Shown: piece after piece, positions 1-41,891 of the stretch
Numbering within the stretch: the stretch's first letter is position 1
Layout of the letters: the number at the start of each line of letters is the position of its first letter
Assembly (NCBI GenBank): GCA_903944345.1
Contig: CAJARJ010000001.1
Span: 76,339-118,229 of the forward strand
Source: Candidatus Omnitrophota bacterium
GTDB lineage: Bacteria > Omnitrophota > Gorgyraeia > Zapsychrales > Fredricksoniimonadaceae
DNA length: 41,891 nt
Direction: 5' to 3'
Notes under the pieces: generated by a model
Told to the model about the DNA's origin: nothing
Seen by the model: only the letters and a program-made list of their open reading frames with translations
Database searches by the model: none
Made by a program: the position numbers and the translations under genes

Positions 1-19
1 ATACCGCATATGGCCAAGT

Positions 20-469
20 TTATCCTTTCAGTTCAATTTTATCGCCGGGCACGATCTGAAGGCGCTCGGCTTCTCCCGCCGGAAGTTCCAGGACATACAG
101 CGCATCTCTCGACGGGTAATACACTTCGCAGCGAGTACGCGCGCAGGGCGGAACATTGGTCTGCACATCCACGATCCGGAGCTTGCCGTCGATCCAGAGA
201 ATATCAATAGAAAAATCCATGTTCTTCATCCAGAAGCCGTACTGCCCGGGCTGCTCGAAAACAAACCACATGCCCCGCCCCGGAAGCAAGGTTGTGTGAT
301 CCATCAGCCCTTTGGCTCTTTGGGCCGGAGTCAACGCCAACTCAAGCGCGTAGCAGTTTCCCCGGACACAAGCCTCGGAGGGCGTTGTTGCCGAGGCGCA
401 ACCCGGGAACATACAAGAACAAAGCAGCAGCGGAAGAACAGACGCAGTACGAAAACAAAACGCTATCAT
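20..469 (-). CDS. DUF192 family secreted protein
   Basis: This 149-residue protein matches the DUF192 family, small extracytoplasmic proteins of unknown biochemical role. It carries the family signatures: an R-x-x-GLM segment near residue 53, a G-x-GM-FVF stretch, FWMKN, DILWID, and a closing YVLELPAG plus GDKIEL. The N-terminus is a hydrophobic signal peptide; a cysteine after FPG near residue 24 could be lipidated, but the lipobox is poor, so ordinary secretion is equally possible. Its ATG overlaps the stop of the upstream Maf-M48 gene by four bases (ATGA), so it is probably translated from the same message by coupling. Family assignment is firm. The function is unknown. Confidence 0.88.
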   Translation of the reverse strand: MIAFCFRTASVLPLLLCSCMFPGCASATTPSEACVRGNCYALELALTPAQRAKGLMDHTTLLPGRGMWFVFEQPGQYGFWMKNMDFSIDILWIDGKLRIVDVQTNVPPCARTRCEVYYPSRDALYVLELPAGEAERLQIVPGDKIELKG

Positions 470-1836
470 TTTTTGTAATCCTCCCGCTCTCCGGTCAGAC
501 GAATATAGTCGCGGAATGTCAGATCTCCGTTGATCTGACGACCAACCGAGGCAATGCGCTGATGAATATAAGGATGCGTACGCCCCTGGCTTCGGGGACG
601 GGGCGGCTGACGCCGGTCGTAATCCTGCAGTATCTCGAGCATGGCGATCATGCCGGCAGGATCATACCCGGCCGCACTCATATAGCGCAACCCAAGCGTG
701 TCAGCCTCTATCTCGTCCTCCTGGGAATATTCGAAAAACATGGCATTCGCGGCAGTATTGATACCCACTGCAAGACGGGGATCAATTTGCAGCCCGGCGA
801 GAACCGCGGCAAGACTTCCGTAAGAGGCCTGCAGGCGCTTGACACTGTGCCGGGCCGTGATATGCGCGGTCTCATGGGCAATGACGGCGGCCAGTTGATT
901 ATCATCATGAACAAGATCCAGCAAGCCCTTGAATATATAAATGTACCCCCCCGGCAGCGAAATGGCATTGACCAGAGGCTCGTCCTGATCCTTGCGTTCC
1001 TGCACCACCCGGGCCACATAAACGATGTCGTTTCGTCCGCACACAGCGGCAATACGTTCCATGATACGCTCAACCCGTGCGGTCAGCTCAACATCATCCA
1101 GAGTCATATAATGCTTCTCGACATCGCGGGCGACCGACGCGCCCAGTTCCTGTTCGCGGTCGGTGGAATACATGGTGGTTTCCTGGCTGCCGGTGGCCGT
1201 ATTAAAATTTGTGGACAACCCGCTGCACCCGATGACCGGAGCAAACAGGAATACCAGCATGAGTGCGCGAACACCGAAGTGAGCCAGCATACGGGCCAGC
1301 CGTGACACCGGCAACCCCACCACATTGGAATAGCAGCCTTCGATACGCGGAATAAAAAGCGCGCCGCGCCCCTCGATGTCGAACCCGCCGGCCTTGTCCA
1401 GCGGAGACACCGCGCGATGATAGCGGTCAATTCCCTCATCATCGAGAGGATTCATAAAAACCCTGGTCCGCTCATGCTCGACAAGCTGTTCACCGGTAAC
1501 GGCATCAATAACAGCCACACCCGTATAAACCCAGTGCGGCCGGGACATGAGCAGTTTAAGATTAGCCTTGGCCTCGTGCAGGTCAACAGGCTTGAGAATC
1601 AGTTTCTCGCCCGTGTAAACCACGGTGTCGGCTCCGATCACCAAAGCCTCCCCTTTTGTACGGGAAGCTACATCCCTGGCTTTAAGCAGAGCGTTGGTCT
1701 TGACCAGAGCGGCCACTCCATTTTTAATCCGGGTGAGCTCTTCGGCTTTTGAACGGCAGACGGTAAAAGGCAAATGCAAAAGCCGCATAAGTTTCTTACG
1801 CTGAGGGGACGCCGAAGCAAGAATAATTTTTTTCAT
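466..1836 (-). CDS. Maf nucleotide pyrophosphatase fused to M48 metalloprotease
   Basis: One uninterrupted 456-codon frame holds two complete proteins. Residues 1-189 are a Maf domain (house-cleaning nucleotide pyrophosphatase): ASASPQRKKL at the N-terminus, GADTVV with catalytic Asp70, DKAGGFDIEGRGA, and the normal C-terminal end NVVGLPVSRL. Residues 183-456 look like a periplasmic M48 peptidase of the BepA/LoiP type: a hydrophobic stretch ending in a good lipobox VIGC (Cys204), zinc motif HETAH at 321-325, and EIEAD at 375-379 supplying the third ligand Glu375. Met183 (ATG at 1288-1290) could start a separate lipoprotein, but no Shine-Dalgarno sequence precedes it. As a fusion, Maf would stay cytoplasmic and the protease would face the periplasm. 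It follows pyrE by 11 bases and overlaps the DUF192 gene by four. Confidence 0.9.
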   Translation of the reverse strand: MKKIILASASPQRKKLMRLLHLPFTVCRSKAEELTRIKNGVAALVKTNALLKARDVASRTKGEALVIGADTVVYTGEKLILKPVDLHEAKANLKLLMSRPHWVYTGVAVIDAVTGEQLVEHERTRVFMNPLDDEGIDRYHRAVSPLDKAGGFDIEGRGALFIPRIEGCYSNVVGLPVSRLARMLAHFGVRALMLVFLFAPVIGCSGLSTNFNTATGSQETTMYSTDREQELGASVARDVEKHYMTLDDVELTARVERIMERIAAVCGRNDIVYVARVVQERKDQDEPLVNAISLPGGYIYIFKGLLDLVHDDNQLAAVIAHETAHITARHSVKRLQASYGSLAAVLAGLQIDPRLAVGINTAANAMFFEYSQEDEIEADTLGLRYMSAAGYDPAGMIAMLEILQDYDRRQPPRPRSQGRTHPYIHQRIASVGRQINGDLTFRDYIRLTGEREDYKK

Positions 1837-1847
1837 GAGCAGGAATT

Positions 1848-2432
1848 TCAGGCCTGCAGAAACTCTGCGGCCGTATAAAGAGAACGCAGCTCAACGCCGC
1901 GAGCGGCGAGGACTTCCCGCGCGCCATCCTGCCGGTCGATAATGCAGGCGCAAACCGCCGGCTTGAGGCCGTCGAGAGCCAAAGCGTCGAGCGAATGCAG
2001 GAAAGCCTTGCCGGTGGTGGCCACATCGTCGATAACAACAATACGGTCGGCCAGAACCAGCTCCGGCCCCTCCACCATGCGCCCTTTGCCATGCCCCTTA
2101 GCTTCCTTGCGGATAATAAAAGTATTAACCGGATTGCCTTGCAAAAAACTGACCGCGGCCACTGCTCCGACCATGGGATCGGCCCCCAGGGTAGGTCCGC
2201 CGATTACCGTCGGCTTGCAATCGCGCACCAGCTCATGGATCAGCCGCCCGCAAAGAAAAGCCCCCTCGGCAGACAACGTAACCAGCCGCGCGTCCAGATA
2301 ATAGGGGCTTTTTTTGCCGGAAGAAAGCGTGAAATCACCCCGGAAAAACGCTTTGGTCCGGATAAGGTCAAACAAGCGGCGGCGGCATTCCGCAACCGGG
2401 GTTAACAAGTCGTATTTCTCCACAGCTGACAT
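1848..2432 (-). CDS. pyrE: Orotate phosphoribosyltransferase
   Basis: PyrE transfers the ribose phosphate of PRPP to orotate, giving OMP in de novo pyrimidine synthesis in the cytoplasm. The PRPP-binding loop VVIDDVATTGKA lies at residues 132-143, and the mobile catalytic loop with IRKEAKGHGKG at about 107-117. The frame extends upstream to a GTG at 2480, but I chose ATG 2432 because AAGGGAG sits eight bases before it and the resulting 194 residues fit the family. It starts 35 bases after the stop of the outer-membrane barrel gene, with no visible promoter of its own, so it is probably read from the promoter at 3577-3604. Confidence 0.95.
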   Translation of the reverse strand: MSAVEKYDLLTPVAECRRRLFDLIRTKAFFRGDFTLSSGKKSPYYLDARLVTLSAEGAFLCGRLIHELVRDCKPTVIGGPTLGADPMVGAVAAVSFLQGNPVNTFIIRKEAKGHGKGRMVEGPELVLADRIVVIDDVATTGKAFLHSLDALALDGLKPAVCACIIDRQDGAREVLAARGVELRSLYTAAEFLQA

Positions 2433-2466
2433 GACAATATCTCCCTTATGACAAGCCGACACAAAA

Positions 2467-3507
2467 TCAGAAACTGACACCGACCCGCATCCCGATCTCG
2501 CGGGTGGTGTTTTGCGGCTCTACCGCTCCCATACACGGAGTTCCGGGCACACAAACTTCAGTGGGCGTCCAGTGCGAATCCCGCAAATCCCAATAGCGAA
2601 TAAAAGGCTCGAGCTTCAAACCCCAGTAACGAAAATCTTTCTCAAGGCTGACCGAGGCACGCACGCCCATACCCTTGTCCTGGCGGTTCTCGATGGGTGT
2701 GCCCACAGCCGTTTCGATGTAACTTTTCTGGATCCCGTAAAAAAGATGATCGTACTCCATCCTGGCTCCCACACGAAGGGTCGGGCCAAGCACCTGAACA
2801 AAATCCACCCCCAACGGCAAATAATAATATTCGGAGGTGCGCTTGTAACCATTGACCGTTACCGGGGACCCATAGTAGTCAATCACTGCTTCCGTATCGC
2901 TGGGGTCATCGTGCAGGAAGCGGAAGCCAAAACCCGAATACGGGGTAAAGCGTCCGTCTTTCCAGTTAAAATCCTTGCCAGCCAAACCGCGAGTTTCGAT
3001 CACAAAATCGGGCACTTTGGAAAACTGCAGAGGCGCCTCAAACCCTAGCCCGTCATTGACACTGCCGTTATAATCCACTTTGGCTACGGCCGCGCGGGCT
3101 TCGAGCGCAAAGAAATTGAGCACCATGCCTTCGTAAGGGCTGTCCGGACCGGAATGCAGAACCAATGCGCCAAAAAGTCCATGAAAGCGTCCGGAATAAT
3201 CTATAAAAGGGTCGCCTCCCTTGGTTTCTTCATAATCGTATTCGTATTCTTCAAACCCGAATTCAGCCGTCAGTTCCCGGTCAAACACGCCTTTTTTCTT
3301 GCCGCCGTCAACGTAATACCCTTCGTTCTGCGCCAGATATTTTGCCCGGTCGTCCAGTTCTGTCTGCGAGGCCTTGGACTGTTCCAGCTGATCCAGCGCC
3401 CGGGACACTTCCGCCGATGAACCCCGGCGGTAACGCGTTGACTGGGCATACACCGGATCGCACGCAAAGGCGATAACCAGAAGCAGAACCAGCGGCCATC
3501 CAGGCAT
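2467..3507 (-). CDS. Predicted outer-membrane beta-barrel protein, unknown function
   Basis: I do not recognise the family. The 346-residue product starts with a clear signal peptide, predicted to be cut after VYA near residue 21, followed by a charged, glutamine-rich segment (about 30-60). From about residue 78 the sequence alternates polar and aromatic residues, typical of transmembrane beta strands, and ends in GVSF with the terminal phenylalanine favoured by BAM substrates. Tyrosine-rich turns such as EEYEYDYEE and a cysteine pair in the last extracellular-type loop (VCVPGTPC) are visible. A good ribosome site (AAGGA, eight bases before ATG) supports the start. It is first in a set with pyrE, maf-M48 and the DUF192 gene. 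Barrel prediction is inference from pattern, and a substrate cannot be named. Confidence 0.7.
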   Translation of the reverse strand: MPGWPLVLLLVIAFACDPVYAQSTRYRRGSSAEVSRALDQLEQSKASQTELDDRAKYLAQNEGYYVDGGKKKGVFDRELTAEFGFEEYEYDYEETKGGDPFIDYSGRFHGLFGALVLHSGPDSPYEGMVLNFFALEARAAVAKVDYNGSVNDGLGFEAPLQFSKVPDFVIETRGLAGKDFNWKDGRFTPYSGFGFRFLHDDPSDTEAVIDYYGSPVTVNGYKRTSEYYYLPLGVDFVQVLGPTLRVGARMEYDHLFYGIQKSYIETAVGTPIENRQDKGMGVRASVSLEKDFRYWGLKLEPFIRYWDLRDSHWTPTEVCVPGTPCMGAVEPQNTTREIGMRVGVSF

Positions 3508-3576
3508 ATGAAGATTCCTTTTTTAAACGTTTGGCAAGCACTCCGGGCTTGCACATAACAGGCAGATTCCCATTTG

Positions 3577-3604
3577 ATTCTACGTTCCGGTAAGACGTTT
3601 TCAA
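3577..3604 (-). promoter_or_regulatory. Predicted sigma70-type promoter for the barrel-pyrE-maf operon
   Basis: On the minus strand a TTGAAA -35 box (3599-3604) and a TAGAAT -10 box (3577-3582) are separated by 16 bases. The expected start near 3570 leaves a leader of about 63 bases before the barrel gene ATG. It is the only convincing promoter upstream of that gene and diverges from the comF promoter. Confidence 0.55.
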
Positions 3605-3621
3605 GCAATATGTAACTTTTT

Positions 3622-3651
3622 TTGACACCCGTCCGGCGGATATGCTAGCAT
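3622..3651 (+). promoter_or_regulatory. Predicted extended -10 promoter for comF-lptF-lptG
   Basis: A perfect TTGACA -35 (3622-3627) is followed after 18 bases by TAGCAT (3646-3651), preceded by TGC as in extended -10 promoters. Transcription would begin about 3658-3660, on or next to the comF ATG at 3660, implying a leaderless or nearly leaderless message. The upstream in-frame ATG at 3642 lies inside the -10 region and so is an unlikely start. Confidence 0.5.
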
Positions 3652-3659
3652 CAGATATC

Positions 3660-4379
3660 ATGTTTAAAACTGTTTATGACGGACTGCTGGATCTTTTTTT
3701 CCCGCGTAACTGCCTGGTATGCCGAGGGTGGCACCCTTCGACCGCAGAGCTGGTTTTGTGCCCGCAGTGCCTTGAACGCATCCCGGCCAATTCACCCCCC
3801 TTCTGCTCACACTGCTCGCGCCATTTACCGGCCAGGACTGATGACGGACTATGCGGCGACTGCCGCAAGAACCCTCCCGCCTTTGACCAGGCCTGGGTCG
3901 CGGCCCGCTACGAAGGCCTGCTGGTGGAACTGGTACGCCAGCACAAATTCAGCGGCAAGACCGCCCTGCGCCGGACCTTTGCCCATATTATTCTTGCTTT
4001 CCTGCGGCATTACAAGATAACGCTGACGGCAGACATGATCGTGCCCGTACCTCTAAGCTCCGTGCGCCTGCGTGAACGGGGATATAACCAGTCACTCTTT
4101 CTGGCTCAAGCCCTGGGCCAATACTCGGGTATACCCGTGCGTACCGATATCCTGGAGCGGCCTTCTGCGTCCCTGCGGCAAAGCGGCCTGGGACGAAAAG
4201 AACGCTTTACAAACATGCAGGAGGCTTTTAGAATAAACCCTTCCGTAACATTACAAAAAAGAACCATTATTCTCGTCGATGACCTTTTAACGACGGGCGC
4301 CACGGCATCACAGGCCGCACGGACACTCAAGGAGCACGGAGCATCCACCGTCACCCTGCTGGCCCTGGCGGCCGCATAA
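3660..4379 (+). CDS. comF: ComF family phosphoribosyltransferase-like protein
   Basis: ComF/GntX proteins are linked to natural DNA uptake and handling of imported DNA; their exact reaction is not settled. The N-terminal 70 residues hold two zinc ribbons (C18, C21, C34, C37 and C49, C52, C65, C68). The rest is a type I phosphoribosyltransferase fold with VPVPLS, RERGYNQS and the PRPP loop VDDLLTTGAT at 206-215. I place the start at ATG 3660 (239 residues), because the earlier ATG at 3642 overlaps the predicted -10 box. No ribosome site is visible before 3660, in line with leaderless translation. It is first in a three-gene plus-strand set with lptF and lptG. Confidence 0.93.
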   Translation: MFKTVYDGLLDLFFPRNCLVCRGWHPSTAELVLCPQCLERIPANSPPFCSHCSRHLPARTDDGLCGDCRKNPPAFDQAWVAARYEGLLVELVRQHKFSGKTALRRTFAHIILAFLRHYKITLTADMIVPVPLSSVRLRERGYNQSLFLAQALGQYSGIPVRTDILERPSASLRQSGLGRKERFTNMQEAFRINPSVTLQKRTIILVDDLLTTGATASQAARTLKEHGASTVTLLALAAA

Positions 4380-4404
4380 CCGCGGCAACAACAGCCGAAA
4401 GCCC

Positions 4405-5496
4405 ATGCGCATTCTTCGCAATTACATTCTCAAGGAATCCGTCATCCCGTTTGCCATGGGACTCGGAGTTCTGACTTTTGTCTTTCTGCTGGGCTACCTG
4501 CCCCAGCTGGCCAACAAAGTCATCAACAAGGGCGTCAGCCTTTCGGCTGTGGGCATGGCCCTGCTTTACAACGTTCCCGTGCTGCTGGGCTACACTCTGC
4601 CTATTGCCGCACTCTCCGCGGTAATCCTGACCTTCGGACGCATGTCTTCCGATAATGAGATTGTAGCCATCCGCGCCAGTGGTATATCCCTGGCACGCCT
4701 GCTTGCTCCGCTGGTCGTAACCGGCGCAATCCTGTCTTCCCTGCTCTGGGTGCTGAATGACCGCATGATCCCCTGGGCATCCCATGCCCAGCGCGAACTG
4801 CTGGTAAACACCGGCGCCAAAAACCCTGCGGCACTGCTTGAAGCGGGCACTTTTATCGACAGCTTCAGCGGTAACGTGTTGTTTATCTATCGCATCGACC
4901 GCAACCGGCTTTACAATATCCGCATCTACCAGCCCCAGCCCGACGGCAAACCGACCCGCACTATTATCGCCCAGGAAGGGGAATTTACACCTGTCCCGGG
5001 GCAAAAGAAAATCCTGGTCAAACTCATCAACGGCACCTCCGATGAGCCGGACTTCAAAAACCCGAACAATTTTTACAAACTTAACTTCAAAACCTCGTTT
5101 ATGACTCTGGACATGACCCAGGCCATAACGAAAGTCGAAAAGAAACCCAAGGGAATGACCCTGCGGGAACTCTCGGAGAACATCCGCAAGGTTGGCCAGC
5201 AGGGCATGGATCCCGCCCCGCTGATCGCCGAATTCCATCGTAAAACAAGCTGGGCGCTGGCGCCCCTGATTTTTATCCTGCTGGGCTTTCCCATAGCGGT
5301 GATCACGCACCGCCGGCAGAAATCAGCCAACCTGCTTCTGGCCGTGCTTTTCGCCGCGCCCTACTATCTTTTATCCATCGGCTGCCAGGCGCTGGCCACA
5401 CAGGGACTGGTCCGGCCGGACCTGATCATGTGGGCCCCCAACATCGTCGGCGGCATTATCGTCATCCTGCTTAACTGGAAACTATGCGTATCCTAG
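4405..5496 (+). CDS. lptF: LptF-type LPS export permease (YjgP/YjgQ family)
   Basis: This 363-residue inner-membrane protein is one half of the LptFG permease, which with the LptB ATPase extracts lipopolysaccharide from the inner membrane and passes it to LptC. It has the family layout: two N-terminal helices (about 12-35 and 50-75), the conserved cytoplasmic segment FGRMSSDNEIVAIRASGIS that couples to the ATPase, a helix around 98-118, a periplasmic beta-jellyroll (about 125-260), and three C-terminal helices. Calling this one LptF rather than LptG is by position only. It begins 25 bases after comF and overlaps the next gene by 13 bases. LptA, LptB, LptC and LptD are not in the window. Confidence 0.9.
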   Translation: MRILRNYILKESVIPFAMGLGVLTFVFLLGYLPQLANKVINKGVSLSAVGMALLYNVPVLLGYTLPIAALSAVILTFGRMSSDNEIVAIRASGISLARLLAPLVVTGAILSSLLWVLNDRMIPWASHAQRELLVNTGAKNPAALLEAGTFIDSFSGNVLFIYRIDRNRLYNIRIYQPQPDGKPTRTIIAQEGEFTPVPGQKKILVKLINGTSDEPDFKNPNNFYKLNFKTSFMTLDMTQAITKVEKKPKGMTLRELSENIRKVGQQGMDPAPLIAEFHRKTSWALAPLIFILLGFPIAVITHRRQKSANLLLAVLFAAPYYLLSIGCQALATQGLVRPDLIMWAPNIVGGIIVILLNWKLCVS

Positions 5497-6593
5497 ACAA
5501 TTACATCACGCGTTCCATCATCAAGATTTTTCTCTCAACCATTGTCCTGTTCACGTTCCTTTACATGCTCATTGACGCCGCCGGACATCTTGACGACTAT
5601 ATCGCCAACCAGGTCTCCCCGGCAGTTATCGCGCAATACTACCTGGCCTTTCTGCCCGTGATCTTTGTCCAGACCTCTCCGATTGCCTGTCTCATGTCGG
5701 TGCTATTTACCTACAGTTCGCTTAACAATAGCAACGAAATCATTGCCCTGCGCGCCAGCGGACTGGATTTTTTCAAAATCACACGACCGGCGCTGATTTT
5801 TGGCCTGGTGATCACGGCGCTGGTCTTCATGGTCAATGAAACCTGTGTTCCCGGCGCGGCCTCTTTCTCGCAGGAACTTAAAACAACCCGGATTGCCCCG
5901 CTGGCCGCCCAGAAAGAACTGCGCAGCACTCCGGCGATCAAATACCTTTTCTTCTACGGCATGGATAACCGGCTGTTTTTCATTGACCTCTTCGAGCCGG
6001 CGACCAATACCATCAAAGGGCTGACCGTCATCGGACAGGACGAAAAACAGCGCATGACCGAAAAGATTGTCGCACACAAGGGCGAATGGACCGGTGCCGC
6101 CTGGAAACTGACCAACTGCCAGATCACACGCTACAACCCGGAAGACCAGACACTGATCGGGGACGTGCCCTTCTACAAGGAAAAAACCGTCGACCTTAAA
6201 GACAGCCCGCAGGATTTCCTGCGCCAGCGCTCACGGGTTTCGGAAATGAATATCCGCGACCTCAAACTCTATATCAAGCGCTTCAAGGGCAGCGGAGCCA
6301 CCCAGGCTTTAACCAACCTGAAAGTCGATCTCTACCAGCGCATCGCCTATCCGTTTGCCTGTATTGTGATCATTTTCACGGGACTGCCCTTTACCCTGAT
6401 ATCGGGACGCCGCAAAGGACTGACCTTTGCTTCGCTGGGGATTGCCATGGTCATCGGTTTTCTGTTTTTTGTGATCAATGCCGTGGCCCTGGCCCTGGGC
6501 AAGGAAGGTCTGCTGCCTCCGGCAGCCGCTGCCGGGCTGACACCGGTTCTCTTCTGCGGGGCAGGAGTATACCTGATCCGGAAATTATTCTAG
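5484..6593 (+). CDS. lptG: LptG-type LPS export permease (YjgP/YjgQ family)
   Basis: The second member of the pair, 369 residues, has the same architecture: N-terminal helices, a coupling segment SSLNNSNEIIALRASGLD, a periplasmic jellyroll domain and a C-terminal helical bundle (from about 287). It would heterodimerise with the preceding permease to form the LPS-extracting channel. Its ATG lies inside the last codons of lptF (13-base overlap), so the two are probably made in equal amounts by coupled translation. The gene ends 12 bases before the convergent barrel gene stop at 6606, and I see no hairpin terminator in that tiny gap. Which of the pair is F or G needs a tree. Confidence 0.9.
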   Translation: MRILDNYITRSIIKIFLSTIVLFTFLYMLIDAAGHLDDYIANQVSPAVIAQYYLAFLPVIFVQTSPIACLMSVLFTYSSLNNSNEIIALRASGLDFFKITRPALIFGLVITALVFMVNETCVPGAASFSQELKTTRIAPLAAQKELRSTPAIKYLFFYGMDNRLFFIDLFEPATNTIKGLTVIGQDEKQRMTEKIVAHKGEWTGAAWKLTNCQITRYNPEDQTLIGDVPFYKEKTVDLKDSPQDFLRQRSRVSEMNIRDLKLYIKRFKGSGATQALTNLKVDLYQRIAYPFACIVIIFTGLPFTLISGRRKGLTFASLGIAMVIGFLFFVINAVALALGKEGLLPPAAAAGLTPVLFCGAGVYLIRKLF

Positions 6594-6605
6594 CCCGACA
6601 CCCGC

Positions 6606-7880
6606 CTAAAAAGAATAGCGCGAACGAAAGTAAACCGAACGGTTGCGCTGCATCTGGCCGAATTCGGTGTAAAGATCATCGCCCCAGGGAATATTCAGAC
6701 CCGTGACCAGACTCCAGCGATCACTCGCCTGCCAGGAAAGCGCAGGCCGCAGGTAACCATCCCTATCCGAGGGAGACCAGAAATTAAACAACGATGCCGT
6801 GACGGTCTGACGACGGAACTGTTTGGTCAGGCGCTGGGTCAAAAGATGACGCCGCTGGTCAAAACACAAATCACCGGGCAATAAAGCGGCGGAATAGGCC
6901 GTGTAATCCAGCCGCTGTTCGTAAAGATACTGAACCCCGGCCCGAAAATCGTTTCCCAAATCCCGGTCATAACCCGCCATGGCCTTGAGCGCCGAATTCT
7001 CTACCAAACGATTATCCCCGCGGTCATCTTCCCGGGACAAATGCCAGCCGGCCTCAAGGTTGGCGATACCCGCCAGAAAAGGTCCGCGCATACTGGCTCC
7101 ATAGGCATCCAGGCGGCGATAATAAAGCTGGCGGTTTAGCTCATTCTTGTAACTGGAAGGGTTGCGGTCAAACCCGCGAAAAAAATATAGAGCCGCTTCG
7201 TTGCTGCCCAGAGTACGATAAGCACGCAAGGCGTATTCCAGATTGGAAAGCTGGTCGGGAGGCTCCACCAGATGCCGATCCACAGCCCGGCCACTTATCT
7301 GGCGGCTGAAGCTGTCATAGAACGAAAGCCGGTCGCCTTCCGGTGTCAGATTGGCCCGGGGACGCATGAGCACAACGTCCGTATTAAACCATTCCTGAAA
7401 AAAGGAGGTTTTAATCGCATCCGAAGGCTGTTTGAGGTATTCATCATCCCGTCCGCTGAAAAACGAAATATAATCCTTGGGAAAAAGATCGTTAATAAAC
7501 AGCAGATCTCCCGTGCCCCAGGTCAGAACCTGGCGCCCGGCCTTGATATCCGCAAAGGGCACCGGAGAAAAAGCGGCATTGGCCTCGCGCAAGGCAAAAC
7601 CGGTCTTGCCGGCAAAGTAACCGTCGGCAAAGAAGTCCCCCTTGAAATTGAGCATCGTCTGCTTTTGCGCCCAAAAGTTCTCCCCGTCGACGTAATGAAC
7701 CGCCTTGAGCTGCAGCCGGCTCTCCAGGAGCACCAGATCGTCCCGCTTGGTGTCCACCCCCTGCCAGCGTGCGCCGGCAGCAGATTCGGCAAAACCGTTG
7801 AGCGTCGTACCCGCGCCTGCCGAGCCAGCCCATAAAAGGAGAGCCAGGCAGAAAACGCCGAGAATGCCTACTTTACCCAT
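6606..7880 (-). CDS. Outer-membrane beta-barrel protein of an RND export cluster
   Basis: The 424-residue product has a signal peptide (cut near residue 23, after the AGSAGA region) and then repeated amphipathic strands. The segment AGRQVLTWGTGDLLFINDLF, about residues 116-135, resembles the GRQ-x-x-x-WG signature of DUF1302-like and alginate-export-like porins. It ends YFRSRYSF with a terminal phenylalanine. Its start lies 13 bases inside the preceding LolA-like gene, which sits directly behind the RND exporter, so the three are almost certainly co-translated. I infer that it is the outer-membrane terminus of the same transport route. The family label is tentative, and the substrate is unknown. 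Confidence 0.72.
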   Translation of the reverse strand: MGKVGILGVFCLALLLWAGSAGAGTTLNGFAESAAGARWQGVDTKRDDLVLLESRLQLKAVHYVDGENFWAQKQTMLNFKGDFFADGYFAGKTGFALREANAAFSPVPFADIKAGRQVLTWGTGDLLFINDLFPKDYISFFSGRDDEYLKQPSDAIKTSFFQEWFNTDVVLMRPRANLTPEGDRLSFYDSFSRQISGRAVDRHLVEPPDQLSNLEYALRAYRTLGSNEAALYFFRGFDRNPSSYKNELNRQLYYRRLDAYGASMRGPFLAGIANLEAGWHLSREDDRGDNRLVENSALKAMAGYDRDLGNDFRAGVQYLYEQRLDYTAYSAALLPGDLCFDQRRHLLTQRLTKQFRRQTVTASLFNFWSPSDRDGYLRPALSWQASDRWSLVTGLNIPWGDDLYTEFGQMQRNRSVYFRSRYSF

Positions 7881-8665
7881 TGAACCGGCGGCCTCCGTAA
7901 ATAACGTTCTTCAAAAATATCATCCTCAAGCCCGACATCGTAACGGACATCCTGGAACTCCAGCAAAGTAGATCCGCCCTGACGCAGGTCTTCGGCCTGC
8001 GAGCGAATGACCGTCGGATGACCCTGAACATCCCGCCGCTCTTGCACTGTGATACGACGCAAGAGGGTTCCGGCGGCATCATGGTATTCGGCCTTGACCG
8101 GCATAAACGTGGCTTTATCGATCCAGACATGGTACCAGGCAAACTCCACTCCCTTTTTCTCCAGCGGAATATTCTTGACCAGATATGTATCGCCCTCGGC
8201 GGAAACCAGTTCATGGCTGTCAGCCTCCAGGGCACGGCCGGAAATATCCTCATAAACAAAATGGGAGCCGACAAACTGGGAACGCTTGTCAGTCGCTGAA
8301 ATCCGGCGCACCAGATCCATGGCCGGCAGATAAAGCCAGCGGTCATCATCACGCCCGGAATGCTTCCAGACCATAAACACGGTACGGGCCACATCCGCAG
8401 GCCTGGTGAAATACACAAAAAATTTCTGCTCCCCGCCTTCTTCGACATCCTTGCGCAGGATGCGCATCTCGCGCTGGCGCTGACGGCCACGCGCATCGGT
8501 GATCGTCATACGGACATCGGCTATGCCGTCAGAACCGGCATAAAACGCCGCGCGGCTGGCGCGGGCCACGATATCTTCCACCGGCACTGTGTCGGCGGCA
8601 CAAGCCGGAAACGCTGCTATTCCCGCAAAGGAAACAAGCACCGCCAATAGAACGGACAAATTCAT
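7868..8665 (-). CDS. LolA-like outer-membrane lipoprotein-sorting protein
   Basis: This is a 265-residue periplasmic protein with a signal peptide cut near residue 23 (ACA/AD). The mature part matches the LolA-like family often annotated as outer membrane lipoprotein-sorting protein: DDDRWLYLPAMDLVRRIS, then KRSQFVGSHFVYEDISGR in mid-protein, and a C-terminal LLEFQDVRYDVGLEDDIF. These half-barrel proteins bind hydrophobic molecules. In many genomes this version travels with an MMPL/RND exporter rather than with LolCDE, as it does here. It starts 54 bases after the exporter, with AAAGGAG six bases before ATG, and overlaps the barrel gene by 13 bases. It is probably a periplasmic carrier for whatever lipid the RND pump moves, not the classical LolA partner of the lolCD genes in this window. 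Confidence 0.85.
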   Translation of the reverse strand: MNLSVLLAVLVSFAGIAAFPACAADTVPVEDIVARASRAAFYAGSDGIADVRMTITDARGRQRQREMRILRKDVEEGGEQKFFVYFTRPADVARTVFMVWKHSGRDDDRWLYLPAMDLVRRISATDKRSQFVGSHFVYEDISGRALEADSHELVSAEGDTYLVKNIPLEKKGVEFAWYHVWIDKATFMPVKAEYHDAAGTLLRRITVQERRDVQGHPTVIRSQAEDLRQGGSTLLEFQDVRYDVGLEDDIFEERYLRRPPVQWVK

Positions 8666-8719
8666 AAACAGCTCCTTTTTTTACGCGCTTCGTTTCTCTC
8701 GAAGACAAAGAACAAGAAA

Positions 8720-11227
8720 CTATTTGCGGCAAGCCGTCTTGCCGGAAACCAGGTGACACAAAAACGCCCCGGCGACAATAACCGCCAGCGTAACATAAAC
8801 CGTCGGCTTCCAGGAAGCCAGATCATAACCCCACATCACATACGCCACCGACAACCCGGCAGCCACCGCAGTCAAAAGACAATGTCCGCGATTGCCCGCA
8901 ATGCCACCGGGAGCCGGAGCCTCCAGTAAAACCGGATACCAGCTGAACAATGCCGGAATAATCAGCAGGGTTGCCGCAGCCGACACGGCCATAATAGCAA
9001 ACATGAAAAAACCGACCGTCTGATACGGCACCAGCGGGGCGACCATGAGCGGCAGAAAGCCGATGGCCACCACCAGAGCATTGCGCACAATAGCCCGTCC
9101 GGGCCCGGCAAACATCTTTTCCGCAATAGAATTCCAGTCTGCATGCTCCTTGCGCAGTTCCATGGAGCGCTGAATAAAATGAATGGCAAAATCAACAGAA
9201 AGCCCCAGAGTCAGCGCCGAAAGCACCGCCACGGGCATATCATAATCCTTGCCAACAAAACCCAGCAGGGCGTAAATAAAAAGGATGGTGACCGTAAGCG
9301 GAACCATGGACACCAAAGCCGTAACCGGGGAACGAAACAGATACAACATCATAAAAAACACAATCACAAAACTGCCGATGAAATTCTTGATCATGCCCAT
9401 AACCATATTGTCCTGCCAAACGACATTCAGATAGGTCTTGCCCGCCCAGCGGGCCTGAAGCGGCGCCGGAGGAGGATTGTCCAGCAAATAACGGGCAGTA
9501 AAAGCCGTAACCCGGGCCATATCCTTGTTATCTCCGCTTTTTAGCTGTAACCAGATATTTAACCGGTCATAGTCCGTGGTCACCACATGCCAGAGATCGT
9601 CGGGCTTGTGGGAATTTTCAAAAGACAAAAGTGACTGCGCCACCGCTTCACGCGTATCAGGAATACGGGCATGGGTCTTGTCGCCTCCCATCAGCTCGTC
9701 GTAAACCTTGACCACCAGATCGGTCAGAGTCATGGTCTTTCCCACCAGAGCACTGTCCAGCAAAGCCGACTGAAGCCCTTGAATATAACGCAGCATCTGC
9801 GGTTCCTTGAAAAGTTCGCCGCCCTTGTTTTCCGCCTCCAGAACCAGATACGCCTCATAAGTTCCGGCAAAATGCTGATTTAACACCTTGTCAGCGACAC
9901 GGATCGGATGGCCGGCATGAAACCAGCGCACCGGATTGTCGTTAACCTGTATCCGGGTCAGTCCATAAACCGAAAGGGCCATCAGCAAAGCCGTCAACAC
10001 AAGCACCAGACGGTAACGCTTCAACACCAGGGCGCGGAAAACCCCCAGCACGCGATCCATCCATCCGGAAGAGGGCTCTTCAGAAGGCCGGGCTCCAAAA
10101 TCGGCAAACGTTTTTTCGTTCATCAGCATGATATAGGCCGGAATAAAAACCATGGTCAGAAGCCAGGCAAGCGCAATACCGATCGCCACAAAAACCCCGA
10201 AAACCTGGACGGGAGGAATGGGCGAGAACGACAACGAGAAAAACCCGGCAACAGAGGTGAGGCTGGTAAAAAGCATGGGCACAAACAATTCGCCCATCAC
10301 ATGCATGATCGCCTTGCGGCGATCCTTGAAAAGACGGTATTTGTCGGAAAATTCACTAAGGATATGCACGGAATCAAGAATTGTAATCGGCATAAGAAAG
10401 ATCGGAATCATGGAACTCATGATATGCACCGGAAAACCGAATCCGATCATAAGCCCCATGGTGATAATGACCGTGGCCACCGCCATGATCATCGGGGCAG
10501 CAATAAGCGCCAGCGAACGAAAAAACAGCCACATCAACACAAAAATGACCGCTCCGGCCAACGGGGCGGAAACAGCCATCTGCCGAAACATTTCGACTCC
10601 GAACTGGTCTTCGGCCACCGGCAGTCCGGTAATATGGTATTGTTCCGGGCCGGTTTCCTGCGCGACAATCCGGCGGACATCCTGGGCAATCCGGTAACTG
10701 AGCGATTTCTTGAGCAGCGGAATGTAAACAGAAACCATACGGCCGTCATCGGAAACAATCGAGCCGCGAAACATGGGATGATCCCTGGCTTCTGCCAGAA
10801 TAACCAGAGCTTCCTCGTCAGTCGCAGGCGGCTCCTGCATCAACCATTCAAAACGGACAGCCCCTGCACCGTCTTGTACCACATTGTCCCTGGTACTTAA
10901 CGAAAGCAGTTCGTAAGCATCAACGCCCTCGATCTCTTTGATCCGGGCGGTGATCCGATGAAGCCTGGCCAGGGTTTCGGCATTGAAAACTCCCTGCGGG
11001 TGAGCCTCGTTAACCACGCCGAGCACCAGCATATTGTTCAAAGCAAAATCGCTGCGCATCTGGCGGTCAAACACCCGCACGGAAGAATTGGCAGGCAGCA
11101 TGTTTTCCGGATCGGTGTCAACACTCATACGAGGCGCCTGAGACAAGGCCAAAACAACCGCCAACGCCAGGGCCACCATAACCTGACGAGGATGACTAAC
11201 CGCGAATTCCAGCCATTTGTGCATCAT
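8720..11227 (-). CDS. RND/MMPL-family exporter
   Basis: The product is an 835-residue inner-membrane exporter with two repeats: a single helix (about 12-30), a large periplasmic loop, then a five-helix bundle; the same again from about 410; and two extra C-terminal helices in the last 60 residues. Acidic residues in the central helices (ILDSVHIL in repeat one, LSVDFAIHF in repeat two) match the proton-relay positions of MMPL, Patched and HpnN-type transporters. The length fits lipid-exporting RND members rather than drug pumps, which exceed 1000 residues. I chose ATG 11227 because it forms an ATGA overlap with the DUF134 gene and has AAGGAG five bases upstream; a longer frame would need a TTG at 11260. 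It is followed by the LolA-like and barrel genes. The substrate is unknown, and hopanoid, sterol-like or other apolar lipids are guesses. Confidence 0.88.
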   Translation of the reverse strand: MMHKWLEFAVSHPRQVMVALALAVVLALSQAPRMSVDTDPENMLPANSSVRVFDRQMRSDFALNNMLVLGVVNEAHPQGVFNAETLARLHRITARIKEIEGVDAYELLSLSTRDNVVQDGAGAVRFEWLMQEPPATDEEALVILAEARDHPMFRGSIVSDDGRMVSVYIPLLKKSLSYRIAQDVRRIVAQETGPEQYHITGLPVAEDQFGVEMFRQMAVSAPLAGAVIFVLMWLFFRSLALIAAPMIMAVATVIITMGLMIGFGFPVHIMSSMIPIFLMPITILDSVHILSEFSDKYRLFKDRRKAIMHVMGELFVPMLFTSLTSVAGFFSLSFSPIPPVQVFGVFVAIGIALAWLLTMVFIPAYIMLMNEKTFADFGARPSEEPSSGWMDRVLGVFRALVLKRYRLVLVLTALLMALSVYGLTRIQVNDNPVRWFHAGHPIRVADKVLNQHFAGTYEAYLVLEAENKGGELFKEPQMLRYIQGLQSALLDSALVGKTMTLTDLVVKVYDELMGGDKTHARIPDTREAVAQSLLSFENSHKPDDLWHVVTTDYDRLNIWLQLKSGDNKDMARVTAFTARYLLDNPPPAPLQARWAGKTYLNVVWQDNMVMGMIKNFIGSFVIVFFMMLYLFRSPVTALVSMVPLTVTILFIYALLGFVGKDYDMPVAVLSALTLGLSVDFAIHFIQRSMELRKEHADWNSIAEKMFAGPGRAIVRNALVVAIGFLPLMVAPLVPYQTVGFFMFAIMAVSAAATLLIIPALFSWYPVLLEAPAPGGIAGNRGHCLLTAVAAGLSVAYVMWGYDLASWKPTVYVTLAVIVAGAFLCHLVSGKTACRK

Positions 11228-11529
11228 CGCAACTCCTTTTTTTCTGAAAAGCGTGGACAATTAAGGCGCAACGCTTTCCCACGAATCACGGCCTCGGCTG
11301 TCTTTTGCCGGGCACGCTTGACAATATTGCTGAAGGTGGCGCGGGAAATCCCCATCTTGAGTGCGGCGTCTTCCTGATATTCTCCGTCGAGATCAGCCAG
11401 CCTGAGCGCTTCGATCTCGTCAACCTCAAGGACAACTTCATCCGGCGCCTGGCCGGAAAACTTCTCGGGACGGAAATAGGCATTCTTTAATTCCAGACAA
11501 ATCGTACGTTCCTTACATGGTCTGACCAT
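11224..11529 (-). CDS. DUF134 family helix-turn-helix protein
   Basis: This is a 101-residue DUF134 (UPF0251) protein, a small DNA-binding family with a sigma-70 region 4-like helix-turn-helix. Family marks are YFRP near residue 18, DEIEALRLADLDGEYQEDAA, and the recognition part MGISRATFSNIVKRARQK (about 59-76). It is first in a set with the RND exporter (four-base overlap), the LolA-like protein and the barrel, so it may regulate that export unit. That role is inference; no operator is identified. AAGGGGG lies nine bases before its ATG, and a sigma70-like promoter sits at 11564-11591. Three cysteines, two near the N-terminus and one near the end, could bind a metal, but this is speculative. 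Confidence 0.88.
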   Translation of the reverse strand: MVRPCKERTICLELKNAYFRPEKFSGQAPDEVVLEVDEIEALRLADLDGEYQEDAALKMGISRATFSNIVKRARQKTAEAVIRGKALRLNCPRFSEKKELR

Positions 11530-11563
11530 GACAGCAAGCCCCCTTGGTTATCGGCATATGTCA

Positions 11564-11591
11564 ATAATACCTGCGAAAAGAAAATTGTCAA
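11564..11591 (-). promoter_or_regulatory. Predicted sigma70-type promoter for the DUF134-RND cluster
   Basis: The minus strand reads TTGACA (11586-11591), a 16-base spacer and TATTAT (11564-11569), giving an expected start near 11557 and a leader of about 28 bases. It lies in the 85-bp gap between alr and the DUF134 gene, which separates the RND export unit from the long upstream gene run. Confidence 0.55.
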
Positions 11592-11614
11592 GCGGGAAGA
11601 TGACGGCCGGGAGC

Positions 11615-12772
11615 TTACCCGGTATAAAACCGCGGCAGGCGATTACCTAAACTGCAGACGATCTCGTAGCTGATCGTGCCGGCCTTCCCGGCCAGCTCAT
11701 CAGCGGATATTCTCCGGTTCTTCTGTTGCCCCAAAAGAACCACCTCGTCACCGGCACACACCTGACCGGCACGCGATACATCAACCACGATCTGATCCAT
11801 GGTGACCCGACCCAGCACCGGACAATACACACCGTTAACCAGCACGCGGGATTTTCCGGAAAGAGCACGTAGATAACCGTCGCTATAGCCTACCGGAAGC
11901 ACGGCGGCCCGGATATCGCGAGCCGCGCGAAAAGTGTGTCCGTAACTGACTCCACGGCCCTTATGAATAGTTTTAAGCAAAAGAATTCGCGCCTTGAGCG
12001 ACATGGCCGGCTTGAGTTCTATGCGCCGAGCCAAAGATGCACAAGGATAAAGACCGTACAACATAAGACCGGGACGCACCAGATTGAAGCAAGTATTGTC
12101 GTATCCGCCCAAGCCCATGCTGTTGGCCGCATGCAGATAACGCAGCGCGACCCCCGAGTTGCGCAAGCGGTCTGCCAAGGCGCTAAACAGACGAATCTGG
12201 GCACCGGTATATTTCCGGTCGCTGTCCGCCAGGGGAAAGTGTGTCAGCAAGCCTTCAATCTCAAGATTGGGAAAAGCCCGCAGAGCCTGAATAAAATCCG
12301 GAACCTGGGCATGCCAGACTCCCATGCGGCCCATACCGGTATCTACTTTGATATGAACCGGAAAACGCCTGCCTGCCCGCCGGGCCAAGCGGTCAAGCTC
12401 ACGGGCCAGTTCCAGGGAGGAAAGTGCTGGAACAAGCTCATGCCGAAAAAGTTCACGCGCCTGTACGGGCAAAGCCGCCTCCAGCACCATAATCCGGTGC
12501 CGGTTACCGGAAGTGCGCAACAGCCCGCCTTCAAGAACATTGGAAACAACAAAAAAGCGGCCCCCGGAGCGCTCAATAGCCGCAGCCACCTCAAACATGC
12601 CGTGCCCGTAAGCATCCGCCTTGACCACGGCCAACAATTCCGGCTCCGCGCCCGCCGAACAACTGGAACGGGCATGCGCCAGGCGGCGCAGCTCACGAAA
12701 ATTATGCCGGATAGCGGAAAGATCAACCTCAACCCAGGCCAGACACGATTCCGGAACACGCAAAGGGCGCAT
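11615..12772 (-). CDS. alr: Alanine racemase
   Basis: Alr is a PLP enzyme that interconverts L- and D-alanine for peptidoglycan. The PLP lysine is K51 in AVVKADAYGHG. The opposite catalytic tyrosine is Y277 in GVSYGHTF, and the C-terminal beta domain carries LPVGYSDGY and GRVTMDQI. The open frame extends further upstream to 12988, but that part overlaps tsaB and bears no Alr sequence. I start at ATG 12772, four bases after the tsaB stop, giving 385 residues as usual for the family. Its association with tsaE and tsaB is a known pairing in several bacterial groups and has no obvious mechanistic reason. Confidence 0.95.
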   Translation of the reverse strand: MRPLRVPESCLAWVEVDLSAIRHNFRELRRLAHARSSCSAGAEPELLAVVKADAYGHGMFEVAAAIERSGGRFFVVSNVLEGGLLRTSGNRHRIMVLEAALPVQARELFRHELVPALSSLELARELDRLARRAGRRFPVHIKVDTGMGRMGVWHAQVPDFIQALRAFPNLEIEGLLTHFPLADSDRKYTGAQIRLFSALADRLRNSGVALRYLHAANSMGLGGYDNTCFNLVRPGLMLYGLYPCASLARRIELKPAMSLKARILLLKTIHKGRGVSYGHTFRAARDIRAAVLPVGYSDGYLRALSGKSRVLVNGVYCPVLGRVTMDQIVVDVSRAGQVCAGDEVVLLGQQKNRRISADELAGKAGTISYEIVCSLGNRLPRFYTG

Positions 12773-12776
12773 ACCT

Positions 12777-13493
12777 TCAGCCTGCCTTTCGGGATTTTTC
12801 CTTGCCCACCTGACAATCTTCCGGGTACAAGTACAATGGAACCAGCGTTTCAGCAGAAGGAAAAACTTGTCCTTGCCGCAAACAAGCATAACCCAGAATG
12901 GCCAGAGAAACCGCCCGCGGGTGCCAACAACGCTCCGAAGCAAAAACCGGGGTAAAACGACCAGAAGCGGATTCTCTAAGGATCTCATCCCGAAACAAGG
13001 TTAACCCGTCTCCGGTAAAAATCACTTGGCCAGACACGCTGCCAAGAACCGTAGAAATCGAGTCCAAGCGGTATTCTCCCTTGCGTACAAGCCCTGCAGA
13101 AGTTCGGTCATATACAGCACTATACACCAGATTGCGCCGGGCATCCGTAACAACACATATCTGTAAATCCTTGCACGCCAAACGAATATTCATTGCGATT
13201 GCGTCCAGACTGGACAATCCGACAACCGGTTTTCCGGTTGCCAGAGCCAAAGCCTTAACTCCGGACAAGCCAACACGCAAGCCCGTAAAGGAACCCGGAC
13301 CAAGTCCAATAACAAAAACATCAATATCCTTCAGGGCTAGTCCGGCCGTGGCTAGAACCCGCTCCAGATCAGACGCCAGAGACAAGGCCAAATCACGACG
13401 CGGACGAAAATAACGTGCGCCCAGCAAAGTTTCCCCTTCAGTAACAGCAACCGACAGTCGCCGAGTTGAGGTGTCCATTGCCAATATCTTCAT
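12777..13493 (-). CDS. tsaB: tRNA t6A biosynthesis protein TsaB
   Basis: TsaB (YeaZ) is the non-catalytic ASKHA-fold partner of TsaD in the complex that makes N6-threonylcarbamoyladenosine at position 37 of ANN-decoding tRNAs. The N-terminal MKILAMDTSTR and the GLGPGSFTGLRVGLS segment (63-77) are diagnostic. I start at ATG 13493, not the ATG at 13508, because 13493 makes an ATGA overlap with the tsaE stop and gives the conserved family N-terminus. That yields 238 residues. TsaD and TsaC are not in the window, and a RimI gene, often next in Bacillus-type orders, is absent here and replaced by alr. Confidence 0.94.
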   Translation of the reverse strand: MKILAMDTSTRRLSVAVTEGETLLGARYFRPRRDLALSLASDLERVLATAGLALKDIDVFVIGLGPGSFTGLRVGLSGVKALALATGKPVVGLSSLDAIAMNIRLACKDLQICVVTDARRNLVYSAVYDRTSAGLVRKGEYRLDSISTVLGSVSGQVIFTGDGLTLFRDEILRESASGRFTPVFASERCWHPRAVSLAILGYACLRQGQVFPSAETLVPLYLYPEDCQVGKEKSRKAG

Positions 13494-13954
13494 TGCCCAT
13501 TCACCCATTGAATAAACCTTGTTTGAAAAGCATCTCCGGTTGCGGCAAACGTCAACTGTCGCGTATCCTGTCCAGTGTGGACAATCTTTATGCTCCAGAA
13601 ATCTTTAGGCGTTAGGTTTTCAAGCCGCTCCGACCACTCAACAGCCGTGATCCCCTGCCCGTAAAAGAACTCCTCATACCCCAAGCTCCATAAATCCTCG
13701 CAACAAATACGGTAAAGATCAAAATGATAAAGCGGAATCTTTCCCTCATAGATATTCATCAAAGTAAAGGTCGGGCTGTGCACATGAGCCTCGCGCAGTC
13801 CCAGTCCCGCGGCCAGGCCTTTAACAAAGGCTGTTTTGCCGGCTCCCAGATCGCCCGCCAGACAAATAATGTCGCCACGGCACAGAACGCGCGCAAATTT
13901 TGCGGCTATTGCCAGCGTTTGCTCATATCCCGAAGAAAGAAGTTCAATCGACAT
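13490..13954 (-). CDS. tsaE: tRNA t6A biosynthesis ATPase TsaE
   Basis: TsaE is the small P-loop ATPase that drives the TsaB-TsaD t6A cycle. The Walker A motif GDLGAGKT is at 34-41, followed by the family stretch SPTFTLMNIYEGKIPLYHFDLYR (split here as SPTFTLMNIY at 60-69 and PLYHFDLYR at 74-82) and VEWSERL (106-112). The frame is open back to 14197, but the extra 81 codons lie over thiL and show no TsaE sequence, so I use ATG 13954, with AGGA close upstream, giving 154 residues. It begins 11 bases after the thiL stop and overlaps tsaB by four bases. The thiL-tsaE-tsaB order equals the Bacillus one. Confidence 0.94.
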   Translation of the reverse strand: MSIELLSSGYEQTLAIAAKFARVLCRGDIICLAGDLGAGKTAFVKGLAAGLGLREAHVHSPTFTLMNIYEGKIPLYHFDLYRICCEDLWSLGYEEFFYGQGITAVEWSERLENLTPKDFWSIKIVHTGQDTRQLTFAATGDAFQTRFIQWVNGQ

Positions 13955-13965
13955 ATCATCCTGTT

Positions 13966-14859
13966 TCAGAAATGCACAAAGCCACGCGCCGCTAGCCTGC
14001 GGCAGCGGCCATCCGCGCCCTGTAAAAGCAGACGACCGCAGTCCGCCGTGATTGTCCCGATACAACGGCAGGCAGCAAGCGGCGAAAGAGGACCGCGGGC
14101 GGCCAGACGGGCTGACTGCGCGGGCGTAAGAGTGAACAAAAGCTCGAAGTCTTCGCCATCGGTCAATGCCTGCCGGGTATTGACCCCGGGATAACATGGA
14201 ACAGCCTGCTCCTGCAAACAGGCCCCCACACGGCTAGCGCGCAAAATATGCCCCAGGTCTCCGGCCAGTCCGTCAGAAATGTCCATCATGGCTCCGGGCT
14301 TGAAATGCGCCACCAGAAACCGTGCTTCCTTAACCCGCGGAATAAAACGCAAATGCCGCCCCGAACGCAAAGATCCACCCAGAGGGCCGGTTACAAAAAT
14401 GCTGTCGCCGGGCCTTGCCCCGCTGCGCAGCACCAGATACTTTTTCTCAACCTGACCGAGCAAGGCCACATTGATCACAAATTTCGGGGCCCGCACGGTA
14501 TCCCCACCAACAAGACTCACGCCAAAAGCGCGGGCGCAAGTATGCAGGCCCTTGTAGATTTGCAATATATAGCCCTGGCGGATATTCCCGGGAACACCAA
14601 TTGAAATCACCGCCGTTTGCGGCAAACCGCCCATCGCCGCAATATCGCTGATACTGCAGGCCATGGCCTTGTAGCCCACCTGCCGCGGCAACACATCACG
14701 AGTGAAATGCACGTCTTCGACGAGCATGTCGGTAGTCAATAACTGATAACGCCGGGCATCAAGCCTGAGCACGGCGGCATCATCGCCGATGCCTACAGGC
14801 ACCTCCGGCGAAAGATTCTGAAAAACCTTGAGCCGTTCGATCAGGCCAAACTCGTTCAT
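13966..14859 (-). CDS. thiL: Thiamine-monophosphate kinase
   Basis: ThiL phosphorylates thiamine monophosphate to thiamine diphosphate, the last step to the active cofactor. It belongs to the PurM/AIR-synthase-like fold. Visible motifs are GIGDDAAV (23-30), TTDMLVEDVHF (42-52) with metal-binding aspartates, SISDIAAMGG, LVGGDT, and MMDISDGLAGDL for the second metal site. The 297 residues are slightly shorter than the E. coli enzyme. The start overlaps the mtnA stop by four bases (ATGA). No other thiamine gene is nearby. Confidence 0.94.
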   Translation of the reverse strand: MNEFGLIERLKVFQNLSPEVPVGIGDDAAVLRLDARRYQLLTTDMLVEDVHFTRDVLPRQVGYKAMACSISDIAAMGGLPQTAVISIGVPGNIRQGYILQIYKGLHTCARAFGVSLVGGDTVRAPKFVINVALLGQVEKKYLVLRSGARPGDSIFVTGPLGGSLRSGRHLRFIPRVKEARFLVAHFKPGAMMDISDGLAGDLGHILRASRVGACLQEQAVPCYPGVNTRQALTDGEDFELLFTLTPAQSARLAARGPLSPLAACRCIGTITADCGRLLLQGADGRCRRLAARGFVHF

Positions 14860-15914
14860 CGCCCCTGACCCTGTGTGCCCTTGAGCAAACGCCGGATATT
14901 GCGCGCGTCAGGCCGGCGGATAATACCGTATTCCGTCACAATCCCGCTAATCAGAGCATGCGGTGTCACATCAAACGCCGGATTATACACCTTGACGCCC
15001 GCAGGGGCCGTCTTTCTGGCGCCAAACGATGTCACCTCTTCCGCCGAACGCTCTTCGACGATAATTTGCGTACCATCAGCAATGTTCAGATCAAACGTAG
15101 TCCGCGGAGCAACAATATAAAACGGAATACGATGATGTGCCGCCAGCACCGCCAGCATATACGTGCCGATCTTGTTGGCGGTGTCTCCGTTGGCGGCGAT
15201 GCGATCCGCCCCGGCAAAAATAACATCCACGCTTTTATCGCGCATGACCGAGGCGGCCATATTGTCACAAATAAGCGTGACATCAATGCGGTTTTTCATC
15301 AGTTCCCAGGCGGTCAAACGCGCCCCTTGCAAAAGGGGGCGGGTTTCCAGAGCATACACCCGGAATTTACGTCCCGCTTTACGTGCAGCATACATGACAC
15401 CCAGAGCCGTCCCGTAATCCGCCGTTGCCAGAGCCCCTGCGTTACATACCGTCATCAGCGTTCCGCCCGAGGGGACAAGTTCCGCGCCATACTGCCCCAT
15501 CGCCCGGCAGACGGCCCGGTCTTCTTCAAAAATTGCTTTGGCTTCCGCCTGAAGCACGGAGCGCAAAAGCGAAACCGGCCGGGTGCGATTATTTTCGGCC
15601 AAAAGCCGCATCTGCCGCAGGGAGGCAAACAGATTGACCGCTGTCGGACGGGAACGTCCGATATAGTCGCAAACTTCGCCAACTCGCCGTACAAAAGCGG
15701 CGCTGTCACTGCCTTTGAAATCCTTTATCCCCAATAAAACTCCGTAAGCCGCCGCTATGCCCAAAGCGGGAGCCCCGCGCACCTTGAGTTCCCGGATAGC
15801 CTGCCACAAGGTGTCCAGATCCCGGCAATCCAGATAAACCAGTTCGCCAGGCAGACGCGTCTGGTCAATAATGCGTACCGATTTTCCGGTCCAGATAATT
15901 GTATTTACCAGCAT
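14856..15914 (-). CDS. mtnA: S-methyl-5-thioribose-1-phosphate isomerase
   Basis: MtnA opens the sugar ring of methylthioribose 1-phosphate to the ribulose form in methionine salvage; in some bacteria it acts on 5-deoxyribose 1-phosphate to dispose of 5'-deoxyadenosine. It is 352 residues long with VRGAPALG (45-52), CNAGALAT with the catalytic Cys157, ETRPLLQGARLTAWEL, DNMAAS and GADRIAANGDTANKIGT with the catalytic Asp237. These residues separate it from eIF2B-like relatives. It sits between metG and thiL, with AGGA nine bases before its ATG. No other salvage gene (mtnK, mtnP, mtnB-D) is in the window, so the pathway context is unresolved. Confidence 0.94.
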   Translation of the reverse strand: MLVNTIIWTGKSVRIIDQTRLPGELVYLDCRDLDTLWQAIRELKVRGAPALGIAAAYGVLLGIKDFKGSDSAAFVRRVGEVCDYIGRSRPTAVNLFASLRQMRLLAENNRTRPVSLLRSVLQAEAKAIFEEDRAVCRAMGQYGAELVPSGGTLMTVCNAGALATADYGTALGVMYAARKAGRKFRVYALETRPLLQGARLTAWELMKNRIDVTLICDNMAASVMRDKSVDVIFAGADRIAANGDTANKIGTYMLAVLAAHHRIPFYIVAPRTTFDLNIADGTQIIVEERSAEEVTSFGARKTAPAGVKVYNPAFDVTPHALISGIVTEYGIIRRPDARNIRRLLKGTQGQGR

Positions 15915-15944
15915 GAGGATTTTTCCTGAAAAAAGAGTCCGGGA

Positions 15945-17456
15945 TTATTTCTTTTCCGTCTCGATCCTGGGAAACAAGGGAGGATGGGCCTGCAAACGAG
16001 TGCCGGGTTTAAGCCCTCCCCAGTCCAGGCCGCTGTCCGACGCGCCCAAGACTTCAAGCGCTGCGGCGGATTTCGTCGGCATGACCGCCGAAAGCAGCAC
16101 CAGGGACAAACGCAAAGCCTCGGCCGCGGTATAAAGCACCCGTCCGGCTGCCGCCTTGTCTTCCTTGGCCAGTTTCCAGGGCGCCTGCTGTTCCATATAT
16201 TTGTTCACGGAGCGGACAAGGTTCATAATCTCGTTGAGCGCATTGTCCACCTTGAATTCCTGCAAAAGGGCGGCAACACGCCCCCCAAGGACCGCACCCG
16301 CCTGGGCAATGGGCTGCTCCGCCGGAGTAAGCTCGCCCGGTTCAGGGACTGTGCTGTCAAAATAACGGCTCAGAAGGCCCGAAACACGGTTAAGCAAATT
16401 GCCCAGGTCGTTGGCAAGGTCACTGTTGTAACGCTTGACAAAATTGTCGACAGTAAAACTGGAATCCTGGCCCAGGATCATTTCGCTCATCAGATAATAA
16501 CGCAGGGCATCCACACCATGCTGTTCGATCAGGTCAAGCGGATCCACCACATTCCCCAGCGATTTGGACATTTTGCTTTCTCCGGAAAGCCACCAGCCAT
16601 GCGCAAAAACAGTGGCCGGCAGAGGCAGTCCCAGTGAAAAAAGCATAGTCGTCCAGTAAACACAATGCGTGGTCAAAATGTCCTTGCCAATAAGATGCAC
16701 GGTGGCCGGCCAGCGCCGGGAGAAAGCCTCGTCGTCAGCGAGATAGCCCGGAGCGGAAATGTAATTGATCAGAGCATCAAACCAGACATAAGTGACATAA
16801 TCCCGGTCAAAAGGAATCTCGATCCCCCAGCTGAGGCGGGATTTCGGACGGGAAATACACAAATCCCCCAGCGGCTGACGCAGGAAACCGAGCATTTCAT
16901 TACGCCGGTGCTCGGGACGAATTAACCCGGGGTTCTGCTCAATCGCCTCGACCAGGCGAGCCTGATACCGGCTCATGCGAAAAAACCAGTTCTTTTCCTT
17001 GATGCGCCGCACATCACGAAACTGCCCGGACTCGGCTTCTTTCTCGGTGATAAATCTTTCTTCGGCAACAGAGTAGAGCCCTTCATATTCGTTCTGATAA
17101 ATATCACCGTTATCGTAAACCTTCTGCAGAATGGCCTGCACCACCTGGACATGCCGGGGCTGGGTGGTACGAATAAAATCGTCATTGGAAATGCCCAGTT
17201 TCTTCCAGAGATCCGTAAAGCGCACCGCCAGCTCGTCACAATGCGCACGCGGCTCCAGCCCGCGCTGCTGTGCGGCCTGCTGGACTTTCTGTCCGTGCTC
17301 ATCAAGTCCGGTCAAGAAAAGAACATCATCCCCCATAGCCCGGTGAAAACGCGCAAGAACATCGGCCAGGATGGTGGTGTAAGCATGGCCGATATGGGGC
17401 CGGTCATTAACATAATAAATAGGCGTTGTGATATAAAAATTATTCTTTGCGGACAT
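15945..17456 (-). CDS. metG: Methionyl-tRNA synthetase
   Basis: MetG charges tRNA-Met. It is a class I enzyme with HIGH at 21-24 and KMSKS at 295-299, a connective peptide between, and the helical anticodon domain to the end. I use ATG 17456 (503 residues) because MSAKNNFYITTPIYYVN is the conserved N-terminus and CAGGA precedes it; the frame is open back to 17501. The connective peptide reads GLYSVAEERF where zinc-containing relatives have GLYC, and the CxxC knuckles are missing, so this looks like a zinc-free form. There is no C-terminal Trbp111-like tRNA-binding domain. It overlaps ricT by 17 bases, matching the Bacillus tmk-holB-ricT-metS neighbourhood. Confidence 0.96.
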   Translation of the reverse strand: MSAKNNFYITTPIYYVNDRPHIGHAYTTILADVLARFHRAMGDDVLFLTGLDEHGQKVQQAAQQRGLEPRAHCDELAVRFTDLWKKLGISNDDFIRTTQPRHVQVVQAILQKVYDNGDIYQNEYEGLYSVAEERFITEKEAESGQFRDVRRIKEKNWFFRMSRYQARLVEAIEQNPGLIRPEHRRNEMLGFLRQPLGDLCISRPKSRLSWGIEIPFDRDYVTYVWFDALINYISAPGYLADDEAFSRRWPATVHLIGKDILTTHCVYWTTMLFSLGLPLPATVFAHGWWLSGESKMSKSLGNVVDPLDLIEQHGVDALRYYLMSEMILGQDSSFTVDNFVKRYNSDLANDLGNLLNRVSGLLSRYFDSTVPEPGELTPAEQPIAQAGAVLGGRVAALLQEFKVDNALNEIMNLVRSVNKYMEQQAPWKLAKEDKAAAGRVLYTAAEALRLSLVLLSAVMPTKSAAALEVLGASDSGLDWGGLKPGTRLQAHPPLFPRIETEKK

Positions 17457-18255
17457 TGGTTCCTGCCGGGATATTGATTTTAATGACTTTGCCTTCTCCA
17501 ATATCGACCAAAACCATTCGCTTGAGAATGTCGAGATTGATAACTTTCCCCCGACCTTCGGCGGTCTGGATTTTGGCCCCCATCTTGGGCAAACCGCTGT
17601 TAAGCTCGCGGTACACGTGGAACTCGTAGGCCATACAGCACTTGATCCGTCCGCACACTCCGGTGATCTTGGAAGGGTTCAACGGCAGAGCCTGCTCCTT
17701 GGCCATCTTGATTGACAACTGGCTGAAGTCTTTTATGAATGCCGAGCAACAAAGATTCTGCCCGCACACGCCGTAACCGCCGACCATTTTGGCCCGGTCC
17801 CGAACCCCGATCTGCTTGAGCTCAATCCGCAGGCGAAAAACCCGCGCCAGATCCTTGACCAGATTACGAAAGTCTACCCGGCCTTCCGCCGTAAAATAAA
17901 ACATAAGCTTGGTCGAGTCAAAAGAATACTCGGCCTTGACAATCTGCATGTCCAGTGACTGCTCGTTGATCCGGGCAATGCAAACACTCATCGCCTCCCG
18001 GGCCTTCTGGCGGTTGCTCTCGATCTGCCGCCCGTCGCGCTCGGTGGCCTTACGTAATACCCGCCCCCGGGGATTGGCATTCTTTTCCAGGTCAGTCCGC
18101 GGAATATCCAGCGTGACGACCCGGCCAAACTCGGTGGAGCGATCGTACTCAAAAATCACCCGGTCGGAACGCTTGAGTTCCAGAGCGCCGGCATCAAAAA
18201 GTTCGTTGCTCCGGTACTCGCCAATCTGAATCTGCACAAGCCTGATCATGGACAC
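17440..18255 (-). CDS. ricT: PSP1-domain regulatory iron-sulfur protein RicT
   Basis: RicT (YaaT) contains a PSP1 domain. In Bacillus it works with RicA and RicF in a complex carrying [4Fe-4S] clusters that controls RNase Y and mRNA maturation. This 271-residue copy keeps the cysteine motifs GVCGQNLCC (C164, C169, C170) and GVCGRIKCC (C201, C206, C207). The start is GTG 18255, supported by GGAG eight bases upstream; the ATG at 18249 would leave too long a spacing. RicA and RicF are not in the window, and in most diderms the partners and targets are unstudied, so only the cluster-binding protein family is certain. It lies between holB and metG. Confidence 0.92.
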   Translation of the reverse strand: MSMIRLVQIQIGEYRSNELFDAGALELKRSDRVIFEYDRSTEFGRVVTLDIPRTDLEKNANPRGRVLRKATERDGRQIESNRQKAREAMSVCIARINEQSLDMQIVKAEYSFDSTKLMFYFTAEGRVDFRNLVKDLARVFRLRIELKQIGVRDRAKMVGGYGVCGQNLCCSAFIKDFSQLSIKMAKEQALPLNPSKITGVCGRIKCCMAYEFHVYRELNSGLPKMGAKIQTAEGRGKVINLDILKRMVLVDIGEGKVIKINIPAGTNVRKE

Positions 18256-18296
18256 GATAAGTTCTCCACGTTAATCCTTCGACAACATCCCGAAGG

Positions 18297-19259
18297 CTAC
18301 ATCATTTCCCTGAGTAGGATCAGCGAAAGCCTGATATTCATGTTTTCCTGCATCCCCTTGATCGCGGACACCACCCCGGCGATAATCCGCTGCACATCTG
18401 CCCCTGTAAGGCCAGCCGCTACCTGGCGAACGGCGTCCGCCCGGTCCGCATGAATCAATGCCTCATCCCCGGCCCCTTCGCGGACAAGCGCCACGTCGCG
18501 AAAAAACGTCAGAACAATATCCAGCAGCTCCCTGGCCGACTCGCGGTTCTCGGTCAGAGTCTTGATAAAATCGTACTCCGGACGGCTCAAAATGTACCGG
18601 TCGAGAACAAGGTCTCTGCGGGCCATAAACTCTTCCGGAGCTTTGTCCGCACCTGCATGGGCCCCCTTGCAGAAACCGGCGGCCACCTGCGCCCGGGACG
18701 AAAGAACATGATACTCATTTATAAGCTCTTGCGCAAGTTCCGATTTGGAACGCGGCGGCACCAGAAGTTCGTGACAGCGGGAACGAATCGTGCGCACGAT
18801 ACGGTCCGGCGCACTGGAGGTCAATATCAGCAAAGTGCCAGAACAGGGTTCTTCCAGGGTTTTGAGCAGGGCATTGGCGGCCGGCGTGTTCATTTCATCG
18901 GCATCAACCAGAATCCCCACCCGCACCCGCCCTTCCCAGACACGCAACGAAAACTTTTCCCGCAAATCCCGGATCTGTTCGATCAGAATCTGGGATCGCT
19001 CCCCGTCACGCGTGATCAGCATAACATCCGGATGATTGCCGGAAAGAATCTTGTGACAAGAAGGGCACGGACAGCCGGGAACAAAACCCTGCGGTGAAAG
19101 GCAATTGACCATCTGGGCGGCTTCCAGAGCGGCAGCCTGTTTGCCGGCACCTTTGGGTCCGCTCAAAAGATAGGCATGCGCCAGACGGCCCGCGGCCATG
19201 GCCCTGGAGAAGTATTCCATCACCCGGTGTGAAACAAAGCGCCGGCCCTGCACATTCAT
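18297..19259 (-). CDS. holB: DNA polymerase III delta-prime subunit (clamp loader)
   Basis: HolB is the delta-prime clamp-loader ATPase-like subunit that helps place the sliding clamp on DNA. The 320-residue product has GPKGAGK at 34-40, a zinc module (C53, C63, C65, C68), an acidic ILVDADEMN Walker B-like motif, and the sensor region ILTSS. The C-terminal collar is divergent. I start at ATG 19259, which makes an ATGA overlap with tmk and has CAGGAG six bases upstream; the alternative is a TTG at 19265. The gene is 41 bases ahead of ricT. Weak similarity between clamp-loader subunits leaves a small chance that it is a DnaX relative, but the length and context favour HolB. Confidence 0.92.
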   Translation of the reverse strand: MNVQGRRFVSHRVMEYFSRAMAAGRLAHAYLLSGPKGAGKQAAALEAAQMVNCLSPQGFVPGCPCPSCHKILSGNHPDVMLITRDGERSQILIEQIRDLREKFSLRVWEGRVRVGILVDADEMNTPAANALLKTLEEPCSGTLLILTSSAPDRIVRTIRSRCHELLVPPRSKSELAQELINEYHVLSSRAQVAAGFCKGAHAGADKAPEEFMARRDLVLDRYILSRPEYDFIKTLTENRESARELLDIVLTFFRDVALVREGAGDEALIHADRADAVRQVAAGLTGADVQRIIAGVVSAIKGMQENMNIRLSLILLREMM

Positions 19260-19897
19260 GAACAACTCCTGTCCTGCGCCAGCAAAAGATCAACCCGGGA
19301 GCAGATTTGAGCAAAAATATCCTCGACCGTGCGGCGACCGTCAATGACAATCACACGCTGCGGTTCGGCTTGGGCAATAGACAAATACCCTTGCCTGACC
19401 CGGTTATGATACTCAAGAGAACGCAATTCAATCCGGTCACGTTCCCCCCCGCGGCGGCGCAAACCCTCCTCGGTATCCAGATCCAGCAGAAAAGTCAGAT
19501 CCGGTACGAGGCCACGCACCGCAAAATCCCCCATCATACAAATCGCGGAAACATCCACCCCGCAGCCATAGCCCTGATAGGCCAGGGTGGAATCAAGAAA
19601 ACGATCGCAAACAAGAATTGTTCCCTCGCGCAATGCAGGCAGTACGGTTTCTTCCACCATTTGCGCCCGCGCGGCCATATACAGCAGGGTTTCGCACTCA
19701 CGGTTCATGCGCGTATTCTCCTTGTCCAGAAGGATGGTACGTATTTGCTCGCTAATAGCAACTCCGCCCGGTTCACGCACCAGACGCGAAGCAATCCCGC
19801 GCGCGGAAAGATATTCCAGCAGCCGGCGCGACTGCGTGCTTTTCCCGCAGCCTTCCGAACCTTCGAACGTGATAAATTTGCCCTTGTATTGCGCCAT
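19256..19897 (-). CDS. tmk: Thymidylate kinase
   Basis: Tmk phosphorylates dTMP to dTDP. The P-loop GSEGCGKS is at 13-20, the DRF motif with substrate-binding residues at 98-100 followed by STLAYQGYG, and the LID region RRRGGERDRI after about residue 145. The frame is open to 19945, but I choose ATG 19897 because AAGG lies six bases upstream and the family N-terminus (KGKFITFEG) follows directly; this gives 213 residues. The start of the next gene, holB, overlaps its stop by four bases. Upstream lies a 244-bp gap separating it from the methyltransferase-like gene; I found no convincing promoter there. Confidence 0.95.
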   Translation of the reverse strand: MAQYKGKFITFEGSEGCGKSTQSRRLLEYLSARGIASRLVREPGGVAISEQIRTILLDKENTRMNRECETLLYMAARAQMVEETVLPALREGTILVCDRFLDSTLAYQGYGCGVDVSAICMMGDFAVRGLVPDLTFLLDLDTEEGLRRRGGERDRIELRSLEYHNRVRQGYLSIAQAEPQRVIVIDGRRTVEDIFAQICSRVDLLLAQDRSCS

Positions 19898-20141
19898 AGC
19901 CTGCCTTTTCCAGGGAACAAATACTTTCCGGATGAACATTGCCATTTATGCGGTTGAGGATATCTGCCAGTCGCTCGGACAATTTTCGCACGCCTCGTTC
20001 TTCTGAAAAGCAAAAAACACGATGCTTTGAAGGAAACTCAGCGGCTCAAAAACTCGCTTGGTGGCAAAAATCCTCCCCGCGACGGGCAACCACTTATAAC
20101 TCTTGTCCCACACTCTTCTTGCTAAAACCTGTTTACTTTAT
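19898..20141 (-). other. 244-bp spacer between the methyltransferase-like gene and tmk
   Basis: This is the largest non-coding gap inside the long minus-strand gene run. On the minus strand a TATAAG hexamer near the upstream end could be a -10 box, but no matching -35 box is visible. I see no terminator hairpin, no tRNA and no gene with a credible start. Short frames here have only GTG or TTG starts and run into tmk. It probably carries a tmk promoter that I cannot place. Confidence 0.3.
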
Positions 20142-20834
20142 TCACGAACACCATTCGTCATGATCTGGCCCCGAAGACGAATGATGTTTCGCAAAAAACT
20201 CGCTCAAGACATCCAGACAAATAAGACCCACGGCAAACGCCATAAGCAGCCCCAACCGAAGATCAACCCCTTCTCTTTCGATTAAAATTTCACTCCTGAC
20301 ATGCAAAGCCACAATCACCACGAACAGCCAGACAAAAACCTTATGCTCCTTGCTGCGGCGCAGTCGTTCAAAAGAGAACCCCCATTTCTCTCCGGCCAGG
20401 TATGGCGTCAACCGGGGAAGAATCGAAGGGACATTTCTTTTATAATCCCTGTAAACCTGGCCATAAATCTGCTCCAGCTGCCCTTCTTCCGCTCGGATCG
20501 TGCGGCGATAAGCAAAAGAAAAAACCAGCAAGGTCACAAGTCCGGCCCAGTAAATATGCAAAAGCACAATAAAGCCCAGAAAGATCAGTATTGTCCCCAG
20601 ATAGAGAGGATTACGTAAATACGCATACGGTCCACAGGTGGTCAACCGCTCGGTCTTGACGGCGTAAGCGTTGGATAAAAGACGCAACAAAACACCCGGA
20701 ATAATCAACCATAAACCTGCACGGATAGAAGCATCGGTCGTATTGGAGAAAAACAGGCCGTAGAGCCCCAGCGGATACAAGATCGCAAACCGGAGGCGGA
20801 ACAATCTTTTGATACGTACCGGGATACCTGTCAT
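20142..20834 (-). CDS. Isoprenylcysteine carboxyl methyltransferase-like membrane protein
   Basis: This 230-residue protein has four to six predicted helices and the signature of the ICMT/PEMT-like membrane methyltransferases: TCGPYAYLRNPLYLGTILIFLGF around 66-88 (in two parts, TCGPYAYLRNPLY and LGTILIFLGF), then E-x-x-L-x-x-x-Y-x-x-Y-x-x-Y near 115-130. Bacterial members methylate lipids, phenols or unknown substrates with S-adenosylmethionine. An additional 75-residue C-terminal extension with two more hydrophobic segments is not part of the core family. Its ATG overlaps the cysS stop by four bases. A specific substrate cannot be named. Confidence 0.8.
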   Translation of the reverse strand: MTGIPVRIKRLFRLRFAILYPLGLYGLFFSNTTDASIRAGLWLIIPGVLLRLLSNAYAVKTERLTTCGPYAYLRNPLYLGTILIFLGFIVLLHIYWAGLVTLLVFSFAYRRTIRAEEGQLEQIYGQVYRDYKRNVPSILPRLTPYLAGEKWGFSFERLRRSKEHKVFVWLFVVIVALHVRSEILIEREGVDLRLGLLMAFAVGLICLDVLSEFFAKHHSSSGPDHDEWCS

Positions 20835-22240
20835 GCCTTCTCCTTTAACGGTTTCCAGCTTTGGCCGGACTTCCCGTCCTCGACCAGAATGCCGCGAGCC
20901 CGCAGGGCTTCGCGGAGTTCATCCGAACGTTTCCAGTCCTTGGCCTGGCGGGCCAGCGCACGCGCATCAAAGAGTTTCTGGTCTTCCGCCGAAAGACCGC
21001 AGGGCCGGGACTCCAGCGCAACCCCCAGAACATCCTGCAAAATCTCCCGGAAAACGGCCGCCGTCGCATGAACCGAACCCTCGTAATAATCATCCTGACG
21101 GCCTTCATCCATAAAACGGTTCAACGCCGCCATAAGATCGAACAGATGCCCCAGCGCCGCCGCGGTATTAAAATCCTCATCGAGCGCGGCAATAATCTTC
21201 TCCCGCGCTTCCAGCAAAAACTCCACATCGCCAACCCGCACCGGAATCCTGGGAGGCGGGCATTGGTCCGCGCGCACAAGCAGCGAGCGGAAGCGTGCCA
21301 ACCCCTTTTCCATATCCTCCAGCTTGCCCGCGGAATAATCAATAGAGCTGGCATAATGCGTGGAGAGAAAAAAAAGCTTGAGCGCATCGCGGGAATACCT
21401 GGACAACGCGTCCTCGACGGTAATAAAGTTCCCCAGGGACTTGGACATCTTCTGGCCGTTGATGGTCAAAAGACCGTGATGCAGCCACATCCTGGCAAAC
21501 GGCTTTCCGGTCAGCGCCTCCGACTGGGCGATCTCGTTCTCATGGTGCGGGAAAATCAGATCCCGTCCGCCGGCGTGAATATCCAGAGTTTCGGTCTGCA
21601 AATGATGCATGCTCATGCAGGAACACTCGATGTGCCATCCCGGACGCCCCTCTCCCCAGGGAGAAGGCCAGGCAGGCTCGCCGGTCCTGGCGCCCTTCCA
21701 GAGCACAAAATCCAGCGGATCTTCTTTTTTCGCGTCGTTCTCGATGCGCACTCCCTCGAGCATCCGGTCAACGCTCTGTCCGGAAAGCTTGCCGTAATCC
21801 GCAAATGAACGGACACGGAAATACACATCCCCGCCTGCCGCATAAGCGTGCCCGGCGCGCAAAAGCCCCTCAATATGCGCAATCATCAGCGGAATATTTT
21901 CCGTCGCCCTCGGTTCGCAATCGGCAGGGCTGATGGCCAGAGCTTCCAGATCGCGGTAATAAAAAGAAATATTCTCCCGCACCACCTCATCGAAAGTCTT
22001 GCCTGTGGCCGCCGCTTTGGCAATAATCTTGTCGTCAACATCCGTAATGTTGCGCACAAACCGCACGACATAACCCCGATAGCGCAGATATTTGACCAGA
22101 CTGTCAAATGTATACAAAGACCGGGCATGCCCGATATGACAGCGGTCATAAACCGTCACTCCGCAGGAATACATACTGATCGAAGCCGGTGCGTCCGGCA
22201 AGAATTCACGTTTTCTGGTCAACGAATTGTACAATTCCAT
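20831..22240 (-). CDS. cysS: Cysteinyl-tRNA synthetase
   Basis: CysS charges tRNA-Cys. It has HIGH at 35-38, KMSKS at 264-268 and the zinc ligands that select cysteine (C26, C207, H232, E236). At 469 residues it is of the standard full length, including the C-terminal DALR and anticodon-binding helices. It starts three bases after the cysE stop. The pairing of cysE and cysS, producing and charging cysteine, is also found in Bacillus, where gltX usually precedes them; gltX is missing here. Confidence 0.96.
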   Translation of the reverse strand: MELYNSLTRKREFLPDAPASISMYSCGVTVYDRCHIGHARSLYTFDSLVKYLRYRGYVVRFVRNITDVDDKIIAKAAATGKTFDEVVRENISFYYRDLEALAISPADCEPRATENIPLMIAHIEGLLRAGHAYAAGGDVYFRVRSFADYGKLSGQSVDRMLEGVRIENDAKKEDPLDFVLWKGARTGEPAWPSPWGEGRPGWHIECSCMSMHHLQTETLDIHAGGRDLIFPHHENEIAQSEALTGKPFARMWLHHGLLTINGQKMSKSLGNFITVEDALSRYSRDALKLFFLSTHYASSIDYSAGKLEDMEKGLARFRSLLVRADQCPPPRIPVRVGDVEFLLEAREKIIAALDEDFNTAAALGHLFDLMAALNRFMDEGRQDDYYEGSVHATAAVFREILQDVLGVALESRPCGLSAEDQKLFDARALARQAKDWKRSDELREALRARGILVEDGKSGQSWKPLKEKA

Positions 22241-22243
22241 GGG

Positions 22244-22921
22244 TCAGTCCGTATTCCTTTGTGTTTGCGCTTCCAGCGCCGCCAGCCGTTGACGAAGCGC
22301 ATTGAGTTCCTCGCGCACCGGGTCGAGAATCTGGGCATGGGCCAGTTTCCGGTCGATTTTCTCCCCATCCTGTTTGGTCACATACCCGGGCACCCCAACC
22401 ACCGTTGCATTAGGCGGAACACCTTGCAGAACAACCGCATTGGCGCCGATATAAGAATTGTCCCCAACCACGATATTGCCCAGGATCTTGGCTCCGGCGC
22501 CGACAACAATGTTATTGCCCAGCGTCGGATGACGCTTGCCGGTCTCCTTGCCAGTGCCGCCGAGGGTCACCCCCTGATAAAGCGTAACATTGTCGCCAAC
22601 AACCGCGGTCTCTCCGATCACAACCCCTGTACCGTGGTCAATAAGCAGTCCACGGCCAATCACTGCCCCCGGATGAATCTCGATGCCGGTCAAAATGCGG
22701 GAAAGCTGGGAGATAGCCCGCGGCAAAAAAGGTACCTTCATCTTCCATAAGGGATGTGCCAGCCGGTGAAACACCAGCGCGTGCAATCCGGAATAAAGCG
22801 CCACGATTTCCAGTGCCGAACGAGCCGCCGGATCACGCTCCTGGATCGCCTGGATTTCTCCACGAAAGAAAAGCAAAGTGCCCAGCCAGAAGGCCAGCAC
22901 CGCAACAACGCAAAACCACAT
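22244..22921 (-). CDS. cysE: Serine O-acetyltransferase
   Basis: CysE acetylates L-serine with acetyl-CoA, the first step of cysteine synthesis. The C-terminal left-handed beta helix has the expected hexapeptide repeats and the catalytic region [21 protein letters not shown] (about 79-99, HPGA and DHGTG being key), then TLGGTGK and GVPG. The N-terminal helical domain is short, as in EpsC-type enzymes, and is preceded by a hydrophobic stretch (about 3-20) that could anchor the enzyme to the membrane. The final 40 residues are helical and polar. AAGGGGGG lies just before the ATG. Cysteine feedback control is likely, as for the family, but not visible in sequence. Confidence 0.93.
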
Positions 22922-22960
22922 ACTGCCCCCCTTGTTACAAAACCAGAAACCGTTACTGAA

Positions 22961-23473
22961 TTAATGTTCAGACGAGCGCACTACCGCTGTAGCATACGCG
23001 GCCATACCCTCTTTTCGCCCGACAAACCCGAGCCCTTCCTGGGTGGTGGCCTTGATATTGACCCGCAACGGATCAATATCAAGAGCGCGGGCAATGTTCT
23101 CCCGCATTTGGGCCTTGTAGGGACCAATCCTGGGTTCTTCTGCCAGCAACACACAATCCACATTAACCACCTTGAGCCCGGCCGCCTCAACCTTGTGACA
23201 AACTTCTTTCAACAAAAGAATACTCGAAGCATTCTTGTACTTGCGACTGGTATCGGGGAAATGCTCACCGATATCCCCTTGGCCGGCCGCCCCAAGCACA
23301 GCGTCCATGATCGCGTGAACCAGAACATCGGCATCGGAATGCCCCAAAAGCCCTCTGGAATAAGAGATCTCGACTCCGCCCAGAACCAGCCGGCGGCCGA
23401 TGGTCAGCACATGCACATCATACCCGATACCGGAAAAATAATCTGTCGGTTTATACCAGCCGGGCTGAGACAT
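22961..23473 (-). CDS. ispF: 2-C-methyl-D-erythritol 2,4-cyclodiphosphate synthase
   Basis: IspF makes the cyclic diphosphate of the MEP isoprenoid pathway. It is a trimer with a zinc site formed by Asp19 and His21 (GYDVH) and His53. LLGHSDADVLVHAIMDA (43-59), GDIGEHFPD (67-74 region) and IKATTQEGLG are the family motifs. At 170 residues it has about ten extra N-terminal residues. The ATG lies inside the end of ispD (23-base overlap), with AAAGGAG four bases before it. Together with ispD it supplies precursors for undecaprenyl phosphate and quinones. Confidence 0.96.
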   Translation of the reverse strand: MSQPGWYKPTDYFSGIGYDVHVLTIGRRLVLGGVEISYSRGLLGHSDADVLVHAIMDAVLGAAGQGDIGEHFPDTSRKYKNASSILLLKEVCHKVEAAGLKVVNVDCVLLAEEPRIGPYKAQMRENIARALDIDPLRVNIKATTQEGLGFVGRKEGMAAYATAVVRSSEH

Positions 23474-24158
23474 GCGGCTCCTTTACGGCTGCTTCCATGA
23501 ACGCCCGCGCGACCAGCAGATCTTCCGCGGTAGTGATTTTTATATTTTTATAATCGCCCATATAAACCCTGACCGGCACACCGCACTTCTCGACCAGAGC
23601 TGAATCATCATCCGCCACAAAATCCTGCGCATGCGCGCGTTCCAGCAGGTTACGCTCAAAAACCTGCGGGGTCTGGATATCCCATACCAGTGAACGATCC
23701 AAAGTCTCGCGCACCAGACGTGTCTGCGGATCGACCAGTTTAAGTGACGGCTTGACCGGTACTGCGGCAATCGCCGCACGGTCAACCGCCGCCAAAGCCA
23801 GCCCCTGGCTGATCAACTCCGGAGTCACCAGCGGCCGGACGCTGTCATGCACAATAACACAAGACGCCTGCGCCGGCAAAGCCCGCAGGGCATTACGCAC
23901 AGAAGCGCTGCGAGTCGCGCCGCCATCAACAACAGCCGTCACCCTGGAAAAACCGTAACGGGCCACCAGAGCCGAATACTCCTGGTGATAGCGAGGGTGC
24001 ACAACAAGAATAATGCCATCGATCCCGGCGCATTGCTCGAAAACAGCCAGAGTATGCGCAAGCACTGGCCGGCCGCACAACTCGACCAGCGGCTTGGGAA
24101 CAGGCGCTCCGAAACGCTCACCGGTTCCGGCGGCAGGAATAACAGCATAAACACTCAT
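23451..24158 (-). CDS. ispD: 2-C-methyl-D-erythritol 4-phosphate cytidylyltransferase
   Basis: IspD couples CTP with MEP in the MEP isoprenoid pathway. The nucleotide-binding start AVIPAAGTGERFG (5-17) with PKPL (21-24), VHDSVRPLV (about 103-111) and the IQTPQVF motif are all present. Its 235 residues are standard. The A of its ATG is shared with the stop of the PIN-TRAM gene (TGATG), and its end overlaps ispF. The PIN-TRAM-ispD-ispF order is the same as yacL-ispD-ispF in Bacillus. Confidence 0.95.
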   Translation of the reverse strand: MSVYAVIPAAGTGERFGAPVPKPLVELCGRPVLAHTLAVFEQCAGIDGIILVVHPRYHQEYSALVARYGFSRVTAVVDGGATRSASVRNALRALPAQASCVIVHDSVRPLVTPELISQGLALAAVDRAAIAAVPVKPSLKLVDPQTRLVRETLDRSLVWDIQTPQVFERNLLERAHAQDFVADDDSALVEKCGVPVRVYMGDYKNIKITTAEDLLVARAFMEAAVKEPHVSARLV

Positions 24159-25141
24159 CAGCTCTCCGCCCTGGCAAAAATCATCCGTCCGGCCTGGGTC
24201 TGCAAAACCGAGGAAATGGCCACCTTTATCTTGCGTCCGATATAACGGCGTCCGTCGGTGACCACCACCATGGTGCCATCCTCGAGATAACCGACACCCT
24301 GGCTTTCTTCCTTGCCTTCCTTGGAAACATGCAATTCGATCACCTCGCCGGAGAAAACCACGGGACGCACCGAACTGATCAAATCATTGATGTTAAGCAC
24401 ATCGACCCCCTGGATGGCGGCCATACGGCTGAGATTGAAATCCAGCGTACACAGCCTGGCTTCCATGATCTTGGCCAGTTTGACCAGCTTGAGATCAACC
24501 TCCCTCTCCCCGGGGAGATCATCATCGTGCACCCGGATGTCAAGTGCCGGATCCTTTTGCATATTCCTAAGAATCTCCAGCCCTCTGCGCCCCCGCTGAC
24601 GCTTGAGATCATCCTGGGAATCGGCCAGACGCTGCAACTCATGCAGGACAAAACGCGGAACAACCAGCCGGCCGGCCAGAAAATGCGAACGACAGATATC
24701 GGAAACACGTCCGTCGATAATTGCGCTGGTGTCCAGAAGAACAACGCCTTCTTTAAGATCCGTCCGGCGAAAACGAACATAGGGAATAATCAAATTGAAT
24801 TCATCCTTGCCACGCAAGGCAATAACCGCGCCCAAATAAGAAAAAATAAGGGTGAGCACAACTCTCAGGGAAGAATGAAACGCCACCCCCAGCGGCAGAA
24901 GCGCCAGAATATCCGCGACCAGTTTGGACATGATAATCCCGAACAGGAGCCCGCAAACCACACTGGAAAGCCCGCGGACGGAAACCCTCTTGAGCATGAT
25001 CTCGATCATAACCAGAAAAGAACCGGACAAAAGTCCGATAAGCAGCCCCGGGAGTTCCTGCTGGTAAATGTTTCCGATCAGATATCCGGCGGCCGAACTG
25101 AGGACCAGAAAAAAGACCCGGATAAAAAGCAACGTCATCAT
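24158..25141 (-). CDS. Membrane PIN-TRAM domain protein (YacL-like putative RNase)
   Basis: The protein resembles Bacillus YacL and mycobacterial relatives: four N-terminal transmembrane helices (about 5-110), a PIN nuclease domain (about 133-250) and a C-terminal TRAM RNA-binding domain (about 262-323). The PIN acidic residues are conserved: D137 in LLDTSAIIDGR, E168, D216 and D234 (LDFNL). This indicates a membrane-bound endoribonuclease, with targets unknown. The frame is open to 25282, but ATG 25141 follows AGGGAG by six bases and starts the first helix directly, giving 327 residues. It lies between radA and ispD as in Bacillus, but the disA gene that normally sits between radA and yacL is absent. 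Confidence 0.9.
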   Translation of the reverse strand: MMTLLFIRVFFLVLSSAAGYLIGNIYQQELPGLLIGLLSGSFLVMIEIMLKRVSVRGLSSVVCGLLFGIIMSKLVADILALLPLGVAFHSSLRVVLTLIFSYLGAVIALRGKDEFNLIIPYVRFRRTDLKEGVVLLDTSAIIDGRVSDICRSHFLAGRLVVPRFVLHELQRLADSQDDLKRQRGRRGLEILRNMQKDPALDIRVHDDDLPGEREVDLKLVKLAKIMEARLCTLDFNLSRMAAIQGVDVLNINDLISSVRPVVFSGEVIELHVSKEGKEESQGVGYLEDGTMVVVTDGRRYIGRKIKVAISSVLQTQAGRMIFARAES

Positions 25142-25170
25142 AATTTTCTCCCTGCGGTTGTCCTGCGCCT

Positions 25171-26559
25171 TCAGCGGCGCAGATGATCCAGCGCTTCCTT
25201 GACTGTCGTGACCGGGACCAGTTCCATGGCCCCCGGTTTTATATCCCGACGAAGCTTTAACTCGCTCGCCGGCAGAATACATTTTCTGAAACCCAGCTTC
25301 TCGGCTTCATTGAGTCTCGGCAACAGGTGTGCCACGCCCCGCACCTCGGCAGCAAGTCCAACCTCGCCTAAAACCACCGTATCGGTTCCCACAGGCTTGT
25401 CCAGAAAAGCCGAAGCCACCGCCAGCGCGACCGCAAGGTCAGCAGCCGGATCTTCCAGGCGCACGCCTCCCACCACATTCAGAAAAACATCCTGGTCTTC
25501 CAGGCGCAGGCCGATACGCTTTTCCAGCACCGCCACCAGCAGGGCCAAACGGCCGGAATCAAAACCCTGTGTGCGATGTCGCACCATGCCGAAAGCCGAA
25601 CGGCAGACCAGCCCCTGCACCTCGACAAGAAAAGGCCGTGTGCCCTCGAGAATGGGCGCCACCAGCGAACCCGACGCGTTGACCGCGCGTTCCGAAAGAA
25701 ATATCTGCGAAGGATTAAGAACCTCCATTAACCCCTGCGCCGTCATCTCGAAAACACCCAATTCATTGGTTGACCCGAATCTGTTCTTGATCGCCCGGAC
25801 CAGGCGGTAAGCGGAATAACGCTCTCCTTCAAAATACAAAACCGTATCAACGATATGCTCCAGCACCCGCGGACCGGCAATGGCCCCTTCCTTGGTCACA
25901 TGCCCGATGATCAGGCAGGAAATTCCGCGCGCCTTGGCCATCTGTGTCAGCAATCCGGCGCATTCCCTGACCTGACTGACACTGCCGGGACTGGAGCCAA
26001 GTCCAGGCTCGTAAACCACCTGGATCGAATCGATGATCACCATCTGCGGCGCAAGCTTGTTGATCTGCTCCAGAATAATATTCAAGTCAATCTGGTTGAC
26101 AATATACAAGGACGCCGCCGGCTGGCGCACAATGCGATCCGCACGCAACTTGGTCTGTGCGGCCGATTCTTCCCCGGAAACGTAAAGAACACGGATTCCC
26201 TGTTCGCCCAAACGGCATGCCGCCTGCAAAGCCAGAGTGGACTTGCCGATACCCGGATCTCCGCCGAGAAGAATAACCGACCCCCGGACAATGCCGCCGC
26301 CCAGAACCCGGTCAAACTCCCGGATTCCGCTGCAATAACGCTCTTCCTGGCCGGAGGCCAGATCCTTGAGCAACACCGGATCTCCAGTGCCGGAAAGCAG
26401 TCCACGCTGCGTCGACACAACCGGCTTGACCGCACTGGCTTCCTCGACAAAAGAATTCCACCCGCCGCAGCCGGGACACTTGCCCAGCCAGCGGGACGAC
26501 TCGTACCCGCACGCCTGACAGGCAAAAACAATCTTGGTTTTGGACGCACTTCTGGACAT
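25171..26559 (-). CDS. radA: DNA repair protein RadA (Sms)
   Basis: RadA is a RecA-related helicase that promotes branch migration in recombination. It has the N-terminal zinc finger (C14, C17, C28, C31), Walker A GGDPGIGKS (99-107), the RadA-specific KNRFGSTNE motif in mid-protein, and a C-terminal Lon-protease-like domain (VGGVRLEDPAADLAVA, GEVGLAAEVRG). Length 462 is standard. It starts 10 bases after mlaD. In Bacillus it follows clpC directly; here the Mla-type block intervenes. Confidence 0.96.
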   Translation of the reverse strand: MSRSASKTKIVFACQACGYESSRWLGKCPGCGGWNSFVEEASAVKPVVSTQRGLLSGTGDPVLLKDLASGQEERYCSGIREFDRVLGGGIVRGSVILLGGDPGIGKSTLALQAACRLGEQGIRVLYVSGEESAAQTKLRADRIVRQPAASLYIVNQIDLNIILEQINKLAPQMVIIDSIQVVYEPGLGSSPGSVSQVRECAGLLTQMAKARGISCLIIGHVTKEGAIAGPRVLEHIVDTVLYFEGERYSAYRLVRAIKNRFGSTNELGVFEMTAQGLMEVLNPSQIFLSERAVNASGSLVAPILEGTRPFLVEVQGLVCRSAFGMVRHRTQGFDSGRLALLVAVLEKRIGLRLEDQDVFLNVVGGVRLEDPAADLAVALAVASAFLDKPVGTDTVVLGEVGLAAEVRGVAHLLPRLNEAEKLGFRKCILPASELKLRRDIKPGAMELVPVTTVKEALDHLRR

Positions 26560-26568
26560 ATCTTCCCG

Positions 26569-27255
26569 CTATTTCCCCTTGGGCCGATAAAACAGTTTCC
26601 ACGGATTGGCCTTGAGATCCGCCGTCATTTCCGAAAGATTGTCAAACACACTCGCATCCGTCAGAAATTTCCCAAACGTTCCCTCGGAACGGCTCAGTTT
26701 GCCGGAAAGCAACGCCCAGTCGGAAAGGATCGACGCCAATGCTTTCCTGTTTTCCTCATTCAATATGCCGTCGTTGACCGAGACAAGGACTTCTTCCGCC
26801 TTGCGCCCGACAGACGAAAGCTGACGCATGACACTCTCCATCGGAACAGGATCATCCCCGGTGAAAACTGCGCCCGCCGGAACCGGATCCGTTGAAATCC
26901 CGGGCAAAATCTCGAGATATTTCTCCCCCATCAAACCCAGCTGATTGACCATGAAGCGTGAGTCCCCGGGAAGCGGAACATCAGAAGGAAGCCAAGCCTC
27001 AACCTCAACCAGCACACGCCCTTCATGGGTATCGAAATACGCCCGGATATCCCGCACATGCCCGGCGTCTACTCCGGCCAGACGAACCGGAGCGTTCCGG
27101 CGCAGGCCATTGGCATACGAAAAGACCACCCGGTACACTTTCCCGTCAGAAAATACAGAGAAATCACTGACCGCAAAAACAAATGCCAGAAGGAGTACGA
27201 CCCCCGTCAACACAAAAGCGCCGACCTTGAACTCCAGTCCCGTCTCGCGTGGCAT
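26569..27255 (-). CDS. mlaD: MlaD-like MCE-domain lipid transport protein
   Basis: This is a 228-residue MCE protein with one N-terminal membrane anchor (about 12-32) and a single MCE beta-domain (about 38-115, with NGLRRNAPVRLAGVDAGHV and GLMGEKYLEI as the pore-loop region). MlaD hexamers form the periplasmic ring of the Mla phospholipid transporter. The C-terminal part (about 130-228) is helical and longer than the E. coli MlaD tail, perhaps a short needle-like extension. AAGGAG stands six bases before ATG. It lies 10 bases behind mlaF and before radA. MlaC, MlaA and MlaB are not present in the window. Confidence 0.92.
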   Translation of the reverse strand: MPRETGLEFKVGAFVLTGVVLLLAFVFAVSDFSVFSDGKVYRVVFSYANGLRRNAPVRLAGVDAGHVRDIRAYFDTHEGRVLVEVEAWLPSDVPLPGDSRFMVNQLGLMGEKYLEILPGISTDPVPAGAVFTGDDPVPMESVMRQLSSVGRKAEEVLVSVNDGILNEENRKALASILSDWALLSGKLSRSEGTFGKFLTDASVFDNLSEMTADLKANPWKLFYRPKGK

Positions 27256-27265
27256 GCTTTTCTCC

Positions 27266-28039
27266 TTATTTAAGATGTCCGAATTTCAGACTTTCGTCGT
27301 CTGTGATCGGTCCGGACGAATTGCCTTCGATAAACTGCCGAACCACAGGATGATGCGAATTACGAATCTCCTCTGGTGCGGCATCCGCAATGACCTGCCC
27401 GTGATAAAACATGGCAATCGAGTCCGCCAGGCGATAGGCCGCCGACATGTCATGCGTAACTACAATGGAGGTGACCCCCAAACGGTCGCGCATTCCGTTA
27501 ATAAGACGAATCAGAGCGTCCGCCGTAACCGGATCGACCTCGCTGGTCGGCTCATCATAAAGAATGATTCTTGGCTCCATGCACAAGACGCGTGCCAGCG
27601 AAACACGTTTGCGCATGCCTCCGGAAAGCTGGGAAGGCATCATGTCCTCAACCCCTTCCAAACCCACCAGAGATAAAGCCCGGGCAACCCGCCCCCCTCG
27701 CTCCTGCCTGGAAATATTCATAAACTCGTCAGTCACAAACGCGACATTGTCCCCGACGCTCATAGAATCAAACAGAGCCCCGTTCTGGAACACCAGGCCA
27801 ATCTGCTTGCGCAGTGTATCGTACTGTCTCTCCGGCATCCCGACAACTTCCTGTCCCGCAATCCGGATGCTCCCGCTGTCGGGCCGCAAAATGCCGACAA
27901 TAGATTTAAGCAAAACACTTTTACCGACACCGGAACGTCCGATAACAACCTTGGTCTCGCCTTCACGCACAGACAAACAAAGCCCGTTAAGAACCGGCAC
28001 CGAATCAAATGTCTTGAACAGATTCTGTATTTCAATCAT
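27266..28039 (-). CDS. mlaF: MlaF-like ABC transporter ATPase
   Basis: The ATPase of the Mla-type transporter has Walker A GRSGVGKS (34-41), signature LSGGM (138-142) and Walker B RIILYDEPT. The D-loop reads SEVDP, where most ABC proteins have a small residue plus LDP. I start at ATG 28039 because MIEIQNLFKTF is the usual family N-terminus and GAGTGG precedes it; a GTG at 28048, adjacent to the mlaE stop, would add three residues. It is between mlaE and mlaD, the order seen in many diderms. Confidence 0.93.
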   Translation of the reverse strand: MIEIQNLFKTFDSVPVLNGLCLSVREGETKVVIGRSGVGKSVLLKSIVGILRPDSGSIRIAGQEVVGMPERQYDTLRKQIGLVFQNGALFDSMSVGDNVAFVTDEFMNISRQERGGRVARALSLVGLEGVEDMMPSQLSGGMRKRVSLARVLCMEPRIILYDEPTSEVDPVTADALIRLINGMRDRLGVTSIVVTHDMSAAYRLADSIAMFYHGQVIADAAPEEIRNSHHPVVRQFIEGNSSGPITDDESLKFGHLK

Positions 28040-28048
28040 CCGGGCCAC

Positions 28049-28837
28049 TCAGATATTAAAAACAAAATAAAAAATAAAAGTGAAGAAACAGTCCGAAGCG
28101 ATGATCAGGACAAACGAACGCACCACCGCAACCGTGGTGGCCCGGCCGACCCCGTCCGCGCCACCGCGAACTTTCAGTCCTTCCAGACAACCGACCAGCG
28201 CGATGATCATGGCGAAAAACAGCGTTTTGATCAACCCCGTCAGGATATCCTTGGGCACCAGAGCATCACAAACCATCTGCCAGTAAAGATACCCGTCGAG
28301 AGACAGCTTGAAATAACAGATCACAAACCCGCCGACAATCCCGATCACTGTGGCAAAAAACGCCAGCAGGGGAAGCATCACGACCAGAGACAAAAACCGG
28401 GGCACCGCCAGATATTTCAGCGGATCCACCGCAAAAGCCTTGAGCGCGTCCACCTGTTCGGTCGCCACCATGCTGCCAATCTCGGCTGTAATGCCAGCTC
28501 CGATCCTGCCGGCGACAATAAGTGCCGTTAAAACCGGAGCCAGTTCCCTAGCCATGGAAACCGCGATAACTTTCGGAATATATATCTCGGCCGACATCTG
28601 CATCATGAGATAGGCCATCTGCAGGGCAATAATAATCCCGATAAAGAAAGCCACCAGCGAGGAAATAAAAAAACTGCCCAGCCCGACCCGACGGGCCTGT
28701 ATCAGAAAACGATACCAGTGCAGCGGCGTGGTGAAAAGCAGAAACATAATCCGCCCCCACAAAACAGCCAGCTCTCCGACATAAACAATAAAAGCCGTCA
28801 AACGGTCGCCAGCCCGGGCCAGTAAAGGCAGTGTCAT
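28049..28837 (-). CDS. mlaE: MlaE-like ABC transporter permease
   Basis: MlaE is the membrane subunit of the MCE transporter, placing or extracting phospholipids at the inner membrane. This 262-residue product shows five or six helices and the family stretches TAEIGSMVATEQVDALKAF (about 114-132, with conserved E-x-x-A-L/Q-x-x-A) and a C-terminal GLKVRGGADGVGRATTVAVV (split as GLKVRGGADGVG and RATTVAVV) that contacts the ATPase. It begins two bases after the AsmA-like gene ends. Confidence 0.93.
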   Translation of the reverse strand: MTLPLLARAGDRLTAFIVYVGELAVLWGRIMFLLFTTPLHWYRFLIQARRVGLGSFFISSLVAFFIGIIIALQMAYLMMQMSAEIYIPKVIAVSMARELAPVLTALIVAGRIGAGITAEIGSMVATEQVDALKAFAVDPLKYLAVPRFLSLVVMLPLLAFFATVIGIVGGFVICYFKLSLDGYLYWQMVCDALVPKDILTGLIKTLFFAMIIALVGCLEGLKVRGGADGVGRATTVAVVRSFVLIIASDCFFTFIFYFVFNI

Positions 28838-28839
28838 GG

Positions 28840-29811
28840 TCAGAATCCTATGCTTTTCTGGATACCCAGAAACGCCGAAGCATCCCCCCGGTCGTCCTTG
28901 AGCAGCAGGTACTTTAGCTCGGTCACACTGTTATCCTCAGTCTGCATCCGTTGCAGAACCCAACCTCTGCGATCACGCTCCTCGCTGACAACCGGCGATC
29001 GCCGGAGACGGGCGGCCTGTGCGCCCAGATTATGCCAATCCGAAAAATCCAATCTGCCGGAAATCCTGACCCCGGCTCTTCCGGCTGGCACGACAAGCGA
29101 TTCCAGCAATTCAAGCTGCGGATAGGTGCCGACAAACTGCAAACCGATACTGTCATAGAACAAGGCTCCGAAAGAACCGTTGGCCGCACTCAACCGCCCC
29201 TGAATACGAGGGACGCGCAACGCTCCGGAAACCTGCAGATTGGCCGCCACAGTTCCCGTCACGCCAGCCAGCGGTAAGCCGGAACCAAGACCGGCTATAC
29301 GACAGACATGCTCAAGTTCAACCGGCAACAACTCCACAAAAAAACCTTCGGTGGAATTCTCCGCCAGATCAATAGTTCCTTTTGCCGACAGAACCCCGCA
29401 GGAAAACTCTTCCAGATCCAGCTGTTTCCCGCGCACAACAAAAACAGCACGCAGATCCCTCACCGGAAAAGAGTTAACCATCATATCGTAACCGGAAAGC
29501 CGTCCGGTCAGACGACTTTCCGTGCCTGTGTCTTTGTCCAGAATAAGATCAAGAGCCAAACGGCCGGCCAGATCATATCCGCCGGCTTTCATGTGGCGAA
29601 TATCGCCGTCCAGAGACAAACGTGAACTGCCCAGACCCCGGGCTTCCAGAACAAGCAAGGGCAAGCCTTCCCCCCTGAGAGCCAGGCCAAGAGAACCTTC
29701 CCTCCAGTCAAGCTCTCCCTCAAAAGCAAATACGGTCGAAGCACGGGCGCTTGAAGCTCCGGGCAACAGCCAGAACAAGCCAAAAGCTAGAACAGCCGCT
29801 GCAAAACGCAT
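28840..29811 (-). CDS. AsmA/TamB-like periplasmic protein, tentative
   Basis: I do not recognise this 323-residue protein with certainty. A signal peptide (to about residue 25, ASSARA) is followed by a beta-rich sequence with repeated short strands, such as LSLDGDIRHM, GYDLAGRLALDL, SRLTGRLSGY, AKGTIDLAEN, ANLQVSGALR and RIQGRLSAANGSFG. This pattern is reminiscent of the AsmA/TamB/YhdP superfamily, whose long beta-grooves carry phospholipids across the periplasm. It ends LGIQKSIGF with a terminal phenylalanine. The gene sits between clpC (stop-start TGATG) and mlaE (two-base gap), so a role as the periplasmic component of the Mla-type system is plausible but inferred. Confidence 0.5.
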   Translation of the reverse strand: MRFAAAVLAFGLFWLLPGASSARASTVFAFEGELDWREGSLGLALRGEGLPLLVLEARGLGSSRLSLDGDIRHMKAGGYDLAGRLALDLILDKDTGTESRLTGRLSGYDMMVNSFPVRDLRAVFVVRGKQLDLEEFSCGVLSAKGTIDLAENSTEGFFVELLPVELEHVCRIAGLGSGLPLAGVTGTVAANLQVSGALRVPRIQGRLSAANGSFGALFYDSIGLQFVGTYPQLELLESLVVPAGRAGVRISGRLDFSDWHNLGAQAARLRRSPVVSEERDRRGWVLQRMQTEDNSVTELKYLLLKDDRGDASAFLGIQKSIGF

Positions 29812-32240
29812 CAGACAAAAGAGAGCTTGTCGTTATCCGGACGCACCGTAACCTGGCTGCCTTCCTTGAAAGTCCCCGAAATAATCGCCTCCGACATAGG
29901 ATCTTCCAGATAACGCTGGATTGTCCTTTTAAGCGGACGGGCACCGAACACCGGATCAAAACCTTTCTCGATCAGAAAATCGATGGCTTCCGGAACAAAA
30001 ACCAGATCAATCTGCTTCTCCTTGAGCCGTCCGCGCACCGCCGCGATCTCCAGATCAATAATCTTGTAAAGATCGGCCTTGGTGAGCGAATGGAAAACAA
30101 TACTGTCATCCACACGATTGAGAAATTCCGGCTTGAAAGCCCGCTTGACCTCGGTCAGAATCTTGTCCTTCATCTGGTCGTAACCTTCCGACTCCTTCTG
30201 CGTAACAAAGCCAAGTCCACCCTGTTTGCGCAACAGATCAACACCGAGATTGGAAGTCATCAAAATAATGGTATTGCGAAAATCAACCGCCCGGCCAAGA
30301 CTATCGGTCAGACGCCCTTCCTCGAGAACCTGCAGAAGGATGTTAAACACATCGGTATGCGCTTTTTCGATCTCGTCGAGCAAAACCACCGAATACGGAC
30401 GCCGACGCACCTTCTCGGTCAACTGTCCGCCTTCTTCATAGCCGACATACCCGGGAGGCGCTCCGACCAGGCGCGAAACATTGTACTTGTCCATATACTC
30501 CGACATGTCAATCTGGATAAGCGCGTTCTGGTCTCCAAACATAAATTCGGAAAGAGCCCTGGCCAGAAGAGTTTTACCAACACCCGTAGGCCCAAGGAAT
30601 ATAAAAGACCCGATAGGCCGACGCGGATTTTTAATGCCGGCACGCGAACGGCGCACCGCACGCGCGATAGCCGAAATAGCTTCTTCCTGTCCGATAACCT
30701 GACGAGAAAGATGTTCTTCCATCTTGAGCAAACGCTCACTTTCCTTCTCCTCAAGACGAATCAGGGGCACTCCGGTCCACTGTGAAACAACGCGCGCAAT
30801 GTCATCAAGTCCGATCACGATATGCACACTGTCACGGCTGGACACCCATTCCGCGCGGCGTTTTTCAAGCGCTTCGCGCACCTCTCGTTCGCGGTCGCGC
30901 AGCCTCGCGGCTCCCTCGAAATCCTGGCGCTTGATGAAAGACTCCTTCTCCTTGCGCAAAGACTCGATTTCTTCCTCCATCTTCTTGATATCATCGGGAA
31001 CAACCATGGCTTTCAGCCGGACGCTGGCCCCGGCCTCATCGATAATATCCACCGCCTTGTCCGGAAGAAAACGGCCGGTGATGTAGCGGTCAGAAAGCTT
31101 GGCCGCCGCTTCCAGAGATTCGTCGGAATACTTGACCCGGTGATGGGCCTCGTATTTGTCGCGCAAGCCCTTGAGAATCAAGGCTGTTTCGTCAACCGAC
31201 GGAGGATTCACCTGTATGGTCTGAAAACGACGCTCGAGCGCCGCATCTTTCTCGATATTCTTGCGATACTCGTCAAGCGTGGTCGCTCCCACACACTGAA
31301 TCTCGCCGCGTGCCAGCGCAGGCTTGAGAATGTTGGCGGCATCCACCGCCCCCTCGGCCGCCCCGGCACCGACGAGCGTATGCAATTCGTCGATAAAAAG
31401 AATGATCTTGCCGCTGCGCTTAAGCTCTTCCATAACCGCCTTGATACGCTCCTCGAACTGGCCGCGATATTTGGTTCCGGCAATCATCATGGCCAAATCC
31501 AGCACCACAATGGTTTTCTCGCGCAGGATTTCGGGAACATCTCCGGCCACAATCTGCTGGGCCAGCCCCTCGACAATAGCCGTTTTCCCGATACCTGCCT
31601 CGCCCAGAAGAACAGGATTATTCTTCATGCGACGGGAAAGCACCTGAATGACGCGCTCGATTTCGTTCTTGCGGCCGATCACCGGATCCAGCTTGCCATC
31701 CTTGGCGTATTTGTTGAGATTGCGTCCGTAAGCATCGATAGCAGGGGTCTTGCTGGGTGATTTCTGCGCCTGCTCGGCCTGCTGCTGGGCATGCCCGGGA
31801 ATTCCGCTGCCCAAAAGCTCCATAACCTCGTTACGCAACTTCCCCAGATCCAGTCCCAGATTGAGCAGGACGCGATAGGCCATCCCCTCCCCTTCCTTGA
31901 CCAGGCCCAGTAACAGATGCTCGGTGCCGATATAATTGTGCCCCAGTGCGCGAGCCTCCTCGGCAGACAGTTCCAAAGCTTTCTTGGAACGCGGCGTAAA
32001 GGGAATGTCCCCGACCACCTGGGTCTGGGGTCCGGGTTGAACCAGTTTTTCCACTTCGATACGAATGGATTCCAGGTCGACTCCCAGTTTCTGCAACACC
32101 GCCGAAGCCACTCCTTCGCCCTCGCGAATAAGCCCCAGCAGCAGGTGTTCGGTTCCGATATAATCATGGTTGAAGCGACGAGCTTCTTCCTTGGCAAAAA
32201 CAATGACTTTTCTGGCACGTTCCGTAAAACGATTAAACAT
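29811..32240 (-). CDS. clpC: ClpC AAA+ unfoldase
   Basis: ClpC is the AAA+ unfoldase that feeds substrates to ClpP; in Firmicutes it recognises arginine-phosphorylated proteins. The 809-residue product has two Clp-N repeats (about 3-145), AAA domain one with GEAGIGKT (213-220), a middle region with a UVR segment (about 418-455), and AAA domain two with GPTGVGKT (550-557). The frame extends to 32291, but ATG 32240 has a near-perfect TAAGGAGG five bases upstream and the conserved [10 protein letters not shown] start. It follows mcsB by 10 bases. Its stop overlaps the AsmA-like start as TGATG. ClpP is not in the window. Confidence 0.97.
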
Positions 32241-32250
32241 TATGTCCTCC

Positions 32251-33306
32251 TTAAGGCATGGATTGCAATTTGTCACGAATAACTCCGGCACGCTTGGTGT
32301 CGCGCTCCAGAGTATTAAGTTTCTTTCCCTCGATCTTCTGTAAATGCGCCGGTTGGGTCATGATAAAAAGTTCATTGAGAATCTTGTGATCCAAACCGTT
32401 GAGAATGCCGACATCCATGCCCAGCCGCACCATGGACAGCTGTTCGATGGTTTCCTGGCTCGAGATGATCCGGGCATTGCGCAGAATGCCCCAGGCTCGC
32501 CAGATCTTGTCTTCCAGCACCGCACGATTCTGCACCAGTAAGACCTGGCGGGCCTGTTCTTCCTGTTCGATAATCTGCCGAATAAGGCCGTTAATATTCT
32601 GGATAATATCCGCCTCGGAATGTCCGAGGGAAACCTGGTTTGAAATCTGATAGAAATTACCTATCGCCTGCGTTCCCTCACCGTAAAACCCCCGGGAGGC
32701 AAAACTCAGTTTGGCAATCGCCGCCAGAACCTTGTTGATCTGCCGGGTCATGACCAAAGCCGGAAGATGCAGCATGACCGAGCCGCGCATGGCCGTGCCC
32801 GTATTGGTCGGGCAGGCCGTAAGAAAACCCCAGTCCGGCATGAAAGCAAAAGCCAATTTCTCCGAGAGTGCCGTATCAATACGATCAATAGCCTCCCACG
32901 CCCCGTTGAGGTCAAAACCGGAATGCAGGACCTGAATGCGCAAATGATCTTCCTCGTTGATCATAACCGAAAGCGATTCCTCGCGCGACACAACCAGTCC
33001 CTTGCCGGCAGGAGAGGCCGCGTGATCATGGCTCATCAGGTGCCGCTCCACCAGAAACTGGCGGTCAATATTATCCATCTCGTTAAGAGAAAACAACGTC
33101 GTGTCCGCGAACAGGGGAATCTCGCGAACCGCGGCACTGACAGTGCGCAGCACTTCATCCAGGATTTTCTTGTCGGCCCGGTTTGTAAAAGGAAACGCCA
33201 CCAGATTCCTGGCCAGACGAATACGCGAGGAAAGAACAATATTGGCGCCCGGACCTGTTCCGCGCAGCCATTCTCCCGTATGAAAAATCAGATCATTAAG
33301 TTCCAT
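32251..33306 (-). CDS. mcsB: Protein-arginine kinase McsB
   Basis: McsB phosphorylates arginine side chains, marking proteins for ClpCP. It belongs to the guanidino-kinase fold. SSRIRLARN (26-34), NEEDHLR (116-122) and [16 protein letters not shown] with Cys164 match the phosphagen-kinase catalytic elements. Length is 351 residues. The C-terminal domain lines up with known McsB proteins. It starts three bases after the mcsA stop and is followed by clpC. The repressor CtsR, which normally heads this operon in Bacillus, is missing. Confidence 0.96.
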
Positions 33307-33309
33307 GTA

Positions 33310-33849
33310 TCATCCATTTTGTTCCAGCTCGCGGATTCGATCCCTCAGCTGTACAGCCTGTTCAAAATCCTCGTTCCGAATGGCTTCCTGCAAACGTGCC
33401 CGCAGGGATTCCAGTTCATTCGGCTCTTCACCTGCAACCGGATCGGCAGACGGCCCGGAGTCCGAAGGTTTCCCGGTAACGGCCATTAAACCGTCTCCTT
33501 GCGGATGCTTGCCCAGATGCACACTGGAGCCATGAATCTTTTTTAACAACACTTTAAGCTGTGCCTGGAAAGCCTGGTAACAATGCGCACAACCAAAACG
33601 CCCGAATTTCCGGAAATCCTCGTAACTAAGACCGCACACCGGGCAACTGACCGAAGACTTGCGGACTTCCGGAATCTGCTTGCCAAAATCCGTCAGGCCA
33701 GCCAGCAGGTCGGCCAGGCCGAACTGTTGCTCCATAACCTGGCTCTGCTCGCGCGCGCAGTCCTCGCACAAGTGCAGTTCCATGGCTTTACCGTCCACAA
33801 TTTCGGTCAGATGCACAGTAGCTTTCTTGGCACACTTGTCGCATTTCAT
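33310..33849 (-). CDS. mcsA: McsB activator McsA
   Basis: McsA is the zinc-binding activator of McsB. This 179-residue protein has four CxxC pairs (C3/C6, C28/C31, C69/C72, C87/C90), the internal HLGKHP motif, and a C-terminal UVR domain (about 143-178) that can contact ClpC. Its ATG shares its A with the ilvE stop (TGATG). As a small zinc-finger protein with no DNA-binding partner CtsR nearby, its role here is most simply the McsB-ClpC pathway. Confidence 0.95.
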   Translation of the reverse strand: MKCDKCAKKATVHLTEIVDGKAMELHLCEDCAREQSQVMEQQFGLADLLAGLTDFGKQIPEVRKSSVSCPVCGLSYEDFRKFGRFGCAHCYQAFQAQLKVLLKKIHGSSVHLGKHPQGDGLMAVTGKPSDSGPSADPVAGEEPNELESLRARLQEAIRNEDFEQAVQLRDRIRELEQNG

Positions 33850-34715
33850 CAGAACTTTACTCCGTCTTTGCGCGTCTGCGCGTGAAACAGTTTGAGCAAT
33901 TGACCGGTCACCGGCCCGGGAACTCCCTCGCCAATAACACGCCCGTCAATCTTGACAACCGGAATAAGCTCGGCGGCCGTTCCGGTCAAAAATATCTCCT
34001 CGGCATTGTACAGTTCGTGCCGGGTAATAAGCGCTTCAGAAACTCTGAGGCCGCATTCTTTTTCGGCCAGCTCCATGACCGCGTCGCGGGTAATGCCGCG
34101 CAACCGGCCCTGGGCGGGGGTGGTTAACGCCCCCTTCTTGACCATAAAAATGTTATCTCCCGTGCACTCGGCCACATAGCCGCTGCCATCGAGCAAAATG
34201 GCCTCGCTGACCCCGGCATTGTTCGCCTCGATCTTGGCCAGGATATTGTTAAGGTAGTTCAGCGACTTGAGCTGGGGGTTAATCGCCTCCGGATGATTGC
34301 GCACCGTGGGCACCGTCACAATCGCCAGCCCGTCACGATAAAAAGCCTCGGGATAAAGCGTAATCTTGTCGGCTATAATAAAAATATTGGGGCCGTTCTT
34401 GCACTTGCGCGGATCAAGCCCGAGATCACCGTCGCCGCGAGTCACCACCAGACGAATATAGGCATCCCGCAAGCCGTTGGCTTTCAAAGTATCGATCACA
34501 GCACCTATCATCTGCTGTTTGGACATACCGATGTCAATCATCAAAGAATGACATGTTTCAAAAAGCCGGTCGATATGCTGTTCCAGACGAAAGACCACTC
34601 CGTCGTAAGCCCGAATGCCCTCGAAAGCGCCGTCGCCATATAACAACCCGTGGTCAAAAACCGAAACCCGGGCATCTTTCTGTTCAACCAGCTTGCCGTT
34701 AAAATAAATCTTCAT
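33849..34715 (-). CDS. ilvE: Branched-chain amino acid aminotransferase
   Basis: This class IV PLP aminotransferase makes or degrades valine, leucine and isoleucine. Family marks are DHGLLYGDGAFEGIRAY (21-37), VVTRGDGDLGLDP (90-102) and the PLP lysine K150 in NPQLKSLNY. A D-alanine aminotransferase role is possible in this family, but the sequence fits IlvE better. I start at ATG 34715 with AGGAG eight bases upstream; the frame reaches 34757. At 288 residues it heads the run ilvE-mcsA-mcsB-clpC, where a Bacillus operon would have ctsR. A predicted promoter lies at 34744-34749. Confidence 0.92.
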   Translation of the reverse strand: MKIYFNGKLVEQKDARVSVFDHGLLYGDGAFEGIRAYDGVVFRLEQHIDRLFETCHSLMIDIGMSKQQMIGAVIDTLKANGLRDAYIRLVVTRGDGDLGLDPRKCKNGPNIFIIADKITLYPEAFYRDGLAIVTVPTVRNHPEAINPQLKSLNYLNNILAKIEANNAGVSEAILLDGSGYVAECTGDNIFMVKKGALTTPAQGRLRGITRDAVMELAEKECGLRVSEALITRHELYNAEEIFLTGTAAELIPVVKIDGRVIGEGVPGPVTGQLLKLFHAQTRKDGVKF

Positions 34716-34743
34716 TGCCGTCACTCCTGATTTTAATGCCCCT

Positions 34744-34749
34744 ATTATA
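34744..34749 (-). promoter_or_regulatory. Consensus -10 box ahead of ilvE-mcsA-mcsB-clpC
   Basis: The minus strand carries TATAAT at 34744-34749, with an expected start near 34737 and a 22-base leader to the ilvE ATG. A good -35 box is missing at 17 bases; TTGTGG at 15 bases is the nearest candidate. It lies in the 85-bp gap downstream of lolD, suggesting a separate transcript for the proteostasis and Mla genes. No CtsR or CIRCE operator sequence is visible. Confidence 0.4.
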
Positions 34750-34800
34750 TTCAGCAAACTTTATCCACAAATCCAAATATGTTTTTTCAACACCGGCTCG

Positions 34801-35478
34801 TCAAAGGATCTGACCGTCTTTCATGCGCACAACCCGTCCGCAGCGAACCGCAACCCGCTCATCATGAGTCACAATGACAAACGCCTGGCCGGCACGCTCG
34901 TTAAGCGCCATAAGAAGGTCAATAACCGCCTCGCCGGTAACCGAATCCAGATTGCCGGTAGGCTCGTCGCACAACATGACTTTCGGGCGATTAATCAGAG
35001 CCCGGGCAATCGCCACACGCTGCTGTTCGCCGCCGGAAAGCTGGTTGGGCTTGTGATCAATCCGGGACACGAGCCCTACTTCCCGTAATGCCGCCACCCC
35101 CGCCTCGATCAGTTCAGGAGAAGCCCGGCGGAAGCCCTTGCGGATAAAAACCGGAAGAAGCACATTGTCCAAAGCATTAAGCTCCGGCAACAAATGATAA
35201 AACTGGAACACAAAGCCGATATCATGATTGCGAATTCCGGCCCGGCCGGCATCGTTAAGCGAATACAAATCCTTGCCTTCCATGATCACCCGCCCGCGAT
35301 CGGGAGCATCCAGTCCGCCCAAAATATGCAAAAGAGTCGATTTGCCGGCCCCCGACGGACCGGAAATAGCCAGCACTTCGCCCGGTTCAATCGACAAGTC
35401 GATTCCTTTAAGGACGTCCAGACGCTTGTTGGTGTCCGTATAGGACTTAAAAACGTTTTCAACCTTCAGAACAGGCAT
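34801..35478 (-). CDS. lolD: Lipoprotein-releasing ABC ATPase LolD
   Basis: LolD powers extraction of lipoproteins from the inner membrane. It has Walker A GPSGAGKS (40-47), signature [15 protein letters not shown], and Walker [12 protein letters not shown]. At 225 residues it fits the LolD/MacB-ATPase group. Its pairing with the lolC-like permease (nine-base gap) supports a Lol role over a FtsE or MacB role. It starts after GAGG with five-base spacing. Confidence 0.94.
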
Positions 35479-35487
35479 ATCAACCTC

Positions 35488-36687
35488 TTAATAGCGCAAA
35501 GCTTCCACCGGCTCCAGTGCCGAAGCCCTGGCCGCAGGATAAATGGTGGCCAGATAACTGATCAGAACCGCACTGCCGCAGATAAGCAGCACATCACTTA
35601 ACTGTATGGCCACCGGAAGATGATCAATATAGTAAATAGTCTTGGGTAATTTAATCAACTCAGTTTCCTTGAGAATATAGGCTATCCCCATCCCCGCGGC
35701 CAGTCCCCAAAAAGTCCCAATCATGCCCAGGGCCAATCCATAAAGTGTAAAAATACGCCGGATCGCACTGGCGGGTACCCCGATAGCCTTGAGCACCCCG
35801 ATATCCTTAGTCTTGGAGGTAACCGTCACAATAAGCGTGCTGATAATATTGAACGCCGCCACCAGGACAATCAGAGTCAAAATAACAAACATGGCAAATT
35901 TTTCCAGATTAAGCGCAGCGAAGAAATTTTCATTCTGCTCGATCCAGGTGCGAATTTCATAAGAAAAACCCAGCGCCTTAAGAAACTCCTTCTTGACCAG
36001 TGGAGCCTCGTCCACATTACGCAAGCGCACAGCAAGACCGGTGGCCAGATCAGGTGAAAGGTCAAAAATGCGTTGGGCATTTGCCAGTGGCATCAGCACC
36101 AGATTGCGATCATAGTCATACATCCCGGACTCAAAAACCGCCGCAATCCGGAAATTGTGCCGCCAACCGCTACCGGCCACACCGGAAACCGGAGAGAGCA
36201 GCGTTATCCGGTCACCCGGCTTGAACCCGTAATAACGGGCCAGCTCTTGCCCGACAACAATCTCGTCCTTTTTAAGGGAAGAAATCGTATAGCCATCCTT
36301 GAGATAGCGATTGATCAGTGTCACCGAGCCTTCACGGGAAGGATCTACGCCGCGCAGAACCATTCCGTACGCTTGACTGCCATGTTCCAGAAAAACGTTG
36401 CCGTGAACATAAGGAGTAATGCCTTCAACCGCCGGCATATCCGCCAGCCTGGCCCGCAGGGCCTCGAAATCCTTGACCCCGGATGGCCTTTCAATCAGGA
36501 TATGCGCACTGGTGCCAATAATCTTGTCCTTGAGCTCCCGGTCAAACCCGCTCATGACACCGATCACCACGATCAGGGCAGCCACACCAATGGCAATCCC
36601 CAGAATGGAAACAAGATTGATCAGGCTCAGGAATCTTTCTTTCCTCGCCATCAAATAACGGTAGCTCAGCCAATATTCGTAGGTCAT
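35488..36687 (-). CDS. lolC: Lipoprotein-releasing permease (LolC/LolE family)
   Basis: This inner-membrane permease, 399 residues, has one N-terminal helix (about 22-45), a periplasmic MacB-like domain, and three C-terminal helices. Motifs: YLMARKERFLSLINLVSILGI at the start (residues about 11-31, key RKERFLSLIN), and VTSKTKDIGVLKAIGVPASAIRRIF (about 288-312) near the end, which couples to LolD. Only one LolC/E-type gene is present, so the permease is probably a homodimer. It overlaps lysS by four bases (ATGA). No classical LolA or LolB is present in the window. Confidence 0.92.
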   Translation of the reverse strand: MTYEYWLSYRYLMARKERFLSLINLVSILGIAIGVAALIVVIGVMSGFDRELKDKIIGTSAHILIERPSGVKDFEALRARLADMPAVEGITPYVHGNVFLEHGSQAYGMVLRGVDPSREGSVTLINRYLKDGYTISSLKKDEIVVGQELARYYGFKPGDRITLLSPVSGVAGSGWRHNFRIAAVFESGMYDYDRNLVLMPLANAQRIFDLSPDLATGLAVRLRNVDEAPLVKKEFLKALGFSYEIRTWIEQNENFFAALNLEKFAMFVILTLIVLVAAFNIISTLIVTVTSKTKDIGVLKAIGVPASAIRRIFTLYGLALGMIGTFWGLAAGMGIAYILKETELIKLPKTIYYIDHLPVAIQLSDVLLICGSAVLISYLATIYPAARASALEPVEALRY

Positions 36688-38129
36688 AAATCCAGCTGTT
36701 TCATTAAAGGAAAAAGGATGACGTCCCGGATCGAGGGCGAATCGGTCAAAAGCATGACCAGCCGGTCAATTCCGATACCCATGCCGCCAGCCGGGGGCAT
36801 GCCATGTTCCAGCGCCCGTACAAAATCATCATCAATGCAACGCAGGCCGGTCTCGGTGTCGTCTTTAAGGTCTTCTTCCAGTCGCAGCCGCTGCTCGGCC
36901 GGATCATTAAGCTCGGAATAAGCGTTACCGATCTCCATTCCGGCAACAAAAAACTCGAAGCGCCGCGAAAGAGCCGGATCGGCCGGATCAGTTTTGGCCA
37001 GCGGACACAAAAAAGTAAAATAATCCACAAAGAACACCGGGTCAATCGTAGCGTCCTCATCCAGAACCTCCTCCACGATCTTCATAATCGCGGAGCGGGT
37101 CAGGCGGTCAACTTTGTAGTGACCGGGACGGCGGGCCTTGACTTTCTCCAGCATCAGCTCGGCGCTGTCGGCAGGATTAATATCAAACTTCTCCTTGACC
37201 AGTCCGGCGAAAGAAACCCTTTTCCAGGGACGGGTAAAATCAATGGTCTTGCCCTGATATTGCACTTTGTAATCACCGGTAATCTCTCGGGCCAGTTCGC
37301 TAATCAGAGTTTCGGCGATCTCCATCATATCGTCCATATCGGCATAAGCCTGGTAAAGCTCGAGCATGGTAAACTCGGGATTATGCCGGGTGGAAACGCC
37401 TTCATTACGGAAATTCCGGTTAATTTCATAAACCCGCTCCATCCCGCCGACCAGAAGCCGCTTGAGATAAAGTTCGGGGGCAATGCGCAAGAACACATCC
37501 ATATTGTAGGCATTATGCTTCGACTGAAAGGGACGCCCGCGTGCGCCGCCGGCCATCGGCTGCAGCATGGGGGTTTCCACTTCCAGAAACTGGCGGCTGT
37601 CCAGAAAATGCCGTATGGCCGAAACAATCCTGCTGCGCTTGATGAACACATCCCGCACTCCGGGGTTTGCGATCATGTCCAGATAACGCTGACGATAACG
37701 GATATCCACATCCTTGAGCCCATGCCATTTCTCCGGCAAAGGCATCAGCGCTTTGGAAAGCACCGTCAGCCGTTCAACGCGCAAACTCTGCTGTCCCATT
37801 TTGGTAGTGAACAAATGCCCCTCAACTCCTATAATGTCGCCAATATCCAGAAGACGAAACACAGCCCACTGTTCGCCCAGTACGGCTTCTTTAAAGAAAA
37901 GCTGCAAACGCCCGGTTCGATCCATCAAATCCGCAAAGAACACCTTGCCGTGATCCCTTAATGCCATCAAGCGGCCAGCCGCAACCACCGGCTTTTCCTC
38001 GGCAAACCCGGCCAGAATATCCTGGACACTGGTGGCGTTATCGAAACGGGCACCATACGGAGCAATCCCTGCGGCTTTAAGCGCCTCACGTTTCTGTTCA
38101 CGTATCTGTCTGATCTCATCGAGTTCCAC
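36684..38129 (-). CDS. lysS: Lysyl-tRNA synthetase, class II
   Basis: LysS charges tRNA-Lys. The N-terminal OB-fold anticodon domain (about 45-140) is followed by the class II catalytic core with motif 2 (RNEGVSTRHNPEFTMLELYQ) and motif 3 (GMGIGIDRLVML). Length 481 is standard. It starts at GTG 38129 with AAGGAG five bases upstream; no ATG fits. It is first in the lysS-lolC-lolD set and is preceded by a perfect-consensus promoter with a 126-base leader. In Bacillus lysS lies just upstream of the ctsR-mcsA-mcsB-clpC operon, a similar arrangement. Confidence 0.96.
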   Translation of the reverse strand: MELDEIRQIREQKREALKAAGIAPYGARFDNATSVQDILAGFAEEKPVVAAGRLMALRDHGKVFFADLMDRTGRLQLFFKEAVLGEQWAVFRLLDIGDIIGVEGHLFTTKMGQQSLRVERLTVLSKALMPLPEKWHGLKDVDIRYRQRYLDMIANPGVRDVFIKRSRIVSAIRHFLDSRQFLEVETPMLQPMAGGARGRPFQSKHNAYNMDVFLRIAPELYLKRLLVGGMERVYEINRNFRNEGVSTRHNPEFTMLELYQAYADMDDMMEIAETLISELAREITGDYKVQYQGKTIDFTRPWKRVSFAGLVKEKFDINPADSAELMLEKVKARRPGHYKVDRLTRSAIMKIVEEVLDEDATIDPVFFVDYFTFLCPLAKTDPADPALSRRFEFFVAGMEIGNAYSELNDPAEQRLRLEEDLKDDTETGLRCIDDDFVRALEHGMPPAGGMGIGIDRLVMLLTDSPSIRDVILFPLMKQLDL

Positions 38130-38262
38130 AACTGCTCCTTATATAGATCCTGATCCGACGCCCGCTATGCGGAACGTCCTGCCTTGCAAACAAATGCCGG
38201 AATTATTCCAGCGCGACCGGACACATTGTAGCATCCGGATCAAATGACATACCGGATTTTTA

Positions 38263-38291
38263 ATTATATGGTAAAGCTCCGGCAGTGTCAA
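38263..38291 (-). promoter_or_regulatory. Perfect-consensus sigma70 promoter for lysS-lolC-lolD
   Basis: The minus strand has TTGACA (38286-38291), a 17-base spacer and TATAAT (38263-38268), an exact match to the housekeeping consensus. The start would be near 38256, leaving a leader of about 126 bases before the lysS GTG. I see no T-box motif or tRNA in this leader. It overlaps in position with the divergent promoter region for the plus-strand gene. Confidence 0.75.
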
Positions 38292-38324
38292 CGGAAAGGC
38301 TGACAGGAAACAGGCAGAATTTGA

Positions 38325-38352
38325 TTGACCCGGCCCGGTTTTAATCTAGAAT
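38325..38352 (+). promoter_or_regulatory. Predicted sigma70-type promoter for the TMTC-like gene
   Basis: On the plus strand TTGACC (38325-38330) and TAGAAT (38347-38352) are separated by 16 bases. Transcription from about 38359 would leave a 24-base leader to ATG 38383. It is back-to-back with the lysS promoter. Confidence 0.5.
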
Positions 38353-38382
38353 CAGAAAATACCGGCTTTGCCGGAACAACCC

Positions 38383-40245
38383 ATGGCCAACACTATCCGC
38401 ACACACCACCCACTCAGCCCGCTTGCCGTTGTGATCATTCTTTTACTAACGGGATCCGCTCTGTATTTTTTTTCCCTCCAGGCGCCTTTTTTTCATTACG
38501 ACGACAAGGTGTCCATTGCCGCCAATCCCGCCATCCAAACCCTGGATCTGCCAAAGATTTTCAACACATTCAATACCCGACTGCTGGGTGGACTCAGCTT
38601 TGCCCTTAATTACCAGCTAGCCGGGCTTTATCCCCCGGGCTACAGACTATTCAACCTGCTTCTGCACATCTTCAATGCCTGGCTGGTTTTTCGCCTGGCC
38701 GGAAGTCTTTTGCGCCTTTTGAACTTATGCAAACCTCTTACAGACCAGCGCATTACGGAAGCTTCGCTGTTTGCGGCCCTGCTGTTCTTGTGCCACCCCA
38801 TCCAGACAGAACCGGTCAATTTTATCACCCAGCGGTTTGTTCTTTTGGCTTCGACATTTTATCTGGGAGCTATCATTTTGTATCTGCGCTCGCGAACCGA
38901 ACACTTGCCGTACGGCCTGGTCGGCAGCCTGGCCTGCACTCTTGCGGCGATGTTCTGCAAGGAGTTTGTGATCACCCTGCCATTTACCCTGGCACTGACT
39001 GAGTTCTTCTTTCTTAACCATCTGGGAGAGAATGTTGTGCGGCGAACCCTTCGCCTGCTGCCTTTTCTGGCAACCGCACTGATCATTCCCATGCTGCTGC
39101 TGAGAACACCAAACAACCCTGTTCCCGTGGCTCAGATTGCCAATATCAACATTGCAAAAAACGGCGAAACCGCCAAGCCACATGTTGATATCTTCAAAGC
39201 ACGCAACAGCATCAGTCGTAAAGACTATTTCCTGACCGAGCTGAATGTTGTCCGCGACTACGTTCGCCTTATGGTCTGGCCCGCGAAACAGAATATCGAC
39301 CCTGATTTCCCAATTTCGAACTCAATCAATGCAACAACTTTTTTCTCAGGACTCTTCCTGTCGGGATTACTGCTGCTTGCTCTGACTCTTTATGTCAAGC
39401 ACCGGATCACAGCTTACGGCATACTTTGGTTCTTTGCCGTACTGAGCGTCGAATCAAGCATCATCCCTATTGGACATGTCATGGCGGAATACCGGCTCTA
39501 TCTGCCGACAGCCGGATTTGCGCTTGTCCTCATGTGCTTTGTTTATCTGAAAGTTTCCTCTGTGCTCTTTCCGCGAGTCATTGCGCTGGCCATCCTTCTG
39601 GGGCTCTCTACCCTGACTCTGGCGCGCAACCATATCTGGGCAGACGAATGCCGACTGTGGGGCGATACGCTTGAAAAGTCCCCCAACAAACCCCGGGCTT
39701 ACATCAACCTGGCGGGAGCCCTGATCAACCGGAAGAAATACGCCGAAGCCGCCGACACAGCTCTGCGTGGCATACAAATCTCCCCTCTGCCGGAACTTTA
39801 CGCCAACCTGGCGGAAGCCCGTCTTGGTCAAGCAGAATACGAGCTGGCGATTGCCGCAGCCGAAGAAGAAAGCCGTCTGGCTCCGGACTCGGGAATACCT
39901 TACCGGCGAATATGTGTTGCTCATGCCAAACAAAATCAGCTGGATCAAGCGCTTTTCTTCTGCCGCAAAGCCGAAGCCCTTAACCCGCCCAACCCGCTGG
40001 ACAAACAACTGGTCGGCAACATTCTTTTAATGCAAAAGAAATTCCCTGATGGACTAAAAGCCTATGCGGACGCGCTCAAACTTGCGCCCAATATATCTAA
40101 CGCCATGGAATTCTCAAAAGCCCTGATCTTTTTTTATAAAGACTCCGCGGATAAAGCCTCTGCGCTGCGCTATCTTGTCGTACTGGAAGAGAATGGTTTC
40201 CCCCGGGAAGCCCTGGCCCTGCAAAGACTGATCGAAACCGACTAG
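38383..40245 (+). CDS. TMTC-like membrane glycosyltransferase with TPR repeats
   Basis: This 620-residue protein has about ten hydrophobic helices (residues 12-410) and then TPR repeats to the end (from about 425). The layout and motifs resemble TMTC-type GT-C glycosyltransferases and bacterial TPR-containing membrane proteins: an acidic pair HYDDK at 38-42 in the first external loop, HPIQTEPVNFITQR near 145-158, and AEYRLYLPTAGF in the later membrane part. GT-C enzymes transfer sugars from polyprenyl-phosphate donors to proteins or lipids. I use ATG 38383 rather than an upstream TTG at 38368. It stands alone on the plus strand and ends five bases before a strong terminator. Substrate and acceptor are unknown. 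Confidence 0.8.
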   Translation: MANTIRTHHPLSPLAVVIILLLTGSALYFFSLQAPFFHYDDKVSIAANPAIQTLDLPKIFNTFNTRLLGGLSFALNYQLAGLYPPGYRLFNLLLHIFNAWLVFRLAGSLLRLLNLCKPLTDQRITEASLFAALLFLCHPIQTEPVNFITQRFVLLASTFYLGAIILYLRSRTEHLPYGLVGSLACTLAAMFCKEFVITLPFTLALTEFFFLNHLGENVVRRTLRLLPFLATALIIPMLLLRTPNNPVPVAQIANINIAKNGETAKPHVDIFKARNSISRKDYFLTELNVVRDYVRLMVWPAKQNIDPDFPISNSINATTFFSGLFLSGLLLLALTLYVKHRITAYGILWFFAVLSVESSIIPIGHVMAEYRLYLPTAGFALVLMCFVYLKVSSVLFPRVIALAILLGLSTLTLARNHIWADECRLWGDTLEKSPNKPRAYINLAGALINRKKYAEAADTALRGIQISPLPELYANLAEARLGQAEYELAIAAAEEESRLAPDSGIPYRRICVAHAKQNQLDQALFFCRKAEALNPPNPLDKQLVGNILLMQKKFPDGLKAYADALKLAPNISNAMEFSKALIFFYKDSADKASALRYLVVLEENGFPREALALQRLIETD

Positions 40246-40250
40246 AAACA

Positions 40251-40282
40251 AAAAAGCCGGGGCATATCACCCCGGCTTTTTT
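40251..40282. terminator. Bidirectional intrinsic terminator
   Basis: The 7-bp stem GCCGGGG (40256-40262) pairs with CCCCGGC (40270-40276) across a 7-base loop, flanked by A-run and T-run tracts that extend the stem. It works for both the plus-strand TMTC-like gene and the minus-strand coiled-coil gene, which end on either side. Confidence 0.9.
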
Positions 40283-40327
40283 ATCCCCCCTGAATCTGCT
40301 CAGGAAAGAATCCACCCCAACATATGA

Positions 40328-41891
40328 TCAGACGCCTGAACGCATAAGATCTGCCAGAACAGGAATATTCTGCGATGTAACCGGAACAATCTGATGAATA
40401 ACCGGAGACAAACCATCAATATTAACCATAGCCGCATCCTGCATGGACACCGGTAATGGCATGCCTGCTCCATCAACCTTGACATTAATTGTAAGATACT
40501 TGTCACTCATTGTGATACCACCAACGCTGTCCTGATCATTATCTGTTCGCACCTTATACTCTATTTGCTCTCTAACGGCCTGGGCGGTCTGTCTGGCCGC
40601 CTGAAGAACGCTTTCCGCCTCCTGCAACAAACGCTCATTGGCCATATAATTATTCATAATATTAGGCTCAACCGAACGCTGCCCAATGGTGGCATTCATA
40701 CCTGTAACCGTTCGTTGCAAACGATTCATTTCTTTACGAATACGCGCAAGGCTCTTGCCGCGATTTGCCCCGGCACGCTCTGTATCATACTTGCCTTGCA
40801 ATACACTCAAAGCCTGCTCCACAACTCTGCGACTGTCGACGAGACCCGCCGTCCGCTCTAATCCTGACGTATTCATCTGCTCAAAACGAACAGCCAAGCC
40901 ATCTATAGCGTTCTTCTGGCCTTCAACCTGGCGTGTCTTTTTTAATTTCTCCTGCATTTGTTCTGTCGCGGTTACAATGTTCTGTAAACGCGAACGCTGT
41001 AAACGCAAAGCCTCCATCAGTTCGCCGGCATTCAAAACCTGACCCAGCTCTTCCTGCCCCCAAGCCACTGCTGCACGAAACTGTTCCAGCTGTCGGCTGG
41101 AAACATCCTGCGCCTTAACGCGCTCCGTGGACAGATTCTTGATCCGCGCAAGATTCCCGGCAATCTGCTGCTTCAATGCTGCAGACTGATTTTCCAAAGA
41201 CTCCACCTCAGCATCCGGATCCGCCGCGAGTGCCGCGGATACATTACGCTCTACCATTCTCTGGCGTTGCTCCAGTGCCCTATTCTCAGCCCTGATCACC
41301 TGCTCTCTTGCCTCCCAGGTCGCCGCCTCTTCCCGAACAGATTGCTCCAAAACCGCTTGCGTTATATCCGGGGTCCGGTCCGTCAGAATACGTAAACTAT
41401 TCTCCATTGTGTCAATACGCGCTATCTGATCGTTGACAGACTTGATCTGCAACTGCAGATCATTTCCAACCACAGAAGCAGAAGAAATAACTTCCTGCGC
41501 TCTTCTGCCATGATCAGCAATACTGCTGGACATAAGATCAATTCGCGGAGCTTGCACCGGCACAGGCTGCATGATCTCGGGCAAACTAAACTCCGGACGC
41601 TGAATAGCCGTTTTCTGGGGTGCCACTGCGCGAGCACTCCCCCCCAGTCGTCTCAAATCCTCAGGAGTAACAAACTGATCTTCAGGAATCCTCGAAAAAT
41701 TGTCTGCCAAAACCTCTTCCACCACTGGAGCATCTGCTACTGCAGGAGCATCTGCTACTGCAGGAGCATCCACTACCACAGGAGCATCCACTACCACAGG
41801 AGCATCCACTACCACAGGAGCATCCACTACCACAGGAGCATCCACTACCACAGGAGCATCCACTACCACAGGAGCATCCACTACCACAGGA
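40328..41891 (-). CDS. Partial coiled-coil protein with VVVDAP tandem repeats
   Basis: The frame is open to the right window edge, so the real start lies outside and only the C-terminal 520 residues or so are visible. From the edge inward: seven VVVDAP hexapeptides and two AVADAP variants, a linker with DNFSRIPEDQF, then long helices rich in Gln, Glu, Ala and Arg (about 120-430 of the visible part) that look like coiled coils, and a last section with YLTINVKVDGAGMPLPVSM. I do not recognise the family and see no enzyme motif. It is probably structural, surface-attached or filament-forming, but that is inference. A shared terminator at 40251-40282 ends it. The repeat may be a linker like those in large surface proteins. 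Confidence 0.75.
   Translation of the reverse strand, partial: PVVVDAPVVVDAPVVVDAPVVVDAPVVVDAPVVVDAPVVVDAPAVADAPAVADAPVVEEVLADNFSRIPEDQFVTPEDLRRLGGSARAVAPQKTAIQRPEFSLPEIMQPVPVQAPRIDLMSSSIADHGRRAQEVISSASVVGNDLQLQIKSVNDQIARIDTMENSLRILTDRTPDITQAVLEQSVREEAATWEAREQVIRAENRALEQRQRMVERNVSAALAADPDAEVESLENQSAALKQQIAGNLARIKNLSTERVKAQDVSSRQLEQFRAAVAWGQEELGQVLNAGELMEALRLQRSRLQNIVTATEQMQEKLKKTRQVEGQKNAIDGLAVRFEQMNTSGLERTAGLVDSRRVVEQALSVLQGKYDTERAGANRGKSLARIRKEMNRLQRTVTGMNATIGQRSVEPNIMNNYMANERLLQEAESVLQAARQTAQAVREQIEYKVRTDNDQDSVGGITMSDKYLTINVKVDGAGMPLPVSMQDAAMVNIDGLSPVIHQIVPVTSQNIPVLADLMRSGV
41727..41891 (-). repeat. 18-bp in-frame tandem repeat (VVVDAP array)
   Basis: Nine 18-base units run from 41727 to 41888, and three bases of a tenth are visible. 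The plus-strand unit is GGAGCATCCACTACCACA in the seven outer copies (41763-41888), all identical; two inner copies (41727-41762) read GGAGCATCTGCTACTGCA. They encode VVVDAP and AVADAP in the coiled-coil gene. Identical copies imply recent slippage or unequal crossing-over. The total number is unknown because the array leaves the window. Confidence 0.97.

Follow-up and report, generated by a model that had tools for sequence, protein, structure and literature searches.

The window discussed here is a stretch of 41,891 nucleotides from an Omnitrophota genome of 2.18 Mb in 22 contigs, and it includes a compact unit of four genes, all read from the minus strand. The first gene encodes a helix-turn-helix regulator of the DUF134 (UPF0251) family (11224-11529; PF02001 69.4 bits, cut-off 27), with two cysteines, Cys5 and Cys11, near its N-terminus. 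It is followed by an RND inner-membrane pump of the MMPL, HAE3-like kind (8720-11227), a LolA-like periplasmic carrier whose N-terminus resembles a signal peptide (7868-8665), and a DUF1302-related outer-membrane beta-barrel whose C-terminal residue is Phe (6606-7880). The regulator and pump genes share a four-base overlap (ATGA), a gap of 54 bases (8666-8719) separates the pump from the carrier, and the carrier and barrel genes overlap by 13 bases. The first-pass annotation had given exactly these reading frames, positions and spacings. It had also placed a single promoter ahead of the unit, and a strong promoter-like site (minus strand, 11564-11591) does lie directly upstream of the DUF134 gene. 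This site consists of TTGACA (11591-11586), 16 bases and TATTAT (11569-11564), matches at 11 of 12 positions, and is the best of seven such sites in 7.2 kb. Elsewhere in the window, one reading frame (466-1836) appears by eye to fuse a Maf-like with an M48-type peptidase-like protein, and another near the window edge (40328-41887) begins with a tandem VVVDAPVVVDAP repeat.

The assignment of the pump to the inner-membrane RND proteins is borne out by its match to the MMPL family (PF03176, 136 bits). Its best NCBIfam match is TIGR00921, at 208 bits below the cut-off of 352, and by sequence the pump appears nearest to the HAE3 group. Pfam searches of the unit found neither a membrane fusion protein nor a TolC-type channel, the partners of HAE1 tripartite efflux. 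The C-terminus of the pump is drawn out into an extension with conserved cysteines (GHCLLTA...AFLCHLVSGKTACRK; 8720-8920), which is common to six other loci (L033-L037 and L039) and missing from several other pumps of this kind. Small YgaP-like membrane proteins with two helices adjoin the transport genes in L036, L038, L045, L118 and L121.

A periplasmic protein that binds hydrophobic ligands had been proposed for the third gene, and structure prediction fits this well. The carrier matches PF17131 (183 bits), scores 21.5 bits with the DUF1329 model, just under its cut-off, and gives an AlphaFold model of high confidence (pLDDT 91). The predicted fold resembles those of the DUF1329 protein 4z48, its nearest structure, and of LolA3 from Porphyromonas gingivalis (TM 0.76-0.89; 0.80/0.89 with 26% identity for LolA3 entry 9tp6). 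The sheet of LolA3 forms a hydrophobic groove in the published structure (PDB 9tp6; PMC13103446). The last gene encodes the expected outer-membrane end, modelled as a porin-like beta-barrel (pLDDT 93). By itself the barrel protein has no Pfam match, a sequence search of the PDB returned nothing, and a fold search gave general porin-type matches only, with TM below 0.6. Among members of its family, 51 of 63 match PF06980 (DUF1302), weakly, with E values up to 1 and 7e-7 at best. The barrel is thus a DUF1302 relative, and not the undescribed partner for which it was first taken.

The three transport genes form a conserved triad, found in many phyla and in a fixed order. In a sample of 384 Omnitrophota genomes the barrel is present in 73, most genomes being without it, and among 72 barrel copies, including those cut by contig ends, a LolA-like gene lies upstream in 68 and an RND gene in 64. 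Because of these proportions, the arrangement is far beyond chance, and the co-occurrence that comparative genomics was expected to reveal does extend over the RND, LolA-like and barrel families. A scan with the barrel alignment brought in at least 550 relatives, and the 80 retained from it belong to Omnitrophota, 'Deltaproteobacteria', Hydrogenedentota, Planctomycetota, Alphaproteobacteria, Verrucomicrobiota and others. Orthologues of the pump are about 37-63% identical to it, the relatives being mostly of the same order, and the barrel remains 52-57% identical to that of the window even where the pump drops to about 40%. Two loci deserve separate mention. In L039 (G039:C40:195500-210500) the genes beside the triad are of the same kinds as those in the window (pyrE- and Maf-like, and comF-lptF-lptG), yet the pump comes from a different clade and the DUF134 protein from the other group of regulators described below. 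L047 (G034:C2:62500-77500) shows a diverged form of the unit, in which a ThiF-like gene is flanked by a LolA-like gene and the gene of a distant pump (24% identity), and the last gene differs.

The four-gene unit of the first-pass annotation stands as far as its transport genes are concerned; its first gene is interchangeable, DUF134 replacing an ArsR-type regulator in a minority of loci. In 58 copies the pump is preceded by 600 bases or more, and the models used here assign the first gene to the ArsR type in 39 of these, to DUF134 in four and to neither in 15. A fifth case of DUF134 in this slot, in genome G002, is split between contigs. ArsR-type genes occur in 60 of 110 triad loci, and those in the slot are divided among several subfamilies; many of these proteins have a pair of cysteines, the position of which varies. 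In a tree of the RND proteins the window falls inside a fully supported clade of loci that otherwise have ArsR or an unassigned first gene, and the DUF134 cases require two changes from ArsR. In a tree of the DUF134 proteins those from the slot form two groups, the starred branches being compatible with one origin. The usual first gene is of the ArsR type, and DUF134 took its place probably twice. The three-part pump belongs to a widespread type, here with DUF134 instead of its customary switch.

DUF134 had been put forward as the dedicated regulator of the unit, with the region 11530-11614 as the place to test its binding, and a predicted operator does lie inside this region. It is a 20-bp palindrome, TTATTGACATATGCCGATAA (minus strand, 11548-11567), that overlaps the -10 of the promoter. 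All five DUF134 genes found in the slot share the promoter and the palindrome TTATTRRCATATGYYARTAA over its -10, with one or two deviating positions in the right half at some loci. Another form of the palindrome, TTATGAGTANNTACTCATAA, is found at 27 of 29 other Omnitrophota DUF134 genes (shuffle p <= 0.04). When the genome of the window was searched with the CATATG consensus at up to three mismatches, four sites were found and none with a reversed control; three of the four carry the same promoter. The fourth (C2:131324, three mismatches) lies inside a reading frame, has no promoter and was taken as a chance match.

The same search can be extended to other genomes. A selection of 15 genomes included four with a DUF134 gene in the slot, and each of these has the site at that gene; nine of the 11 comparison genomes are without it, and in one of the two that have it the site is at another DUF134 gene. 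Over the 384 Omnitrophota genomes, at up to two mismatches, 48 have a site against three for the reversed control; with uniform base composition, roughly one site would be expected overall. These counts include the loci from which the consensus had been built. Sites in genomes G051 and G206, inside long reading frames and without CATATG, were again put down to chance. In 30 of the 38 loci inspected around such sites a DUF134 gene starts close by, most often at a distance of 10 or 16 bases. Outside the Omnitrophota a similar palindrome was found near the start of four of five DUF134 genes, from Planctomycetota, Verrucomicrobiota, Alphaproteobacteria and, in a weaker form, Desulfonema. No operator-like palindrome was seen in seven loci without a detected DUF134 gene (L035, L036, L199, L200, L223, L073 and L075, the last three with the upstream region cut by a contig end). 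The predicted operator is well supported by these comparisons, and we infer that DUF134 is the protein that binds it.

The window genome has a second DUF134 gene (G000:C18:117785-118066, locus L001). Since it has a palindrome of its own, TTATGAACAATCGTTCATAA, the sites recognised by the two paralogues may differ. In another genome (L317; G016:C21:1-6500) a DUF134 gene with the palindrome stands directly before the genes of a channel of the TolC type and a pump of the AcrB type, an RND system of another kind.

The two further copies of the promoter-linked palindrome in the window genome point to a small set of co-controlled genes. Both lie on contig C15. One precedes a gene for an SBF/ACR3-like permease and one for a CoA-disulfide reductase that includes a rhodanese domain, and the other precedes a gene for a C_GCAxxG_C_C redox protein. 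Relatives of these enzymes recur beside the triad itself in other genomes. In L034/L055 and L041 the pump gene is immediately preceded by one for a CoA-disulfide reductase, and in L111 a gene of the same family adjoins the triad; these enzymes are 59-61% identical to that of the window genome. A C_GCAxxG gene is the neighbour of ArsR in L036, separates DUF134 from the pump in L046 and immediately precedes the pump in L223. The run of genes in L223 goes on to a methyltransferase and a NifX-like gene, both of kinds also found in DUF134 operons. In genomes of the same family without the triad, DUF134 operons include close relatives of these genes as well as a peroxiredoxin, and one such DUF134 gene is followed by a pump of the TolC/AcrB type. 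Among the 110 triad loci the recurring neighbours include DsrE (10 loci), SQR-like and related flavoproteins (13), thioredoxin (6), rubrerythrins, FprA and a group of methyltransferases (21). A small set of 20 control loci from the sampled genomes showed none of these, and the loci compared are related by descent. Because the neighbours are mixed, with methyltransferases, ArsP, SQR and rubrerythrin among them, they do not fix a common inducer. The window operon itself includes no sulfur or redox enzyme, and the apparent redox and sulfur theme comes from other genomes and from the two sites in trans. Gene content and order, the predicted operator and its overlap with the promoter, the regulon sites and the replacement of the regulator all emerge from comparison of sequences.

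The reading that we prefer, and consider rather probable, is that of an envelope exporter of hydrophobic compounds that is induced by redox or sulfur stress and governed by an autoregulating DUF134 repressor. Driven by ion-motive force, the pump would set free a hydrophobic or amphiphilic substrate on the outer side of the inner membrane, the carrier would shield it through the periplasm, and the barrel would take it in at the outer membrane. DUF134, sitting on the palindrome over the -10 of its own promoter, would silence all four genes until it was released by a redox signal, from thiols, sulfur or another source, with the N-terminal cysteines as a plausible sensor. The same repressor would control at least the two operons described above, those of the permease and CoA-disulfide reductase/rhodanese and of the C_GCAxxG protein, and the exporter would therefore be part of a small redox/sulfur-stress regulon. 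Repression rather than activation, the inducer, the substrate and the direction of export are what we infer here. A broader proposal is decidedly tentative: DUF134 proteins might be thiol-based autorepressors across phyla (palindrome TTAT-N-RRYA-NN-TRYY-N-ATAA) and the triad might serve generally for export under sulfur or redox stress, with hydrophobic sulfur species or oxidised lipids as examples of what it carries. Its control would then have been handed over repeatedly from one regulator with a cysteine pair to another, unrelated one.

Several other explanations have to be weighed against this stress-induced exporter. The strongest rival is a role in detoxification, in which the triad would export lipophilic forms of arsenic, antimony or similar elements, hence its ArsR, ArsM-like, ArsP and ACR3-like partners. 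The frequency of ArsR-type genes is in keeping with this, as are the methyltransferases, some of them closest to ArsM models, ArsP_1 in five loci, and the SBF/ACR3-like permease under the same predicted operator. Yet that permease reaches only 97 bits with the ACR3 model (cut-off 283), the ArsM models also stay below their cut-offs, the ArsR proteins are of several subfamilies with cysteines in differing places, and genes for sulfur and oxygen stress are at least equally frequent, so that we regard a metalloid substrate as unlikely. It is quite unlikely that the triad provides the outer membrane with one of the cell's own lipids, be it a hopanoid, a sterol, an isoprenoid or a phospholipid. Such a role would suit the RND sterol-sensing/MMPL matches and the LolA-like groove, and LolA2/LolB2 have been proposed to transport flexirubin in Flavobacterium. 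Hopanoid transport in particular is unlikely, and the resemblance to sterol and hopanoid systems suggested by the first-pass annotation did not survive comparison. Against the models for the sterol pump BstA (NF045600) and the hopanoid pump HpnN (NF052374) the scores are 9.6 and 27 bits, far under cut-offs of 1400 and 1100, and BstB belongs to a different family (PF12974), of which the unit has no member. Squalene-hopene cyclase occurs in nine of the 384 genomes, none of which has the barrel, and was not found in the window genome. Moreover, no lipid biosynthesis gene was recognised in the recurring neighbour clusters, and the regulators are of a stress type.

The direction of transport could also be the reverse, with the triad taking up external hydrophobic compounds. 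Precedent comes from the DUF1302 and DUF1329 proteins that act with PP_2018/PP_2019 in Pseudomonas putida on Tween 20, where fitness data and co-folding link PP_0765, PP_0766, PP_2018 and PP_2019. Against uptake, loss of the related AmeABCD system raises the accumulation of Nile Red, which fits export, and export would better suit stress-type regulators; an importer is accordingly very unlikely. Finally, the carrier might be the plain lipoprotein carrier of the genome, standing beside the pump by chance. The window does encode LolC/E and LolD, and canonical LolA (PF03548) was found neither in the carrier nor elsewhere in the genome, an absence that is uninformative because the model exceeds its cut-off in just three of 55 relatives. 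Most sampled Omnitrophota do without the barrel, the order of the carrier gene with the pump is conserved, and the predicted fold is far closer to LolA3 and DUF1329 (TM about 0.8) than to true LolA (about 0.4), all of which makes this explanation hard to credit.

What is likely to be new here is the predicted DUF134 operator and the small set of redox genes under its apparent control. DUF134/UPF0251 is an uncharacterised regulator family of bacteria and archaea, and the available passages of the literature that mention it describe neither a DNA site nor a signal. A predicted operator in several phyla and a three-operon regulon in one genome make its role testable. Redox partners that accompany the triad in cis under ArsR recur in trans under DUF134, which reduces the range of substrates and inducers to be considered. 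The triad is a type of transporter common in uncultured phyla, and the closest characterised example that we found concerns monoterpenes.

Known systems resemble the unit in different parts. Aryl polyene exporters, which combine MMPL and LolA proteins, are one further type that came into consideration. BstABC and HpnN (PMC10942540) share with it an RND pump for hydrophobic substrates, but the pumps are of other subfamilies, the periplasmic protein is another one, and the systems are linked to sterol or hopanoid synthesis. The ArsR repressors that respond to sulfane sulfur, SqrR, SoxR and sHdrR, count RND pumps among their likely targets (PMC12423496); there too a small regulator adjoins a transporter operon, whereas the regulator of the window is DUF134, from another family. 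LolA3 shares the fold of the carrier, and its interaction with LolB is reported to be only weak, but the paper does not mention RND partners (PMC13103446). In P. putida, PP_0765, PP_0766, PP_2018 and PP_2019 (PMC10866462) likewise join a DUF1302 barrel, a DUF1329 LolA-like protein and an efflux-type transporter, but they are encoded at two loci, include an extra periplasmic protein and are needed for growth on Tween 20.

The only relative tested by deletion is AmeABCD of Castellaniella defragrans, described as an exporter of apolar compounds and concerned with monoterpenes, in which AmeA is a DUF1302 protein, AmeB a DUF1329 protein of the LolA superfamily and AmeD an HAE3 pump (PMC6394551). 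On the side of the window the differences are a PF17131 carrier in place of a full DUF1329 protein, a regulator of its own in the operon, a location outside any catabolic island, and another phylum. AmeC (COG4447), the second periplasmic protein of the Castellaniella cassette, has no counterpart in the window triad, no fourth transport gene lies between or beside its genes, and no such recurring neighbour cluster was recognised. What the two have in common is an RND pump (of the HAE3 type in AmeABCD and nearest to that group in the window), a periplasmic protein of the LolA superfamily and a DUF1302 or DUF1302-related outer-membrane protein in one cassette. Because the carrier is LolA/DUF1329-like, the barrel DUF1302-related and the pump nearest to HAE3, the triad may work as AmeABCD does, and by this likeness it would be a system of the AmeABCD kind, minus AmeC, for the efflux of apolar compounds.
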